Assembly (NCBI RefSeq): GCF_009746565.1
Contig: NZ_WRPN01000013.1
Span: 1-64,000 of the forward strand
Source: Mariniflexile maritimum
GTDB lineage: Bacteria; Bacteroidota; Bacteroidia; Flavobacteriales; Flavobacteriaceae
Reading direction: 5' to 3'
Length of the DNA: 64,000 nucleotides
Position 1 is the stretch's first letter. Each line of letters begins with the position of its first letter. Below the pieces are notes generated by a model, which saw nothing but the letters and a program-made list of their open reading frames with translations, was not told the origin of the DNA and did no database searches. A program made the position numbers and the translations under genes. Shown here piece after piece: positions 1 to 64,000 of this stretch.

Positions 1-1
1 G

Positions 2-64
2 TACTGTCCAGATTCCAAGAAAATTATAGAAGGGTGGGATTTCTATGAAACGATATCACGATAA
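2..64 (+). CDS. Possible 3' end of an unidentified gene
   Basis: An open frame enters from the left edge and ends at a TAA at 62-64. It encodes about 20 residues ending DFYETISR, with a residue mix typical of real protein. Nothing about its function can be said. It is listed because the alternative ATG-initiated frame at 45 in this stretch does not look like a natural N-terminus. Confidence 0.3.
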   Translation, partial: YCPDSKKIIEGWDFYETISR

Positions 65-182
65 ACCTGTGTATCTAGCCGAGACCTCTCTATCCCTTCT
101 ATTTTTACTTGCATTATTAATCAAAAATTTACTATTTTTAAATTCAATTAACGACCCTGCCGTAAACATACGAGCCGAAACC

Positions 183-755
183 GTTAGCCACAATTTAAAA
201 AATGAATCGTTACCTTTTAATACTAGGATTTTTTTTTTAATATCAAGTTGTAAATCGACTAAAAACAAAACCGAATCTGATTTCTACTCGGAGAATAATG
301 AAATAAATTTATTTGCATTTATCGGAAAAAAAATGTCAGTAAAAATTTTTGAAAGAGACACTACTGCAACAGAAAAGTTTATTGGAATTGATGGAGATAC
401 TGTTGTTCAAAAAGTCATTTATTTTGACCAACGATTTAAAGCAAAATACCAAATTGAAAAATCATTATTCAATAATTTTAAAAAGGACACCATTTCATTT
501 CTTGTTTACGACCATTACGGACGACCAAAATTTGAAAAATATGAATATGCAATAATGTATATTTCAAAATCGGAAAACGAAAATGAATTTTATCTTCAAA
601 AATATATGTATGATCCAGTAAAAAAGAATGATGACGGAACTTGGAGCGGAATAAATGGTGAATCTATAAAAGAACTTTTTGAAAATAAGAAAAACGGATA
701 TTTAAAAGCTCGTGGTATTTTTGAATAGCAATTTAATAAAAAAACTGTGGCTAAC
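183..755. repeat. 10-bp inverted repeat flanking a single lipoprotein gene
   Basis: GTTAGCCACA at 183-192 is the exact reverse complement of TGTGGCTAAC at 746-755. The pair brackets one gene very tightly: 9 bp before its probable ATG and 17 bp after its stop. The cores resemble integron attC ends (GTTRRRY / RYYYAAC) but each departs from the consensus at one position. No integrase or second cassette is visible. This could be a captured cassette or a chance flanking repeat. Confidence 0.45.
202..728 (+). pseudogene. Small lipoprotein gene, frameshifted in a poly-T tract
   Basis: The main reading frame runs to the stop at 728 and encodes a soluble, lysine-rich protein of unknown family. The natural start appears to be ATG 202. 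From there the frame reads MNRYLLILGFFF and hits TAA at 238-240, at the end of a run of ten T (229-238). One extra T would join it to LISSCKSTKN in the main frame and complete a textbook lipoprotein signal with its lipobox cysteine. An uninterrupted alternative exists from ATG 45, but its first 50 residues do not resemble a signal peptide. The frameshift may be a genuine mutation, a slipping phase-variable tract or a sequencing error. The mature part would be about 155 residues, outer-membrane or periplasmic. Confidence 0.55.
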
Positions 756-784
756 AAAGAACTGAACTATAAAACACAAAAACC

Positions 785-1555
785 TCAAAGCGATACTTTC
801 GTGCCAACAGGCTTTCCGTTTATAATATCAATGATCACATTATCGGTCTTTCCGTTTACAATGTAGGTGGGTATGTTGTTTGCCGCTGCTTTTTGGGCAA
901 AATCCAGCTTGGAGCCCATGCCGCCACGACCTTCACCTTCGGTTTTATTGCTGTCTTTAATAAACTTATTTAGGTCGTCGTGCGGGTTAACGTTTTGTAT
1001 CAAGTCGCTGTTTTCTGCATCGGGGTGCCCTGTGTAAAGTCCGTCAATATCGGTTAAAATTATTAATTTGTCGGCATTTATAAGTTGCGCAATAAGACTT
1101 GCCAGCTCATCGTTATCAGAAAACATAGACATGGTAACCGATACGGCATCATCTTCATTTGCAATAGGAATAACGCCTTCTGCCAATAAGCCTTCACAGC
1201 AATTGATCATATTTTGGCGGTGCACACCCGGGCTAAAATCGCGCTTGGTAGGGAGCACTTGGGCACACTTCATACCATAATCATGAAAAATATTATAGTA
1301 TAAACGCATCATACGGGGTTGCCCAATAGCCGAATACACTTGGCGGCGTTGGGTGGTATCCTCTATTTTCGATTTCCCCAAAACCTCACGTCCGGCAATA
1401 ACCGAACCCGACGAAACAAGCAAGCAAATGATGTCGCGCTCGTACAATTCGGCTATTTGCTTGACCAAATTACGCAACACAGGCCTTACAATTCTATTGT
1501 TTTTGTTGGTCATTACATTGGTGCCAACTTTTATTACTATTCTTTCTTTATACAT
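785..1555 (-). CDS. proB: Glutamate 5-kinase
   Basis: Phosphorylates L-glutamate to gamma-glutamyl phosphate, the first step of proline synthesis in the cytoplasm. The 256-residue protein is a single amino-acid-kinase domain. VIKVGTNV (residues 7-14) is the phosphate-binding start, SSGSVIAGR (about 48-56) follows, then DNDELASLIA (about 147) and GRGGMGSKLDFA (about 210), which matches the ProB glycine-rich MGSK element. The C-terminal PUA domain of E. coli ProB is absent, as in other short ProB proteins. The start lies 1 bp after the proC stop, so the two are cotranscribed and probably translationally coupled. The usual partner proA does not follow: the next gene downstream is the unrelated lipoprotein on the other strand. 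Confidence 0.93.
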   Translation of the reverse strand: MYKERIVIKVGTNVMTNKNNRIVRPVLRNLVKQIAELYERDIICLLVSSGSVIAGREVLGKSKIEDTTQRRQVYSAIGQPRMMRLYYNIFHDYGMKCAQVLPTKRDFSPGVHRQNMINCCEGLLAEGVIPIANEDDAVSVTMSMFSDNDELASLIAQLINADKLIILTDIDGLYTGHPDAENSDLIQNVNPHDDLNKFIKDSNKTEGEGRGGMGSKLDFAQKAAANNIPTYIVNGKTDNVIIDIINGKPVGTKVSL

Positions 1556-1556
1556 T

Positions 1557-2363
1557 TTAATATGCTTTACCTAATTCTACCGCACGGTTAAAGGCAGCAA
1601 AAGCGGCTTCTTTAATAAGTTCGTTTACGTTATTATCCTGCATGGAGTCGAGGGCTGCACGCGTGGTACCGCCTTTTGAAGCTACCTTTTCCATCCAGGA
1701 GTTTGGTGATAAATTGGATTGGTTAAAAAGCGCGACCGCACCCGTAAAGGTTTGGCTTACCAAAACCGTAGAGTCGTTTTTTGAAAAGCCCATTTGCAAG
1801 GCAGCTTCCATCATGCTTTGCATAAAATAAAACACGTAGGCAGGGCCACTTCCAGAAATTCCGGTAGAGGCATCGATAAAGTTTTCACTGCTTACCCGTA
1901 TCGATTTACCCGTGGTATCGAGCAAACTTTCAACGGTTAACATTTCAATTCTGGAAATTTCGGGCGAAATCACATACGATGTTAAACCCTCGCCTATTTG
2001 TGCCGGCAAGTTTGGCATGGCCCTTACAATTTTTGTTAAACCTGTAAGTTCTTTTATGGAGTTAATGGTAACGCCCGCCATAATTGAAACCACAATTTGC
2101 TGGGGCTGCACGTAGGGTTTCATGGCCTTGAACACGCTTTCGGCATGATAGGGCTTTACGGCAATGAAAATAATATCTGCATCTGGAACACAGTCTTTCA
2201 GTTCGTTAAACGCATCAAAATGGGCTATTTGATGGAGTGCTTCCAGTTTTTCTTCCGACTTGTCCAAAACCATGATGTTTTTCTTTTTCAACAATTTTGA
2301 CTTCGACATACCTTCGGCATAGGTAAGCCCCATGTTGCCCGCTCCAATTACTAATACTTTCAT
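1557..2363 (-). CDS. proC: Pyrroline-5-carboxylate reductase
   Basis: Reduces 1-pyrroline-5-carboxylate to L-proline with NAD(P)H. The 268-residue protein opens with the Rossmann motif VIGAGNMG (residues 4-11). The family signature lies in the C-terminal dimerisation domain, with GISGSGPAYVFYF around residue 167 and GGTTRAALD around residue 230. Length is standard for ProC. It is the first gene of a proC-proB unit read leftwards and is followed by proB after 1 bp. About 50 bp upstream lies a small unrelated gene on the same strand. Confidence 0.95.
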   Translation of the reverse strand: MKVLVIGAGNMGLTYAEGMSKSKLLKKKNIMVLDKSEEKLEALHQIAHFDAFNELKDCVPDADIIFIAVKPYHAESVFKAMKPYVQPQQIVVSIMAGVTINSIKELTGLTKIVRAMPNLPAQIGEGLTSYVISPEISRIEMLTVESLLDTTGKSIRVSSENFIDASTGISGSGPAYVFYFMQSMMEAALQMGFSKNDSTVLVSQTFTGAVALFNQSNLSPNSWMEKVASKGGTTRAALDSMQDNNVNELIKEAAFAAFNRAVELGKAY

Positions 2364-2416
2364 TTGTTATATTTATTGATTTTTTTATGGTGAAATGTAA
2401 TGCGCAAATTCATTTT

Positions 2417-2635
2417 TTAAACAAACAACACACAGTCTTTGCAGTCTTTTGTTTCGCCATAATAGGTTTCTCTGTATTTGTGCAGCGTTTTAATGGGCAG
2501 TCCAAAAAAGTACTTTTTAATATAGATAACCTTGGTGGTTAGCTCGCCCATTTTTACACTGTGGCGTTTTTCGTAAGTTGTTTTTCGTTTGATATATATT
2601 GGTTTCATGTAAGGTGTTTTGTTGAAGGTTCGCAT
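2417..2635 (-). CDS. Small basic hypothetical protein
   Basis: A 72-residue frame starting MRTFNKTPY; the next in-frame ATG gives 63 residues starting MKPIYIK. The body reads like a short conserved flavobacterial protein, with VIYIKKYFFGLPIKTLHKYRE and a C-terminal CKDC pair that could bind metal or form a disulfide. It is rich in lysine and tyrosine and has no signal peptide or membrane segment. It lies upstream of proC in the same direction with about 50 bp between. I do not recognise a function. Absence of a clear ribosome-binding site leaves the start open. Confidence 0.5.
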   Translation of the reverse strand: MRTFNKTPYMKPIYIKRKTTYEKRHSVKMGELTTKVIYIKKYFFGLPIKTLHKYRETYYGETKDCKDCVLFV

Positions 2636-2639
2636 ATAA

Positions 2640-3090
2640 ATAACCCATAGCTTTGGTTTTTGTAAACGAACCAAAAGCTAGATGGTTATGGTTTGGAACT
2701 GGCTTAACCATTATTCTGTTAATGATTAAACCATATTATTAAAATTTTGCCGGTAAATACTTGTTTCGTTAACGTATTAATTGGCTAAAAACGGTTTAGG
2801 AGGTGAAACTGGGAGGGATGAATTTAGCCGATTGGGTTCTAAAAACTAAGAAGTTAAAATTGAAGATTCTACTGTTTTGTGATTCATGGATTCCTTTTCG
2901 CATGGTGCAAATTTACGAAAAATGGCCGCCACTGGCAAATTACAGACGTTAATAGTGCAATAAACAACGCACCACCCCAGAATTTAAAAAACCCAATGCC
3001 CAAATTTCAGTAAGAAAAACAAAACAGGAAAGTTAGGTTGAAAAATAAAAGTGAATGTTACAACATGTTGTAATATGAACGGTTTCAAAC
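2640..3090. other. Intergenic stretch, no gene seen
   Basis: About 450 bases between the small gene at 2417-2635 and the yajC terminator carry no convincing reading frame. The only structures noticed are GGAGGTGAAACTGGGAGG at about 2799-2816 and the 16-bp palindrome at 3058-3073. It presumably holds the promoter of the 2635 gene, but I cannot place it. Confidence 0.5.
3058..3073. promoter_or_regulatory. 16-bp perfect palindrome, possible operator
   Basis: TTACAACATGTTGTAA is a perfect inverted repeat without a spacer, about 20 bp beyond the yajC terminator in otherwise gene-free DNA. Such sites often bind dimeric regulators. No gene start lies within 300 bp, so its target is unclear and chance is possible. 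Confidence 0.3.
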
Positions 3091-3116
3091 AAAAAAAGCT
3101 TCCCATTAGGAAGCCT
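3091..3116 (-). terminator. Rho-independent terminator after yajC
   Basis: Stem GCTTCC/GGAAGC (3098-3103 with 3109-3114) with a 5-base loop. On the minus strand it is followed by a run of seven T. It lies 25 bp past the yajC stop and would end the nusB-DUF1573-yajC transcript. Confidence 0.8.
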
Positions 3117-3139
3117 TTGTACTTGTAAAAAACGCCTTG

Positions 3140-3427
3140 CTATGATGCTGCGTTGGCTTTTGCGCTCAGTTCCATTGAAATGGCAGAACGCTCAAACTTT
3201 ACTTTCCCAGACATGGTTTCAATTATGCATGTTTGGTCTTTATCATTAAGTTCTAAAATTTTACCGTGCAAACCGCTTTTTGTAATTATTTTATCGCCTT
3301 TTTGTAATTCGGCGTTAAACTTCTTCTCTTTTTTTGCACGTTTCATTTGTGGCGCAATCATGAAGAAATACACGACCACGAACATTAGAATAAACGGTAA
3401 TAAACTACCGAAACCTCCTTCTCCCAT
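3140..3427 (-). CDS. yajC: Preprotein translocase subunit YajC
   Basis: Small accessory membrane protein of the SecDF-YajC complex, which helps SecYEG export proteins. The 95-residue protein has one membrane segment at about residues 8-27 (LLPFILMFVVVYFFMI), then the conserved APQMKRAKKEKKF stretch. A small cytoplasmic domain with GDKIITKSGLHGKI follows. Length and order match the family. It follows the DUF1573 gene with 25 bp between, in the order nusB, DUF1573, yajC, and is followed by a strong terminator. Confidence 0.93.
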   Translation of the reverse strand: MGEGGFGSLLPFILMFVVVYFFMIAPQMKRAKKEKKFNAELQKGDKIITKSGLHGKILELNDKDQTCIIETMSGKVKFERSAISMELSAKANAAS

Positions 3428-3452
3428 TGTTTTTTAGTTATTTGTTAGTTAT

Positions 3453-3932
3453 TTAATGAACTGCTGCAGCAGCTGGATTTTCATTTGGGTCCGGTTTTAC
3501 GAACGCTGTAATTTTAACCACTTCCGAACCTTTTTCGGTATTTGCGGAAACGGTAATGGTTTTGGTAATTTTGTTTGAGCCACTGCCGTTAAACTTAATT
3601 GAAAACGACCCCGTTTCACCTGGTGCCAACGGGTCTTTGCTCCAACCTTCTGGAACGGTACAGCCGCACGAGGTTTTTATATCGGTTATTACCAAAGGGG
3701 CGTTGCCCGTATTTTTATAGCTAAAGGTTGTCTCAACGGGTTGGTTTCGTTCTATTGCTCCAAAATCGTGCTCGGTTTCGTTAAATTCAATTACAGGAAA
3801 CTTTAAGGCGTTGGCATCTCTTTCAGCGGCGGCCGTTACATTCGCTTCATGCACTTTATTGCTCGCGTTGTCTTTACAAGAGGTGAAAGCCATAACGTTG
3901 AGCAAACAAAATCCAAATATCAGTTTTTTCAT
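3453..3932 (-). CDS. DUF1573 lipoprotein
   Basis: A 159-residue protein with a lipoprotein signal (lipobox FTSC ending at about residue 19) followed by one DUF1573 domain at about residues 45-145. The domain contains the family hallmarks HDFG, FSYKNTGNAPLVI and TSCGCTVPEW-type residues (TSCGCTVPEGW). DUF1573 has an immunoglobulin-like beta fold, common in Bacteroidota periplasmic or surface proteins; its biochemical role is not established. It sits between nusB (83 bp upstream) and yajC (25 bp downstream), likely in the same transcript. Confidence 0.88.
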   Translation of the reverse strand: MKKLIFGFCLLNVMAFTSCKDNASNKVHEANVTAAAERDANALKFPVIEFNETEHDFGAIERNQPVETTFSYKNTGNAPLVITDIKTSCGCTVPEGWSKDPLAPGETGSFSIKFNGSGSNKITKTITVSANTEKGSEVVKITAFVKPDPNENPAAAAVH

Positions 3933-4015
3933 TTAAAAAATCTTTTAATATTGAAGTGGTAAAAATAGGAATTATTTAATCGATTGAAAAGTTTTAATAG
4001 CTTCTTAACACAAAT

Positions 4016-4960
4016 TTACAGCAAACCGCGCCCTATCTTTTTCAAAGTGCCGGCATCCTCATATTCCTTGACCAATTTATCTAAAATACCATTGATAAAA
4101 ATACTGCTTTTTGGGGTTGAATATTCCTTGGCAATTTCAAGGTATTCGTTTAAAGTAACCTTAACGGGAATGGACGGAAAGTTTTTCAGTTCGCAAATGG
4201 CCATTTGGAGCAACACATGGTCCACAAGCGCAATTCGATCGGTATCCCAGTTTTGTGTTTTTTGCTCAATTTCCTTATTGATGGCGGTTCTGTTTAACAA
4301 GGTTTTTTTGAACAGGTCGATGGCATATTGCTTATCATCGGCATCTTTGTACAGTTTTGGGGTAAAATAATCGTCGGTAACGGATGCTTTTGCCTTTCGC
4401 AATAACTTTAAAATGGTGGTGTTTACGGTTGGTAAATCATCGAGCCAGGTTAGGTTCTTATCTTCCAAATAGTCATAAAGTTTATCGTTTGGCGCAATAA
4501 TTTCCTTAAAAACATCTACTATAAAATCTTTATCTTCCTTAAAATCGGACACCCTTGTTTTCATGTAATCCTTGTAAATCTCGCTGGCAGTAATGGCTTT
4601 AAAGATAATGTCCACATATTCGCTATCCAGTTGCCAATTTGTAATGCCATGAATTTCCAATTGGTTTTTTAACTGAAAGTTGCCCTGTAAAAGTGCCAGT
4701 AATTCGTTGTTTATAAACTTGCGGTTAGGATCTTTGTCTTCCTTGGTTGCCAAATGTTTCTTTTGCTTCTTTTTTATATCGGCCTCGGCCCGCTTGTGAA
4801 CTTCCAAAAGCAATGAAAGCAGCAAAAGGTACAAATTGTACATGTTATCAATACTGAAAAGCAAGAATTTTTGGTCTTTACTAAAATCGTCACTTTCACC
4901 GCCCTTAAAGGCATACAAGGTTTGCATTACTTTTACGCGAATATGTCTTCTGTTTAGCAT
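4016..4960 (-). CDS. nusB: Transcription antitermination factor NusB
   Basis: Binds boxA RNA with NusE (S10) and supports antitermination at rRNA operons. At 314 residues it is about twice the length of E. coli NusB. The N-terminal RRHIRVKVMQTLYAF and the C-terminal block VDHVLLQMAICELKNFPSIP with LNEYLEIAKEYSTPKSSIFING are NusB sequence. Between them is an extra helical, lysine- and aspartate-rich region (about residues 60-200), as is usual for Bacteroidota NusB. First gene of the nusB-DUF1573-yajC group; divergent from the ABC transporter at 5174. Confidence 0.93.
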   Translation of the reverse strand: MLNRRHIRVKVMQTLYAFKGGESDDFSKDQKFLLFSIDNMYNLYLLLLSLLLEVHKRAEADIKKKQKKHLATKEDKDPNRKFINNELLALLQGNFQLKNQLEIHGITNWQLDSEYVDIIFKAITASEIYKDYMKTRVSDFKEDKDFIVDVFKEIIAPNDKLYDYLEDKNLTWLDDLPTVNTTILKLLRKAKASVTDDYFTPKLYKDADDKQYAIDLFKKTLLNRTAINKEIEQKTQNWDTDRIALVDHVLLQMAICELKNFPSIPVKVTLNEYLEIAKEYSTPKSSIFINGILDKLVKEYEDAGTLKKIGRGLL

Positions 4961-5132
4961 AATTACAATGAACTTTAATTAATAAAGACGAACATTTTAG
5001 AGTTTCGAGCTGCAAAAATAATATTATTTTAAAAAGTGGCTCCATCTTTTTTGGTTTATTATTTATTAAATACTTTATGGTATTTTTAACAATAACAAAA
5101 CACAATGCTGGCTATTTATACCATTAAAACTT

Positions 5133-5140
5133 TATATTTG
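5133..5140 (+). promoter_or_regulatory. Candidate -7 box for the ABC transporter
   Basis: TATATTTG matches the Bacteroidota TAnnTTTG promoter element. It lies 33 bp before the ATG of the ABC transporter in the nusB/ABC divergent region. No convincing TTG -33 box is seen at the usual distance. Confidence 0.45.
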
Positions 5141-5173
5141 CAACTTACTTTTCTTGATTGATTACAGCCTTAA

Positions 5174-6937
5174 ATGAAAGAATTACAGCACTTAAACAAA
5201 TACTTTTTTAAATATAAAAAGCAACTTTTATTGGGCATTTTAATTACCGTTATAGCCCGTATTTTTTTATTGTTTACCCCACGTTACGTTCGGGAAATTT
5301 TTGTTGTTATTGAAAAACATTTAGAAGGCACCTTTAATGAACAGGCCGTAAAAGCAGAATTAACCGAGGTAATCCTGTACATTGTGGGAGCCTCGATAAT
5401 TGCGGCCATCCTTACGTTTTTTATGCGTCAATACATCATTAACGTTTCGCGCTATATTGAATACGATTTAAAAAACGAAATTTACGACCAATACCAAAAG
5501 CTTTCCCTGAATTTCTACAAAAAAAACAGGACCGGCGATTTAATGAACCGCATTAGCGAAGATGTTGGTAATGTACGCATGTATGCGGGACCCGCCATCA
5601 TGTACAGCATCAACACGGTAACCCTGTTTGTTATTGCCTTAATTTACATGTTCAACGAAGCGCCAAAACTGGCCCTATACACCGTTTTGCCGTTACCACT
5701 ATTATCCATTGTAATCTATAAGCTAAGTAAGGAAATCCATAACCGAAGCACCATTGTTCAACAGTTCTTATCGAAACTTTCGGCGTTTACCCAAGAATCG
5801 TTTAGTGGCATTTCGGTAATAAAGGCCTATGGCATCGAGCCACAGACTTCGGTAAACTTCAAATCGCTTTCAGCGGAAAGCAAGGAAAAGCAAATTAGCT
5901 TAGCCAAAGTACAAGCGTGGTTTTTTCCCATGATGATTTTGCTTATTGGCGCCAGCAATTTACTGGTTATTTATATTGGCGGTATGCAATACATTAACGG
6001 CGAAATTGAAAGTTTGGGCACTATTGCCGAATTTATCATTTACGTTAACATGCTTACATGGCCCGTAGCTACGGTAGGCTGGGTAACATCCATAGTACAA
6101 CAGGCCGAAGCATCGCAAAAACGCATCAACGAATTTTTAAAACTGGAACCAGAAATAAAAAATACGGTGGAAGTTCCTACTGAAATTAGGGGCGGCATTA
6201 AATTTAACAAGGTATCCTTCACCTACGATGATACCAATATTCAAGCGTTAAACAACGTAAGTTTTCATATAAAGGAAGGTGAAACCCTGGCCATATTGGG
6301 CAAGACAGGTTCTGGAAAATCGACGATTTTAGATTTAATAGGCCGACTGTACGATATTGATAATGGCACTATTTTAATTAACGACATCCCCATTAAAAAC
6401 CATAATCTAACCTGTTTAAGAAATAGTATAGGCTACGTGCCTCAAGATGCCTTTTTGTTTTCGGATAGTATAAAAAACAACATTAAATTTGGAAAACCCG
6501 ATGCTACCGATGATGAAGTTATTGATGCGGCCAAAAACGCCCAAGTTCATAAAAACATCATTAATTTCAACAAAGGGTACGATACCATTTTAGGCGAACG
6601 TGGCATTACTCTTTCTGGTGGGCAGAAGCAACGGGTTTCTATAGCGCGCGCCATAATTAAGGCTCCCGAAATTTTATTGTTTGATGATTGCCTATCGGCC
6701 GTTGATACCGAAACCGAGGAAAAAATACTAAAAAACTTAATAAAAATCACCCAAGGCAAAACGGCCATCATTGTTGGCCACCGGGTTTCTTCGGCTAAAA
6801 ATGCCCACAAAATTATTGTGCTCGATAATGGTGCCATTGTTCAGGAAGGCACCCACGAATCGCTTATAAACGTAGAGGGCTATTACCAACACTTGTACCT
6901 TAAACAATTAAGTGAAACCGCTTCCAATAAAGATTAA
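5174..6937 (+). CDS. ABC exporter, fused permease and ATPase
   Basis: A 587-residue half-transporter of the MsbA/multidrug family, expected to dimerise in the inner membrane. The membrane domain spans about residues 1-320 with six hydrophobic segments. The nucleotide-binding domain follows from about 340: Walker A GKTGSGKST, signature LSGGQKQR, Walker B ILLFDDCLSAVD and the switch histidine in IVGHRVS are all intact, so it should hydrolyse ATP. The substrate cannot be read from sequence. Lipid A-core, as for MsbA, or a drug are possible. It is transcribed alone. Confidence 0.88.
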   Translation: MKELQHLNKYFFKYKKQLLLGILITVIARIFLLFTPRYVREIFVVIEKHLEGTFNEQAVKAELTEVILYIVGASIIAAILTFFMRQYIINVSRYIEYDLKNEIYDQYQKLSLNFYKKNRTGDLMNRISEDVGNVRMYAGPAIMYSINTVTLFVIALIYMFNEAPKLALYTVLPLPLLSIVIYKLSKEIHNRSTIVQQFLSKLSAFTQESFSGISVIKAYGIEPQTSVNFKSLSAESKEKQISLAKVQAWFFPMMILLIGASNLLVIYIGGMQYINGEIESLGTIAEFIIYVNMLTWPVATVGWVTSIVQQAEASQKRINEFLKLEPEIKNTVEVPTEIRGGIKFNKVSFTYDDTNIQALNNVSFHIKEGETLAILGKTGSGKSTILDLIGRLYDIDNGTILINDIPIKNHNLTCLRNSIGYVPQDAFLFSDSIKNNIKFGKPDATDDEVIDAAKNAQVHKNIINFNKGYDTILGERGITLSGGQKQRVSIARAIIKAPEILLFDDCLSAVDTETEEKILKNLIKITQGKTAIIVGHRVSSAKNAHKIIVLDNGAIVQEGTHESLINVEGYYQHLYLKQLSETASNKD

Positions 6938-7092
6938 ACACGCTGATTTTTAACACAATAGCCTTTATTCCACATTATATTTAATGCAATAAACATCGTT
7001 ATTTAAAAAAGAAATGGCATTATTTGTTGGTTAGTATCTGTTTTTTTTAGATTTTTGGTATAAATTGATAACCTATTAAATTCCTATAAAAT

Positions 7093-7479
7093 ATGAACAA
7101 TAATGACATGATGGAGAAAGAGGAGATTTTTTCTAAAGTATTAAGGGCAGGAAGACGCACATATTTTTTTGATGTAAGATCTACAAAAGCAGATGATTAT
7201 TACTTAACCATTACCGAAAGTAAAAAATTCACTAATGACGATGGTTCATTTCACTACAAAAAACACAAAATTTATATTTATAAAGAAGATTTTCAAGAGT
7301 TTAATGACATTTTAAATGAAATGACGGCTTATATCATTGATGAAAAAGGCGATGAAGTAATTAGTGAACGCCACCAAAAAGATTTCAAAAAGGAATACGA
7401 AGGCGAAACTTTAACTGAAAATGGCGAACTGAACACGTCAACGGAAAGTTTTACCGATATAGAATTTGACGATATTTAA
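7093..7479 (+). CDS. DUF3276 (PUR-alpha-like) protein
   Basis: A 128-residue protein of the Bacteroidota DUF3276 family, which has the PUR nucleic-acid-binding fold. The conserved core KVLRAGRRTYFFDVR followed by YYLTITESKK and HKIYIYKEDF lies in the first 80 residues. The C-terminal 40 residues are acidic and probably flexible. Members are thought to bind single-stranded nucleic acid, but their cell role is not settled. It stands alone and is followed within 20 bp by a strong terminator. Confidence 0.85.
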   Translation: MNNNDMMEKEEIFSKVLRAGRRTYFFDVRSTKADDYYLTITESKKFTNDDGSFHYKKHKIYIYKEDFQEFNDILNEMTAYIIDEKGDEVISERHQKDFKKEYEGETLTENGELNTSTESFTDIEFDDI

Positions 7480-7497
7480 TATTTAAAACTTACCAAG

Positions 7498-7523
7498 CCG
7501 CTACTTTTGTAGCGGTTTTTTTT
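7498..7523 (+). terminator. Rho-independent terminator after the DUF3276 gene
   Basis: Stem CCGCTAC/GTAGCGG (7498-7504 with 7509-7515), loop TTTT, followed by eight T. The T run overlaps the stop-codon end of the convergent tRNA-binding-domain gene. Confidence 0.88.
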
Positions 7524-7857
7524 AGCTTATTACGCTTCCGTTTTTCACTTTAATTTCTGGTTTTAAAAGAATAACGTCCTTACCATTTACCGCACCTAAA
7601 ACCAAACAATCGCTCATAAATTTGGCAATTTGTTTTTTAGGAAGGTTTATAGCGGCAACAATCTGCTTTCCTAATAAATCATCTATTTTATACAGCGTAG
7701 TTATTTGTGCCGACGATTTTTTTATTCCCAAATCGCCAAAATCAATGGTAAGTTGGTAGGATGGATTGTTTGCTTCCGGAAAATCTTTCACTTCTAAAAT
7801 AGTTCCAATACGCAAATCCATTTTTGAAAAATCTTCAAATGCGATAGTTGTTTTCAT
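7522..7857 (-). CDS. CsaA-like tRNA-binding-domain protein
   Basis: A 111-residue stand-alone tRNA-binding (EMAP-II/OB-fold) domain like CsaA. FSKMDLRIGTILEVKDFPEA, SSAQITTLY and the C-terminal LGAVNGKDVILLKPE are the family landmarks. CsaA-type proteins are reported to bind tRNA and sometimes act as export chaperones; the sequence shows only the fold. It converges on the DUF3276 gene and is divergent from the thioredoxin-like gene, with about 50 bp between starts. Confidence 0.85.
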   Translation of the reverse strand: MKTTIAFEDFSKMDLRIGTILEVKDFPEANNPSYQLTIDFGDLGIKKSSAQITTLYKIDDLLGKQIVAAINLPKKQIAKFMSDCLVLGAVNGKDVILLKPEIKVKNGSVIS

Positions 7858-7905
7858 TTTTTAAAAATACAAATTATACCGAACTTTGTAAAAAAACTTA
7901 TAGCC

Positions 7906-8463
7906 ATGGCAAATACACCCTCAAACATGCTACCTTTAGGTACAAAAGCACCTTATTTTAAATTACCCGACACCATTAGCGATTCGCTTGTAGATTTAGA
8001 AACCATCAGGGGCAAAAAAGGAACCGTTATTCTATTTATTTGCAACCACTGTCCGTTTGTAATTCATATAAACAAAGAACTTGTTGCCATCGCTAGCCAC
8101 TACTCAAAAAAAGGTATTGGTTTTGCCGCTATTTCAAGTAATGACGCCATTAAATACCCTCAAGACGGCCCCGATAAGATGAAGCTGCATGCCACCACTG
8201 AAAACTACCCATTTCCTTATCTATACGATGAAAGTCAAGCCACAGCAAAGGCTTATGATGCGGCCTGCACCCCCGATATTTTTGTGTTCGACACCCATTT
8301 AAAATTGGTTTACAGGGGACAATTGGACGATTCGAGACCAGGAAATGCTTTACCGGTTTCTGGTCGCGATTTAAGACATGCATTGGATTGTTTGATTGAA
8401 AACAAAGTTAATACAGCAGTACAAAAGCCTAGTATTGGCTGCAATATTAAGTGGAAAGGTTAA
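7906..8463 (+). CDS. Thioredoxin-fold redox protein (AhpC/TSA type)
   Basis: A 185-residue cytoplasmic thioredoxin-fold protein without a signal peptide. LGTKAPYFKLPD opens the AhpC/TSA-like domain and the active-site region is FICNHCPFV, a CxxC pair at about residues 46-49. Later come SSNDAIKYPQDGPDKM and the cis-proline region ACTPDIFVFD. These features match the thioredoxin-family proteins often annotated as peroxiredoxin-like in Bacteroidota. It probably reduces thiols or peroxides; the real substrate is unknown. Single gene, followed by a convergent acetyltransferase. Confidence 0.82.
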   Translation: MANTPSNMLPLGTKAPYFKLPDTISDSLVDLETIRGKKGTVILFICNHCPFVIHINKELVAIASHYSKKGIGFAAISSNDAIKYPQDGPDKMKLHATTENYPFPYLYDESQATAKAYDAACTPDIFVFDTHLKLVYRGQLDDSRPGNALPVSGRDLRHALDCLIENKVNTAVQKPSIGCNIKWKG

Positions 8464-8494
8464 TATGGCTTTTTAGTTTTCTTAGATCGTTTGA

Positions 8495-8977
8495 TTAAAA
8501 GGTTAACTGCCAAAAACCCACATCGAGCCATCGGTTAAATTTTAACCCAACTTCTTTAAAATGGGCCACTTGCTTAAATCCGAATTTTTCATGGAGCTTT
8601 ACACTAGCTTCATTTGGCAAGGTAAGGCCCCCAACAACCACATGGCACTCTTGCGCTTTCAAATAGTTTAAAAGTTGGGCGTAAAGTTTATAACCAATTT
8701 GTTGGCCTTGCGCTTCATGGTGAACATACACGGTACTTTCAACGGTATGCCTGTAAGCGGGTTTTTCGCGCCATTTATTGGCGTAAGCATATCCTAAAAT
8801 TTTAGCACCTTCCTCAAAAACAAAAAAGGGGTAATTTGAAACAATGCCGGCTATTTTGTGCCTAAATTCTTCTTCAGAAAACGGCACATCATCAAAAGTA
8901 ACCACCGTGTTCAACACATAATGGTTATAAATGGCAGCCAACTGTTTCGCATCGTTTGGGGTTACAGCTCTAATCAT
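8495..8977 (-). CDS. GNAT N-acetyltransferase (Pat/YwnH type)
   Basis: A 160-residue GCN5-related acetyltransferase. The opening IRAVTPNDAKQLAAIYNHYV, the YAYANKWREKPAYRHTVE stretch and the C-terminal LHEKFGFKQVAHFKEVG match the phosphinothricin/methionine-sulfone acetyltransferase subfamily. The acetyl-CoA site is at STVYVHHEAQGQQIGYKL. In this copy the usual R/Q-x-x-G-x-G/A loop reads QGQQIG, which is compatible. The likely role is acetylation of a small amine or amino-acid analogue. Neighbours give no pathway clue. Confidence 0.85.
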   Translation of the reverse strand: MIRAVTPNDAKQLAAIYNHYVLNTVVTFDDVPFSEEEFRHKIAGIVSNYPFFVFEEGAKILGYAYANKWREKPAYRHTVESTVYVHHEAQGQQIGYKLYAQLLNYLKAQECHVVVGGLTLPNEASVKLHEKFGFKQVAHFKEVGLKFNRWLDVGFWQLTF

Positions 8978-9029
8978 ACATTATAAATATTTTGGGAACC
9001 GTTTTTTTTTTGATAAATATAAAGAATTG

Positions 9030-9452
9030 TCAGGCAATTTCAACCAAACCGGTTTTTATGTAGTTTACGGCCATTTCTATGTTCCTGAATCGCTTTATTT
9101 TAGTACTGAAAAAAAGATTTTCAATTAGAGAATTTACAATGCCAATGGCATTTTGCGAAACGATAAAGTAACTTTTTAAGCTATAACTGTTGTTGAAAAA
9201 TTTGAACCAATCGGTCACAAAAACCGAGTAAGGATGGATTCTATTGGAAATATATATGAGGTCGCCCCCGTTGGTGCCCAGAAAACAGGCGATATCTTCG
9301 GTAATAATTTTCCCGTGGTCTTCCCAATTAAAAATAACGCCCCTATTAATTTCAGAAACCACAAACCCTTGAAAAATAAATATGTTTCCAAATGGGTAAA
9401 TAAGTTCTTTTATAACCTCGTTATAAAAACAGGTTTCTTTTATGCTTTTCAC
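9030..9452 (-). CDS. Hypothetical protein, possibly SpoIIAA/STAS-like
   Basis: A 140-residue cytoplasmic protein with no signal peptide or membrane segment. Its layout resembles a Bacteroidota family of about 130 residues with a SpoIIAA-like alternation of strands and helices. A central strand reads GDLIYISNRIHPYSV and a late helix reads RFRNIEMAVNYIK. I do not recognise a catalytic motif, and the family guess is weak. It lies between the GNAT gene and the immunophilin, all on the minus strand, with gaps of 52 and 153 bp. Confidence 0.6.
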   Translation of the reverse strand: MKSIKETCFYNEVIKELIYPFGNIFIFQGFVVSEINRGVIFNWEDHGKIITEDIACFLGTNGGDLIYISNRIHPYSVFVTDWFKFFNNSYSLKSYFIVSQNAIGIVNSLIENLFFSTKIKRFRNIEMAVNYIKTGLVEIA

Positions 9453-9550
9453 GGCACAAAAGTAGCCCTAGCAATTTTTAGGTTAAAAAATAATCGATTA
9501 ACCTAAAAAAAATTAGTTTTAAAGAGAAGTACTGGCCTTTTTTAGCCAAA

Positions 9551-9583
9551 CAAAAAAGCATCCTAAAACTAAGATGCTTTTTG
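9551..9583 (-). terminator. Terminator after the immunophilin gene
   Basis: Stem AAAGCATC/GATGCTTT (around 9555-9562 and 9573-9580) with a short loop. The minus strand continues in T. It lies about 25 bp past the stop of the 9606 gene; the A/T flanks would also let it work on the plus strand. Confidence 0.75.
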
Positions 9584-9605
9584 AAAAGTTTATTTTTTAC
9601 GACAG

Positions 9606-10538
9606 TTATTTAACGTTCATTAACTCTACATCAAAAATCAGGGTCGCATCGGGTGGAATAACCCCACCAGCTCCTCGGCTGCCGTAGCCCAAATGACTAG
9701 GGATTACAAAGCGTGCCTTATCGCCTACCCTTAAAAGTTGAATACCTTCATCCCAACCAGAAATAACCTGTCCTACGCCAAGTGGAAACTCAATGGGCGC
9801 ATTACGTTTGTACGATGAATCGAAAACAGTACCATCGGCCAGTTGCCCTTTATAGTGTACCGATACATTTTTGCCTTTTTCGGCTTTTGCCCCAGTACCC
9901 TTTTGAATGATTTGATAGCGCAACCCACTTTCAGTTTTGTTAAAACCGGCTGCTAAGGTATCCAATAAGGCCTCGGCCGCTTTTTTGGCTTCAGCCATTC
10001 TTTTTTCCCTAGAACCCTCAAAAGTTCTAAAAGCTTCAACAGCATTGTAAGCTTCCGCATCGGCGCCAACCCTTAAAATTTCCAGGCTATCAATTATATC
10101 GCCTTGCTTAATCGCATCCACAACATCCTGCCCTTCCACTACTTTACCAAAAACCGTGTGTTTGTTATCCAACCACGCTGTTTCTATGTGCGTTATAAAA
10201 AATTGGCTACCATTGGTGCCCGGGCCCGCATTTGCCATAGATAGAACCCCAGGCCCATCGTGTTTTAAATCGGGATGGAACTCATCGTCAAATTTATATC
10301 CCGGATCGCCGGTGCCAGTACCCTGTGGGCAACCTCCTTGAATCATAAAATCTGGAATTACCCTATGGAATTTTAAGCCATCATAATACGGGGTGCCTTG
10401 AGGTTTCACTTTGTTTTCTAGGTTCCCTTCGGCCAGAGCCACAAAGTTACCTACCGTTCCTGGTGTTTTTTTGTATTCTAAAGCAACTAGAATGTTTCCT
10501 TTTGTTGTGTTGAATTTTGCGTATAATCCGTCTTGCAT
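9606..10538 (-). CDS. Dual immunophilin: cyclophilin-FKBP prolyl isomerase
   Basis: One 310-residue chain joins two unrelated prolyl-isomerase folds. Residues about 5-155 are a cyclophilin, with [31 protein letters not shown] and the late [12 protein letters not shown]. After a helical linker (about 165-200, alanine and lysine rich) comes an FKBP domain, with [34 protein letters not shown] and the final [15 protein letters not shown]. Both active sites look complete. No signal peptide is seen, so it should fold proteins in the cytoplasm. Cyclophilin-FKBP fusions are known from some flavobacteria and protists. The gene stands alone with its own terminator. Confidence 0.93.
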
Positions 10539-10733
10539 GCTGTTCTTTTTTTATGAAGGGACAAAGATAAGGATGATTTTTGAGTTACGATTTACGAATT
10601 ACGGATTTTTAGAAACTACAAACAGAGTTTTACAGAAGATTGTTCAACCTGAAGATAAATATCGCGCAAAGACGGAAAGCTGAAAAACCAGAAAACTTTT
10701 TCACTTTTAACCGTTCACTTTTAACCTTAAAAA

Positions 10734-12938
10734 TCAATTAGCTACTTCACTAATAAATTTGATTCGGTACAAACGAAGTTCTTCATCTTCATAACTGCCA
10801 TCAAATTCCTTAATGGCGGCATCGATGCTATCGGTTTTGGATTCCATAAAATAATCGTGGATTTCCTCTTGCTGGTCTTCATCTAAAATTTCGTCAATCC
10901 AATAATTAATGTTCAATTTGGTGCCCGAATAAACGATGGCTTCCATTTCCTTAATAAACTCTTCCATGGTCATGCCTTTGGAAGAAGCAATGTCGTCCAA
11001 TGGCAATTTTCTATCAATATTTTGGATGATGTATAGTTTATTGGACGAATTACTGCCCGTTGATTTTACGACCAAATCGTCTGGACGGATGATGTCGTGC
11101 TCTTCCACATAGGCGGCAATAAGCTCAATAAAATCTTTACCGTACTTTTTGGCTTTGCCATCGCCCACACCATGTACGTTGGCAAGCTCGATCATGGTTA
11201 TGGGATATTTTAACGCCATATCCTCTAGTGAAGGGTCTTGAAAAATTACGAACGGTGGCACTCCTAATTTTTTGGCATTCTTTTTACGCAAGTCCTTTAG
11301 CAAGTCCATTAACAAGGGATCGGCTATGGCGCCTTCTGTTTTTGCAGCGGCAATGATGCTGCCGTCTTCCTGCTCGCCATCAAAAATGTGGTCTTCGGTC
11401 ATCATAAACGAGGTTGGATTTTTAATAAAATCCTTACCAGATGGCGCTAATTTAATAACCCCGTAAGTTTCAATGTCTTTTTTTAGCAAACCGGCAACCA
11501 GTACTTGCCGCAATAAAGCCATCCAATACTTTTTGTCTTTGCTGCTGCCTTTGCCAAAAAATGGCTGTTCATTGGTTTTGTGCGAATTTATCAGGGCGTT
11601 TTCCTTGCCAGTAATAACATGAACCAAATCTTTTGATTTGTATTTTTCGTTGGTATCATCGATGGTTTCCAACAATAATTTAACATCATCTTGGGCTTCA
11701 TGTTTCTTTTTGGGGAACCGCACGTTGTCGTCCATGGTACCGCCTTCGCCTGTGGCGTTATCAAATTCTTCACCAAAATAGTGCAAAATAAATTTCCTGC
11801 GCGAAATGGATGTTTCGGCAAATGCAACGACTTCCTGCAATAAGGCATGACCTATTTCTTGTTCGGCAACAGGTTTACCCGACATGAATTTTTCCAGTTT
11901 TTCAATGTCTTTATAGGCATAAAACGCCAAACAATGGCCTTCGCCGCCATCGCGTCCTGCCCTACCGGTTTCTTGGTAGTAACTTTCAATACTTTTTGGG
12001 ATGTCGTAGTGGATTACAAAACGCACATCGGGTTTATCGATTCCCATGCCAAAGGCAATGGTTGCTACCACCACATCCACATCTTCCATTAGGAATTGGT
12101 CTTGGTAGCTGGAACGCGATTTGGCATCCAACCCCGCATGGTAAGGCACCGCTTTAATTCCGTTAACTTGCAATACCTGGGCGAGTTCTTCAACACGCTT
12201 TCTGCTTAAACAGTAAACAATGCCCGATTTTCCTTGGTTTTGCTTTATAAATCGAATGATGTCGGCATCAACATTTTTGGTTTTTGGCCGTACTTCATAA
12301 TATAAATTGGGTCTGTTAAACGAGGCCTTAAAGGTTTTTGCGCCACTTATGCCCAGGTTTTTAATGATGTCTTCCTGAACTTTTGGAGTGGCCGTAGCTG
12401 TTAATGCTATAATGGGGATTTTATCGCCAATTCGACCAATAATCTGCTTTAGGTTTCTATATTCGGGCCTGAAATCATGCCCCCATTCACTAATGCAATG
12501 GGCCTCATCAATGGCCATAAACGACACTTTTACAGAGCGTAAAAACTCGACATTTTCTTCTTTGGTAAGCGATTCGGGCGCTACATACAACAGTTTGGTA
12601 ATGCCGTTTACAATATCTTCCTTAACCCGTTTAATTTCGGTTTTGTTCAATGAGGAATTCAAAACATGGGCAATCCCTTCTTCATTTGAGACCCCACGTA
12701 TGGCGTCCACCTGGTTTTTCATTAAAGCAATTAAAGGCGATACCACTATTGCCGTACCCTCTTGCATGAGTGCCGGTAATTGATAACAAAGCGATTTGCC
12801 CCCGCCAGTTGGCATAATAACGAAGGTGTTATTTCCAGAAACTATGTTTTCTATAACGCTTTCTTGCAACCCTTTAAACTTACCAAAACCAAAGTATTTT
12901 TTTAGCGCGGTTAGCAAGTCATTTTTAGCTATTAACAT
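10734..12938 (-). CDS. recQ: ATP-dependent DNA helicase RecQ
   Basis: A 3'-5' helicase for recombination and fork repair. The 734-residue chain has Walker A MPTGGGKSLCYQLP (about residue 40), DEAHCISEWGHDFRPEY with the aromatic-rich loop (about 145) and motif VI QETGRAGRDG (about 327). RQC and HRDC domains follow at about 400-630, with HGVGDGKAKKYG in the HRDC. A further tail continues to residue 734. In the RecQ-Ct region SISRRKFILHYFGEEF, the zinc-binding cysteines of E. coli RecQ are not present, as also in other Bacteroidota RecQ proteins. Divergent from the kdsD operon. Confidence 0.94.
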   Translation of the reverse strand: MLIAKNDLLTALKKYFGFGKFKGLQESVIENIVSGNNTFVIMPTGGGKSLCYQLPALMQEGTAIVVSPLIALMKNQVDAIRGVSNEEGIAHVLNSSLNKTEIKRVKEDIVNGITKLLYVAPESLTKEENVEFLRSVKVSFMAIDEAHCISEWGHDFRPEYRNLKQIIGRIGDKIPIIALTATATPKVQEDIIKNLGISGAKTFKASFNRPNLYYEVRPKTKNVDADIIRFIKQNQGKSGIVYCLSRKRVEELAQVLQVNGIKAVPYHAGLDAKSRSSYQDQFLMEDVDVVVATIAFGMGIDKPDVRFVIHYDIPKSIESYYQETGRAGRDGGEGHCLAFYAYKDIEKLEKFMSGKPVAEQEIGHALLQEVVAFAETSISRRKFILHYFGEEFDNATGEGGTMDDNVRFPKKKHEAQDDVKLLLETIDDTNEKYKSKDLVHVITGKENALINSHKTNEQPFFGKGSSKDKKYWMALLRQVLVAGLLKKDIETYGVIKLAPSGKDFIKNPTSFMMTEDHIFDGEQEDGSIIAAAKTEGAIADPLLMDLLKDLRKKNAKKLGVPPFVIFQDPSLEDMALKYPITMIELANVHGVGDGKAKKYGKDFIELIAAYVEEHDIIRPDDLVVKSTGSNSSNKLYIIQNIDRKLPLDDIASSKGMTMEEFIKEMEAIVYSGTKLNINYWIDEILDEDQQEEIHDYFMESKTDSIDAAIKEFDGSYEDEELRLYRIKFISEVAN

Positions 12939-13034
12939 GAATAGTATTAAAATTTATTTAAAAATTAAAAAATATAAACCAATGAAACCAAAGAGCCTTT
13001 ATTTTTAAAGTATTAAGAGAGTGCTCTTATGATT

Positions 13035-13057
13035 TTTTCGTTAGTTTTGTAACGAAA
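13035..13057 (+). promoter_or_regulatory. Promoter-like box inside an inverted repeat, upstream of kdsD
   Basis: TAGTTTTG (13042-13049) fits the TAnnTTTG promoter element. It sits inside an inverted repeat TTTTCGTTA/TAACGAAAA, so a regulator could cover it. It lies about 95 bp before kdsD in the recQ-kdsD divergent region. Confidence 0.4.
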
Positions 13058-13143
13058 ATCGAAATTACAATAAAAACCTGTTTATCGACAACATTAAAGA
13101 TAACAAAATCTTTAAAAGCATCACCCAAAAAAATCAATAAATT

Positions 13144-14109
13144 TTGAATAACAACAGTTCAATTATCAATATCGCAAAACAAACTATTGAATTAGAAAGT
13201 AAAGCTATATTAAACTTGTCAAATTTGATAAATGATGATTTTGCCGATGCCGTAAACCTAATTTACAATTCAAAAGGGCGCGTAATCATTACAGGTATTG
13301 GCAAAAGTGCCATTATCGCCAGCAAAATAGTAGCCACCTTAAACTCTACCGGAACCCCAGCGGTTTTTATGCATGCCGCCGATGCCATACACGGTGATTT
13401 AGGGCTCATTCTTGATGATGACGTAGTAATTTGCATTTCAAAAAGCGGAAATACGCCCGAAATTAAGGTACTCATACCACTTATAAAACGAACCAAAAAC
13501 AAAATAGTTGCCATAACGGGCAACACCAACTCGTTTTTGGGGCAACATGCCGATCATATCTTAAATGCTTTTGTTGAAAAGGAAGCGTGCCCCAATAATT
13601 TAGCACCAACCACAAGCACTACCGCACAACTGGTTCTTGGCGATGCATTGGCCATTTGCTTACTGGAACTGCGCGGTTTTTCAAGCAACGACTTTGCCAA
13701 ATACCACCCTGGGGGCGCTTTGGGAAAAAAACTGTACTTGCGCGTTCAGGATATTTCATCGGTAAACGAAAAACCTAAAGTTAGCGCCTCAACAAACATC
13801 AAGGAGGTAATCATCGAAATATCCAAGAACATGTTAGGCGTTACCGCCGTTGTGGATAACAACAAAATAATTGGCATTATTACCGATGGCGACTTACGGC
13901 GCATGCTTACCAAAGTAGATGATTTTTCAAAATTAACTGCCCAGGATATTATGGGCACCAACCCCAAACGCATTGCAGCCGAAGCCATGGCCATTGATGC
14001 CCTGGAAATGATGGAAGCCCATGAAATATCGCAACTTTTGGTTGAAGAAAACGGCCTGTACGCCGGTGTGGTGCATTTACACGATTTAATTAAAGAAGGC
14101 ATAATCTAA
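13144..14109 (+). CDS. kdsD: Arabinose-5-phosphate isomerase, KpsF/GutQ family
   Basis: Interconverts ribulose-5-phosphate and arabinose-5-phosphate, the first committed step to KDO for lipopolysaccharide. The 321-residue protein has a SIS domain (about residues 25-175) with GRVIITGIGKSAIIASKI, the HAADAIHGDLG loop and CISKSGNTPEI. Two CBS domains follow (about 205-321). The start is TTG; no ATG fits before conserved sequence. Its stop overlaps the tatC start by one base, so kdsD-tatC are coupled. Being next to lptB supports a role in envelope biogenesis. Confidence 0.92.
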   Translation: MNNNSSIINIAKQTIELESKAILNLSNLINDDFADAVNLIYNSKGRVIITGIGKSAIIASKIVATLNSTGTPAVFMHAADAIHGDLGLILDDDVVICISKSGNTPEIKVLIPLIKRTKNKIVAITGNTNSFLGQHADHILNAFVEKEACPNNLAPTTSTTAQLVLGDALAICLLELRGFSSNDFAKYHPGGALGKKLYLRVQDISSVNEKPKVSASTNIKEVIIEISKNMLGVTAVVDNNKIIGIITDGDLRRMLTKVDDFSKLTAQDIMGTNPKRIAAEAMAIDALEMMEAHEISQLLVEENGLYAGVVHLHDLIKEGII

Positions 14110-14933
14110 TGGCGAAAAAAAACATAAACGAGATGTCGTTTTTAGACCATCTTGAAGATTTGCGCTGGCACCTTATAAAAATAACCCTGGCAGTAGTTAT
14201 TGTTGCTACCTTGGCATTTATTTTTAGCCGGTTTATTTTTGAGGACATTATTTTTGCGCCCCTAGACATGACGTTTCCAACCTACGAACTGTTATGCAAA
14301 ACAGCAACTTATATGCAGGTGGAAACATCTTTCTGCAATGATGAAATGCCCCTTATTTTGCAGAACAGAACCATGGCAGGACAATTTTCAGCAGATATTT
14401 GGACCGCCATTTTAGGTGGTTTCATCATGGCGTTTCCTTATATTATTTACCAATTATGGAAATTCATAAGCCCTGGCTTGCACGAAAACGAACGCAAACA
14501 CTCCCGTGGCTTTATAATCATTTCATCCTTACTGTTCTTTACGGGAGCATTGTTCGGCTATTACATTATTACGCCCTTATCCATTAACTTTTTGGCAAAT
14601 TATAGCATTTCCGCGCGGGTTGACAATCAAATTGACATCAGCTCCTACATTGGTTTGGTACGCTCGTCCGTACTGGCTTCGGGCATCATTTTCGAGCTTC
14701 CCATCATCATCTATTTTCTAACCAAAATAGGCTTGGTTACGCCCGAATTCTTAAAAAAATACCGAAAATATGCCTTAATTTTGGTGTTGGTCTTATCGGC
14801 AATCATTACGCCCCCCGATATAGCCAGTCAAATTATTGTTGCCATACCCATTTTAATCCTGTATGAAGCGAGCATCATCATTTCAAAAATTGTTATAAGA
14901 AACCAAAACAGAAAATTAAAAAAGCATGCCTAA
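14109..14933 (+). CDS. tatC: Twin-arginine translocase subunit TatC
   Basis: Inner-membrane receptor of the Tat pathway for folded proteins carrying RR signals. The 274-residue protein opens with the conserved MSFLDHLEDLRWHLIK, the signal-peptide-binding glutamate region, and has six predicted membrane segments. The FISPGLHENERKHSRGF motif around residue 120 is diagnostic. A periplasmic insert of about 30 residues (LLCKTATYMQVETSFCNDEM) lies after the first segment, a feature of Bacteroidota TatC. It overlaps kdsD by 1 bp and the next gene by 8 bp. No tatA/B gene is in the window. Confidence 0.95.
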   Translation: MAKKNINEMSFLDHLEDLRWHLIKITLAVVIVATLAFIFSRFIFEDIIFAPLDMTFPTYELLCKTATYMQVETSFCNDEMPLILQNRTMAGQFSADIWTAILGGFIMAFPYIIYQLWKFISPGLHENERKHSRGFIIISSLLFFTGALFGYYIITPLSINFLANYSISARVDNQIDISSYIGLVRSSVLASGIIFELPIIIYFLTKIGLVTPEFLKKYRKYALILVLVLSAIITPPDIASQIIVAIPILILYEASIIISKIVIRNQNRKLKKHA

Positions 14934-15273
14934 CCTAGTTACCGAGTTTAACGACTACCGTTCTAAAATGAATGCCGAAATTTTGGCCGACAACAATAAA
15001 GTAATCAAGCGTATTTTTAATTTAGATACCAACGCTTACGCGGAAGGTGCCTTGGATGTAAAAACCAAGGAACTTTTAGGTTTGGTGGCTTCGGCAGTAT
15101 TACGATGCGATGATTGCGTGAAGTACCATTTAGAAACCAGCCATAAATTGGGTTTGAAAAAAGCCGAAGTGGTTGAAGCATTAAGTATTGCAACCTTGGT
15201 TGGGGGCACTATTGTTATACCGCACTTACGTCGGGCCTACGAGTTTTGGGATGCTCTGGAACAACAAGGCTAA
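14926..15273 (+). CDS. Carboxymuconolactone decarboxylase / AhpD-like protein
   Basis: A 115-residue all-helical protein of the carboxymuconolactone decarboxylase family. The AhpD-type redox motif is visible as VLRCDDCVKYHLETSHKLG, where CxxC and the downstream histidine form the active site. The most likely role is thiol peroxide reduction or disulfide relay rather than decarboxylation. It overlaps tatC by 8 bp and ends the kdsD-tatC run. Many Flavobacteriaceae keep this gene directly after tatC. Confidence 0.87.
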   Translation: MPNLVTEFNDYRSKMNAEILADNNKVIKRIFNLDTNAYAEGALDVKTKELLGLVASAVLRCDDCVKYHLETSHKLGLKKAEVVEALSIATLVGGTIVIPHLRRAYEFWDALEQQG

Positions 15274-15334
15274 CTAGGGATATTAAATTCACGTGCGCCA
15301 TCATTATCATATCATTTTACTATTTTTGGCGTTC

Positions 15335-15410
15335 AGTAATTAAATTGTTTGGGATGGAATGTGTTGTTCAGTTATTAAATTGTTTGGGATGGAATGTGTT
15401 GTTCAGTTAT
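15335..15410. repeat. Two-copy 35-bp tandem repeat
   Basis: A 35-bp unit containing ATTAAATTGTTTGGGATGG is repeated at 15335-15369 and 15370-15404 with one base difference, and the start of a third unit follows. The next 80 bp are made of short variations on AATAAC/TTAATAAC. This lies between the AhpD-like gene and lptB and contains no gene. Copy number may vary among strains. Confidence 0.85.
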
Positions 15411-15552
15411 TTAGTTACTCGTTATTAATTGGTCAAGCCTAAATAACCAATAACTTAATGACTTAATAACTAAAAACTTAATAACCCAATAACCATTCAA
15501 CAAAAAAGCAACAAAACAAGAAGGTTTTATCCTTTAACTTGATACAAAAAAT

Positions 15553-16293
15553 ATGATTTTAAGAGCCGAAAATTTAATGAAGTCGTATAGTGGGCGACAA
15601 GTGGTAAAAAACGTTTCCCTTGAAGTAAACCAAGGTGAAATTGTAGGTCTTTTAGGCCCTAATGGCGCTGGAAAAACAACGTCGTTCTACATGATTGTTG
15701 GCTTGATAAAACCCAATGGCGGCCATATTTTTTTAGATAAAACCGAAATAACCCAGTACCCCATGTACAAACGGGCACAAAATGGCATTGGTTATTTGGC
15801 ACAAGAAGCCTCCGTTTTTAGGAAACTAAGTATTGAAGACAATATATTAAGCGTGCTGCAACTTACCAAACTCAGCAAAAAAGAGCAGGAATTCAGAATG
15901 GAATCGCTCATTGAAGAGTTTGGTCTAGGCCATATTCGCAAAAGCCGTGGCGATTTATTATCGGGTGGCGAGCGCCGTCGTACAGAAATTGCGCGTGCTT
16001 TGGCAACCGACCCCAGTTTTATATTACTGGACGAACCTTTTGCGGGCGTGGATCCTGTTGCGGTTGAAGATATTCAGCGCATTGTAGCGCAACTTACCAA
16101 AAAGAACATTGGCATTTTAATAACCGACCACAACGTGCAAGAAACACTTGCCATTACCGACCGTACCTATTTAATGTTTGAAGGCAGCATCCTAAAAGCT
16201 GGAGAACCCGAGGAATTGGCAAACGACGCCATGGTGCGCAAAGTGTATCTGGGCCAGAATTTTGAGTTGCGCAAAAAGAAGATACGGGAGTAG
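15553..16293 (+). CDS. lptB: LPS export ABC transporter ATPase LptB
   Basis: Cytoplasmic ATPase that powers LptFG extraction of lipopolysaccharide. The 246-residue single ABC domain has Walker [15 protein letters not shown], signature [15 protein letters not shown], and Walker [20 protein letters not shown], which matches the LptB-specific Walker B context. The H-loop is [10 protein letters not shown]. Conserved [18 protein letters not shown] is the groove that binds the LptFG coupling helices. It lies about 280 bp after the kdsD-tatC run, separated by repeats, so it may have its own promoter. Confidence 0.95.
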
Positions 16294-16371
16294 TTTGCAG
16301 TTGCAGTTGCCGTTTTTTCAGAAGGGAAAACCAATACAAAAAACTTCAGAGTCTATCTGCGCAACCCTTAA

Positions 16372-18234
16372 CTAACCTTCCAATTTTGATGACAACTCAA
16401 ACCAGCGCGTTTCTTTGGCTTCAATCTCATCAATAATTTTTTGCAAGGCTTCCGATAGCTTGTTTATGTTCTCTGGGGTTAAATCGGGGTTATGAAATTG
16501 GGCCTCCAATTCCTTTTTATCAAAAGCCAAGACATTTAGTTTACTTTCAATGTTTTTAAGTTCCTTTTCCTCATTAAAGGATAGTTTGTTGGCTTCGGTT
16601 TTTTTCCAAGCGTTCTTTTCTTTTTTATCTTCCGAAGTGTTGGAAACAGCGGGTTGACTATCATCGTACACCCTAAAATCGGTGTAATTTCCGGGAAAAT
16701 CCTCAATGATGCCATCCCCGCGAAACACAAATAGGTGATCGACCACTTTATCCATAAAATAACGGTCGTGCGATACCACAATAACGCATCCGGGAAAGTC
16801 CAGAAGGAAATTTTCCAAAACATTTAAGGTTACAATATCCAAATCGTTGGTAGGTTCATCCAGAATTAAAAAATTAGGATTCTGAATTAAAACCGTACAC
16901 AAATACAAGCGTTTACGTTCGCCACCACTTAGCTTTTCAACAAAATCGTATTGCTTCTTTCTGCTAAAAAGAAAGCGTTCCAACAGTTGCTGTGCACTTA
17001 TTTGGCGTCCTTTTTTAAGCGGAATATAATCGCCAAACTCCCGAATTACGTCGATAACCTTTTGCTCGGGCTTGATGGTGATGCCGTTTTGGGTGTAATA
17101 ACCAAATTTAACGGTTTCGCCAATCACCACTTTTCCTGCATCGGGCTTGGTAGTTTGCGTTAACAGGTTTAAAAAGGTGGTTTTGCCCGTGCCATTTTTT
17201 CCAATAATGCCGGTGCGCTCGCCGTTTTTAAACAGGTATTCAAAGCCCTGGAGTATAACCTTATCTTTAAACGCTTTTGATACCTTGTGAAATTCGACCA
17301 CCTTACTGCCCAAACGTTCCATGTTGAGTTCCAGTTGCACTTCATGGTCGTTTCGTCGCTGACTGGCGCGGTGCTTGATGTCGTGAAAATCGTCGATACG
17401 CGATTTCGATTTGGTCGTTCTGGCTTTGGGTTGGCGGCGCATCCATTCCAATTCTTTCTTAAAAAGTTGTTTGGCTTTGCCTGTTTCCACTTCGGTTTGC
17501 TCGATGCGGGCTTCGCGTTTTTCAAGATAATAAGAATAATTACCTTTATAACTGTACAGTTGCCCTTCATCCAATTCTATTATCTCGTTGCACACACGTT
17601 CCAGAAAATAGCGGTCGTGCGTCACCATAAACAAGGTAATGTTTTCCTTGGCGAAAAAAGCTTCCAACCATTCAATCATTTCCAGGTCAAGGTGGTTGGT
17701 AGGCTCATCCAAAATGAGCAGGTCGGGTTTGTTTATAAGGGCATTTGCCAACGATAAGCGTTTTTTTTGTCCGCCCGAAAGTGCACTTACTTTTTCGCTC
17801 AAATTCTCCAATTTAAGTTTAAAAAGTATCTGTTTGTATTGGGTCTCAAAATCCCATGCCTGGTGCTGTTCCATCTGTTCGAAGGCTTTTTGGTAGGCAT
17901 CGGCATCATCCGGATTTAGAAGCGCGTGCTCATAATCCTGAATGACTTTCAAAATAGGGTTATCACTCGCAAAAATGGTTTCTTCAACCGTTAAGGCCGG
18001 GTTTAACTTTGGGTCTTGCGAGAGGAACGACACCTTAATGTCCTTTCTGTAAATAACGCTGCCCGCATCGGCTTCATCTTCACCAGAAATAATGTTTAAA
18101 ATAGAGGTTTTTCCCGTACCATTTTTGGCAACAAAGGCAATTTTTTGATCTTTATGGATGCTAAAGGAAATGTTTTCGAAAAGTGTTAGCTCGCCGTACG
18201 ATTTCGATATATTTTCAACAGTTAAGTAATTCAA
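16372..18234 (-). CDS. ABC-F ATPase (Uup type)
   Basis: A soluble 620-residue protein with two ABC domains and no membrane part. Domain 1 (about 1-240) has AKNGTGKTSILN and LSGGQKKRLSLA; domain 2 (about 310-520) has GKNGTGKTTFLN and LSGGERKRLYL. Both carry an LDEPTNxLD Walker B. The P-site tRNA interaction linker lies at about 240-310, rich in arginine and lysine. A C-terminal charged coiled coil (about 550-620) is the Uup/DNA-binding tail. ABC-F proteins act on ribosomes; Uup is linked to ribosome rescue and transposon excision. Convergent with lptB. Confidence 0.9.
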   Translation of the reverse strand: MNYLTVENISKSYGELTLFENISFSIHKDQKIAFVAKNGTGKTSILNIISGEDEADAGSVIYRKDIKVSFLSQDPKLNPALTVEETIFASDNPILKVIQDYEHALLNPDDADAYQKAFEQMEQHQAWDFETQYKQILFKLKLENLSEKVSALSGGQKKRLSLANALINKPDLLILDEPTNHLDLEMIEWLEAFFAKENITLFMVTHDRYFLERVCNEIIELDEGQLYSYKGNYSYYLEKREARIEQTEVETGKAKQLFKKELEWMRRQPKARTTKSKSRIDDFHDIKHRASQRRNDHEVQLELNMERLGSKVVEFHKVSKAFKDKVILQGFEYLFKNGERTGIIGKNGTGKTTFLNLLTQTTKPDAGKVVIGETVKFGYYTQNGITIKPEQKVIDVIREFGDYIPLKKGRQISAQQLLERFLFSRKKQYDFVEKLSGGERKRLYLCTVLIQNPNFLILDEPTNDLDIVTLNVLENFLLDFPGCVIVVSHDRYFMDKVVDHLFVFRGDGIIEDFPGNYTDFRVYDDSQPAVSNTSEDKKEKNAWKKTEANKLSFNEEKELKNIESKLNVLAFDKKELEAQFHNPDLTPENINKLSEALQKIIDEIEAKETRWFELSSKLEG

Positions 18235-18422
18235 AAGTCTTTTTTTTGAGGGTCGAAGGCATTAAAAATACTAAGAACACGAATTTCATTAATTTTAAAT
18301 GCGTCCAACTCATTTAATTCGTGCCAATTCGTTTTTTAACAAGGTTCTTGATTTTAATGCGCCCGACTTGATTTTTTTTGCAAAGAACGGATAAAAAACC
18401 AAAAATTCTATTATAAGTTTTA

Positions 18423-18448
18423 TTGTTCATTTTGAAAAGTTATATTTG
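18423..18448 (+). promoter_or_regulatory. Promoter of the polysaccharide locus
   Basis: TATATTTG at 18441-18448 fits TAnnTTTG, with a TTG at 18423-18425 upstream (15 bp spacing, slightly short). It lies 20 bp before ATG 18468. That position argues that the upstream TTG at 18423 is part of the promoter, not a start codon. It probably drives the polysaccharide export and synthesis genes. Confidence 0.5.
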
Positions 18449-18467
18449 TGTCAAATCCGTGACCCCC

Positions 18468-19268
18468 ATGATGAAACAAATGTTCCTGTTTATTTGTGTC
18501 GCTTTCAGCATGTTATGCACTTCTTGCATTAGCAACAAAGACATTGTTTATTTACAGGATAAAGGCACAGCCAAAACCGACTCACTGCAAATCAAGGAAC
18601 TATCAAAACCATACAGGGTGCAAGTGAACGATATTTTGAGCATTAATGTTAAAGCCATGGATACTGAACTTACCGCTATTTTCAATCCGGTTGAAAATGT
18701 AGGCACGAACACCAACCAAGGAAGTGCGGCACTCTATTTTAATGGTTTTACCATCGATTTACATGGCAACATCAAGTTTCCTATTTTAGGTGAAATCAAT
18801 GTTTTGGGATTTACCATTAAGGAAATTGAAGACAAAGTAAAAAAGGAATTATTAGCACAATATTTTAAGGAAACCGCCGAAATTTTTGTGACCGTTAAAT
18901 TGGCTGGATTGCGCTATACGGTAACCGGCGAGGTAAGTGGCACGGGGGTTTACACCTTGTACCAAGACCGCGTAAACATTATTGAAGCCTTGGCAAATGC
19001 GGGCGACATTGCCCAAACCGGCGACCGTACCGATGTGTTGGTTGTTCGGCAATATCCCGACGGACAAAAAATACACCATATCGATTTAACCAATGTAGCC
19101 GCCATGCAATCGCCCTTTTACTACATACAGCCCAACGACATGATTTTGGTGAAGCCCTTAAAACGCAAAGCCTTGGGTGCCGGACAAACGGCTATCCAGA
19201 ATATTACGACCATTGCTTCCATATTATCGGTATTGGTATCGACCTACTTTTTAACCCGAAACCTGTAA
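18468..19268 (+). CDS. Polysaccharide export outer-membrane lipoprotein (Wza/OPX type)
   Basis: Outer-membrane polysaccharide export protein that forms the exit channel with the Wzc-type partner. From ATG 18468 it is 266 residues, starting with a lipoprotein signal whose lipobox LCTSC precedes ISNKDIVYLQD. The Poly_export domain follows: YRVQVNDILSINVKAMD, then the FTIDLHGNIKFPILGEINVLG repeat and a SLBB-like VTGEVSGTGVYTLYQDRVNIIEALANAGDI. A hydrophobic segment near the end (about 245-262) may be the outer-membrane helix. The Wzc-type gene begins 9 bp later. First gene of the 30-kb locus. Confidence 0.92.
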   Translation: MMKQMFLFICVAFSMLCTSCISNKDIVYLQDKGTAKTDSLQIKELSKPYRVQVNDILSINVKAMDTELTAIFNPVENVGTNTNQGSAALYFNGFTIDLHGNIKFPILGEINVLGFTIKEIEDKVKKELLAQYFKETAEIFVTVKLAGLRYTVTGEVSGTGVYTLYQDRVNIIEALANAGDIAQTGDRTDVLVVRQYPDGQKIHHIDLTNVAAMQSPFYYIQPNDMILVKPLKRKALGAGQTAIQNITTIASILSVLVSTYFLTRNL

Positions 19269-19277
19269 AATGACGTT

Positions 19278-21740
19278 ATGATTGAAGAATTTGAAGTTTC
19301 AGAATCGGGCCCCAGTTTCGATATAAAAAAGTTTCTGTTTAGGGCGTTAAGCTACTGGAAGCTCTTTTTACTGTTGCTGGCCATAGGCATCTTCTATGTG
19401 TATCAAAAAAACATACGCGAAGAGTTTTCGTATCGTTTGGGCACAAAAATTTCTATTGAAGATGATAGCAACCCGCTGTTCACTTCCAACGCCAGTTTAA
19501 CCTTCAATTGGGGCGGTGTAACCTCGAAAGTTCAAACCATGATCGTTACGCTTAAATCGCGTTCGCACCATGAAAAAGTGGTGGACCGGTTGGAATTTTA
19601 CAAAAGCTATTTGGTGCAAGGTAGGTTTAGGATGCAGGATATTTACAAAGCGGCCCCTTTTAAATTCGACCACGATTACAACGCACCGCAACTTTTAAAT
19701 ATCCCCATAAAAATTACGTTTATAAATGCCGACACCTTCGAGCTGGAAACCGAATTTACCAATCCCGTTGTACAGGCACAAAACTACATTACCAAGGAAA
19801 TCACCCCTGTTGATGTGTCTGTTGGCACCTATAAAAAACAATTCAAATTGGGTGCTGCCATTCAATTACCATTTTTAAAGGGCAGCATTAAATTAGCAGA
19901 AAAGAGGCAGCCCGTTTATGGCGATGCTTACTTCATTCAATTTAGCGATTTTGATAGCGTGGTGTCTAGCTATCAAGCCCGAACCTCGGTGGATAATGCC
20001 GCATCATCGCCTATTTTGGACATTGCCCTTATTGATAAAAACACCCAAAAAATTGTTGACTACCTCAACATGGTGGTTACGGTTTTAAGTGAAGACCAAC
20101 TAGACCGAAAAAACCAATTTGCGACCAATACCATTAGTTTTATTGATGAACAAATTGCGCGTGTAAAAAATGAACTGTCCGATAATGCCGAAGCGCTGAA
20201 CGATTACCGTAAGAAAAACAAAATTTACAGTTTGGATAACGACAGTAGCCTGCTGAACGACAAACTTACCAAACTTGATGAAGAAAAAGAAACCATCAAT
20301 AGGCAACTAAGTTATTATTCAAACCTTAAAAATTATTTATTGACCAGTAGTTCGTTTACCGACATACCCGCACCTTCCATCGCCGGTATTGGTGATGGCA
20401 ATATTTTGAACAATGTTTCAAAAATTAACGAACTATCGGTACAAAAATCGAAACTGCAATATTCCGTTCGTAGCGATGCTTCCATTTTTAACGATTTAAA
20501 CCGCCAAATTGAAGGTTTAAAAAACGTGTTGCTCGAAAACATAAGTGCCGCCACCAATGGGCTAAAACGCGAATTGCAATCTATAAACAGTTCATTAAGT
20601 TCGGTTGAATCGCAATTTAGCAAGCTGCCCGAAGACCAGCAAAAACTAATCACCATAAACCGCCAATATACATTAAGCGAGCAAACCTATAATGTATTTT
20701 TGGCAAAACGTGGGGAAGCAGAAATTATTAAGGCCGCCAATATTTCGGATATATTAATTATTGACCCCGCAAAAAATACGGGTGCTACCGTGTTGGGCAG
20801 AAATTTGAATATTCGCTACGTGTTCGCCTTATTTTTTGCTTTACTTATCCCTGTTTTACTGGCCTTTATCTTAACATTTTTAGACCATAATATCCATAGC
20901 CCCATGGATGTGGAACAACTATCGACCATTCCCATTTTGGGCGTTGTGGGTAAAAACAAACTGGATAATAACCTAGTGGTTCACAGAAAACCAAAATCGG
21001 CCGTTGCCGAGGCGTTTCGGGCCATCCGTTCCAATTTGCAATATTTCTATAAATCAAAAGATTTGGATGGTGCTAAAACTTTATTAGTAACCTCATCGGT
21101 AAGTGGCGAGGGCAAAACGTTTTGCTCCATTAACGTTGCAACGGTTTTTGCTTTAAGTGGCAAAAAAACCATTTTGGTAGGATTGGATTTAAGAAAACCC
21201 AAGATTTTTGGCGACTTTAACATTAAAAATGATATTGGTGTGGTGAACTATCTCATTGGGCAAGAACCACTGGAAATCGTCATCCAGAAAACAGAAATTG
21301 CACATTTGGATGTGATTACTTCGGGCCCCATTCCTCCCAATCCTTCCGAATTATTGATCAATGAAAAGTTAAATGAACTCATTTCAACCTTAAAATTGCA
21401 ATATGACTATATTATTTTAGACACGCCACCCGTGGGATTGGTTGCAGATGCCCTGGAATTATTGGACTATGTAGATGCTTCCTTATATGTGGTTAGACAG
21501 GATTACACCAAAAAAGGCATGCTTAATTTTATTAATGAAAAATACAAGACCAAGCAAATAAAAAACATCAGTTTAATATATAACGGTTACGACCAAAAAG
21601 CGAAATATGGCTATGGGTACGGTTATGGATACGGCTATGGTTATGGCTACGGAAATTATGCCAACGGCTACCATGATGAAGGAAGGCCAACAGGGTGGCT
21701 ATCGCAGATTAAAACTTTTTTTAGGAAATCCAATTCTTAA
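19278..21740 (+). CDS. Polysaccharide co-polymerase with tyrosine autokinase (Wzc type)
   Basis: Inner-membrane protein of 820 residues that couples synthesis to export. The Wzz-like periplasmic part lies between membrane segments at about 30-48 and 515-537, with a long helical region in between. The C-terminal BY-kinase domain has Walker A SVSGEGKTF, Walker A' ILVGLDLRKPKI and Walker B YDYIILDTPP. After the kinase comes a tyrosine cluster at about residues 775-800, made almost only of alternating Tyr and Gly. This is the autophosphorylation tail and is unusually regular. Partner of the OPX protein 9 bp upstream. Confidence 0.94.
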   Translation: MIEEFEVSESGPSFDIKKFLFRALSYWKLFLLLLAIGIFYVYQKNIREEFSYRLGTKISIEDDSNPLFTSNASLTFNWGGVTSKVQTMIVTLKSRSHHEKVVDRLEFYKSYLVQGRFRMQDIYKAAPFKFDHDYNAPQLLNIPIKITFINADTFELETEFTNPVVQAQNYITKEITPVDVSVGTYKKQFKLGAAIQLPFLKGSIKLAEKRQPVYGDAYFIQFSDFDSVVSSYQARTSVDNAASSPILDIALIDKNTQKIVDYLNMVVTVLSEDQLDRKNQFATNTISFIDEQIARVKNELSDNAEALNDYRKKNKIYSLDNDSSLLNDKLTKLDEEKETINRQLSYYSNLKNYLLTSSSFTDIPAPSIAGIGDGNILNNVSKINELSVQKSKLQYSVRSDASIFNDLNRQIEGLKNVLLENISAATNGLKRELQSINSSLSSVESQFSKLPEDQQKLITINRQYTLSEQTYNVFLAKRGEAEIIKAANISDILIIDPAKNTGATVLGRNLNIRYVFALFFALLIPVLLAFILTFLDHNIHSPMDVEQLSTIPILGVVGKNKLDNNLVVHRKPKSAVAEAFRAIRSNLQYFYKSKDLDGAKTLLVTSSVSGEGKTFCSINVATVFALSGKKTILVGLDLRKPKIFGDFNIKNDIGVVNYLIGQEPLEIVIQKTEIAHLDVITSGPIPPNPSELLINEKLNELISTLKLQYDYIILDTPPVGLVADALELLDYVDASLYVVRQDYTKKGMLNFINEKYKTKQIKNISLIYNGYDQKAKYGYGYGYGYGYGYGYGNYANGYHDEGRPTGWLSQIKTFFRKSNS
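21601..21656 (+). repeat. Hexamer DNA repeat encoding the Tyr-Gly tail
   Basis: About eight copies of the hexamer TA(T/C)GG(N), reading Tyr-Gly, lie in the 3' part of the Wzc-type gene. Loss or gain of a unit keeps frame (6 bp) and would change the number of phosphorylatable tyrosines. Confidence 0.85.
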
Positions 21741-21979
21741 AAATGGCTTTTTTAAAAAACGAACCCTAAGCGACTTAAATCCAACATGGCTTAAAAATGT
21801 GTTATTGCTACTGTTAAAAATTTTAACAAAACACGCTTTAACTACGCCTTTGATACGCCTTTGATACGCTTTATCTACAAAGTACCTTCGGTGTAGTGTT
21901 TGCCTTAACTAGAGTGGATGGCTGTAAAAATTGAAGAATAAAAAATATCAAACAAACAACTAATTTAAAAAACAAAAAC

Positions 21980-22846
21980 TTGAACAACCCCACGCACGAT
22001 ACCCATTGGCTTTATACCATTTCACCAAAAAGAAGTGCTATAAACCTTAATTTCAAGGAGATTTGGCAATATCGCGATTTGTTAACGCTTTTTGTAAAAC
22101 GCGATGTCATAACCGCCTATAAACAAACCGTTTTAGGCCCCCTTTGGTATTTAATACAGCCTTTGTTCACCTCCATCACCTTTACCATTATATTCAATAA
22201 TTTGGCGGGAATTGATACCGGAACCGTGCCACCGTTTTTATTCAATTTGGCGGGCATCACCATTTGGAATTATTTTACATCCTGTTTAACGGGCACCTCC
22301 AATACCTTTGGCGCCAATGCAAGTATTTTTGGGAAGGTGTACTTTCCGCGTATTATCACACCCCTCTCGTTGGTCATTTCCAATTTATTGAAATTTGGTA
22401 TCCAATTACTCATTTTCATCGTGTTTTATCTGTATTTTTATTTTCAAGGAGCCGCTATTTCATTAAATGGGTTTATCCTATTGTTTCCGGTGGTGGTGGT
22501 TTTGATGGGTACGCTTGGTTTGGGTTTTGGCATGATCATCTCTTCGATGGTTACAAAATACAGGGACTTAAATTACTTGGTCGGGTTTGGCGTTCAACTG
22601 TTAATGTACATTTCCGCAGTAGTATATCCCATGGCCTTGGTAGAACAAAAAATGCCCGATTTTGTATGGTTAGTAAAATACAACCCCTTAGCCTATATTA
22701 TTGAAACCACGCGTTATATGGTGCTGAACATAGGCGCATTGCCCTATTGGGGGCTTGTGTACACCTTTATAATAACCGTAGCCGTTTTTTTTATGGGGTT
22801 GCTATTGTTCAACAAAACAGAAAAAAGTTTTATTGATACGGTTTGA
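21980..22846 (+). CDS. ABC-2 polysaccharide exporter permease (Wzm type)
   Basis: Membrane half of an ABC exporter for lipid-linked O-antigen or capsule. The 288-residue protein has six hydrophobic segments and the amphipathic N-terminal sequence YRDLLTLFVKRDVITAYKQTVLGPLWYLIQP, broken here as the classic Wzm/TagG opening (VKRDVITAYKQTVLGPLW). The WNYF and KYNPLAYIIETTR regions are also typical. TTG at 21980 is the only start that keeps the full N-terminus. The upstream 240 bp hold a short direct repeat CCTTTGATACG but no gene. Its ATPase is at 23219, with a broken gene between. Confidence 0.93.
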   Translation: MNNPTHDTHWLYTISPKRSAINLNFKEIWQYRDLLTLFVKRDVITAYKQTVLGPLWYLIQPLFTSITFTIIFNNLAGIDTGTVPPFLFNLAGITIWNYFTSCLTGTSNTFGANASIFGKVYFPRIITPLSLVISNLLKFGIQLLIFIVFYLYFYFQGAAISLNGFILLFPVVVVLMGTLGLGFGMIISSMVTKYRDLNYLVGFGVQLLMYISAVVYPMALVEQKMPDFVWLVKYNPLAYIIETTRYMVLNIGALPYWGLVYTFIITVAVFFMGLLLFNKTEKSFIDTV

Positions 22847-22859
22847 TGGTGAAGGGAGA

Positions 22860-23215
22860 ATGGTAAAAAAAATTATGGGTCATAAAGGATTTAGAGGTTT
22901 GGAAGAAAAGTATGGATTAGTGAACCAAATGCGCAGAGCATCAGTTTCTAAACCATCTAATATAGCAGAAGGAGCCACTGGAAAAACGATAAAAATTTTA
23001 TACAGTATTTAATGATTGGTTTAGGTTCTTTATCCGAGTTGAAAACTCAATATTTGATATCACAGCAATTGAAACTCTCAGCCAATAATGAAAATACAGA
23101 ACAAAACTTGAAAGAAATTAAGAGATTAGGATTTAGGAATTATTTAATAAAAGCAAGTGAAAAAGTGAGAAGCGAGAAGTTCACCATTCACTTTACACCA
23201 TTCACCATTCGCTAA
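22860..23215 (+). pseudogene. Broken four-helix-bundle (23S rRNA IVS type) gene
   Basis: Two frames together match the four-helix-bundle protein family often called 23S rRNA intervening-sequence protein. The first frame (22860-23012) has VNQMRRASVSKPSNIAEGA. The second (23012-23215) continues LMIGLGSLSELKTQYLISQQL. A single missing base near 22989 (ACG-ATAAAAAT for Thr-Asp-Lys-Asn) separates them, and the first 30 residues of the family have degenerated. Such genes are frequent between polysaccharide genes in Bacteroidota. It lies between Wzm and Wzt, which are normally adjacent, so it is probably an inserted passenger now dead. Confidence 0.75.
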
Positions 23216-23218
23216 AAA

Positions 23219-24484
23219 ATGAATGATATTATATTAAAAGCCGAAAACATATCAAAACAATACCGTTTGGGAGTCGTTGGAACCGGTACGATTAGCCATG
23301 ACCTAAACCGGTGGTGGCACCGTATTCGGGGGAAGGAAGACCCTTATTTAAAAATAGGCGATACCAACGATAGGACTACCAAAGGCGAAAGCAGTTACGT
23401 TTGGGCTTTAAAGGCTATTAATTTTGAAGTGAAACGTGGCGAGGTTTTGGGTATTATTGGCAAAAACGGCGCAGGAAAATCGACCCTCCTTAAAATTTTA
23501 TCGCGGGTTACCACACCCACAACGGGCGAAATTAAATTTGGCGGTCGGGTGGCTTCCTTACTGGAAGTGGGCACGGGTTTTAATGGCGAAATGACGGGGC
23601 GCGAAAACATTTATTTAAACGGGGCCATTTTAGGCATGACCAAAAAGGAAATAACCTCTAAACTCGATGAAATTATCGACTTTTCGGGTTGCGAACGCTA
23701 TATTGACACCCCTGTAAAACGCTATTCGTCGGGGATGACGGTACGCTTGGCTTTTGCCGTGGCCGCCTTTTTAGAACCTGAAATTTTAATTATTGATGAA
23801 GTACTGGCCGTTGGCGATGCCGAATTCCAGAAAAAAGCGATTGGCAAGATGCAGGATATTTCTAGGGGCGAAGGACGAACGGTGTTGTTTGTGAGCCATA
23901 ATATGGCGGCGGTAAAAAGTTTGTGTACGCGGGCAATATTACTTGAAAATGGATTGATAACCAAGGAAGGTGACGTTGAAGAAATAATTACACATTATTT
24001 AAACCTAGAGTCTGAAAGATTGGTTTATCATGAAACCGACCTATACAAACTTAAAGAAGTTGCGATTCTTAACTCTGAAAAAAAGAGAGTGAGCAACATT
24101 TCAAATGGTGAGGATTTTTATATAGACATTGCCCTATCGATTAAACAAAACAAACCAGATATTGGCTTTTGTGTTGCCATTTACAATGAATTACATGAAC
24201 TCATAACGGCAATAAACAGTTATCACATCAATAGTGCAATAGGAAATTTAGCCGTAGGAAATTACAATTTTACCATCAAAATCAACAAGTACATCCTAAA
24301 CACAGGCATCTATACCTTGAATTTTCACACAAACAATTCCCACGGTAAATTGTATAATCTATTTGAAGGGGTTACCAAACTAAACATCTACGATGACGGC
24401 ATCAGAAGGGGCGATAATTATAAAGGAGAATGGCCCGGAAAAATTAGCTTAGTACCTAATATTGTAATCCATGAAATTATTTAA
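23219..24484 (+). CDS. ABC polysaccharide exporter ATPase (Wzt type)
   Basis: ATPase subunit for the Wzm-type permease, 421 residues. The ABC domain (about 1-245) has GKNGAGKSTLLKIL, the Wzt-specific segment GRVASLLEVGTGFNGEMTGRENIYLNG, signature YSSGMTVRLAFAVAA and Walker B ILIIDEVLAVGD. The remaining 170 residues form a beta-rich domain (NISNGEDFYIDIALS to the end). That is like the Wzt C-terminal domain, which recognises the glycan's end modification. Its presence suggests that the exported chain carries a terminal mark, perhaps methylation. The next gene, a methyltransferase-like protein, overlaps by 14 bp. Confidence 0.93.
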   Translation: MNDIILKAENISKQYRLGVVGTGTISHDLNRWWHRIRGKEDPYLKIGDTNDRTTKGESSYVWALKAINFEVKRGEVLGIIGKNGAGKSTLLKILSRVTTPTTGEIKFGGRVASLLEVGTGFNGEMTGRENIYLNGAILGMTKKEITSKLDEIIDFSGCERYIDTPVKRYSSGMTVRLAFAVAAFLEPEILIIDEVLAVGDAEFQKKAIGKMQDISRGEGRTVLFVSHNMAAVKSLCTRAILLENGLITKEGDVEEIITHYLNLESERLVYHETDLYKLKEVAILNSEKKRVSNISNGEDFYIDIALSIKQNKPDIGFCVAIYNELHELITAINSYHINSAIGNLAVGNYNFTIKINKYILNTGIYTLNFHTNNSHGKLYNLFEGVTKLNIYDDGIRRGDNYKGEWPGKISLVPNIVIHEII

Positions 24485-25199
24485 AAAAGAAAAACATACA
24501 AACCTGTCTTTACTCGAAAGACTTGGAAACAGAGTCTATTTTGGCCCATTTACAGGATTAAAAATACCGCAAAGTGTATCGAGCATATTAACCACCAGTG
24601 AGATATTGGGGTTATATGAATCTTGCTTACATCCAAAATTTGAAAGCTTACTCAATAAAGAAATTAAAAACATAATGTTAATTGGCGGGAATAATGGCTA
24701 TTATGCTGCTGGAATTAGTTGTTTTCTAAATCCAGATTCCTTTGCTATTTATGAAACAGAAGCGTACTTTCATCCATTTATAAAATCTTGGTTTCAAGAA
24801 AATAAGCTTCAAAATTATGCCATATACGGAAAAGCTTCAGAAGAAGAATTTTCAAAAATCGATTCCAAAATCGATTTGGTGTTTATGGATTGTGAAGGTT
24901 TTGAAATAGAATTATTAAACCCATTAATTTTTCCATGGCAAGAACAAACGGAAATTTTGGCTGAAATCCATCCATTTTATATCGATAATTTAATAGCCAC
25001 TTTATCAAATAGATTTAGAAAAACACATAGGATTGAGTTAATTTACGACGATTTTGATGAGGATGCTAAAATTGATAAAATTTTAAAAGGTATGGACTTG
25101 AATATCCCATATCACAAACACCCTTCCCATCGCTGGATAATGGAGAACGGAAATAAAATTAACACTAGTGGTATTTTTATGTATTTAACACCATATTAA
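24471..25199 (+). CDS. SAM methyltransferase-like protein
   Basis: A 242-residue cytoplasmic protein. IMLIGGNNGYYAAGISCFLNPDSFAIYETE has the layout of motif I and the acidic end of strand 2 of class I methyltransferases, with IGGNNGYY in place of the commoner VGANIGYY. DLVFMDCEGFEIELL fits the FkbM-type VxIDxEGxE motif. It overlaps Wzt by 14 bp. Wzt proteins with a C-terminal domain often recognise a terminal methyl or phosphate, so this gene is a candidate chain-terminating modifier. That link is inference. It begins a stretch that looks richer in A and T than the flanks. Confidence 0.68.
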   Translation: MKLFKKEKHTNLSLLERLGNRVYFGPFTGLKIPQSVSSILTTSEILGLYESCLHPKFESLLNKEIKNIMLIGGNNGYYAAGISCFLNPDSFAIYETEAYFHPFIKSWFQENKLQNYAIYGKASEEEFSKIDSKIDLVFMDCEGFEIELLNPLIFPWQEQTEILAEIHPFYIDNLIATLSNRFRKTHRIELIYDDFDEDAKIDKILKGMDLNIPYHKHPSHRWIMENGNKINTSGIFMYLTPY

Positions 25200-25200
25200 A

Positions 25201-25968
25201 ATGATACCAAAAACTATTCATTATTGTTGGTTTGGTAAAAACAAAAAATCTAACTTAATTGAAAAGTGCATTCAATCATGGAAATTCCATTTACCGGATT
25301 ATAAAATTATTGAATGGAATGAAGATAATTTTGATATTAGAAGAAACGCTTTTATTAGTGAAGCTTATGAAAAAAGAAAATGGGCTTTTGTTTCTGATTA
25401 TGTTAGAGTATATGTATTGTACCACTATGGAGGAATTTATTTAGATACTGACGTTGAAATAAGGTGTAATTTAGATAGGTTTTTAACTCATGGCGCCTTT
25501 TCAGGATTTGAAGATTATGGGTACCCTTTTACGGCATTATGGGGCTCAAGCAAAGAACACAATTGGCCAAAAAATATACTCGAATACTATGAAAACTTAA
25601 ATGGTTTTGATGAAAGAACCAACACCAGAATCGTTTCAGAGTTTTTAATAAACCATTATAAGGTTGATCCTTTTAGAAATGAAACCCAAAAACTGGAAGA
25701 TGACATTTGCATATACCCTTCCCATTTTTTTTGTTTGAATATTGAACAAAACTATGCGGTTCATCATTTTGAAGGATCTTGGCACACAGAAAACATTCAA
25801 GATTATAATGCTCATATTCTTAAAGATTATTACAAAAAAAAGTTTTTGGATTATTATAAAAAAGAAAATATCGTTGAAGAGCTGCACAGGGACAAGTGGT
25901 TTACCGTTAAAGATTTAGCCAAATTTATTTTAAAAAGAATAAAAAGAAAATATTTTAAACAATACTAA
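25201..25968 (+). CDS. GT32-type glycosyltransferase (DXD sugar-binding family)
   Basis: A 255-residue soluble enzyme of the Gly_transf_sug (Och1/capsule) family. PKTIHYCWFG opens the fold, and SDYVRVYVLYHYGGIYLDTDVE contains the DXD metal and nucleotide-sugar site. Late SHFFCLNIEQNYAVHHFEGSW, with the conserved HxxxxSW end, completes the signature. Donor and acceptor are unknown. It starts 1 bp after the methyltransferase-like gene and is followed directly by GT2 genes. Confidence 0.87.
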   Translation: MIPKTIHYCWFGKNKKSNLIEKCIQSWKFHLPDYKIIEWNEDNFDIRRNAFISEAYEKRKWAFVSDYVRVYVLYHYGGIYLDTDVEIRCNLDRFLTHGAFSGFEDYGYPFTALWGSSKEHNWPKNILEYYENLNGFDERTNTRIVSEFLINHYKVDPFRNETQKLEDDICIYPSHFFCLNIEQNYAVHHFEGSWHTENIQDYNAHILKDYYKKKFLDYYKKENIVEELHRDKWFTVKDLAKFILKRIKRKYFKQY

Positions 25969-26856
25969 ATGCTGGTTTCCATTATAGTTCCGTGTTACAA
26001 CCAAGCTCAGTACTTAACTGAAGCACTAGAATCGGTATGGAAACAAAGTTATGAAAATTGGGAATGCATTATAGTGAATGATGGTTCGAACGACCATACA
26101 GAACAGGTAGCAAAACTTTGGCAAAACAAAAGCGACCGGTTCAAATATGTTTATAAAGAAAATGGCGGCCTAAGCAGTGCAAGAAATTCGGGGCTTCGCA
26201 TAGCAACAGGAGATTACATACAATTTTTAGATGCCGATGATAGTCTTAGCCAAGGAAAACTGCAAGGCTCCATTGATATATTTAAAAAATACCTTTCAAA
26301 AAACATCCAGATAGTGATAACAAATTTCAGGATGTTTCTTGAAAATCCTCTTCAATCAACAGATCCTTATTGCCATTTATCACCAGATTTATTTAATCTC
26401 AAAAGCGTTTTATTAAAATGGGAAACGCTTTTTAGCATTCCAATACACTGTGGCTTATTCGACGCTACATTGTTTAAAGGTTTTAAGTTTCCCGAAGAAC
26501 TAAAGGCAAAAGAAGATTGGATCATGTGGCTTTATCTTTTCCAAAAAACAGAGCTTGTTTATTTTTTAAACCAACCTATGGCCTATTATAGATTAAACCC
26601 AAATGGCATGACCAGCAACGCAAACCACATGCAAGAAAACCATATAAAGGCCATGGTTTATATTAAAGACATTATTCCGAATAGCGATTACATTGAGTTT
26701 TTGATACAAGAATTAAAACTAAAACATCACGAAAACACAAAATTAAAAACCAGCATACATAACTATCAAAATTCCAAGACTTATAAATGGACAAAAAAAA
26801 TAAAAGAAACCGCTTTTATTAAATTCCTTTTTAAGGTATTAAAAAAAACAAAATGA
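25969..26856 (+). CDS. GT2 family glycosyltransferase
   Basis: A 295-residue GT-A-fold transferase. VSIIVPCYNQAQYL and IIVNDGSNDHTEQV are the nucleotide-binding strands, GLSSARNSGLRIATGDYIQFLDADDSL gives the DAD-type metal site. A lysine-rich helix at the C-terminus may touch the membrane. The start lies directly after the preceding stop, and the end overlaps the next gene by 4 bp (ATGA). Sugar specificity cannot be read. Confidence 0.88.
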   Translation: MLVSIIVPCYNQAQYLTEALESVWKQSYENWECIIVNDGSNDHTEQVAKLWQNKSDRFKYVYKENGGLSSARNSGLRIATGDYIQFLDADDSLSQGKLQGSIDIFKKYLSKNIQIVITNFRMFLENPLQSTDPYCHLSPDLFNLKSVLLKWETLFSIPIHCGLFDATLFKGFKFPEELKAKEDWIMWLYLFQKTELVYFLNQPMAYYRLNPNGMTSNANHMQENHIKAMVYIKDIIPNSDYIEFLIQELKLKHHENTKLKTSIHNYQNSKTYKWTKKIKETAFIKFLFKVLKKTK

Positions 26857-27764
26857 TTGCTATTGTAATTCCTTTTTACAAATTCACTTTTTTTCAAGAA
26901 ACCCTTGAGTCATTGGCCAATCAAACCAATAAAAATTTCAATGTTTATATTGGGGATGATGCCAGTAAAGAAAATTGTTCCGACCTGTTAGAGCAATATA
27001 AGGACAGGTTTAATTTTGTATATAAAAGATTTGAACATAACCTAGGTAATACTTCTTTGGTAAAACAATGGGAGCGTTGTATTGACTTGACAACGAACGA
27101 AGATTGGCTTATGGTTTTGGGTGATGATGATGTACTAAGCACCAACTATATAGCCGAATTCTATAAACATCTTCCTGAAATTAACAAAAATAACTGCAAC
27201 GTTGTTCGATTTGCATCGGTTACAATTGATAATAGAAGCAACCAAACTTCCCCATTATTTACACATCCAAAAATAGAAAAGGCAACAGATTTTTTTCACA
27301 GACGCTTTACCAATAAAACGCGCAGTTCTTTATCGGAATATATGTTCAAAAAACATGCTTATAATAAATATGGGTTCTACAATTATAATCTGGCATGGTT
27401 TACTGACGATAGGGCGTGGTTGGAATTTTCAGAATTTAAAAACATCTATTCAATTAATAGTGCCTTTTTAAGTTTTAGGTTGAGTGAAGAAAATATTTCT
27501 AGGGCAAACTTTAAAACCCACGAAAAGGAAATTTTGAGGTTGGCGTTTTTTAAATTTATTACTCTTGAGCATTTAAGTAAATTTACGCGAGCCCAACAAC
27601 GTTTTTTATTGTTATATTATGAACAAATAATTTACAAACACAAAAAAGTAAGTTTCAATTTTTGGCTGTTTGTATTTACCTCGTTTTTAAAGCAATGTTA
27701 TTTTGTTCAAAGTATTAAGTTTACACGCCGTGTTTTTATCCATTTAAGAAAAAATGACCATTAA
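26853..27764 (+). CDS. GT2 family glycosyltransferase
   Basis: A 303-residue GT-A enzyme. IAIVIPFYKFTFFQETLESL opens the domain, VYIGDDASKENC replaces the usual VDDGS motif, and WLMVLGDDDVLS carries the metal-binding acidic triad. A candidate acceptor-side region reads NKTRSSLSEYMFKKHAYN. It overlaps both neighbours (4 and 11 bp), so translation is coupled. Linkage made is unknown. Confidence 0.86.
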   Translation: MIAIVIPFYKFTFFQETLESLANQTNKNFNVYIGDDASKENCSDLLEQYKDRFNFVYKRFEHNLGNTSLVKQWERCIDLTTNEDWLMVLGDDDVLSTNYIAEFYKHLPEINKNNCNVVRFASVTIDNRSNQTSPLFTHPKIEKATDFFHRRFTNKTRSSLSEYMFKKHAYNKYGFYNYNLAWFTDDRAWLEFSEFKNIYSINSAFLSFRLSEENISRANFKTHEKEILRLAFFKFITLEHLSKFTRAQQRFLLLYYEQIIYKHKKVSFNFWLFVFTSFLKQCYFVQSIKFTRRVFIHLRKNDH

Positions 27765-28728
27765 GCCTTTAATCTCAATTATAATACCGGTCTTTAATAG
27801 GGAAAACTTATTGCCCGATACCTTAAACAGCATTGTTTTGCAGGACTTTACAAATTGGGAATGTATTCTTGTTGATGATGGAAGCATGGATGAATCGTTT
27901 AAAATAATGATTGACTATCAATTAAACGATTCCAGATTTAAGGCATACAAAAGACCCGAAATGCTTAAAAAAGGCGCAAATTCGTGTCGAAATTTTGGGT
28001 TTTTGCAAACAACAGGCCCTTACATTAAATGGTTTGATAGCGATGATATTATGTTGCCCAACCATTTAGACATTGCTTATAAAACTCTCGTTAAAGACCA
28101 ATTGGATTTTGTAGTTACCAATACACTTAATTTCAATCATGAAAGTGGCGAATTTATAGGAAGCCCTTATAACTTCGATAGAGAAACCTCAACAATTACG
28201 GTAGAAAATTTTGCTTTAAATAAAATAGGTTGGATTACCGATGATTTTTTAGGCAAACGCAGCATCGTTGAAAATATCACATTTAACGAACATCTTATTG
28301 ATGGCGACGAATATAATTTTTTCGTAAAAATGTTGTCGCAGCCATTTCGGGGCGCTTTCGTAGATAAGATACTAACGCATAGGCGCATACATTCCGGCTC
28401 TATTTCTACCATCAACAAAATTAATAATTTTGCCTACGATGCCATAATAGCCAACATTAAATACCAAACAGCCAAAGATTTGGTTAGCTATAAAAACCAT
28501 GTATTAATTCGCTGGTTTCTATCAGGATATATGCAATATTCTTTTAGTTTGGCTCAAAATAACAGACAAGTACCCTATAAATACAGTGCTTTTAAATTAA
28601 TTTCAAAATATTATACTTTCACGAAAGGAATGGCTTTTTTAGTAGCTTTGATAACATCAAAATATATGGGAAAAGGATATAACATAATGAAATATGCCAG
28701 AACGTATAAAAATGATATTATTCTATAA
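27754..28728 (+). CDS. GT2 family glycosyltransferase
   Basis: A 324-residue GT-A enzyme with ISIIIPVFNRENLLPDTLNS, WECILVDDGSMDES and, after GANSCRNFGF, the metal site WFDSDDIM. It is close in layout to the enzyme at 29758: both have a (K)RP segment then CRNxG, suggesting duplication within the locus. The C-terminal 60 residues are basic with a hydrophobic stretch (MAFLVALITSKYMG) that may sit on the membrane. It overlaps the previous gene by 11 bp. Confidence 0.88.
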   Translation: MTIKPLISIIIPVFNRENLLPDTLNSIVLQDFTNWECILVDDGSMDESFKIMIDYQLNDSRFKAYKRPEMLKKGANSCRNFGFLQTTGPYIKWFDSDDIMLPNHLDIAYKTLVKDQLDFVVTNTLNFNHESGEFIGSPYNFDRETSTITVENFALNKIGWITDDFLGKRSIVENITFNEHLIDGDEYNFFVKMLSQPFRGAFVDKILTHRRIHSGSISTINKINNFAYDAIIANIKYQTAKDLVSYKNHVLIRWFLSGYMQYSFSLAQNNRQVPYKYSAFKLISKYYTFTKGMAFLVALITSKYMGKGYNIMKYARTYKNDIIL

Positions 28729-28746
28729 CAATCTATCTGCTTTTGA

Positions 28747-29757
28747 ATGAGGCGTTTTAATTACTTAATATCAATCGTGCTACCTGTACACAATGGCGAA
28801 ACGTTTTTAGAGGTTGCCATTCGTAGTATCTTAAACCAAACCTATTCAAATTTTGAGCTTATCATTGTCGATGACTTTTCAAAAGACAACTCAGTTTCCA
28901 TTGCCAATAAATTTGCTGAAAAAGACAACAGAATAAAAGTTATTTTAAATAACGAAAACAAAAAACTACCCGCATCTTTAAATATTGGTCACCGCTATGC
29001 AAAAGGCGATTTCATCACTTGGACCTCAGACGACAATATTCTAAAACCAAACTTTTTAGACTGTTTAATCGATTCATTACTTAAAAACCAAGCAGATATT
29101 GTATATTCCAACTATGATATTATCAATGAAAATGGTAATTTAAAACGAATACATCGTACAGGACCAACCGAGCATATTTTATTTGGCAATAAAATTGGCG
29201 CTTCATTTTTATACAAAAAAGAAGTATATCAAGAATTACAAGGCTATGATGAAACGCTTTTTTTATTGGAAGATTATGATTTTTGGTTGAGAGCAAGTAC
29301 AAAATTTAATTTTTATCACTTAGATGCCAATTTATACCAATACAGACTACATACAGGCAGTTTAACTTCGGGTATTCAATGTAATGATGAAAAAAAAAAA
29401 ACACACGAAAAACGTGTTTTAGAACTGTTTAAAAATATCACAAAGGAGTTTTCATGGAATACAGCAACTCATAACCTACTAACAGAAAATTTTTTGGAAA
29501 AAAAAATAGATCTTTCTAATTATTTAGAATGGAAGGAAGAAATAAAAAAAGATCTTTTAAAATTCAATGCCGAAAAATTTGATGAAACAGAAATACTTTT
29601 CGGATTTCAACTGGTGCTAAGAAATCAATTAATAACAAATAATCGTAATTTTAAGTCATTAATGCTGGTATTGAAAAAAGAAAGACAATTGTTGTTCCAT
29701 TCGTCTTTCAGCAAAAAAACAACCCTAAATTATATTTTAAAAAGCATAATTCGTTAA
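28747..29757 (+). CDS. GT2 family glycosyltransferase
   Basis: A 336-residue GT-A enzyme. ISIVLPVHNGETFLEVAIRSIL and FELIIVDDFSKDNSV form the donor site, and GDFITWTSDDNILKPNFL has the SDDN metal motif. LPASLNIGHRYAKG precedes it. FLLEDYDFWLRAS is the catalytic ED region of the GT2 family. The C-terminal third is helical and charged without a recognised domain. Gaps are 18 bp before and 0 bp after. Confidence 0.88.
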   Translation: MRRFNYLISIVLPVHNGETFLEVAIRSILNQTYSNFELIIVDDFSKDNSVSIANKFAEKDNRIKVILNNENKKLPASLNIGHRYAKGDFITWTSDDNILKPNFLDCLIDSLLKNQADIVYSNYDIINENGNLKRIHRTGPTEHILFGNKIGASFLYKKEVYQELQGYDETLFLLEDYDFWLRASTKFNFYHLDANLYQYRLHTGSLTSGIQCNDEKKKTHEKRVLELFKNITKEFSWNTATHNLLTENFLEKKIDLSNYLEWKEEIKKDLLKFNAEKFDETEILFGFQLVLRNQLITNNRNFKSLMLVLKKERQLLFHSSFSKKTTLNYILKSIIR

Positions 29758-30699
29758 ATGCAACAACTACAGCCCATCGTTAGTATCATCATGGCAACCT
29801 ACAACAGGGCTCACTTTATTTTTGAAACCCTGCAATCCATTCAGGCTCAAAGCTATAAAAATTGGGAGTGTTTAATTATTGACGACGGAAGCACCGATAA
29901 CACATTGACCGTTATTACAGCTTTTTTAAAAAAGGATTCCCGTTTTCAATATTACAAACGACCTACCAATTATAAAAAAGGCTTGCCTGGTTGCAGAAAT
30001 TATGGTTTAGATTTGGCGTCGGGCGATTACATTATTTTTTTTGATGACGATGACATTGTGCATCCTCTCTGCTTGGAAAATTGTTTATTGGCATTTAATA
30101 CTTATAATGAGGCAACTTTTTGCAACTATATGAAACAGCCTTTTTCAGGAAAATTTGATTATAATTTAATTGCAACCAATAAAGAATATAGCATAGAAAT
30201 AACTAACGATGATTTGTTGGAAAACGTTCTTACCCAATCAATCCCCTTTGCGTCTTGTACCGTTTTATGGAAAAGAATCTGTTTTAAGGAACATGTTTTT
30301 AATGAAGATTTGATGTATGCCGAAGAATGGGAATGTTATCAACGCATTTTAAGTTCTAAGCCCAAAGGCATAATTATCGATAACGTTTTGTATTATAACC
30401 GGAAACACCCCAATTCCAATACAGGCGAATTCTGGAAAGGCGATGCAGTTCGGGTGGCTTCCCAAAAAAAAGCCATTTTCTTGGTAATCGAAAATTTGCA
30501 TAAAAAAGATTTGTTAACACCCTATTTATTCAAATACTTAGTAAATTACGCTATTTCGTTTAGGGATTTTAAATTATTGAAAAATATACTAAACATCACT
30601 AAACCAACACTGAAATTAAAATTATTTTACATATTAAAATATCAACTGTTTCCACTATGGGTTCTTTACAATAATATTTTTAAATATAAGCACCTATAG
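29758..30699 (+). CDS. GT2 family glycosyltransferase
   Basis: A 313-residue GT-A enzyme with VSIIMATYNRAHFIFETLQSI, WECLIIDDGSTDNT, GLPGCRNYGLDLASGDYIIFFDDDDIVHP and the catalytic region LMYAEEWECYQRIL. It begins directly after the previous stop. Its closest relative in the window by eye is the 27754 gene. A hydrophobic C-terminal stretch (LFYILKYQLFPLWVLY) suggests membrane contact. Confidence 0.88.
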   Translation: MQQLQPIVSIIMATYNRAHFIFETLQSIQAQSYKNWECLIIDDGSTDNTLTVITAFLKKDSRFQYYKRPTNYKKGLPGCRNYGLDLASGDYIIFFDDDDIVHPLCLENCLLAFNTYNEATFCNYMKQPFSGKFDYNLIATNKEYSIEITNDDLLENVLTQSIPFASCTVLWKRICFKEHVFNEDLMYAEEWECYQRILSSKPKGIIIDNVLYYNRKHPNSNTGEFWKGDAVRVASQKKAIFLVIENLHKKDLLTPYLFKYLVNYAISFRDFKLLKNILNITKPTLKLKLFYILKYQLFPLWVLYNNIFKYKHL

Positions 30700-30724
30700 T
30701 TATTAAATACTATTGAATTAATAA

Positions 30725-31984
30725 ATGCGAAAAAACATAGCCATAATTGTAGATTCTATTGATGTAAACGATAGCAGTGGTTCTAAAGCCAATGTTGCTA
30801 TCATTAACAATTTGGCAGCTATTGGATACAACCTTACGGTGTTTCATTACACTCAAAAAGATATCCAATTAAAAAACATTTCATCCATTTTAATAAAAGA
30901 GAATAAATACAACTTATTATATGTTTTAAGCAGAGCGCAACGGGTTATGCAACGCTATTCCAAATTGAATTTAGCAAAATACCTTGAACCCATTTTCGGA
31001 TTTTCGTTTACTTATTTCAATGATGTTAATAGTATAAAATCTGCCTTAAAAAAACACGATACTTCAAAATTCAATTTAATTTTAACCTTAAGCAAAGGTG
31101 CTAGTTTTAGGCCACATTATGCCCTTAACAAATTACCGTATTTACATAATAAATGGTTGGCCTACATTCACGACCCCTATCCCATGAGCTGCTACCCACC
31201 TCCCTACCAATGGGAAGAACCTGGGTATAAACAAAAGCAACACTTTTTTAAAGAGGTTTCTTTACATGCCAGAAATGCTGCGTTTCCAAGCCAGTTATTG
31301 AAAGATTGGGTTGGTAGTTTTTTTCCAAATTTTATTCATACCGGTATCGTAATTCCACATCAAAACTTTGAAGAAGAAGAAGAAGTTGAAGATGTACCCG
31401 CACCAAATTATTTTGACAGCACCAAATTTAACATTTTACATGCAGGAAATTTAATGAAACAGCGTAACCCAGAAGGATTGCTTAAAGGTTTTAAACTGTT
31501 TCTTGAAAACAAACCTGAAGCCAAAAAAGACGCCAGATTATTGTTATTGGGAAATGCAGATTATCACAAAAATTTTATTATCCATTATGTAAACAACGTC
31601 AACGAAATATATGTGCAGCTTTCCAATATACCTTTCTCAAATGTGTTCTGGCTACAAAACAAGGTTGCAGTGAACGTTATTTTGGAAGCCAAATCAGAAA
31701 TTAGTCCGTTTTTACCCGGTAAATTTCCCCATTGCGTTGCTTCCAAAAAACCAATAATACATTTAGGGCCAAAACATAGCGAAACACGACGCTTGCTTGG
31801 TGAAAATTATCCTTATTGGGCAGATATAGATAATGCTGAAGCCATTTCCACAATACTCCAAACACTCTACGAGCTCTGGACTACCAACAAGAATGGGTTT
31901 ATGCTGGAACGGCCCGATTTGGAGCGTTATTTAGGAACCACATATTTAAAAGAACAAATTGAATCGGTTTTTAATAATGTGTAA
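30725..31984 (+). CDS. GT4-like glycosyltransferase
   Basis: A 419-residue protein with a two-lobed GT-B look. NIAIIVDSIDVNDSSGSKANVAIINNLA is the N-terminal lobe start, with a glycine-serine acceptor loop. FNILHAGNLMKQRNPEGLLKGF resembles the GT4 C-lobe opening, and EAKSEISPFLPGKFPHCVASKKPIIHLGP takes the place of the GT4 Ex7E donor site. An acidic insert EEEEEVED lies around residue 217. Homology to standard GT4 proteins is weak, so function is inferred from fold and position. Confidence 0.65.
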   Translation: MRKNIAIIVDSIDVNDSSGSKANVAIINNLAAIGYNLTVFHYTQKDIQLKNISSILIKENKYNLLYVLSRAQRVMQRYSKLNLAKYLEPIFGFSFTYFNDVNSIKSALKKHDTSKFNLILTLSKGASFRPHYALNKLPYLHNKWLAYIHDPYPMSCYPPPYQWEEPGYKQKQHFFKEVSLHARNAAFPSQLLKDWVGSFFPNFIHTGIVIPHQNFEEEEEVEDVPAPNYFDSTKFNILHAGNLMKQRNPEGLLKGFKLFLENKPEAKKDARLLLLGNADYHKNFIIHYVNNVNEIYVQLSNIPFSNVFWLQNKVAVNVILEAKSEISPFLPGKFPHCVASKKPIIHLGPKHSETRRLLGENYPYWADIDNAEAISTILQTLYELWTTNKNGFMLERPDLERYLGTTYLKEQIESVFNNV

Positions 31985-32903
31985 ATTCTCCATCCTCATA
32001 ACCACCAAAAACCGCCTTGAAGATTTAAAGCTCACCCTTCAAAAAACAAACCATTTCCTTGAAAGAAGCGATGTGGAGTGCATTATTTGTGATGATGGTT
32101 CCACCGATGGTACTTCAAACTATATAAAAACCATCCATCCATCCATCCATTTAATAAGAAACCCAAAAAGCAAAGGGCTTATTTACAGCCGAAACAGGTT
32201 GCTCCAGTTAACCAAGGCAACCTATGCGCTAACCTTAGATGATGATGCCCATATCATATCCCAAAAGCCGTTTGAGATTATTGAGCGCTATTTTGAAACC
32301 AACAAACAATGCGCTGTTATGGCCTTTAGGATTTTTTGGGGAACAATAGCGCCAAACAACCTAAGCCATACCCTCGAAATTATGCGCGTAAAAGGATTTG
32401 TAGGTTGTGGGCATGTGTGGCGCATGGAGTCTTGGAACACCATACCCAACTACCCCGATTGGTTTATTTTTTATGGCGAGGAAGATTTTGCCGGTTTCCA
32501 ACTTTTTAAGCAAGGTTGGGAGGTGCATTACCATCCAGACATTTTGGTTCACCACCGCGTGGATGTAAAAAGCAGGAAAAACAACCACGATTACCAACAG
32601 CGTTTAAGGCGTTCGTTGCGTTCGGGCTGGTATCTGTATGTTTTGTTTTACCCATGGCCATTCATACCAAAACGCTTTTTATACTCATTATGGGTTCAGT
32701 TTAAAAACAAAGTATTTAAAGGCGATTTCAAAGCGTTTTTGGCTATTTTGCAGGCGTTGGGCGATGTTATGATGAACATGCCCCGATTAATTAAAAACGC
32801 CCACAGATTATCGAAAAAGGAGTTTTTGGCGTATTCAAGGCTTCCGGAAACGAAACTATATTGGACGTATAAAGATAAACAAACTCAAAATATAGATGCC
32901 TAA
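31977..32903 (+). CDS. GT2 family glycosyltransferase
   Basis: From ATG 31977, which overlaps the previous stop by 8 bp, the protein has 308 residues; an in-frame TTG at 31959 is less likely. FSILITTKNRLEDLKLTLQ, VECIICDDGSTDGTSNYI and YALTLDDDAHII are the GT2 donor and metal sites. WFIFYGEEDFAGFQLFKQGWEVHYHPDILVHH is the conserved catalytic ED and acceptor region. A basic C-terminal segment with aromatic residues suggests membrane association. The next gene overlaps by 8 bp. Confidence 0.88.
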   Translation: MCKFSILITTKNRLEDLKLTLQKTNHFLERSDVECIICDDGSTDGTSNYIKTIHPSIHLIRNPKSKGLIYSRNRLLQLTKATYALTLDDDAHIISQKPFEIIERYFETNKQCAVMAFRIFWGTIAPNNLSHTLEIMRVKGFVGCGHVWRMESWNTIPNYPDWFIFYGEEDFAGFQLFKQGWEVHYHPDILVHHRVDVKSRKNNHDYQQRLRRSLRSGWYLYVLFYPWPFIPKRFLYSLWVQFKNKVFKGDFKAFLAILQALGDVMMNMPRLIKNAHRLSKKEFLAYSRLPETKLYWTYKDKQTQNIDA

Positions 32904-33708
32904 ATCGACCATAGCCATACTAACCACGGTTGCCAATTTCGAACTATATGGCATGACCTCGAGGCTTTTCCCAAAAGACATAAAAAAATATGTAATTGAT
33001 GGCAGAAATGGCATGCACGGTATCCATAGCATCTATTACATGTTCAAAAAACTTTCCAATAAAGACATAGATTGGTTAATATTAGCTGATGAAGACGTGA
33101 TTTTTAAGGATAGCCATGTAGTTTTTTCAATTATCGATAAAATGAAAGGAGAACAAATTAGCGTTTGTGGTGTTAGGGATGGTGGCGTTATTGCGCATCG
33201 CCACTTTAATCCGCTTATGGTCAATACGTTTTTTACTATTATTAATTTTAAGGAAATCTTAAAAATCTGGAATAAAAATGAACTAAAGAAACAGCAATTT
33301 ATTTTGCCTTCTGAATTTAAGCTTGATAGCAATCGTTTAAGCAGTACATTTGATTTGAACAGCCTTTACGAACCCTATTATTGTTTTTTTCTTTGGCTTA
33401 AACGAAAAGGAAAAAACTTTTTATATTTAGATGCACAGATGCTGGATGATGGTATTTCAAATAGTATCATCTTCAACAATAAAGAATTTGCGTACCACAC
33501 CTGGTATGCCCGAAGCTATAATGCAAATGAAAAGCATACCAATAGAATTAATGCCGTTTTAAACAACATGGGAGTTGATATTGCACCTTCAAAAATTAAT
33601 GCTGACATTGTTATTTTTAAAGATTCACTGTTTAATCTTAAAATATCATTGATGAAATTTTATAAAAGATTTGTTAATAAATTCGATGCAAAAAATAGAA
33701 CTATATAA
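32896..33708 (+). CDS. Possible GT-A glycosyltransferase, unassigned family
   Basis: A 270-residue soluble protein. IDWLILADEDVIFKDSH gives an acidic DED motif after a hydrophobic strand, as at the metal site of GT-A enzymes. YGMTSRLFPKDIKKYVIDGRNGMHG is a distinctive N-terminal stretch, and LYLDAQMLDDGISN resembles a late catalytic region. I cannot place it in a numbered GT family. It overlaps its neighbours on both sides, which supports a role in the same pathway. Confidence 0.55.
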   Translation: MPKSTIAILTTVANFELYGMTSRLFPKDIKKYVIDGRNGMHGIHSIYYMFKKLSNKDIDWLILADEDVIFKDSHVVFSIIDKMKGEQISVCGVRDGGVIAHRHFNPLMVNTFFTIINFKEILKIWNKNELKKQQFILPSEFKLDSNRLSSTFDLNSLYEPYYCFFLWLKRKGKNFLYLDAQMLDDGISNSIIFNNKEFAYHTWYARSYNANEKHTNRINAVLNNMGVDIAPSKINADIVIFKDSLFNLKISLMKFYKRFVNKFDAKNRTI

Positions 33709-34333
33709 AAATCGCGCTTTGTTCGCAAACGCCATGTTAGATAAATACTTTGCGGGAGCCCCCAATATGGTGATAAGCGACATTGGTGCCGGTTTTGGCC
33801 ACATGAAAGCGAAAATTGAATCGCTACATGCCACATGGCAACCTTTTGATTATATAAAAAAAATAGATCAAACCATTATATGGAACTTAAACGAAGAAGC
33901 TCCCAATGGTGCTAAAAATGCTGGTATGGTGGTGTTTTTAGAAGTATTGGAGCATCTGGACAACCCATTGTTAGGCCTTCAAAACATCTCAAAACATCTT
34001 GATAAAAATGGCGTTATCATTCTTACAACCCCTAACCCACAATCTAGCAAAAATATAGTAAGTTTGTTTTTACGGGGCTCGCTATATGCCTTCCAAGAAA
34101 AACACCTGGCAGAAAACCATGTATTTACACCTTGGAAACATATTGTTGAGCATTATTTGAAAATGTGCGGGTTCGCTATTTTGGAATATGCTATTGTTGA
34201 TACCGCCTATATTTACCAAAAGCCAACATCCTTTAAAGATTGGGTGAAGCAAAAAATAGAACGTTATATTGAACACAGAAACCCTTTGGCAAAGGGGATG
34301 AGTTACGGTATAGTTGCCAAAAAGAAATTGTGA
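33686..34333 (+). CDS. Class I SAM methyltransferase
   Basis: From ATG 33686 it has 215 residues and overlaps the previous gene by 23 bp. MVISDIGAGFGHMKAKI is motif I (SAM-binding glycine loop), VVFLEVLEHLDNPLLGL is the UbiG-like motif II region, and NGVIILTTPNPQSSKN is motif III. HVFTPWKHIVEHYLKMCGF matches the methyltransf_23 family used in sugar and quinone methylation. A second candidate for modifying the glycan, with stronger motifs than the 24471 gene. Confidence 0.85.
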   Translation: MQKIELYKNRALFANAMLDKYFAGAPNMVISDIGAGFGHMKAKIESLHATWQPFDYIKKIDQTIIWNLNEEAPNGAKNAGMVVFLEVLEHLDNPLLGLQNISKHLDKNGVIILTTPNPQSSKNIVSLFLRGSLYAFQEKHLAENHVFTPWKHIVEHYLKMCGFAILEYAIVDTAYIYQKPTSFKDWVKQKIERYIEHRNPLAKGMSYGIVAKKKL

Positions 34334-34358
34334 ACGCAAAAAATTAAGTCTTTAAATT

Positions 34359-35516
34359 ATGAAAAAAATAGGCATCATCCCTTTAAGAAAAGGCTCGAAA
34401 AGCATCATAGGCAAAAACAAACGCAAAATGGTTGGCAGGCCCTTGTTTACTTGGGTTTTAAAGGAAGCTATTTTTTCAAACCTAGACGAAATTGTTGTGT
34501 TTACCGATGATACCAACATCATAACCTTTGTTGAAACGCATTACCAATGGTCGCCTAAGGTAAAGGCCCTTTTGCGCGATGACCAAAATGCCACCGATAC
34601 GGCATCTACTGAAAGTGCGCTTTTAGAATTTTCCGAAAAAATAAATCAGGCCTTTGATGTGTTGTGCCTGTTGCAGGCCACCTCGCCTTTTACAACCTCC
34701 AAAACCATTAATCAATCTTTAGAAGCCATTCAAAGCAACACGTATGATGCCACATTAACTGTTGTAAACACCCATCGTTTTACATGGAATTCCAACGGCA
34801 CACCTATTAATTATGATGTGTTCAACAGACCACGACGACAGGATTTTGAGGGCCTGCTCATAGAAAACGGCGCAGTTTATTGCACCACCAAGCAAGCTTT
34901 TATAAAATCGAAAAACAGGGTAAGCGGCAACATAAAACTAATACCAATGCCGGAAGAGTCGCTGTATGAAATAGATTCGGAAACCGATTGGCAAATTGCT
35001 GAAACCTTATTAATAGCGCGTTTAAAATCGCAAAAAGAAACTACCAAGATAACCCATTTGGTATTGGACGTGGATGGGGTTTTTACCAACGGTACCATTA
35101 CCTACACCAAAGAGGGTGAACATACCAAAACCTTTGATATGCGCGATGGCATGGGCCTGGAAATAATTAGGGAATTGGGCGTAAAGGTTTGGGTTATCAC
35201 TTCCGAAGCTTCTGAACTGGTTGCCCAACGCATGAAAAAGTTAAAAATAGAAAACGTATTTTTGAACGCCAAGGATAAATATGCCCTGTTATATTATCTT
35301 GCGGATAAAGAAAACATCGCCCTAGGCAACATTGCTTACATGGGCGATGATGTAAACGATTTGGCAAACATGTGCAGTGTTGGTTGGTCTATGGCGCCCC
35401 AAAATGCCACTAACATGGTTAAGCAACATGCCGATATGGTATTGTCGCGCCCTTCAGGCAATGGTGCCATACGCGAAGCATGCGATTTTATTTTAAATTA
35501 TAACAAACGATTTTAA
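34359..35516 (+). CDS. neuA: CMP-ulosonic acid synthetase fused to HAD phosphatase
   Basis: A 385-residue two-domain enzyme. Residues about 1-225 are a CMP-NeuAc/KDO-type cytidylyltransferase: IGIIPLRKGSKSIIGKNKRKM is the CTP loop, LLQATSPFTTSKTI the base-binding stretch. Residues about 230-385 are a KdsC-like HAD phosphatase with intact DVDGVFTNG (nucleophile and acid), ITSEAS, AKDK and MGDDVNDLAN. Since all four HAD motifs are complete it should remove a phosphate, for example from a 9-phosphate, before activation. Animal CMP-sialate synthetases share this domain order, but there the phosphatase is degraded. Followed after 7 bp by the NeuB-type synthase. Confidence 0.88.
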   Translation: MKKIGIIPLRKGSKSIIGKNKRKMVGRPLFTWVLKEAIFSNLDEIVVFTDDTNIITFVETHYQWSPKVKALLRDDQNATDTASTESALLEFSEKINQAFDVLCLLQATSPFTTSKTINQSLEAIQSNTYDATLTVVNTHRFTWNSNGTPINYDVFNRPRRQDFEGLLIENGAVYCTTKQAFIKSKNRVSGNIKLIPMPEESLYEIDSETDWQIAETLLIARLKSQKETTKITHLVLDVDGVFTNGTITYTKEGEHTKTFDMRDGMGLEIIRELGVKVWVITSEASELVAQRMKKLKIENVFLNAKDKYALLYYLADKENIALGNIAYMGDDVNDLANMCSVGWSMAPQNATNMVKQHADMVLSRPSGNGAIREACDFILNYNKRF

Positions 35517-35523
35517 AACTTTT

Positions 35524-36396
35524 ATGAAACCCTACACGCCCCCTTTTATAATTGCCGAAATTGGATGCAACCACAAAGGCGATATGGAAATAGCCAAGGA
35601 ATTGATTAAGGTCGCTAAAATATTTTGCAATGTGGATGCGGTAAAATTTCAAAAAAGAAACAATAAGGAACTATTAACCGAAGCGCAATACAACCAACCC
35701 CACCCCAACCCTTCCAATGCCTACGGCGAAACCTATGGCCTGCACCGCGAGTTTTTAGAGTTTACTTTAGAACAGCATCAGGTTTTAAAAGCATATTGTG
35801 AAGAAATGGACATTATGTATGCCTCTTCGGTGTGGGACGTAACCTCAGCAAAAGAGATAGCTTCCTTAAACCCTAATTTCATTAAAATCCCATCTGCCTG
35901 CAATAACAATTTTGAAATGTTGGACTGGCTCTGTGAACATTACATGGGCGACATCCACATTTCAACCGGCATGACCACCAAAACCGAAATGGAGACCCTT
36001 GTTCAGTTTTTTTGCGATAAAAATAGAAACAAGGATGTGGTTCTTTACAATTGCACTTCAGGTTACCCTGTGCCTTTTGAAGATGTTTGTTTACTGGACA
36101 TCAACTTGTTGCTTGAAAATTATCAGGAAAAAGTAAAGCATATTGGTTTTTCTGGTCATCATTTGGGCATTGCGGTAGATGTTGCTGCCTATACCCTGGG
36201 CGCCCCTATTATTGAACGGCACTACACTATTGACAGAACTTGGAAGGGTACCGACCACGCCGCCTCCCTGGAACCCATGGGCCTGCGCAAGCTAGCGCGC
36301 GACCTGCATGCGGTACATAAGGCACTAACCTATAAAAGTAGGGATATCTTACCCATAGAGCAAGTACAACGTGATAAATTGAAAAACAAGAAATAA
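35524..36396 (+). CDS. neuB: NeuB-type nonulosonate synthase without SAF domain
   Basis: Condenses phosphoenolpyruvate with an aldose or amino-sugar to make a nine-carbon (or related) ulosonic acid. The 290-residue TIM-barrel has the family start IIAEIGCNHKGDMEIAKELI, VDAVKFQKR, then SSVWDVTSA, FIKIPSACNNNFEML, HISTGMTT and YNCTSGYPVPFEDV. GFSGHHLGIAVDVAA and IIERHYTIDRTWKGTDHAASLEP are the metal and substrate region. The usual C-terminal SAF (antifreeze-like) domain, which completes the ManNAc site in NeuB, is missing. The paired phosphatase suggests a phosphorylated substrate route. No epimerase for ManNAc is in the window. Confidence 0.88.
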   Translation: MKPYTPPFIIAEIGCNHKGDMEIAKELIKVAKIFCNVDAVKFQKRNNKELLTEAQYNQPHPNPSNAYGETYGLHREFLEFTLEQHQVLKAYCEEMDIMYASSVWDVTSAKEIASLNPNFIKIPSACNNNFEMLDWLCEHYMGDIHISTGMTTKTEMETLVQFFCDKNRNKDVVLYNCTSGYPVPFEDVCLLDINLLLENYQEKVKHIGFSGHHLGIAVDVAAYTLGAPIIERHYTIDRTWKGTDHAASLEPMGLRKLARDLHAVHKALTYKSRDILPIEQVQRDKLKNKK

Positions 36397-36415
36397 TACG
36401 CTCCTAATTAGTAAC

Positions 36416-37819
36416 ATGACCAAAAAAAAAGTTTTTATCTTGTTCCCAGATGGTGGTGGACTTCGCAATTTTGCGTTTTCAAATTTTAACGCTATTGGCG
36501 AAAACATGGGTTTTGATACGGTGTACTGGAACAACAGTCCATTTCCCATTAAGGAAACCTTAGGATTCAACGAACTTAAAATCGAAAACCGTTCCATACA
36601 TCCCTTAACACCTTTATATACCCGTGCAAGAAAGCATATTGAATTGAATATTTCAACAAAAAAATTCAATGATGCCGTTTATCAAACCTACAAATTCCCC
36701 TTAAATTTTAAAGGCTTAAAAAACAGTTTGAAAAGTGCTTTTGTGATGGCATTGATTCGTTTTTTTGCTTCTGAAAAAGGCTTGGAAACCCTCAGAAAAA
36801 AAATAGAAACCCTAGAACGGAAAAACCCGAAATACAAAACCTGCAAATCGCAATTGCAACACCATAAACCCGCCATCGTTTTTTGTTCCAACCAGCGTAA
36901 CACACAAGCCATAAGTGCCTTATTGGCCGCTAAGGATCTGGGAATTACCACGGTATGCTTTGTGCAATCATGGGACAACGTGCCCAAAGCAATGCAAGTG
37001 GTTGAAACCGATTATTATGTGGTTTGGAGTGCCTTAATGAAAACGGAACTTTTAAAATATTACCCCTATGTAAGCGAAAACAAAGTAGTGGTTACAGGAA
37101 CGCCACAATTTGAAATGCACTATAACCAATCGCTTTTGCGCCCTCGCGAAGCTTTTTTTAAGCAGTATGGTTTAGATTTAAACAAAAAGTATATCTGTTT
37201 TTCGGGTGATGATGCTACAACCTCACCCTTAGACCAATATTATTTGGAAGATTTGGCTCATGCCGTAAGAAACCTAAATTCAAAAGGTGAAAATTTGGGA
37301 ATTATATACAGAAAATGCCCTTTTGATATTTCGGAAAGATACGACCCCATTTTAGAAGCCAATAAAGATGTTATAAAAGCCATAACGCCCCTTTGGAAAC
37401 AATTTGAAAACCATGGGGATATGCTACCTTTGCCCGAAGATGCCGAAATGCTGTACAATATATGTGCACATACCGAATTGGTAACCAATGTATGCTCATC
37501 AACCGTTTTCGATTTTGTGGCACACCACAAATCGTGCATTTACTATCACTACGAGCAGCCCCAACTTAAAAAAGGCATTCGGGATATTGGTCAAAATTAC
37601 AAGTACGTGCATTTTAGATCCATGCCCAGTAAAAATGCCGTTATTTTTTGTACCGATAAAGCACACCTAGAAGCACTGGTTTTAGGCGGCCTACATGGTC
37701 ACATTTCAAATGTGCCCCAAGGGCTATTGTGGTATGAAACAGTGGTGGGCAAAACCCCCTCTCAATCGTGCACAAAAATTTGGCAAGTACTTCATGATAT
37801 TTCAAATAACAGGCATTAA
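36416..37819 (+). CDS. GT-B surface-carbohydrate protein, candidate ulosonate transferase
   Basis: A 467-residue soluble protein with GT-B layout. The opening KVFILFPDGGGLRNFAFSNF is the first lobe; TVCFVQSWDNVPKAMQV and VVWSALMKTELLKYY resemble the CDP-glycerol/polysialyl-transferase type. VVVTGTPQFEMHYN opens the donor lobe, and ELVTNVCSSTVFDFVAHHKSCIYY is the conserved SSxxxD donor site. It lies directly after neuA-neuB, so transfer of a CMP-activated ulosonic acid is a fair guess but not shown by sequence. Confidence 0.62.
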   Translation: MTKKKVFILFPDGGGLRNFAFSNFNAIGENMGFDTVYWNNSPFPIKETLGFNELKIENRSIHPLTPLYTRARKHIELNISTKKFNDAVYQTYKFPLNFKGLKNSLKSAFVMALIRFFASEKGLETLRKKIETLERKNPKYKTCKSQLQHHKPAIVFCSNQRNTQAISALLAAKDLGITTVCFVQSWDNVPKAMQVVETDYYVVWSALMKTELLKYYPYVSENKVVVTGTPQFEMHYNQSLLRPREAFFKQYGLDLNKKYICFSGDDATTSPLDQYYLEDLAHAVRNLNSKGENLGIIYRKCPFDISERYDPILEANKDVIKAITPLWKQFENHGDMLPLPEDAEMLYNICAHTELVTNVCSSTVFDFVAHHKSCIYYHYEQPQLKKGIRDIGQNYKYVHFRSMPSKNAVIFCTDKAHLEALVLGGLHGHISNVPQGLLWYETVVGKTPSQSCTKIWQVLHDISNNRH

Positions 37820-37829
37820 TTAGAAAAAA

Positions 37830-38909
37830 ATGACCAAAAAAATAGCCATCATCTGCAACTACCAGCTTCTTGAAAGTCGTGTGGGCGGTATGGACTATTT
37901 TTTCTGGGCATTCCAAAAAAGGTGCATGGAAAGGAACATTGCAATCGATTGGTTTTTCCCCAATACGGCTTCACACGGCAATTACCATACATTCTCTATT
38001 TTTTCTTCTGAAAACAAAACTTTAGAGAAACATTTTATCCATCATATTAAAAACCAAACGGTTACCTACTCGCACATCATCACCCATTTTGTGGAACTGT
38101 GTACGTCGTTCTTTGCTGAAGTCAAAAAAAATCAAACTGCAAAAGTGATTGCAGTAGATCACAATCCACGTCCGTTGGGTGGTTATGCATTAAAAAAACG
38201 ACTTAAAAAGCGATTAAAAGGGGTGTTGTATTCAAAATATATCGACCAATTTATTGGCGTTTCCAATTATACCAGTCAAGCTATTTTACACGATTTTGGC
38301 AGCTTTTTACAGGCCAAAACACGCACAATTTACAACGGTGTTTTGATGGATGATATCATTCCGAAAACAACTGAAAGACGTAAAATAAACCCCAAATTTT
38401 TAGTGGTTTCCCACTTGCGATTTTCAAAAGGTATTCAAGATTTAATTAAAGCCGTTCATTTGTTTCCTGAAGATTTAAAACCACATTTAAAAATCGACAT
38501 CTATGGTGATGGGCCGTATAAAAACGATTTGCTTGAGCTTGTTTCAACCTATGCGCTTGAAGCGAATTTCAATTTTAAGGGCAGTCGTTCCAATGTGAAT
38601 GAACTGTATCAAAATTACGATTATTTGATTCAACCAACGCACATGGAGTGCTTTAGCTTATCCATTCTGGAAAGTTTGGCAGCAAATATTCCGGTAATCA
38701 CAACGCCCGTTGGAGGCAATACTGAGGTTATAATACCTAACGAAAACGGCTTTATTTATGAAACAAAAAACAGCAAAGCCTTATCAAATTTATTGATTGA
38801 CATGTTACTAGGGAAAAAAGCGATTTCAGGAAACACCAGAATGTTGATTGAAAACAAATTCTCCATTGGTTTGATGGTTGAAAATCATATTAAACTTTTA
38901 TATATATGA
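37830..38909 (+). CDS. GT4 family glycosyltransferase
   Basis: A 359-residue GT-B enzyme. The N-lobe holds VGGMDYFFWAF and IGVSNYTSQAIL. The C-lobe starts at FLVVSHLRFSKGIQDLIKAV; IDIYGDGPYKNDL and ECFSLSILESLAANIPVITTPVGGNTEVI form the donor site with the Ex7E pair. It overlaps the next gene by 4 bp. Retaining mechanism is expected for GT4; sugar unknown. Confidence 0.9.
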   Translation: MTKKIAIICNYQLLESRVGGMDYFFWAFQKRCMERNIAIDWFFPNTASHGNYHTFSIFSSENKTLEKHFIHHIKNQTVTYSHIITHFVELCTSFFAEVKKNQTAKVIAVDHNPRPLGGYALKKRLKKRLKGVLYSKYIDQFIGVSNYTSQAILHDFGSFLQAKTRTIYNGVLMDDIIPKTTERRKINPKFLVVSHLRFSKGIQDLIKAVHLFPEDLKPHLKIDIYGDGPYKNDLLELVSTYALEANFNFKGSRSNVNELYQNYDYLIQPTHMECFSLSILESLAANIPVITTPVGGNTEVIIPNENGFIYETKNSKALSNLLIDMLLGKKAISGNTRMLIENKFSIGLMVENHIKLLYI

Positions 38910-40048
38910 AAATAGCCTTCCTAACCCCCGAATACCCACATCCCAAAACAGGAAAGGCCGGTGGTATTGGCACCAGTATTTTAAGTTTGGCGAAGGCCTT
39001 AACCCTTATGGGGCACACCATTTCTATTTTGGTTTACGGACAGGAAACAGACGATTATTTTACTGATGAAGGTATCCATTTTTATAAGATAAAAAACATT
39101 AAAGTAAAGGGCTTATCGCTCCTTTTTACCCAAAAAAAAGTAGAACGGTTGCTAAATTCATTATATAAAAAAGGAAAAATAAACCTGGTTGAAGCCCCCG
39201 ATTGGACGGGGTTTACCGCTTTTATAAAACCGAAGTGCCCATTGATTATTCGTGAAAATGGCAGTGATACCTATTTTTGCCATTTAGACCAACGCCCCGT
39301 TAAGTTTAAAAACAAGTTTTTGGAAAAACGGGCACTTCAACAAGCCAATGGCATTATAAGTGTTAGTGCCTTTACGGGCCAGTTAACCAATCAATTATTC
39401 GGGCTCAACAAGCCTTTTACCGTAATTCCCAACAGCGTTGATGCATCTTTATTCCAACCAAAACACTTTGAAAGCAAAAATGTATCGCTCCTTTATTTTG
39501 GCACGCTCATTCGCAAAAAAGGGCTTTTGGAATTGCCGGAAATTTTCAATCTTGTTCACAAAGCCAATAAAAATGTCACTTTAATTCTTGTTGGTAAGGA
39601 TAGTGGCGATGTTAAAACGGGTTCTGCTTCAACCTGGGAACTTATGAAGCCGCTTTTTGATGCATCGGCTTTTGAAAAAGTACAGTATTTAGGCGCGGTA
39701 CCGTATTCTAAAATACAAGATTTAATTCAGGCCGCCACCGTTTGTGTATTTCCTACCTTTGCAGAAGCATTGCCCGTATCGTGGTTGGAAGCGATGGCCC
39801 TGGAAAAAGCCATAGTGGCATCCAACATTGGGTGGGCAACGGAGGTGATTGCAGATGGTAAGGAAGGTTATTTGGTGCACCCAAAGGAGCATAAAAATTA
39901 TGCTGAACGCATTTTGGATTTGTTGGCTGATGAAGAAAAACGAAAACAATTTGGTACGGCCGCCAGAGAAAAAGTAATAACAACATTCGGCCATGATTTG
40001 GTAGCAAACCAATCGGTTGCTTTTTATAAATCCATAGTGAGCAAATAA
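38906..40048 (+). CDS. GT4 family glycosyltransferase
   Basis: A 380-residue GT-B enzyme. AFLTPEYPHPKTGKAGGIGTSI is the acceptor-lobe glycine loop, GIISVSAFTGQL and TVIPNSVDASLFQP the interlobe region. LLYFGTLIRKKGLLELPEIF opens the donor lobe and EALPVSWLEAMALEKAIVASNIGWATEVI holds the Ex7E site. Starts inside the previous stop (4 bp overlap). After it comes a 128-bp gap, the largest in this part of the locus, so a new transcript may begin downstream. Confidence 0.9.
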   Translation: MKIAFLTPEYPHPKTGKAGGIGTSILSLAKALTLMGHTISILVYGQETDDYFTDEGIHFYKIKNIKVKGLSLLFTQKKVERLLNSLYKKGKINLVEAPDWTGFTAFIKPKCPLIIRENGSDTYFCHLDQRPVKFKNKFLEKRALQQANGIISVSAFTGQLTNQLFGLNKPFTVIPNSVDASLFQPKHFESKNVSLLYFGTLIRKKGLLELPEIFNLVHKANKNVTLILVGKDSGDVKTGSASTWELMKPLFDASAFEKVQYLGAVPYSKIQDLIQAATVCVFPTFAEALPVSWLEAMALEKAIVASNIGWATEVIADGKEGYLVHPKEHKNYAERILDLLADEEKRKQFGTAAREKVITTFGHDLVANQSVAFYKSIVSK

Positions 40049-40176
40049 TAAAAACCAACACTTTATTTGGCCATGTACGTTAACTTTTAAGACCTCAAAG
40101 GTTTAAATTAGCACTTGTCAAACCAGTATAATTAAAAATAGTATGTCATTTTTTATCATATAAATCCTTAAAAATC

Positions 40177-41715
40177 TTGACACCTCAAAAACAACACATT
40201 ACACCAAACGGCACCGTTATATTATATAGTGGCAACCCAAATTTGAACCTGCTTAACGAGCTTGCATTAGGCGAGGGCAGCATTTGGCACAGTAGTTTGG
40301 ACCAAGGGTATAAAAATGCGTTCCCCGAAATTATCTATCAAACAGTGGTGTATTTTTGGTATGCCAACGATTTTGAAAACCTTGAAAAATGCGTTAGCTG
40401 GCGCATCAACCCACACGCCTTTGCCATTAGAAAAGAGGTTTGGGACACCTTTGCTGGTTTTGATTTGGACTATGAAAACCTACAAATGTCGGCCTTCGAT
40501 TTGGGCTTTAACTCTTTACGCTATCAAGGTGCCATTCCTTTGTATGTAAAAGGCTTGTTTGATGCTACTATTGAAAACGTAAACCTATCAACAAAAGACA
40601 TTTATACGTTTTATATTAAAAATTTCAAACGGTCGCACGCCATTTATATGTTGCTGCGACGCGGATTTTGGAAACCTAACGAACGTTCTGCCTACGGCTT
40701 TGCAAGTCGCAACTTTAAGTTCAAGGACAAACAAACGATTCTACAACCCCGCGAGCTAAAGCCCATTGAAGGAACTCCTAAAGTAAGTTACATCATCCCT
40801 ACCATGATGCGCCAAGAGTTCACGCGCAACCTACTGAACGATTTAGAACAACAAACCTACAAACCTTATGAAGTGGTTGTGGTAGATGCAACCCCTGAAA
40901 AAGCCCGGGATGCCTCACTTTATAATGCAACAAACTATTCGTTTAAAACGGTTTTTAAATGGCAAACCACCAAAGGCAGTTGTAGGGCACGAAATGAAGC
41001 GATTGATTTGTGTACGGGCGATTATATTGTTTTTGGTGATGATGATATTCGCATTCAACCGCAATTTATTGAAAACCATCTTCGATTATTGCAAACCTAC
41101 AAGGCCGAAGCCTGCAACGGGTTGGATATTCGTGCCGACCATCAACAACAAACCTTAACCGATTTAGATGAAAAATTAAAAGCATTGGGTGATGCGCGAT
41201 GGAAAGTAGGGGCTGCACAATCGTTTAGCAATGCCAATTCCTGCGTTTCCAAACGTGTGGTGGATTTATTAATTGGAAACGACATCAACTATGATGGCGG
41301 TTATGGTGAGGACAGCGATTTTGGTCTGTCCATTACCAAATTGGGCGTCACCGTTCTGCACAACCCGTTCTCGGTAAATTTGCACTTAAAACCACCAGTA
41401 GGTGGGTATCGCTTTTGGGGGCAACAAGCCGGAATTAAAGGAAAAAAACGCAAACCGCAACCTTGGGAATTGAATACGCCCGTAAAATGGATTGTGCCTA
41501 TACCAAGCCCTACCATTATGTACCAGTTGTTTAAACATTTTAACGAAAACCAACGAAAAGAATATAAAATCAAGTATTTTGTATTCTATTTTACAAAAGC
41601 AAAGTTGGTGGAAATCCCATTACGGTTATTAAAATTCCCCATGCGACTTTTACAGTTTAACAAGTCGGTATTTTATGCTAAAAAATTAATGGCTCTAGGC
41701 AAGAGAACACACTGA
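40177..41715 (+). CDS. Two-part GT2 glycosyltransferase
   Basis: A 512-residue protein starting at TTG 40177. Residues about 200-440 are a complete GT2 domain: VSYIIPTMMRQEFTRNLL, YEVVVVDATPEKARD, GSCRARNEAIDLCTGDYIVFGDDDIRI and the catalytic region GYGEDSDFGLSITKLG. The first 190 residues are unusual: WRINPHAFAIRKEVWDTFAGF resembles the late half of another GT-A domain (after the metal site), without its donor-binding half. It may be an added acceptor-binding module or a remnant of a fusion. A basic, aromatic C-terminus suggests membrane contact. Confidence 0.82.
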   Translation: MTPQKQHITPNGTVILYSGNPNLNLLNELALGEGSIWHSSLDQGYKNAFPEIIYQTVVYFWYANDFENLEKCVSWRINPHAFAIRKEVWDTFAGFDLDYENLQMSAFDLGFNSLRYQGAIPLYVKGLFDATIENVNLSTKDIYTFYIKNFKRSHAIYMLLRRGFWKPNERSAYGFASRNFKFKDKQTILQPRELKPIEGTPKVSYIIPTMMRQEFTRNLLNDLEQQTYKPYEVVVVDATPEKARDASLYNATNYSFKTVFKWQTTKGSCRARNEAIDLCTGDYIVFGDDDIRIQPQFIENHLRLLQTYKAEACNGLDIRADHQQQTLTDLDEKLKALGDARWKVGAAQSFSNANSCVSKRVVDLLIGNDINYDGGYGEDSDFGLSITKLGVTVLHNPFSVNLHLKPPVGGYRFWGQQAGIKGKKRKPQPWELNTPVKWIVPIPSPTIMYQLFKHFNENQRKEYKIKYFVFYFTKAKLVEIPLRLLKFPMRLLQFNKSVFYAKKLMALGKRTH

Positions 41716-41717
41716 TA

Positions 41718-42716
41718 ATGAAGGATTTTACTTTAATAGTTTGCACCTACATGCGCCCACAACCGTTGCTAAACTTGTTACACTCGGTGGCGAAACAAAC
41801 GCTTTATCCAAATGAAATTCTAATTATAGACGGCTCTACCAATAACGAAACCGAAAGTATTTTAAAGCAACATCCATTTAAAAATTTAAACTATTTTAAA
41901 GTTGATGCGTTACACAGAGGCTTGACCAAACAGCGCAATTTTGGAATTGAACAGGTTTCAAAATCTTCAGAAATTGTGTGTTTTTTGGATGATGATATTA
42001 TTTTGGATGCCCATTATTTTGAAAATTTAATACAAACTTACACGGAAAAACCAGATGCTTTGGCGGTTGGTGGCTACATTTCAAATGAAGTAAGCTGGGA
42101 AAAGGAACTGTTGCCAAAAGATAGAAACCATTTTTATTATGATGGTTGGCAACGCACGGAACCATCCCGATTTAAAATACGTCGTTTTTTTGGATTGTTA
42201 CCCGATACCGAACCTGGTTTTATGCCTACGTTTTCACACGGACGCTCTGTTAGCTTTTTACCACCTTCTGGAAAAACGTATCGCGTAGAACAACTTATGG
42301 GCGGGGTTTCCTCTTATAGAAAAAACGTTTTTGATAAGATGGCATTTTCAACCTATTTTGAAGGTTACGGCCTGTATGAAGACGCCGATTTCTCGTTGCG
42401 ATTGGCAAAAACAGGTACCCTATATATCAACACATCTGCACAACTAGCCCACCATCACGATGGTTTGGGGCGCCCAAACAAATTTAAGTATGGCAAGATG
42501 GTTATTAGAAATGGCTGGTATGTGTGGCGTGTTAAATATCCCAATCCTTCTTTGAAAGCGCAATTCAAATGGCATGCTACCGCCATACTGCTAACCAAAC
42601 TAAGGCTGCTTAACGCCATCACGTCTTCAAACAAAAAAGAGGCATTAACCGAAAGTTTTGGGCGTGTGGTTGGCTGGTTTTCGCTTATCTTTAAGGCACC
42701 AAAAGTGGCCCCATGA
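41718..42716 (+). CDS. GT2 family glycosyltransferase
   Basis: A 332-residue GT-A enzyme with FTLIVCTYMRPQPLLNLLHSV, EILIIDGSTNNETE, GLTKQRNFGIEQVSKSSEIVCFLDDDII and the catalytic YGLYEDADFSLRLAK. The helical end KMVIRNGWYVWRVKYP is typical for rhamnosyl-type GT2 proteins of this group, though specificity is not established. Gap of 2 bp before it and an overlap of 4 bp after. Confidence 0.88.
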   Translation: MKDFTLIVCTYMRPQPLLNLLHSVAKQTLYPNEILIIDGSTNNETESILKQHPFKNLNYFKVDALHRGLTKQRNFGIEQVSKSSEIVCFLDDDIILDAHYFENLIQTYTEKPDALAVGGYISNEVSWEKELLPKDRNHFYYDGWQRTEPSRFKIRRFFGLLPDTEPGFMPTFSHGRSVSFLPPSGKTYRVEQLMGGVSSYRKNVFDKMAFSTYFEGYGLYEDADFSLRLAKTGTLYINTSAQLAHHHDGLGRPNKFKYGKMVIRNGWYVWRVKYPNPSLKAQFKWHATAILLTKLRLLNAITSSNKKEALTESFGRVVGWFSLIFKAPKVAP

Positions 42717-43834
42717 GGTTTTTAATTATATCCCATGCCTTGCACAAAACCAAAGACCAACAGCTCTTTAGTTATGCGCCCTATGTACGTGAAATGAATT
42801 TATGGCTAAACCATGTGGATACCGTAGAAATTGTGGCACCCTTGGTTTATGGTGCTATTTCAAACATAGAAACGGCCTACCACCATGAAAACTTAGTGCT
42901 AACAGAGGTTCCATCCTTGGCTTTTACATCTTTCACTAAAACATTCCGTTCGCTATTTAAACTTCCTATAATTTTTTTCAAACTATATAAAGCCTCCAAA
43001 AAAGCAGACCACATCCATTTAAGGTGCCCCGGAAATATTGGCTTAATGGGCTGTTTTGTCCAGATTTTTTTTCCGAAGAAGATAAAAACCGCTAAATATG
43101 CAGGCAATTGGGACCCCCGAGCAAAGCAACCCCTAAGTTACAAACTGCAAAAATGGCTATTAAGCAACACCCTTTTAAGCAAAAACATGACGGTTTTAGT
43201 ATATGGCGAATGGAAAAACCAATCGAAGAATATCAAACCGTTCTTTACGGCAACCTATTCAAACACCGAAAGAGAAACGCCCCATACCCGAAATTATGCT
43301 GGTAACCTAAATGTTGTATTTGCTGGCACCCTAACGGAAGGCAAACGCCCGTTATTGGCCATTCAAATTATAGAAGCACTGCACCAACAAGGTAAACCTG
43401 TGTTTTTGGACATGTATGGCGACGGTGTTTTAAAAGAAACCCTTCAACGTTACATAACCCAACAAGGTCTTGAAAAAATGGTTACCTTACATGGCAACCA
43501 ATCGAAAAACGTGATTAAAGAAGCTCTAAAATCGGCCCACTTTTCCCTTTTGCCATCCAAATCGGAAGGGTGGCCCAAAGCACTTGCCGAGAGCATGTTT
43601 TTTGGTGCCATACCCTTGGCAACGCCCGTTTCGTGCGTGCCTTACATGCTCGATTTTGGCAACAGGGGCATTTTAATTGAAGCCGATTTACAAAAAGCCC
43701 TTGCAACCATTTTGGATGCCCTTAAGGATGCAGAAACCCTAAAATCTATGAGCAAAAACGCTTCAAACTGGTCGCAAACCTATACATTAGACGTTTTTGA
43801 AACTGAAATTTCTAAATTATTGAAACCGTTATGA
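42713..43834 (+). CDS. GT4 family glycosyltransferase
   Basis: A 373-residue GT-B enzyme. HIHLRCPGNIGLMG and KYAGNWDPRAKQPLSYKLQKWLL are in the acceptor lobe; NVVFAGTLTEGKRPLLAIQII opens the donor lobe. LDMYGDGVLKETL and EGWPKALAESMFFGAIPLATPVSCVPYML contain the donor-binding site. Overlaps both neighbours by 4 bp (ATGA), showing tight coupling with the next two genes. Confidence 0.88.
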   Translation: MRFLIISHALHKTKDQQLFSYAPYVREMNLWLNHVDTVEIVAPLVYGAISNIETAYHHENLVLTEVPSLAFTSFTKTFRSLFKLPIIFFKLYKASKKADHIHLRCPGNIGLMGCFVQIFFPKKIKTAKYAGNWDPRAKQPLSYKLQKWLLSNTLLSKNMTVLVYGEWKNQSKNIKPFFTATYSNTERETPHTRNYAGNLNVVFAGTLTEGKRPLLAIQIIEALHQQGKPVFLDMYGDGVLKETLQRYITQQGLEKMVTLHGNQSKNVIKEALKSAHFSLLPSKSEGWPKALAESMFFGAIPLATPVSCVPYMLDFGNRGILIEADLQKALATILDALKDAETLKSMSKNASNWSQTYTLDVFETEISKLLKPL

Positions 43835-44907
43835 ACGTTTTACAGCTTATAGATTCCCTAAATGCCGGTGGCGCAGAGCGGGTGGCGGTAAATTATGCCA
43901 ACGCACTGGTTTCGCACATCAAAACATCGCATTTGTGCGCTACCCGAGAGGAAGGTGTGCTAAAGGACAGCCTTTCAAAAAACGTTTCCTATTTATTTTT
44001 AAACAAACAATCAACCTTCGACCTAAAGGCCATCAAAACGCTTCATGCCTTTATTAAAAACAATAAAATAGACCTCATTCATGCACATGGTTCTTCTTTT
44101 TTCATAGCGACCCTTGTTAAAATTCTAACTCCGAAACTTAAATTAATTTGGCATGAACACTATGGAAACCGAGAACAGACTTCAACCACAGCTAAATTCA
44201 TTTTAAAAATTTGTTCTTACTTTTTTTCAGGTATCCTCGTGGTAAACGCTGCATTAAAAGTACGATGCGAAACCAAGCTTTTTACTAAAAAAGTGTACGT
44301 TTTGCCCAACTACCCGCATCTCGACCCTTCATTAAAATTCACGACGCTTTTGGGTAAAACCGGTAAACGCATGGTGTGCCTAGCGAATTTAAGACCCGAT
44401 AAAGACCACCTAAATTTGTTGGAAGCATTTAAGGCAGTTCATAAATTTCATGCCGATTGGACTTTGCATTTAGTTGGCCATTATGATGAAGATGTCTATT
44501 ATCATGGCATTAAAAATTTCATTGAAAGCAATCATTTAGAAAACCACGTTTTTTTCTATGGAAGCTGTGTTGATACCTTCAACATCCTGAACCAAAGCAC
44601 CCTAGGCGTACTCGCTTCAAAATCGGAAGGTTTGCCTTTGGCGCTGTTAGAGTATGGGTTGGCGAAGTTACCCGTAGTTGCTACGAATGTGGGCGATTGC
44701 AACAAAGTGATTTCAAATGCCAATGAAGGTTTATTGATTTCGGCGGAAAACCCAAAAGTTTTGGCCGAAGCTTTAATAACTTATATGAATGATTTAGATT
44801 TGAGGGCTCAAGTTGCCGAAAACCTGAATTTAAAAGTATTATCAACTTTTTCAGAAGCACATGCAGTAAAAACACTGCTTAATATTTACAATTTGCAAAA
44901 AAAATGA
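43831..44907 (+). CDS. GT4 family glycosyltransferase
   Basis: A 358-residue GT-B enzyme with the common opening VLQLIDSLNAGGAERVAVNYA. LIHAHGSSFFIATLV and IWHEHYGNREQ belong to the acceptor lobe. MVCLANLRPDKDHLNLLEAF and EGLPLALLEYGLAKLPVVATNVGDCNKVI form the donor lobe with Ex7E. Overlaps its neighbours by 4 bp on each side. Specificity unknown. Confidence 0.9.
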   Translation: MNVLQLIDSLNAGGAERVAVNYANALVSHIKTSHLCATREEGVLKDSLSKNVSYLFLNKQSTFDLKAIKTLHAFIKNNKIDLIHAHGSSFFIATLVKILTPKLKLIWHEHYGNREQTSTTAKFILKICSYFFSGILVVNAALKVRCETKLFTKKVYVLPNYPHLDPSLKFTTLLGKTGKRMVCLANLRPDKDHLNLLEAFKAVHKFHADWTLHLVGHYDEDVYYHGIKNFIESNHLENHVFFYGSCVDTFNILNQSTLGVLASKSEGLPLALLEYGLAKLPVVATNVGDCNKVISNANEGLLISAENPKVLAEALITYMNDLDLRAQVAENLNLKVLSTFSEAHAVKTLLNIYNLQKK

Positions 44908-46253
44908 AGCTGTCGGTTTATTTTAAGCTCCTCATTTTCCACCTTGGTTTGGCCTTGGGGGTGTATCTGTTTAAACCCTTGGCACTCGCCTATTTTTTAA
45001 TTATTACACCATTCTTTGGCTATAAAATTTTAATGGCACCCAAAAAAATCAAGTCCTTTTATGTGCTGTTTGCTTGTGCGTACCTTATAGGGGCCGAAGT
45101 GTTTTTAAGAATGAACGATGGTACGATTGCCTACGAGGCCATTAAGTACTTGGTTATTGTTTTGATGGTAATTGGCTTAATAAGCAATAGTTTTTCAAAC
45201 AAGGCTTTGGTATATGTGTTCTATATTTTGCTGTTGATACCGGGTATTTTTGTGGCGGTTTCTGAAATGGGCTTTGAGACCAATATTAGAAAAGCCATTG
45301 CTTTTAATTTAAGCGGCCCCATTTGTTTGGGCATTACTGCCATTTTTTGTTACAAACGTTCCATAACTTTTAACCAAATGAAAATGGTTTTACTTGCTTT
45401 ATTGCTCCCTTTGGTAAGCATGACGTTTTATTTGTTTTTATATACCCCCAATTTACAGGAAGCCATTACAAGCACCGAGTCGAACTTTGCGACCTCGGGT
45501 GGTTTTGGCCCTAACCAAGTGGCAACCGTTTTAGGTATGGGCATGTTTGTGTTGGCAACGCGCTTTTTCATGTCGAAAGAAGGGCTACTTTACAGGCTTA
45601 TCGATTTGTTTTTATTGGGTATTTTAACCTACAGGGCGTTAATAACCTTTAGCCGTGGCGGCGTGTTAACGGCCATTCTTATGATAGTGTTTTTTATAGG
45701 CATTTATTACTTAAAAGTGAACTTAAAAACCAAGTTCCGAATAAAACTTTCGTTGGTTGTATTTTTAATCATGGTATTTTTTACATGGGCGTACAGTTCA
45801 TTCCAAACCAGTGGTTTTATTGAAAAGCGTTATGCCAACCAAGATGCGGCAGGCCGTGAAAAAGAAGACGTTACCACCGGTAGGACCGACCTGGTGACGT
45901 TTGAGTTTAATGAGTTTATAGACCATCCGTTTTTAGGAATTGGTGTGGGCAAGGTGAAAGAAGTCCGTTTAAACGAAACAGGCGTTGAGGCCGCATCGCA
46001 CAACGAAATGAGCCGTATTGTTGCAGAACACGGACTGTTTGGGGTGTTTGCTTTCCTCATACTGTTATTTACCCCTTTGCTGCTTCGATTGAAAAACAAA
46101 ACCAACCTTTTTTTCTATTCATTTTATTTGTTTTGGCTGTTAACCATCAACCATTCCGCCATGCGCATTGCGGCACCCGCTTTTATATACGGCCTTTGTT
46201 TGTTAACCATCACCTATGAAAAACCTTCTGTACCTAGGAAACAATCTGTCTGA
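44904..46253 (+). CDS. O-antigen ligase/polymerase-like membrane protein
   Basis: A 449-residue inner-membrane protein with about eleven to twelve hydrophobic segments. The Wzy_C/WaaL-type signature is present: ITFSRGGVLTAILMIVFF, then a periplasmic loop with GRTDLVTFEFNEFIDHPFLGIGVGKV and ASHNEMSRIVAEHGLFGV. The conserved RG and H are those used in ligation or polymerisation. Because the locus has an ABC exporter, which does not need a Wzy polymerase, a ligase acting on the exported glycan fits better; polymerase cannot be excluded. Overlaps the next gene by 38 bp. Confidence 0.88.
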   Translation: MKLSVYFKLLIFHLGLALGVYLFKPLALAYFLIITPFFGYKILMAPKKIKSFYVLFACAYLIGAEVFLRMNDGTIAYEAIKYLVIVLMVIGLISNSFSNKALVYVFYILLLIPGIFVAVSEMGFETNIRKAIAFNLSGPICLGITAIFCYKRSITFNQMKMVLLALLLPLVSMTFYLFLYTPNLQEAITSTESNFATSGGFGPNQVATVLGMGMFVLATRFFMSKEGLLYRLIDLFLLGILTYRALITFSRGGVLTAILMIVFFIGIYYLKVNLKTKFRIKLSLVVFLIMVFFTWAYSSFQTSGFIEKRYANQDAAGREKEDVTTGRTDLVTFEFNEFIDHPFLGIGVGKVKEVRLNETGVEAASHNEMSRIVAEHGLFGVFAFLILLFTPLLLRLKNKTNLFFYSFYLFWLLTINHSAMRIAAPAFIYGLCLLTITYEKPSVPRKQSV

Positions 46254-47229
46254 AACAGGCAAAACCCAAACAACCATCGAAACCTTAAGCGGCGCATTAA
46301 GGCAGGAAGGCTTTAGCGTTTTTGTGTCTTCCAACAAAAAAAACAAATTATTACGGCTTTTCGATATGCTTTTTGCTGTAATGAAGCACTGCAAAAAAGC
46401 CGATTATGTTTTAATTGACACCTACTCTACCCAAAACTTTTATTATGCCTATTTAAGCAGTCAACTATGTCGTGTTTTTCATTTAAAATACATTCCCATT
46501 TTACATGGTGGCCATTTACCAAACCGTTTAAAAACAAGCCCCAGATTATCAAAAGCGCTGTTTAAACATGCCTTTATAAATGTGGCGCCTTCAGAATATA
46601 TGGTATCCGAATTTAAAGCCCTTGGCTATTCAAACTGCATCTGTATTCCTAATAGCATCCACCTAGAACATTACACTTTTAAACAACGCGATTTCAAAAC
46701 CATAAAATTACTTTGGGTGCGCTCGTTTTCAGAAATTTATAATCCGATGTTGGCTGTAAAAATAGTTAAGGCCTTACGCGATGAACACATACCGGCAAGC
46801 TTATGTATGGTAGGGCCCGATAACGATGGCTCGTTACAAAAAACCAAAAGCTATGCGCAAACGTTAGGGGTTGATGTGCACTTTACGGGCAAGCTAACAA
46901 AACCCCAGTGGATAGCCCTTTCTGAAAATTATACGTTATTTATAAACACCAGCAATTTTGATAATATGCCCGTAAGCGTTATAGAGGCCATGGCCTTGGG
47001 GTTGCCCATTATCAGTACGAACGTGGGTGGTTTGCCCTATTTAATTGAACATGAAAAAGAAGGTATTTTGGTGCCTGCAAATGATGAAAACGCCTTTGTG
47101 GAAGCCATAAAAAAAATACTGGCCAATACGGAAACTGCCCATAAAATGATGCAGAACGCCAGAAACAAAGTAACGGCCTATGATTGGAACGTTGTTAAAA
47201 AGTTATGGATTAGTATGCTTCAAAATTAG
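46216..47229 (+). CDS. GT4 family glycosyltransferase
   Basis: A 337-residue GT-B enzyme. YLGNNLSETGKTQTTIETLSG opens the acceptor lobe, IPILHGGHLPNRL and FINVAPSEYMVSEFKALGY follow. LLWVRSFSEIYNPMLAVKIV starts the donor lobe and DNMPVSVIEAMALGLPIISTNVGGLPYLIEHE carries the Ex7E site. The start at ATG 46216 lies 38 bp inside the preceding ligase gene; the overlap is in a different frame and both ends look natural. Confidence 0.9.
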   Translation: MKNLLYLGNNLSETGKTQTTIETLSGALRQEGFSVFVSSNKKNKLLRLFDMLFAVMKHCKKADYVLIDTYSTQNFYYAYLSSQLCRVFHLKYIPILHGGHLPNRLKTSPRLSKALFKHAFINVAPSEYMVSEFKALGYSNCICIPNSIHLEHYTFKQRDFKTIKLLWVRSFSEIYNPMLAVKIVKALRDEHIPASLCMVGPDNDGSLQKTKSYAQTLGVDVHFTGKLTKPQWIALSENYTLFINTSNFDNMPVSVIEAMALGLPIISTNVGGLPYLIEHEKEGILVPANDENAFVEAIKKILANTETAHKMMQNARNKVTAYDWNVVKKLWISMLQN

Positions 47230-47285
47230 AAATATCTATAATTAACTTAGTATCTTTATAACCTCTCAACACATAAACTACAACA

Positions 47286-48677
47286 ATGTCGAAAAAAGGG
47301 ATTCATTTCGAGATTTCAGAACGCAAGGTCTTGTTGCGCATTTTCGACGTCATTTCCATACTTGCCGTTCTCTACTTTGTAAGCAATACCTTCGATTTTG
47401 ATTACTTTACCATCAACCAGGAAAATTGGCGGTGGGCATTTGTGCTTATTTTGTACATCTCCATATTTGGTACTATTTTCGAGCTGTACGATTTACAAAA
47501 ATCGAGCAAGATTGAAAAAATAGCCACAAGCATTGTTTTTACTGCTTCGGTTACGGTTTTATTCTATTTGTTAACGCCCTTTTTCACCCCCATTTTGCCC
47601 GATAACCGGCTTCAGATTATCTACTTTTATTTTGCCATCCTCTTTGCGCTGTTCGTATGGCGCATGGCCTATGTAACGTTTATTGTATCGCCACGGTTTT
47701 ACAAAAAAGTACTTATTGTGGGCGAAATATCGAACATTGAAGCCATTATTGAAGCCTTTGGAAATGCCGACCCCAATTACAAAATCATCGGTTTTATTAA
47801 TTGTGAGCACAAAAAACAGGATAAAATTAAATTTAAAGGCATTATTGAATACAGCCCCAAACAAATTTATCAGGTTATAAAAGAGGAACACATTTCGGAA
47901 ATTGTTATAGCCAGTTATCACTCAAGTTCAATCACTCCTGAAATTTACAAAGACCTCATCACCCTTTTGGAAGGTGGCTTTCCCATAAAAGAATACACAC
48001 GGGTTTATGAAGATATGATGCAACGCGTTCCGGTTCAATTTGTTGGCAAGGATTTTTACCGCTATTTTCCGTTTAGCCGAAGCAACCACAATAAGTTGTA
48101 TTTGTTTTTTCAGCGTTTGTTCGACTTATCGATAGCCGTTATTGGACTCTTATTCGGCCTCCTGGTGGTTCCTTTGGTTTTAATAGGAAATTTATTTGGC
48201 AACCGCGGCCCGCTTTTCTATTCGCAAGAACGCATTGGTAAAAACGGCAACCTTTTCAAAATCATAAAATTTCGCACCATGATAAAAAACGCCGAAACCG
48301 GTGGTGCGGTTTGGGCAAAAAAAAACGATGTGCGCATTACGCCATTTGGTAAATTTTTAAGAAATTCCCGGCTGGACGAAATACCGCAATTTATAAACAT
48401 CCTAAAAGGCGACATGAGCTTGATTGGGCCCCGACCCGAGCGCCCGCACTTTGTTAGGCAATTATCGCAAATACTACCCTTTTATGAAACCCGCCACATC
48501 GTAAAACCCGGACTTACAGGTTGGGCGCAAGTAAAAACCCGTTACGGATCTTCGGTAGATGATAGCTTGCTTAAACTGCAATACGACCTGTATTATATTA
48601 AGCACCGTAGCTTTTTGTTGGATGTTAATATTTTTATTAAAACCCTTAGCACCATGATTTTTTATAGGGGGCAGTAG
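47286..48677 (+). CDS. Polyprenyl-phosphate sugar-1-phosphate transferase (WcaJ/WbaP type)
   Basis: Starts glycan assembly by moving a sugar phosphate from a UDP-sugar to undecaprenyl phosphate. The 463-residue protein has four N-terminal membrane segments (about 15-135), a cytoplasmic CoA-binding-like region, and the re-entrant helix before the catalytic domain. GPLFYSQERIGKNGNLFKIIKFRTM, LRNSRLDEIPQFINILKGDMSLIGPRPE and PGLTGWAQVKTRYG are the Bac_transf signatures. The sugar is probably glucose or galactose, unproven. It ends the locus, 57 bp after the last GT4 gene. No Wzx flippase is present. Confidence 0.93.
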   Translation: MSKKGIHFEISERKVLLRIFDVISILAVLYFVSNTFDFDYFTINQENWRWAFVLILYISIFGTIFELYDLQKSSKIEKIATSIVFTASVTVLFYLLTPFFTPILPDNRLQIIYFYFAILFALFVWRMAYVTFIVSPRFYKKVLIVGEISNIEAIIEAFGNADPNYKIIGFINCEHKKQDKIKFKGIIEYSPKQIYQVIKEEHISEIVIASYHSSSITPEIYKDLITLLEGGFPIKEYTRVYEDMMQRVPVQFVGKDFYRYFPFSRSNHNKLYLFFQRLFDLSIAVIGLLFGLLVVPLVLIGNLFGNRGPLFYSQERIGKNGNLFKIIKFRTMIKNAETGGAVWAKKNDVRITPFGKFLRNSRLDEIPQFINILKGDMSLIGPRPERPHFVRQLSQILPFYETRHIVKPGLTGWAQVKTRYGSSVDDSLLKLQYDLYYIKHRSFLLDVNIFIKTLSTMIFYRGQ

Positions 48678-48818
48678 TTGGGTTTGGGGTTTCTATTATG
48701 ACTTTTTTCTATTGTTCAACCGTCTCCCGTTTTAAAAAAACCTTTGCGCCTTTGCGAGAAAATAAGTGGTAGTTTTGGAAGCTATCAGGATGCTTCTTCC
48801 GCCATCAAAACCTTAATG

Positions 48819-50003
48819 TTAAAGTTCAATACTATCTGCTTTATAAAAGCCAATCAAAAACACATACCTTACCAACAACGCTATCAATAAAGGAATCAAT
48901 CCAATGGCAAAAACCTGTACGCCCACAATCCAATGAAAGGTTAATAAGCACAGCAGAATTACCAAAAACTTTAAATAACGCACAAACCATGCGCTTGGGT
49001 TTACCCGAACCACTTGACCCATTACAAAAATATTAAGCACAAAAGCCCAAAGCAGATTGTAATTTTGGTGCGTGCCCTTGTGGTCGGTTGCAAACCACAG
49101 TAGTAAAATTAAAATACCCACAAGTCCCGTTATGCTAAACAAAGTAACATCTAGCCACCTACTGCGTGTATGTTTTTTGAAATCAGTATAGGTTCTGTAA
49201 AGAATAAAAAGACCGATAATTCCAAAAACGACCAATGGACTGGTGAAAAAATCGGTTGGTTTTGGTATAGGCACCGCTTTATAAAGCACCTTATTTTCTT
49301 TAACCAACGGTTTATTGGTGTTTTTTATGCGTGCTATTTCAAAGAATTTATGGATGTTTTCCGGAAGAAACATTTCTTCTTCGGCAGATGTTTTTCTATC
49401 GATTACCGAGCCTAATGCCACATCAATACCCAAACTTCCCCATGAATTTTTATGAAGGTTTTCTTGAATTAAGGTTCGGAAGGTTTTGGGCTGAAAATCT
49501 TGGGGCTTATTGAATACAATGGCGTTATTTAAAACATTTTGAAGCACATCCTTCATTTTGGTAGCACAATTATCATAAAAGAAATCGTAAAGGTAGGCAC
49601 GGTTTTCTGGCCTGTAATTGTTTAGCAAATAATTGAACAATTTCTGTTTTTCGGTTTGTGATAGATTTAAAACCTGCTCTTTGATGCTTCGGTTTTGCGA
49701 TGTATAAGCTTCAAAAAAATCCTCGTAATAATTCAACCCCATTAAATAATTGAGTTTTCCTTGGGCAAATTTGGTATAGAAATGAGGCGTGTTAAAATCG
49801 TAAACACCATAGTTAAAAACCACATCAATACCTTTTACGGGATCTTTTATCCTGAAAGCACTATGCCCAAACGAATCGTTTAAGGAGGTACCGGGGCCAA
49901 TGGTAAGCACGCTCATTTCAGCTTGTTCGGATAGTATATTTTGCTGTGCGTATGTTAGTTTTGAAGCTAGTAAAAGAAATAAAAAAAGTACTGTTTTTTT
50001 CAT
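48819..50003 (-). CDS. DUF4105 membrane protein (Lnb type)
   Basis: A 394-residue protein: a signal peptide (to about TYAQ), a periplasmic DUF4105 domain (about 25-200) and five C-terminal membrane segments. The domain contains GPGTSLNDSFGHSAFRIKD with a conserved His, and YDFFYDNCATKMKDVL with a conserved Asp-Asn-Cys. These are the likely catalytic residues; the family is now linked to lipoprotein N-acylation (Lnb) in Bacteroidota. That would place it in the inner membrane, adding the third acyl chain to lipoproteins. Downstream of the PorV/PorQ-like gene by 10 bp, same strand. Confidence 0.82.
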   Translation of the reverse strand: MKKTVLFLFLLLASKLTYAQQNILSEQAEMSVLTIGPGTSLNDSFGHSAFRIKDPVKGIDVVFNYGVYDFNTPHFYTKFAQGKLNYLMGLNYYEDFFEAYTSQNRSIKEQVLNLSQTEKQKLFNYLLNNYRPENRAYLYDFFYDNCATKMKDVLQNVLNNAIVFNKPQDFQPKTFRTLIQENLHKNSWGSLGIDVALGSVIDRKTSAEEEMFLPENIHKFFEIARIKNTNKPLVKENKVLYKAVPIPKPTDFFTSPLVVFGIIGLFILYRTYTDFKKHTRSRWLDVTLFSITGLVGILILLLWFATDHKGTHQNYNLLWAFVLNIFVMGQVVRVNPSAWFVRYLKFLVILLCLLTFHWIVGVQVFAIGLIPLLIALLVRYVFLIGFYKADSIEL

Positions 50004-50013
50004 GTAGCAAAAT

Positions 50014-51111
50014 TTACCTAAAGATACTAAAATCGAGTTTTAACGAAAACACATTGGAATAGAGTGCCACACTTTGGTCGCCAATATCGGTAAACGCATA
50101 ATCTATTTGAATACCATTGTATTTAAAACCAACGCCAAAACTGGGCTGAAAGGTTAATTTTTCGGTACTGTCTATTTGCAGTTCATTTTGAAAATTGCCA
50201 ACACCGGCACGCAAATAAACCATATCAATATAGCCAAATTCAAAGCCCAAAGCAGGATTGATACTGGCGAACGATGAGGAAATTACATCGTTATTCTGTT
50301 CAAAGCGCACATTCAAATTTGCCGCTGCCAACAGTGTATAATCAAAATTAAAATCAAACAATTTAGAAACGCCCATTTGTAGTTTGGGAATGGTAATTTC
50401 GGTAGTTTCGGGCAGTTCTTGGTTTTGGCCCGCTACGGCATCCTGTATTTTTTTAAAGGCATCCTTATCAATAGCCCAAGCATTAAAAGTAGTGGTGATA
50501 TCGCGCGCCATCAGTCCAAATTTCCAATCGTTATCGGTTTCAAACTGTATGCCGGCATCAAACCCAAAGCCCCAAGACGATGCGAAATCGCCAATAACGC
50601 GCCGTATGACCTTGGCATTCACGCCATAATTGAGTCCGCGTACGGGCAATGAACGCGCATACGAAAAGGTTAGGGCATAATCGGCCGTAGAAAACAAACT
50701 GATACGGTCGTATTTTATATTCCCTTGGTCGTCAATAAGTTGGGTGGTATTTAAAATATCATCAACCGCAAAACGGATTAGCGAGATGCCAACGGCACTT
50801 TCATTATCCAAGGGTTTTGCAAACGCCACATAATCGTAATTGGCAATATTGGCAAAGTAACTGGAGTGCATCAAAGCCAGTTGGCTATCTTCCAATTTCA
50901 GCAGGCCCGCAGGATTCCAATAACTTGAATTTACGTCGGCCGTTTGCGCCGTTATGGCATTGCTCATGCCCAAAGCAGCGGCATCAACGCCTATATTCAA
51001 AAACTCGTTGGAATATTTCCGAACGGTTTGACTAGAAACAGATAGCGCCATGAAACAGCTTAATGCAGTGATGTAAATTCTCAATCGCAATTTTTTTACA
51101 AAGATGCACAT
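50014..51111 (-). CDS. PorV/PorQ-family outer-membrane protein
   Basis: A 365-residue beta-barrel protein with an N-terminal signal (ISALS-type end at about VSSQ). The opening of the mature part, EFLNIGVDAAALGMSNAITA and VNSSYWNPAGLL, is the PorV/PorQ (UPF0164) signature, and the rest is repeating amphipathic strands ending in FSLKLDFSIFR with a terminal aromatic/Arg. Members serve type IX secretion or act as FadL-like transporters. The subtype is not clear. A later ATG at 51090ish is an alternative start. Coupled to the Lnb-type gene. Confidence 0.83.
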   Translation of the reverse strand: MCIFVKKLRLRIYITALSCFMALSVSSQTVRKYSNEFLNIGVDAAALGMSNAITAQTADVNSSYWNPAGLLKLEDSQLALMHSSYFANIANYDYVAFAKPLDNESAVGISLIRFAVDDILNTTQLIDDQGNIKYDRISLFSTADYALTFSYARSLPVRGLNYGVNAKVIRRVIGDFASSWGFGFDAGIQFETDNDWKFGLMARDITTTFNAWAIDKDAFKKIQDAVAGQNQELPETTEITIPKLQMGVSKLFDFNFDYTLLAAANLNVRFEQNNDVISSSFASINPALGFEFGYIDMVYLRAGVGNFQNELQIDSTEKLTFQPSFGVGFKYNGIQIDYAFTDIGDQSVALYSNVFSLKLDFSIFR

Positions 51112-51199
51112 AATTTATAAACCTATAAACTTGAAATTATCACAGATATTGCTTTAGACGAAAATTGTTTGCTATTTTTACACGATTAAAACTAAAGCC

Positions 51200-51949
51200 A
51201 TGAAGCAGCATATACCCAATGTATTAACCCTTTTGAATTTGTTATGCGGAACAATTGCCATTATTTTTGCCGTAAACAACCATTTTGTTGCGGCGGCATT
51301 ATTTGTTTTTCTCGGTATATTTTTCGATTTTTTTGATGGTTTTATAGCCAGAAAATTAAACGTACAAAGCGACCTGGGCGTGCAACTGGATTCGCTTGCC
51401 GATATGGTTACCAGTGGCGTTGTGCCCGGAATTATTATGTACAAACTGCTTTTTTTAACCTTGGATGCACCGGAAATGACCAGCGAGTGGAGTTCAACCT
51501 TCCATTGGAGCAGTGTAAAATTACCCCTTTTGCCTGTTGTTGGCTTGTGCATTACTTTGGCTTCGGCCTACCGACTTGCAAAATTTAATATCGACGAAGA
51601 CCAACAAACCTATTTTAAAGGCCTGCCAACACCTGCAAACGCTTTATTGATAATTTCCCTGCCATTAATTATAGAATTTCAAAATAACGATTATCTAAAC
51701 GCCATCATCATCAACCAATGGTTTTTAGTGTGTTTAACGTTGTTAAGTTGCTATCTTTTAAACGCAAACATTAAATTATTTGCCCTTAAATTTAAAAACT
51801 GGGGTTTTAAGGCCAATGCCACCCGTTATATTTTCTTGATACTTTGTGTTTTATCTTTAATTTTTATGCAATTTGCCGCCATTCCTGTAATCATCTTAAT
51901 TTATATTGGCATGTCTATTTTCGATAATTTAGCTTCCAAATTAAAATAA
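51200..51949 (+). CDS. pssA: CDP-diacylglycerol-serine O-phosphatidyltransferase
   Basis: Makes phosphatidylserine, the precursor of phosphatidylethanolamine, in the inner membrane. The 249-residue protein has about seven hydrophobic segments. The CDP-alcohol phosphotransferase motif DGFIARKLNVQSDLGVQLD (residues about 50-68), continuing SLAD, has the expected DG-AR-G-D-D spacing. HIPNVLTLLNLLCGTIAI is the conserved PssA start. Divergent from the PorV/PorQ-like gene with about 90 bp between. Confidence 0.93.
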   Translation: MKQHIPNVLTLLNLLCGTIAIIFAVNNHFVAAALFVFLGIFFDFFDGFIARKLNVQSDLGVQLDSLADMVTSGVVPGIIMYKLLFLTLDAPEMTSEWSSTFHWSSVKLPLLPVVGLCITLASAYRLAKFNIDEDQQTYFKGLPTPANALLIISLPLIIEFQNNDYLNAIIINQWFLVCLTLLSCYLLNANIKLFALKFKNWGFKANATRYIFLILCVLSLIFMQFAAIPVIILIYIGMSIFDNLASKLK

Positions 51950-51962
51950 CAACATTCAATTT

Positions 51963-52838
51963 ATGGCATCAGGTTTTTTTGCATTATTAGATGATATTGG
52001 CGCACTTATGGACGATGTGGTGGTTATGAGCAAAATTACCACCAAAAAAACAGCGGGTATTTTAGGGGATGATTTGGCGGTTAACGCCGAAAAAGCCACC
52101 GGGTTTGTATCGTCCAGAGAATTGCCCGTTTTGTGGGCCATCACCAAAGGCTCGTTTTTAAACAAACTCATTATTTTACCCATTGCTTTTTTACTCAGTT
52201 CCTTTTTACCATGGGCGGTAACCTTAATTTTGGTATTGGGTGGCGTGTATTTGGCTTATGAAGGTGTTGAAAAAATAGTGCACTCTTTTGGGAAACACAA
52301 ACAGGAAACCAAAGAAATAAAAATGGAGCCCCTTGCGGAAGAAGATGTTGTGGCGGCCGAAAAAAAGAAGATAAAATCGGCCATTGTAACCGACTTTATC
52401 CTATCGGTTGAAATCGTTATCATTGCATTAGGAACCGTATTGGGTAAGCCTATCTTGTTTCAAGTGCTCGTGGTTTCCATTGTTGCCATTTTAGCGACCA
52501 TTGGCGTTTACGGCATTGTAGCCATGATTGTTAGGATGGACGACTTAGGGTTCAGGCTCATAAAAAACAGCAAAAATAAAAACGGCTTTTTTGCAGGCAT
52601 CGGTCATTTTCTGGTTAGGGCCTTGCCTTGGGTTATAAAAAGTTTATCGGTTATTGGCACCATTGCCCTTATTTTGGTGGCCGGTGGTATTTTTACCCAT
52701 AATATCGCGTTTTTACACCATTTTATGGAAATGGTTCCAAGTTTTATTAAAGATTTTATTATAGGACTTTTGGTAGGTTTTATGGCGCTATTACTGTTTA
52801 AATTACTTGGAAGTATTGTAAAAATGATTAAAAAGTGA
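51963..52838 (+). CDS. DUF808 membrane protein
   Basis: A 291-residue inner-membrane protein of the DUF808 (YedI) family. The N-terminal SGFFALLDDIGALMDDVVVMSKITTKKTAGILGDDLAVNA is split by conserved aspartates (motif start ASGFFALLDDIGALMDDV), and about six membrane segments follow from residue 60 on. A charged cytoplasmic loop lies around residues 110-140. The molecular role is not established. It starts 13 bp after pssA, so it is probably in the same transcript. Confidence 0.88.
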   Translation: MASGFFALLDDIGALMDDVVVMSKITTKKTAGILGDDLAVNAEKATGFVSSRELPVLWAITKGSFLNKLIILPIAFLLSSFLPWAVTLILVLGGVYLAYEGVEKIVHSFGKHKQETKEIKMEPLAEEDVVAAEKKKIKSAIVTDFILSVEIVIIALGTVLGKPILFQVLVVSIVAILATIGVYGIVAMIVRMDDLGFRLIKNSKNKNGFFAGIGHFLVRALPWVIKSLSVIGTIALILVAGGIFTHNIAFLHHFMEMVPSFIKDFIIGLLVGFMALLLFKLLGSIVKMIKK

Positions 52839-52897
52839 TTTTTCTTAAAAACTGATTCTTTTTTTCATTGAACAGCTTCCTAACAAATCATCAAAGC

Positions 52898-53671
52898 ATG
52901 CTGTATCAAATTAAAGCTTACCTAAACTTCATCTTAAAATCGACCAACCAGCACGGGGTCCATTCCCCTTTTGTTTATCATTTGGTGAGCAACTGTTTTT
53001 ACGACAAAACTAATTATGAAGCATATAAAAACATTCACAACCATAAAAAGCAGCTTCTTAAAAACAAAACCCAGCTAATTGTAACCGATTTAGGCGCAGG
53101 CTCCAACCTTACCAAACAACGGGAACGCCGCGTTTCAGAAATTGCCAAAAACGCTGGCACCACCCTAAAAAGAGCCGAACTTTTATACCGGCTCGTCGCC
53201 TATTTTAAACCAAATGCCGTATTGGAGTTAGGCACTTCCCTTGGCATTGCAACTCATGCTATAAGTTTGGCAAATCCTGAAGCCCGCATTACCACCATTG
53301 AAGGCTGCCCGAATATTTCAAATTTTACGAAAGCTAATTTTGAAAAACATTCATTAAAAAACATTCATTTAATAACAGGAAATTTTAATGATGCCATTGA
53401 AAAACTAAAACCAAACCCCTACGACCTTGTTTTTTTTGACGGTAACCACACAAAAGAAGCTACCTTACATTATTTTGAAACCCTTTTACAAACGGCACAT
53501 AACGATTCGGTGTTTATTTTTGATGATATTTATTGGTCGAAACCCATGACAGAAGCTTGGGAAACCATCAAAAAACACCCAAAAGTAACGGTAACCATCG
53601 ATACCTTTTATTGGGGAATTGTTTTTTTTAGGAAAGAACAATTGAAAGAACATTTTGTTATTCGGGTTTAG
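52898..53671 (+). CDS. Class I SAM methyltransferase (O-methyltransferase type)
   Basis: About 257 residues from ATG 52898; an in-frame TTG at 52868 would add ten residues. NQHGVHSPFVYHLVSNCFYD at the N-terminus is typical of a Bacteroidota family. AVLELGTSLGIATHAISLA is motif I, TIEGCPNISNFTKANF motif II, YDLVFFDGNHTKEATLHYF motif III and VFIFDDIYWSKPMTEAW motif IV with metal-binding Asp. It resembles small-molecule catechol-type O-methyltransferases; the substrate is unknown. Confidence 0.82.
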   Translation: MLYQIKAYLNFILKSTNQHGVHSPFVYHLVSNCFYDKTNYEAYKNIHNHKKQLLKNKTQLIVTDLGAGSNLTKQRERRVSEIAKNAGTTLKRAELLYRLVAYFKPNAVLELGTSLGIATHAISLANPEARITTIEGCPNISNFTKANFEKHSLKNIHLITGNFNDAIEKLKPNPYDLVFFDGNHTKEATLHYFETLLQTAHNDSVFIFDDIYWSKPMTEAWETIKKHPKVTVTIDTFYWGIVFFRKEQLKEHFVIRV

Positions 53672-53722
53672 GTGTTTAAAAAAAACTCTATTTCACTTTT
53701 CAGAGAAAAAATATAACTTCGT

Positions 53723-53730
53723 TAACTTTG
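53723..53730 (+). promoter_or_regulatory. Candidate -7 box before the TehB-like gene
   Basis: TAACTTTG fits TAnnTTTG and lies about 57 bp before ATG 53788. No clear -33 element is seen. Confidence 0.4.
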
Positions 53731-53787
53731 GCAAACCATTAAAATAATTTCATAGTCTTTTTAGTTATGTGCAATTTAAAAACCAAT

Positions 53788-54405
53788 ATGGAAGAATTTT
53801 GGAATAACAGATATAAGAAAAAAGAATTCGCATACGGAAAGAACCCTAATGTGTTCTTTAAGAATACCATCAACAAACTAAATGTATCTGGAAAACTACT
53901 TCTACCTGCCGAAGGAGAAGGTAGAAATGCCGTTTATGCCGCAAAATTAGGATTAAATGTATTTGCTTTTGACATTAGCGAAGCAGGAAAAAATAAAGCG
54001 AAAGAATTAGCTAAATCAGAAAATGTGACTATTGATTATAGGGTTGGAGAGCTGAATCAGCTAAATCTTAAAAAAAATAGTTTTGATGCTCTAGCGCTAA
54101 TTTATGCTCATTTTCCAGAAAACGAAAAAGAGACATTACACAAGGATTTAGCTGAATTAATAAAACCAAATGGGTATCTGATTTTGGAAGGCTTTAGTGT
54201 TAATAATCTGGAACTTCTCAAAAAGAACCCTAAAATTGGAGGTCCGGCAATAAGAGCAATGTTGTTTTCAAAGCAGGAAATTAAAGACACTTTCAAAAAT
54301 TTTGAAATCATTGAACTTGAAGAGACACAAATAGAATTAAATGAAGGACGTTTTCACAACGGATTAGCAAGTGTAATTAGGTTTATTGGGAAAAAAAATG
54401 TGTAA
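53788..54405 (+). CDS. Class I SAM methyltransferase (TehB-like)
   Basis: About 205 residues from ATG 53788 (EEFWNNRYKKKEFAYG follows); an upstream ATG at 53767 would add seven residues. LLLPAEGEGRNAVYAAKLG is motif I, VFAFDISEAGKNKAKELA motif II and YRVGELNQLNL plus FDALALIYAHFPENEKETL motifs III-IV. This fits the small TehB/thiopurine-type methyltransferases linked to tellurite or thiol detoxification. Codon use is more A/T-ending than in the neighbours, which may point to recent acquisition. It stands alone, with 280 bp of gene-free sequence after it. Confidence 0.82.
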   Translation: MEEFWNNRYKKKEFAYGKNPNVFFKNTINKLNVSGKLLLPAEGEGRNAVYAAKLGLNVFAFDISEAGKNKAKELAKSENVTIDYRVGELNQLNLKKNSFDALALIYAHFPENEKETLHKDLAELIKPNGYLILEGFSVNNLELLKKNPKIGGPAIRAMLFSKQEIKDTFKNFEIIELEETQIELNEGRFHNGLASVIRFIGKKNV

Positions 54406-54686
54406 AAATATATTACGAGTCGTTGTTAACACCAAGGTTTAGCCATTTTTGTCTAGTCGTTTACTTTGTTATAACGCCTGTTAAAATTTAAATTTAATTA
54501 GTAAATAGCATCTTTTATTTTGGATGCCTACCGTCGCAGGAATAGCAAGCATTTGAATACTAAAGGAAAGATTTAGAATCCTTGAGTGTGCTTCTTGACC
54601 TTTGGTAAAATTCAAAGAAATCATTATTCGTGAATTCGTACCAAAAAACTTTTAACTTTTAATATTTTACTTCTAACTTTGAAGTT

Positions 54687-55259
54687 ATGAAAATCTACAC
54701 CAAAACAGGCGATAAAGGCACCACCGCATTATTTGGCGGCACCCGCGTACCAAAGCACCACATCCGTATTGAAAGCTACGGTACCGTTGATGAATTGAAC
54801 TCCTATTTAGGCTTAATTCGCGACCAAGATATAAATCAGCATTACAAAGATATACTCATACGTGTTCAAGACCGACTTTTTACGGTGGGCGCTATTTTGG
54901 CGACCCCGCCCGATAAAGCCATTTTAAAAAACGGGAAAGAACGGTTGAATATTCCTAAAATATCTGATGAAGATATTGAGCGATTGGAGCATGAAATAGA
55001 TGCAATGAACGAATCATTACCACCCATGACGCATTTTGTGCTGCCGGGTGGACACCAAACGGTGTCATTCTGTCATATTGCGCGTTGTGTTTGCCGAAGA
55101 GCCGAACGTTTAGCCACGGCACTTAACGATGTGGAACCCATTGATCCGCATACCATCATGTACTTAAATCGCCTATCTGACTATTTGTTTGTATTGGCAC
55201 GAAAATTGACTTTTGACTTGCAAGCACCTGAAGTGAAGTGGATTCCGGAGAAGCAGTGA
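54687..55259 (+). CDS. Cob(I)yrinic acid a,c-diamide adenosyltransferase (PduO type)
   Basis: Transfers adenosyl from ATP to cob(I)alamin to make coenzyme B12. The 190-residue helical protein has the ATP loop KIYTKTGDKGTTALFGG at its start, RIESYGTVDELNSYLG, then FVLPGG and the conserved CRRAERL active-site helix. The C-terminal MYLNRLSDYLFVLARK is also typical. Length is standard. No other cobalamin gene is nearby. A TAACTTTG box ends 5 bp before the ATG, which is too close for a normal promoter. Confidence 0.93.
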   Translation: MKIYTKTGDKGTTALFGGTRVPKHHIRIESYGTVDELNSYLGLIRDQDINQHYKDILIRVQDRLFTVGAILATPPDKAILKNGKERLNIPKISDEDIERLEHEIDAMNESLPPMTHFVLPGGHQTVSFCHIARCVCRRAERLATALNDVEPIDPHTIMYLNRLSDYLFVLARKLTFDLQAPEVKWIPEKQ

Positions 55260-55301
55260 AGTTGGAAGTGCGACGTTTAAAAAGAAGTATTAATAGTGTA
55301 T

Positions 55302-55383
55302 CGTCATTAAGAGGTACGAAGCAATCTCATGAATCGGAATTATTAATTAACAGATTGCTTCGTTGTACCTCCTACCATTGACG
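55302..55383. repeat. REP-like imperfect palindrome
   Basis: CGTCATT at 55302 pairs with ATTGACG at 55377, and AGGTACGAAGCAATCT (55312-55327) pairs with AGATTGCTTCGTtgTACCT (55352-55370) apart from a 2-base bulge. It resembles the widespread extragenic repeat built around CGTCATTGCGAGG and GAAGCAATCT. Transcribed, it would form a long hairpin after the adenosyltransferase gene. Confidence 0.8.
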
Positions 55384-55408
55384 TGAATTTGAATGTTTAT
55401 TGTGATTT

Positions 55409-55506
55409 GCGTTAGGGATTGTAGTGGAAATCCTTTTTTGCCATTAAAAGCAAAAAAGATTGCAACGTAAAGCCCGACCTCCCGATAGCTATCGGGATGG
55501 TAACGC
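55409..55506. repeat. Structured repeat, copy A
   Basis: An outer stem GCGTTA/TAACGC (55409-55414 with 55501-55506) encloses a variable hairpin (T-rich arm 55431-55441 with A-rich arm 55450-55459). Next come the conserved stretch CAACGTAAAGCCCGACC and an 18-bp palindrome TCCCGATAGCTATCGGGA (55480-55497). Copy B at 62442-62523 has the same plan with paired base changes in both stems, so the structure appears to be kept by selection. No gene lies in it. Confidence 0.8.
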
Positions 55507-55591
55507 CATAAATTAAAACACTAGCTATCAGTTAATTAAACAATAAAAACATACGTTCCTAAAAATAATAATTAAATAATTCATTTTTTCC

Positions 55592-55621
55592 TTGTGTGTT
55601 TGAACTAAAAAATTATTTTTG
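55592..55621 (+). promoter_or_regulatory. Promoter of the DUF2795 gene
   Basis: TTG at 55592-55594, 19 bp spacing, then TATTTTTG at 55614-55621. This is a good match to the Bacteroidota TTG-N19-TAnnTTTG pattern, and it lies 24 bp before the ATG. Confidence 0.65.
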
Positions 55622-55644
55622 CACAAAATTTAAACGCATATAAC

Positions 55645-55866
55645 ATGTATTGGACTTTAGAATTAGCATCGTATTTAAGCGATGCGCCGTGGCCAGCAAC
55701 AAAGGACGAGCTAATAGATTACGCCATTAGAACCGGTGCGCCTTTGGAAGTTGTTGAAAATTTACAGTCTATTGAAGACGAAGGTGATGCCTACGACTCC
55801 ATTGACGAAATTTGGTCTGATTATCCAACAGATGAAGATTACCTTTGGAATGAGGATGAATACTAA
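55645..55866 (+). CDS. DUF2795 protein
   Basis: A 73-residue very acidic protein. MYWTLELASYLSDAPWPATKDELIDYAIRTG is the DUF2795 core (helix-turn-helix-like fold, continuing APLEVVENL). The last third is rich in Asp, Glu, Tyr and Trp. Small conserved Bacteroidota protein of unknown function, expressed from its own promoter and closed by a strong terminator. The acidic surface suggests a protein partner or a nucleic-acid mimic, but nothing in the sequence settles this. Confidence 0.88.
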   Translation: MYWTLELASYLSDAPWPATKDELIDYAIRTGAPLEVVENLQSIEDEGDAYDSIDEIWSDYPTDEDYLWNEDEY

Positions 55867-55885
55867 TAAAGCATAAAGAAAAGTT

Positions 55886-55916
55886 AAAAAGTCTCGGTTT
55901 GAGACTTTTTTTTTTC
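55886..55916 (+). terminator. Terminator after the DUF2795 gene
   Basis: Stem AAAAAGTCTC/GAGACTTTTT (55886-55895 with 55901-55910), loop GGTTT, continued T run to 55916. The A/T flanks make it usable in both directions. Confidence 0.9.
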
Positions 55917-56019
55917 TCTAATCTTAATAAAACATATTACAAAATGTATCTTTGAATGCTTTTTTTAAAAGAAGCACCAAAAAAAGAACCACACAACCAG
56001 TGTAACAAAATAGAAACCC

Positions 56020-59000
56020 ATGAGTTTTATAAATTCTGTACTAAAAGTATTTGTTGGCGACAAATCAAAACAAGATGTAAAGGCCATCACCCCTATCCTA
56101 AATAAAATCAAAACCTTTGAAGCGGCCATTGGGGCGTTATCCCACGATGAACTTCGCGCTAAAACGGCGCAGTTTAAAACCCTCATTGCGGAAGCCATAA
56201 AGCCCATAAACGACCAAATAGATGGCCTGCTCGTAGAAGCTGAAAACACCGAAGATATTGACCGACGAGAAGATATTTACCAAGCCATTGATAAGTTAAA
56301 GGATGATGCCTACAAGATTACCGAAGACGTTCTGAACAACATTCTGCCCGAAGCCTTTGCCGTAATAAAGGAAACGGCCAAACGGTTTAAGGACAATACC
56401 ACCCTTACCGTAACCGCAAGCGCGTTTGACAGGGAACTATCGGGCAACAACGATTATGTTACCCTGGATGATGATAAGGCCATCTGGTCCAACTCCTGGG
56501 ATGCCGCGGGAAAAGCCATTACCTGGGACATGGTACATTACGACGTGCAACTTATTGGCGGTATTGCCCTGCACCAAGGCAAAATAGCCGAAATGCAAAC
56601 AGGTGAGGGTAAAACCTTAGTGGCCACACTACCCATGTACCTCAACGCCCTTTCGGGAAATGGGGTCCATTTGGTAACGGTAAACGATTATTTGGCAAAA
56701 AGGGATAGCGCGTGGATGGCGCCAATATTCCAATTCCACGGGTTAACGGTCGATTGTATAGACCACCACCAACCCAATAGCGAAGCCCGAAAAAAAGCCT
56801 ATAACGCCGATATAACCTACGGAACAAACAACGAGTTTGGTTTCGATTACCTGCGCGATAACATGGCACACTCGCCCAACGATTTGGTACAACGCCCGCA
56901 CCACTACGCGATTGTAGATGAGGTAGATTCGGTGCTAGTGGATGATGCCCGTACCCCCCTAATTATTTCGGGCCCCATTCCGCAAGGCGAACGCCATGAG
57001 TTTAACGAGCTAAAACCGAAGGTTGATGATATTGTTGCGGTACAGCGCAAGTATTTAACCGGTGTTTTGGCTGAAGCTAAAAAATTAATTGCAGCTGGCG
57101 ATACCAAAGAAGGCGGGTTCCAATTGCTCCGCGTGTATCGTGGTATGCCCAAAAACAAAGCCCTTATTAAATTTTTAAGTGAGGAAGGCGTAAAGCAATT
57201 GCTTCAAAAAACCGAAAACTATTACATGCAGGACAACAACCGCGAAATGCCAAAGGTGGATGCCGAACTGTATTATGTGATTGAAGAAAAGAACAATCAA
57301 ATTGAGCTTTCCGATAAAGGCGTGGAATACTTATCCGGAAAAGACGATCCCAACTTTTTCATCATGCCGGAAATTGGTGTTGAAATCGCCAAAATTGAAA
57401 GCCAACAGTTACCTTTAGCCGAAGAAGCAAAGTTAAAAGAAGAATTATATAAAGATTTTGGAGTAAAATCAGAGCGTATCCACACCCTTAACCAATTATT
57501 AAAGGCCTACGCATTATTTGAAAAAGACATTCAATATGTGGTTATCGACAACAAAGTAATGATTGTTGATGAGCAAACCGGCCGTATCATGGATGGCCGC
57601 CGCTATTCCGATGGTTTGCACCAAGCCATTGAAGCCAAAGAAAACGTAAAAATTGAAGATGCCACCCAAACCTTTGCAACCATCACCCTACAAAATTACT
57701 TTAGGATGTACCGCAAACTATCGGGCATGACGGGTACAGCGGTAACCGAAGCGGGCGAGTTTTGGGAAATCTATAAATTGGATGTGGTTGAAATTCCTAC
57801 CAACCGCCCCATTGTGCGCGATGACAGGGAGGATTTGGTATATAAAACAAAACGCGAAAAGTACAATGCCGTTATCGATGAAGTTACCAAACTTTCATTA
57901 GCAGGTCGCCCTGTTTTGATAGGCACCACTTCGGTAGAAATAAGCGAATTGCTTGCAAAAATGCTTACCATCCGCAAAATTCCGCACAACGTTTTAAATG
58001 CAAAACTGCACAAAAAAGAAGCCGACATTGTTGCCGAAGCGGGCCAACCCGGGCAAGTAACCATTGCTACCAATATGGCGGGTCGTGGTACCGATATTAA
58101 ATTAACCGATGCCGTAAAAAAAGCCGGTGGTTTAGCCATTGTAGGTACCGAGCGCCACGATTCGCGCCGTGTGGATAGGCAGTTGCGCGGTCGTGCCGGT
58201 CGCCAGGGCGACCCCGGAAGCTCGCAATTTTATGTGTCGTTGGAAGATAACCTCATGCGTTTATTTGGTAGCGAGCGCATCGCTAAAATGATGGATCGCA
58301 TGGGCTTGAAGGAAGGCGAAGTGATCCAACATTCCATGATCTCAAAATCTATTGAACGTGCCCAGAAAAAAGTAGAGGAAAACAACTTTGGGGTTCGTAA
58401 GCGTTTGTTGGAATATGACGATGTAATGAACGCCCAACGCGAAGTGGTTTACAAACGTCGCCACCATGCCTTATTTGGCGAGCGTTTGCGCGTGGATTTG
58501 GCAAACATGATTTTTGATACCGCAGAAGGCCTTGTTGAAACCAATAAAACAGCAAGCGATTATAAAAACTTCGAATTTGAACTGATTCGGTATTTCTCGA
58601 TGAGTTCGCCCGTTTCGGATGCTGAATTCGCAAAACTATCGGCTCCAGAAATCACTTCCAAAATTTACAAGGCCGCTTTTGAATATTACAAAGACAAAAT
58701 GGCGCGTAATGCCGATTTAGCTTTTCCCGTTATTAAAAACGTGTATGAAACCCAACGCGATAAATTTAAACGCATTGTGGTACCGTTTACCGATGGCATT
58801 AAAACCCTAAACGTGGTAACCGACCTGGAAAAAGCCTACGAAACCAACGGAAAACAATTGATTACCGATTTTGAAAAGAACATCACCCTGGCCATTATCG
58901 ACGACGCTTGGAAAACCCATTTACGCAAAATGGACGAGCTAAAACAATCGGTGCAATTGGCAGTGCACGAGCAAAAAGACCCGCTGCTTATCTATAAATT

Positions 59001-59373
59001 TGAGGCCTTTGAATTGTTTAAAGCGATGATAGACGAGGTAAACAAAGATGTGATTTCCTTCTTGTTTAAGGGCGAATTACCGCATGAAACGCAAAACACC
59101 ATTCAAGAAGCGAGAGAACGCAAACAGGAAAAATTAAACATCCAAAAAGACGAAATCCCTAATTTGGATGAGCGTTCGGCACAAAGTCGTTCAGCAGGAC
59201 AAACCCAGCAGCAGCACCAAGTAACGGAAACCATTGTGCGCGACAGGCCCAAAATTGGCCGTAACGACCAAGTAACCATCAAACACGTGATTACCGCCGA
59301 GAGCAAAACCCTCAAATACAAACAAGCCGAACCTTTATTGGCCAAAGGCGATTGGGTGTTGGTTGAAAACTAA
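56020..59373 (+). CDS. secA: Preprotein translocase ATPase SecA
   Basis: Motor that drives proteins through SecYEG. The 1117-residue chain is longer than E. coli SecA because of inserts in the first nucleotide-binding domain, as usual in Bacteroidota. AEMQTGEGKTLVATLPMYL is Walker A, VDEVDSVLVDDARTPLIISG the DEVD box, and TNMAGRGTDIKL plus RQLRGRAGRQGDPG the second motor domain. The helical wing and scaffold end with DDAWKTHLRKMDELKQSV. The tail has KIGRND where many SecA proteins read KxGRNDPCPCGSGKK, but continues without any cysteine, so the SecB-binding zinc motif is absent. Transcribed alone. Confidence 0.96.
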   Translation: MSFINSVLKVFVGDKSKQDVKAITPILNKIKTFEAAIGALSHDELRAKTAQFKTLIAEAIKPINDQIDGLLVEAENTEDIDRREDIYQAIDKLKDDAYKITEDVLNNILPEAFAVIKETAKRFKDNTTLTVTASAFDRELSGNNDYVTLDDDKAIWSNSWDAAGKAITWDMVHYDVQLIGGIALHQGKIAEMQTGEGKTLVATLPMYLNALSGNGVHLVTVNDYLAKRDSAWMAPIFQFHGLTVDCIDHHQPNSEARKKAYNADITYGTNNEFGFDYLRDNMAHSPNDLVQRPHHYAIVDEVDSVLVDDARTPLIISGPIPQGERHEFNELKPKVDDIVAVQRKYLTGVLAEAKKLIAAGDTKEGGFQLLRVYRGMPKNKALIKFLSEEGVKQLLQKTENYYMQDNNREMPKVDAELYYVIEEKNNQIELSDKGVEYLSGKDDPNFFIMPEIGVEIAKIESQQLPLAEEAKLKEELYKDFGVKSERIHTLNQLLKAYALFEKDIQYVVIDNKVMIVDEQTGRIMDGRRYSDGLHQAIEAKENVKIEDATQTFATITLQNYFRMYRKLSGMTGTAVTEAGEFWEIYKLDVVEIPTNRPIVRDDREDLVYKTKREKYNAVIDEVTKLSLAGRPVLIGTTSVEISELLAKMLTIRKIPHNVLNAKLHKKEADIVAEAGQPGQVTIATNMAGRGTDIKLTDAVKKAGGLAIVGTERHDSRRVDRQLRGRAGRQGDPGSSQFYVSLEDNLMRLFGSERIAKMMDRMGLKEGEVIQHSMISKSIERAQKKVEENNFGVRKRLLEYDDVMNAQREVVYKRRHHALFGERLRVDLANMIFDTAEGLVETNKTASDYKNFEFELIRYFSMSSPVSDAEFAKLSAPEITSKIYKAAFEYYKDKMARNADLAFPVIKNVYETQRDKFKRIVVPFTDGIKTLNVVTDLEKAYETNGKQLITDFEKNITLAIIDDAWKTHLRKMDELKQSVQLAVHEQKDPLLIYKFEAFELFKAMIDEVNKDVISFLFKGELPHETQNTIQEARERKQEKLNIQKDEIPNLDERSAQSRSAGQTQQQHQVTETIVRDRPKIGRNDQVTIKHVITAESKTLKYKQAEPLLAKGDWVLVEN

Positions 59374-59387
59374 CAAATGATTGCGAA

Positions 59388-59414
59388 TCCCGATAGACGG
59401 GAAGAAATGCCATA
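59388..59414. repeat. Degenerate fragment of the structured repeat
   Basis: TCCCGATAGACGGGA (59388-59402) followed by GCCATA at 59409 resembles the 3' hairpin and end of repeat copy A (TCCCGATAGC...ACGCCATA). The 5' half of the element is missing. It lies right after the secA stop. Confidence 0.45.
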
Positions 59415-59419
59415 AAACA

Positions 59420-59455
59420 AAATCCCGGTAGCTTATATATCGGGATTTCTTATTT
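59420..59455 (+). terminator. Terminator after secA
   Basis: Stem AAATCCCG/CGGGATTT (59420-59427 with 59441-59448), 13-base loop, then TCTTATTTG. It lies about 45 bp past the secA stop. Confidence 0.7.
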
Positions 59456-59484
59456 GTTTAAGCCTTACGTCACACTTCGGCGCT

Positions 59485-59724
59485 TTACTTAATAATGACT
59501 TCCGTTTTCTTGTCGCCTTTTTTGCTCGAAAATTCCACACCGTCTTTATCCACACTTAGGGAAGTGCCGTCCGGTTCCTTTTCCTTCTCTTTTTCAATAA
59601 TCACTGTTTTCTCCTTTTCAACAGGTTTTTCAATAATGACCGTTTCCGTTTTGGGCTTTTCCTCACGGCAGCTTACTACTGATAAAACGGCAACACTAGC
59701 CAATATAAAAACTAATTTTTTCAT
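59485..59724 (-). CDS. Small charged lipoprotein
   Basis: A 79-residue precursor with a lipoprotein signal ending at LSVVSC. The mature part is low-complexity, with repeats of VIIEKPVEKEK-type heptads rich in Glu and Lys, then SLSVDKDGVEFSSKKGDKK. It would be an extended, charged lipoprotein in the envelope. No homologous function recognised; small Bacteroidota lipoproteins of this kind are common. Convergent with secA. Confidence 0.68.
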   Translation of the reverse strand: MKKLVFILASVAVLSVVSCREEKPKTETVIIEKPVEKEKTVIIEKEKEKEPDGTSLSVDKDGVEFSSKKGDKKTEVIIK

Positions 59725-60148
59725 GGTGCATGGTTTTTAAGTTATACATTGGCAAGATAGTAAAGTTGCAACCCGCTATATTACAGCAATTTTGCTTTGT
59801 TTTATAGAATTGCCATTTGGGAGTAGATGTTTGTTGTTTTTACTTCGGCTAAACAAAAGGTATTAGCTTTGTGAAAATTCAATTCACACTTATAAATTCA
59901 AAAATCCTGATAATAGATGTAGGTTTTTTTTGTTTTTAGGTGTTTGATTTGTGGGATTAATATCTTGATTACAATTGCAACTCAAAAACAAGTTATATTA
60001 AATAAAACTAAAAAACATCAATGCATAAATCAGATCACCTAAATTGAATTCAAATTTTTAGTCTCATAAAAATTATAACAAATTAAGAATAAAACAGTTA
60101 AACTTTTGAATGAAAACAGAATAAAATAAGTATTTTAGTGCCAAAATT
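59725..60148. other. Gene-free stretch upstream of the dnd remnant
   Basis: About 420 AT-rich bases without a plausible gene on either strand. TATTTTAG at 60131-60138, 10 bp before the dndC ATG, is a weak match to the TAnnTTTG box. No dndB or other dnd gene is found here, although dndB often precedes dndC. Confidence 0.5.
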
Positions 60149-61469
60149 ATGGCGAAATTTATACAAAATATAGTTAACGAAATTATAGACCAATATGCTT
60201 ATGCCGATGAAACAAATCGTCCGTGGATTATTGGTTTTAGCGGTGGAAAAGATTCAACAGTGATGCTTCAACTTATATGGAAAGCTATTTCTCAAATAAA
60301 AGAGTTGACAGGTATTATAAAACGTGATATTTATGTAGTTTGTAACGACACTATGGTTGAAAACCCAGTTATTACAGAATACGTGTATCGGGTACTCGAT
60401 AAAATTGAACAAGCAGCGGTTGAACAAGACATCCCCATAAAAGTAATAAAAACAATACCCAGGTTAGAAGATTCGTTTTGGGTTAATCTTATTGGACGTG
60501 GCTATCCTGCTCCTAACAACGCTTTTAGATGGTGTACGGAACGACTTAAAATCAAACCTACTTCTAGGTTTTTAATAGAGCAAATAGACGAATTTGGTGA
60601 AGCCGTTATCTTAATTGGCACCAGAACCGCGGAAAGCGCCCAACGTGCTAAGTCCATGAAAAAACACGCTATTAAGGGAAAGCGTTTAACAAAGCATCCA
60701 ACACAGCCAAACACCTATATGTACGCCCCTATTCGTAGTTTGAGTTTAGAGGAAGTTTGGTATGTTATTAATACGATGGAATCGCCATGGGGTTCGGATA
60801 ATGCAGAACTTTTTCAAATATATTCAGATGCAAGTGCAGACGACTACGAATGCCCAACAGTTGTAACAAACAAGGAGCATAAATCTTGTGGGCAAAGTCG
60901 TTTTGGGTGCTGGGTGTGTACCGTTGTGAAAGAAGATAAATCAATGTCTGCATTGATTGATAACGGATTAACTTGGTTAACACCCTTATTGAAATTTAGA
61001 AATCAATTGGCGGCTGAAAGAAATATTATCGAACACCGAATGCCCGAACGCAGAAATGGAACAGCAGCCATTAACGGTATGGGACCATATTATCCTTGGT
61101 ATAGGGCAAAAGTGTTAGAAAGGCTTTTTGAAACTCAAAAATAGATTCAAAAAGAAAAACCGCACGTTGAACTGATAACAAACCAAGAATTAGTTGCCAT
61201 TCAAACTATATGGTATAGAGATTATATTTTTAACCAAAAAGTTTCAGAATTATACCGAAAAGCATATAAAATCAATTTGGATATGAAAGACCAAAACGAA
61301 AAACACGAAAAAGAATTAGAGTTATTGAAAAAATCGTGTGAGGACAACCCCAACGATTTTCACTTAATTCAAGAATTGTTAACGCTCCAAAAAAAAAAAA
61401 TCGCTTTTGAATAAAAAAAGAGGTCTGAAAGAGGATATGATGAAAAGGTTAGAATTTGCTTTAAATTAA
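60149..61469 (+). pseudogene. dndC: DNA phosphorothioation protein DndC, broken
   Basis: DndC is the PAPS-reductase-like ATP pyrophosphatase of DNA phosphorothioation. The first 331 residues are intact: IIGFSGGKDSTVMLQLIWKA is the PP-loop, VVCNDTMVENPVI and RWCTERLKIKP follow. CPTVVTNKEHKSCGQSRFGC and then CWVCTVV hold the iron-sulfur cysteines. The C-terminal region is interrupted twice. An in-frame TAG at 61142 falls in FETQK-IQKEKPHVELITN, where Glu would fit (GAG to TAG). Then a run of 12 A (61389-61400) shifts frame; removing one A gives SLLNKKRGLKEDMMKRLEFALN and a TAA at 61467-61469. That TAA overlaps the HNH ATG by one base, so this was the native end. Confidence 0.85.
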
Positions 61470-62431
61470 TGGTTAAAAATTTAGCATATTATGTTTATTG
61501 CTTCACCCATTTAAAAAGAGATAACAAAAATGGTGGAGCACCACACAAACCAATACTTTTATTGAGTTTGATAAATCTATTCAATAAGGGTATTTACAAC
61601 AATCAAGAAATTTTAATAACGGCAGAATTAGTTTCCTCTTTCAAAACTAATTGGAATAAATTAGTTTTCACCAATCATCATCCAATTTTTTCTTTACCAT
61701 TTTATCATATGAATTCAGAGCCTTTTTGGAAGTTGATTCCAAATTTAGGTTGCGAAAAATGGATTGAATCTAAAAGCTCAATGAGAAGCTTTGGTAATTT
61801 AACTACTGCTGTAAAAACAGCATTAATTGATAAAGAACTTTCAATAATTTTATTAAAACCTGAAAACAGGGATATTTTAAAAATCGCAATTTTAGATAGA
61901 TATTTCCCTGAATCTAAATCAAATTATGGCTCAAATGGTAATGACGAATTGCCTTCAGTTATGATTCTTCACGAAAGTTCAGAAGAATACAAAAGAAAAA
62001 TAATTGAACTCAAAAACAGTTTAGATGAAAACGCATTTCAGGAAGAAATATTTATAAGAAGTGGTATTTTTAAAAGAGAAATACCCAAAATATATGATAA
62101 CACTTGTTGCATATCAGGAATGAGGATTGATGCAACTGCAAATATTTCAATGATTGATGCTTGTCATATTGTTCCTTTTGCCGAAGCTTATGATGATACT
62201 TTAACAAATGGAATTGCTTTAAGTCCTAATTTACACCGTGCATTTGATAGAGGTTTAATTTCAATTTCAGACGATTATAGAGTTTTGATTAAAAAGAATT
62301 TTGTCGAAAATAGTAATTCAGTTTTCAACTTAACACAATTTGAAAATCAAAAAATTATACTGCCAAAACACGAAACCTATTTTCCTTCACTAGAAAATTT
62401 TCATTATCATAGAAATAGGTTTAATTTCTAA
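61469..62431 (+). CDS. HNH nuclease with SBD-like N-terminal domain
   Basis: A 320-residue intact protein. The N-terminal part (about 5-150) with NGGAPHKPILLLSLINLF, LITAELVSSFKTNWNKLVFTNHH and FSLPFYHMNSEPFWKLIP resembles a widespread family related to the phosphorothioate-binding domain of McrA-type enzymes. The C-terminal part is an HNH_2 nuclease: NTCCISGMRI, DACHIVPFAEAYDD, then NGIALSPNLHRAFDRGLISI, with the metal-binding His pair. Its ATG overlaps the native dndC stop. By analogy it would cut or nick phosphorothioated DNA. The SBD assignment is by eye and needs a profile search; without it this is a plain HNH nuclease. Confidence 0.78.
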   Translation: MVKNLAYYVYCFTHLKRDNKNGGAPHKPILLLSLINLFNKGIYNNQEILITAELVSSFKTNWNKLVFTNHHPIFSLPFYHMNSEPFWKLIPNLGCEKWIESKSSMRSFGNLTTAVKTALIDKELSIILLKPENRDILKIAILDRYFPESKSNYGSNGNDELPSVMILHESSEEYKRKIIELKNSLDENAFQEEIFIRSGIFKREIPKIYDNTCCISGMRIDATANISMIDACHIVPFAEAYDDTLTNGIALSPNLHRAFDRGLISISDDYRVLIKKNFVENSNSVFNLTQFENQKIILPKHETYFPSLENFHYHRNRFNF

Positions 62432-62441
62432 CAGTATCATT

Positions 62442-62523
62442 GCGTGAGGGATAGAAGTGGAAAGCCCGCAGCGAGGAACGAGCGAGGACTTGTAACGTAT
62501 AGCCCGACCCTTTAGGGACACGC
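62442..62523. repeat. Structured repeat, copy B, within the dnd remnant
   Basis: Outer stem GCGTG/CACGC (62442-62446 with 62519-62523), variable middle, conserved GTAACGTATAGCCCGACC, then a hairpin CCCTTTAGGG (62508-62517). It follows the same plan as copy A, with paired changes in both stems. It lies 11 bp after the HNH stop and about 30 bp before the first residues of the broken DndE-ATPase reading frame. Confidence 0.8.
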
Positions 62524-62550
62524 CAAAATATTAAAAATTAGTAGAAAAAA

Positions 62551-63882
62551 ACTTTTTTTTGCAGACGCTCCAATGAAAACATTCCAAAATATGTAAAACT
62601 CCATATTGACCACGGATTGGAATTAATGGACAATTTGTTTAGCAACAACAACAATTACACGTTTTTCGATTTCTTGATTGAGCATTTGGACAAAGGAATT
62701 TCAATGCTTGATACAGTTACGGTAAGCCTAGATGCTGTAAAAAACAATAGCCAAAATATTGAAAAAACATTTTTTAAAGAACCAATTAAAATCAATGTTG
62801 GCAAAAACACTTCAACTCATGAAGATATTTTACTTGGCTTTAACAATACCAATGTTTACAATAATTGCCATATTGCAGTTGCCGGTAGTTCGGGAACAGG
62901 AAAAACGCAATTTGCTTTAGAGTTGCTCAATCAAATAAGCAGTGCGTCTAATCATCATGTGAGTTTTATTTATCTTGATTTTAAAGGTTTAAAAGATGAG
63001 GACTTAAAATATTTTCAACCATTTTTTGATAAAACAAAAGCCTCATTTATTGATGCTCCAAATACGCCATTTCCAGTAAATCCACTCTCATTTATTGATA
63101 GCATTAATGAAGTAAACAAACAAATGGGCGTTGACAAATTTGTTGATATTATCTGTAAATACTCCAACATTGGTATCAAACAAAGAGGCACATTACGTGA
63201 TGCAACTTTGGAAGCATTCATGAGTAAAAAACCGGGCGAATACCCAAGTTTTCCTGAAATAAACGAAAAACTATTGGAAATTGTTGGAGATAAACGGGAT
63301 ACGCTAACGGAAATTATTGACGAGTTAAGTCGTTATAACATTTTTAAGGAACCAAAAAGTGGAGCAAATTTTTTAAACCAAAACATCTATTTGTCATTAT
63401 CGGGCGATTTATCAAATTCCGTTCGCTTTACCTCTTTGTTTCTTATCATCAATTACATCTACAACACTTTTATGAATATGGATAGCACACCAACAGAAAA
63501 CGGTTATAGAGGTATGCGCTATGTATTATTGATTGATGAAGCACACGTGATTTTCAAAGAAAAGAAATATCAAGATATATTAGAAAAAATCCTTCGTGAA
63601 ATTCGTTCAAAAGGCGTTTCCGTAATGATGCTTTCCCAAGGTATTGACGAATTTAACCAATCGAATTTTGATTTTTCGAGTATGTGTGAAATGTCATTTC
63701 TTTTGGATGTTAAAGATAAAACAAATACAAAAGCCATCAATAAATTTCTTGGGCTTAGCGACAAGGATGGCCTTAAAGTGGCTAGAAGTCTTGAAAAAAT
63801 CCAAAAAGGTCAAGCTATTTCCAATATTAAGGAATTTACAAAAGGTGAGTTGTTTGAGTTGAAACAGTTTTATGCGGGTTGA
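62551..63882 (+). pseudogene. DndE-ATPase fusion, 5' end lost
   Basis: The open frame extends upstream of the first usable starts (TTG 62617, ATG 62626) to about 62551. It contains NENIPKYVKLHIDHGLELM there, which resembles the last residues of a DndE domain. The rest of DndE (about 80-90 residues) is missing; repeat copy B lies in its place. The remaining 420 residues are a HerA/FtsK-type ATPase: Walker A AVAGSSGTGKTQFALELL, Walker B YVLLIDEAHVIF and the sensor-like VSVMMLSQGIDEF. The ATPase part looks intact and could still be made from the TTG or ATG. Whether such a fragment functions is unknown. Confidence 0.7.
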
Positions 63883-63902
63883 TGGGTAAAATTACTAACC
63901 CA

Positions 63903-64000
63903 TCAAACCACCTCCCCAAACAAATCAAAATCGGCGGCATCGATAATTTTTACGGTGGTAAATTCGCCCGTTTTTAAATAGGTTTTGCTGGCATCTATCA
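63903..64000 (-). CDS. rimO: Ribosomal protein S12 methylthiotransferase, 3' end
   Basis: Only the last 32 residues are present. The TRAM-domain end FTTVKIIDAADFDLFGEVV matches the C-terminus of RimO, the radical-SAM enzyme that methylthiolates an aspartate of ribosomal protein S12. Stop TGA lies at 63903-63905. Convergent with the dnd remnant, 20 bp away. The gene continues beyond the window. Confidence 0.75.
   Translation of the reverse strand, partial: IDASKTYLKTGEFTTVKIIDAADFDLFGEVV

Follow-up and report, generated by a model that had tools for sequence, protein, structure and literature searches.

Bacterial operons that write DNA phosphorothioation (PT) have probably been converted, repeatedly, into operons that restrict it, with the gene of an SBD-HNH nuclease standing in the place of dndD. 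One such locus lies at 60149–63882 of the window, a stretch of 64,000 nucleotides from Mariniflexile maritimum (contig NZ_WRPN01000013.1).

Anatomy of the locus

All features of the locus are on the forward strand. The broken dndC (60149–61469) was recognized by its first 331 aa, which match TIGR03183 with 383.8 bits (cut-off 290.4), by a second matching piece and by alignment with 13 intact DndC sequences. Its first lesion is a nonsense TAG at 61142–61144, after which 89 aa still match DndC; the second, seen in the alignment, is a frameshift in an A-run near 61390–61402. The dndC-homologous C-terminus stops at TAA 61467–61469 and overlaps by one base the start ATG (61469) of the intact SBD-HNH gene (320 aa, 61469–62431), which occupies the dndD position. 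Directly 3' of the nuclease gene lie a genomic repeat (62436–62532) and a dndD stub of a few codons (62533–62558), the latter colinear by blastn (to L072 11096) with the start of a longer dndD remnant in the close locus L072. The last gene (62575–63882, aligned by blastn to L072 12304–13612) is a 5'-truncated DndE-HerA fusion, consisting of the last part of DndE and a HerA/FtsK-like ATPase with HerA_C and DndH ATPase-domain matches. It starts at about residue 89 of its L072 counterpart, with 96% identity over the retained part, and ~1.2 kb of L072 (the 3' half of dndD and the DndE N-terminus) is absent between 62558 and 62575 in the window. Whole DndE-HerA fusions in relatives carry PF08870 DndE.

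The first-pass annotation had described dndC as broken twice, dndD as absent and the DndE domain as truncated, and all three statements are borne out. It had also called the HNH gene and the ATPase part open; the former is open throughout, and the latter is more exactly the HerA/FtsK-like portion of a fusion gene found complete in relatives. A search for further DndC and DndD genes gave the window dndC as the sole DndC match in its own genome and no DndD match at E<=0.001. The whole DndC, DndD and DndE that characterize Dnd PT modification are thus not all present in this genome and, judging by the genes, PT modification is genetically impossible in the strain: dndD was not found, and dndC and DndE are broken.

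The repeat at 62436–62532 also follows the HNH gene in L072, L073, L074 and L075. It was considered as a mark specific to a nuclease cassette, which is ruled out by its 13 matches across the genome. Its predicted fold is ordinary (z -0.80), and Rfam gave no matches in 59000–64000.

The HNH protein

The best PDB match of the HNH protein is 8h0l, the SBD of Hga with PT-DNA (E 3.6e-8 by phmmer and 1.3e-21 by profile search). The AlphaFold2 model (pLDDT 89.5) matches the same structure in Foldseek (E 1.1e-9, TM 0.89 by target, rmsd 1.7), the SBDs of SprMcrA and ScoMcrA being weaker fold matches. The HNH part matches PF13391 (45.2 bits, cut-off 21) and NF045808. Its catalytic domain is intact, with D230, C232, H233, N247 and H256 invariant in 47 sequences. 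H26, K27 and P77, candidate counterparts of the published sulfur-pocket residues (HR or HK, and the P of YP), are invariant in the same set, the place of the published Y being taken here by L76; by way of 8h0l they are the putative equivalents of ScoMcrA P165/H116/R117. The PHK motif and the LP motif following it are conserved. The gene differs from that of L072 by 17 nonsynonymous and 50 synonymous changes (Fisher p 4e-23; dN/dS 0.07). By sequence and predicted fold, the protein is predicted to be a PT-dependent nuclease of the SBD-HNH type.

Spread of the nuclease on phages was considered and rejected: when viral sequences were scanned with the 47-sequence alignment, only two loci matched, over 65 residues of the HNH part.

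Recurrence of the arrangement

Relatives were collected by HNH sequence alone, and the best 80 of 248 were analysed. In 19 of these 80 loci the HNH gene comes directly after a co-oriented dndC, in some cases one cut short at its 3' end. In 17 of them the dndC frame ends within 41 nt of the start of HNH homology or overlaps it; two more (L107 and L123) have short dndC leaders of 30.1 and 16.1 bits, compared with a maximum of 6.9 bits in 544 control windows. A 3' piece of dndD lies downstream in four of the 19 linked loci and a whole dndD in none; genome-wide, DndD over the cut-off was found in 0 of 19 searched linked genomes (L079 left out), many of the linked genomes being incomplete MAGs.

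For the converse sample, dndC-dndD-dndE loci were picked by dndC from 397 and 395 genomes, with a span of 13–20 kb taken for each. Within these spans a whole SBD-HNH gene occurs in 0 of 25 loci, and the slot at the dndC/dndD boundary is held by dndD in 25/25, versus by HNH in 19/80 HNH loci. This comparison with complete loci, which the first-pass annotation had recommended, led us to reject the nuclease as an original, surviving part of the operon. Its proposal that modification was lost and the nuclease kept as a type IV defence therefore stands in part: modification is indeed genetically impossible and the protein is SBD-HNH by sequence and fold, but a nuclease original to the locus is not supported, the HNH gene having replaced dndD repeatedly, in different dndC lineages.

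The ends of dndC and dndD vary between the linked loci, with sequence lost at the junctions. A homing endonuclease, which would insert precisely at one recognised site and leave the host sequence complete, is contradicted by these differing ends and this loss.

Phylogeny and silent-site divergence

The HNH-linked DndC sequences are polyphyletic: the tree contains 9 changes, at least 8 of them forced, and a single origin appears in 0 of 200 bootstrap trees. With four rows removed for being short or long-branched, 7 changes are left, at least 6 forced (AU p 2.7e-53). Movement of HNH together with the 3' arm of dndC across lineages was rejected as a general rule, since the N and C parts mostly share neighbours in a comparison of full or nearly full-length HNH-linked DndC, where L096 and L079 are less clear.

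In two of three close locus pairs, silent-site divergence is far lower in the nuclease gene than in the dnd genes beside it. For L074/L075 the dS of HNH is 0.12, versus 0.67 for dndC, 1.00 for the dndD remnant and 0.84 for DndE-HerA; for the window and L072 it is 0.31, versus 0.95 for the first part of dndC and 1.02 for DndE-HerA (Fisher p 3e-9 to 3e-21 for these contrasts). The third pair, L079/L081, shows no difference (0.95 for HNH, 0.96 for dndC). A segment scan of the window and L072 localised no breakpoint at the HNH gene.

Proposed history and its alternatives

The proposed starting state is a PT-modification operon, dndC-dndD-dndE/HerA, in which an SBD-HNH gene would have taken the place of dndD, repeatedly in Bacteroidota and in different dndC lineages. 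As the nuclease gene is directly behind dndC, it is probably transcribed from the dnd promoter, with its translation coupled to dndC. With DndD gone the cell would make no PT, and therefore the nuclease would spare the host DNA and cut incoming PT-modified DNA; the cell would then have lost PT and acquired the nuclease in a single event. Given that modification appears impossible in the window strain and that the nuclease is predicted to be SBD-HNH, the gene most likely serves as a type IV defence that acts on foreign DNA carrying PT. After the replacement dndC, the remaining dndD and dndE would decay and the nuclease be retained, the window representing a late stage. The whole island may also be dying with the nuclease next, as was suggested earlier; in the relative L076 even the HNH gene is interrupted, by an in-frame break.

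The order of events could be the reverse: a deletion of dndD would have killed the operon first, and a PT nuclease, harmless by then, would have settled later in a wreck offering a promoter, so that replacement was a consequence of PT loss and not its cause. Many HNH genes of the window's family sit at sites without detectable dnd genes nearby, and therefore such genes move freely; other antiphage genes have entered broken dnd loci as well (L081 carries ThsB-like TIR and caspase-like genes that separate dndC from HNH, and L084 a HamB-like gene). However, a dndC locus with dndD deleted and free of insertion was met in 0 of 28 DndC loci over the cut-off (25 with whole dndD order, two divergent G504 loci and the window). 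Moreover, L074/L075 have an open, conserved dndD remnant (dN/dS 0.06) alongside a whole dndC and a whole DndE-HerA, so these operons look alive until recently. We consider this order unlikely.

A working partnership is highly improbable. Here DndC, SBD-HNH and DndE-HerA would form a new complex, or the nuclease would supply the restriction side of a PT system, which is what PMC10853773 proposes for Dnd-linked HNH proteins. The dndC gene is full length or nearly so in eight of the 19 linked loci (L072, L074, L075, L087, L090, L096, L105 and L130), DndE-HerA is present in five, and L096 is a compact three-gene operon with junctions of one to four bases. Nevertheless, the other 11 have only a truncated dndC or a dndC leader, the window dndC is broken, most loci lack DndE-HerA, and dndD, an obligate core component according to PMC10853773, is never whole. 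An artefact, with assembly errors behind the dndC lesions and misassemblies or MAG chimaeras behind the HNH-dnd neighbourhoods, is extremely improbable: one lesion does sit in an A-run, MAGs are the source of several linked loci and every gene of another dnd locus, L188, is hit by stops or shifts, resembling sequencing error, but the arrangement is independent of the two window lesions and is shared by named isolates (Flavobacterium piscinae, Chryseobacterium candidae, F. restrictum, F. antarcticum, Plebeiobacterium marinum and Aquiflexum lacus).

Replacement of dndD by the nuclease might further be self-promoting as well as recurrent. Recombination through its flanks would carry a dnd-flanked HNH allele into PT-positive relatives, where it would at once abolish PT and then restrict the DNA of PT-positive kin; if the nuclease broke the PT-marked chromosome of the recipient, repair could even favour the spread of the allele, in the manner of a gene drive against DNA phosphorothioation. 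This extension we regard as quite unlikely.

SBD-HNH genes outside dnd loci

In favour of the conversion, a related PT nuclease is reported to kill cells expressing dndA-E (PMC3009677). Against it, genome-wide incompatibility of solo SBD-HNH with dndD is unsupported: two of 50 genomes with SBD-HNH outside dnd loci (L107, L109 and L123 among the 50) have DndD over the cut-off, a rate near the DndC rate of 14/397 and 15/395 genomes, with no visible dndD depletion. Genome G122 combines a 41%-identical HNH with an intact dnd locus located on a different contig, and on a Chlorohelix plasmid a 28.5%-identical HNH is convergent to an annotated dndB-dndE set.

Comparison with known systems

Replacement of dndD by a PT nuclease was not found described in open-licence PMC papers on SBD-HNH, dnd, incompatibility and replacement. 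The side-by-side occurrence of PT-dependent nucleases and dnd genes is left unresolved in PMC7461809 and is read as cooperation in PMC10853773. Our analysis offers a concrete answer, namely that at least in this Bacteroidota family the nuclease occupies the former place of dndD, and points to named isolates for comparing the two states of the locus. If confirmed, a single locus would alternate between modification and anti-modification, and the DpnI/DpnII alternation would have a counterpart among backbone modifications.

SBD-HNH type IV endonucleases (SprMcrA, ScoMcrA, EcoWI, the Hga SBD) likewise have an N-terminal sulfur-binding domain and a C-terminal HNH. They stand alone, whereas the window gene, with predicted activity, has taken the dndD position within a dnd operon. 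The window dndC and DndE-HerA have homologues in the whole operons L026, L036, L037 and L038, of the canonical Dnd type with a DndE-HerA fusion (PMC10853773); the window differs in that dndD is gone and dndC and DndE are broken, so that modification would be impossible. HNH proteins with a sulfur-binding wHTH domain do occur beside Dnd modification genes (Rakesh, Aravind, Krishnan 2024, PMC10853773), where they are presented as wHTH-SAD-HNH proteins of three domains, encoded downstream of the modification genes and partnering with modification, missing DndD/DndE being attributed to poor assemblies. In contrast, the protein described here has two domains and sits in the dndD slot, with no whole dndD.

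A further parallel is given by the pneumococcal DpnI/DpnII/DpnIII cassettes (PMC12707154), in which a modification-dependent nuclease and a modification system likewise alternate in one slot. Exchange by homologous recombination between strains may also have occurred here: the HNH tract is younger in L074/L075 and in the window and L072, not in L079/L081. The Dpn cassettes, as described there, are exchanged within one species, whereas the dnd swap is spread across genera, has ragged junctions with remnants and is evidenced in one direction.

Organization of the window locus

The island in the window is flanked by secA with a small reverse ORF on one side and by rimO on the other. On the forward strand it carries a broken dndC (60149–61469, a TIGR03183 match), the HNH gene (61469–62431) in the slot behind dndC where dndD normally stands, and a fragment of the DndE-HerA fusion (62575–63882). 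The first-pass annotation described dndC as broken twice, dndD as absent and DndE as truncated, and each description is borne out. Codons 1–331 of dndC give 383.8 bits against TIGR03183, and the frame then ends at TAG 61142–61144; DndC homology continues over the 89 codons beyond it, and the final part of the gene comes after a frameshift within an A-run. The DndE-HerA gene is whole in L072 (L-numbers denote loci from other genomes). The search of the rest of the genome proposed in the annotation (3.66 Mb, 38 contigs, completeness listed as 100%) yielded neither a second DndC by profile nor a DndD match at E<=0.001. DndC is absent from all five other genomes of the genus searched, and in these genomes homology to the window stops at rimO.

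A second HNH gene lies outside the window on the same contig (G000:C5:92737-93027) and is similar in the HNH part only (35%). A dispersed repeat of ~90 bases stands at 62436–62532 and at 12 further genomic places (13 matches, 71–100% identity), beside the HNH genes in L072–L075, and near L049, L055 and L064.

Identity of the HNH protein

The best PDB match of residues 6–150 is 8h0l, the sulfur-binding domain (SBD) of Hga (E 3.6e-8, or 1.3e-21 with a 47-sequence profile). The AlphaFold2 model (pLDDT 89.5, pTM 0.82) also retrieves 8h0l first (TM 0.89 by target, rmsd 1.7), followed by weaker matches to the SBDs of SprMcrA and ScoMcrA. The C-terminal part matches HNH_2 and scores 82.5 bits with NF045808, the model for phosphorothioate (PT)-DNA restriction endonucleases, below its cut-off of 180. 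Across 47 relatives H26, K27 and P77 as well as the HNH residues D230, C232, H233, N247 and H256 are invariant. The first three probably correspond to the sulfur-pocket residues H/R(K) and Y-P described in PMC6224610 and PMC7461809, with Leu here in place of the published Tyr.

Recurrence of the nuclease in the dndD slot

An HNH alignment was scanned against 84,980 species genomes, and the best 80 of 248 relatives were analysed, a choice independent of dnd genes. Profile searches around these 80 loci showed that 21 have a same-strand dndC upstream, directly abutting HNH in 17 (L072, L074, L075, L076, L078, L079, L087, L089, L090, L094, L096, L099, L104, L105, L109, L116 and L130) and separated from it by other genes in L081, L082, L084 and L151. 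When 75 upstream regions were searched for dndC leaders, L107 and L123 also scored (30.1 and 16.1 bits, against at most 6.9 bits in 544 control windows). In total, among the best 80 of 248 relatives, 19 have an abutting dndC and 23 any dndC remnant upstream. In L095 the contig edge cuts the locus, leaving a HerA fragment downstream only.

Of the 19 loci, 8 have an abutting dndC of full or almost full length; the other 11 have a shortened one, with as little as about 25–32 codons left in L107, L078, L109 and L123. The 5' end of dndC is retained wherever the contig extends to it, except in L099 and L116, where the profile match begins at positions 22 and 20. A 3' piece of dndD is present only in L072, L074, L075 and L076, and DndE-HerA follows in these four and in L096; L090, with 395 bases 3' of HNH, says little by itself. 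No DndD over the cut-off was found in 19 of the 20 linked genomes (all but that of L079), nor at 1e-15 in those of L107, L109 and L123; below the cut-off there are four remnants and one 235-position partial match (genome of L082).

In L078, L109 and L123 dndC is kept to about the first 32 codons and ends at the P-loop motif (GFSG or GFGG), in two different dndC lineages; this may reflect chance, a deletion hot spot or a leader function. Antiphage genes separate the dndC remnant from HNH in L081 (1568–3357, ThsB-like TIR and caspase-like genes) and L084 (2563–4098, a HamB-like helicase). Loss of the nuclease is possible as well: the HNH gene that fills the dndD slot of L076 (1715–2677, Flavobacterium restrictum) has itself been disrupted by a single stop or shift.

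A DndC search across 397 genomes from the family and 395 from the class gave 14 and 15, respectively, over the cut-off, with two genomes common to both sets. The 28 loci over the cut-off are the window, two in genome G504 with only weakly dndD-like neighbours, and 25 ordered dndC-dndD-dndE, none of which has a whole SBD-HNH gene within the 13–20 kb fetched. Among 13 family loci, at least 4 have dndC and dndD overlapping as TAATG, the same junction as that of dndC/HNH in the window, L072 and L076.

One of the 25 loci, otherwise whole, carries an SBD fragment of ~63 residues just upstream of dndC (L179:9093-9362 in the larger stretch, L154:1069-1338), as if the exchange could also go in the opposite direction. 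In L188 (9382–14373), another of the 25 and a locus without HNH, stops or frameshifts interrupt dndC, dndD and DndE-HerA alike, perhaps through sequencing error.

Origins and age of the replacement

The HNH-linked DndC proteins do not form one clade. That of L087 is closest to intact L034 (84%), those of L074 and L075 to intact L036 (81%), and that of L130 to intact L026 (75%). The 41-row DndC tree requires nine changes between HNH-linked and intact states, eight forced by starred branches, with the direction of change left undecided, and none of the 200 bootstrap trees shows a single origin. When four short or long-branched rows are dropped, seven changes remain, six forced, and one HNH-linked clade is rejected (AU p 2.7e-53), the group being set by gene neighbourhood but after the first tree had been seen. 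On the HNH tree, with L107 and L123 counted as solo, the dnd label requires 13 changes, six forced.

In L072 dndC is whole and is followed by HNH, the repeat, a dndD that starts at about codon 370–376, and a whole DndE-HerA. The window shares this HNH-repeat-dndD junction; a deletion of ~1.2 kb comes next, and then the remaining DndE-HerA. The common junction implies that dndD was replaced before the lineages split or swapped the tract, and that the further damage in the window came later.

L074 (Flavobacterium) and L075 (Chryseobacterium) have only the island in common (8635–13093 of 20.9 kb). Their silent divergence is 0.12 in HNH, 0.67 in dndC, 0.84 in DndE-HerA and 1.00 in the dndD remnant. 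The low-divergence tract 9668–11038 (dndC end, HNH and repeat; segment scan, 0 of 300 permutations as extreme) stops at the repeat-dndD junction. Between the window and L072 the values are 0.31 in HNH, 0.33 and 0.95 in the second and first parts of dndC, and 1.02 in DndE-HerA, and the scan picks nearly the entire aligned stretch, so that no breakpoint is placed. HNH (0.95) and dndC (0.96) do not differ between L079 and L081. Two of the three close pairs thus have a nuclease younger than the sequence around it.

Functional implications and known systems

PMC10853773 describes DndD-DndE as an obligate core; without DndD no PT would be expected in the cell. A related nuclease together with dndA-E in one cell was lethal, according to PMC3009677. 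In the simplest account, nuclease gain and dndD loss would be linked events, and the locus would now restrict PT-DNA. Three findings count against a strict rule. DndD is present in 2 of the 50 genomes whose HNH genes lie away from dnd loci; genome G122 has an HNH gene and a dnd locus on separate contigs; and on a Chlorohelix plasmid (L070:8001-15128) SBD-HNH is convergent to annotated dndB, DndE, dndD, dndC and dndB, an apparent coexistence of the two. Such coexistence could be explained by different PT motifs, as suggested in PMC7461809.

Predicted PT-dependent enzymes near dnd amount to <3.6% in PMC7461809, which left ~65 dnd-adjacent cases unexplained. PMC10853773 treats the HNH proteins encoded downstream of dnd genes as probable modification partners and puts missing DndD/DndE down to poor assemblies. 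No description of a PT nuclease replacing dndD turned up in the literature searched; the known systems DpnI, DpnII and DpnIII are described in PMC12707154 as alternative cassettes.
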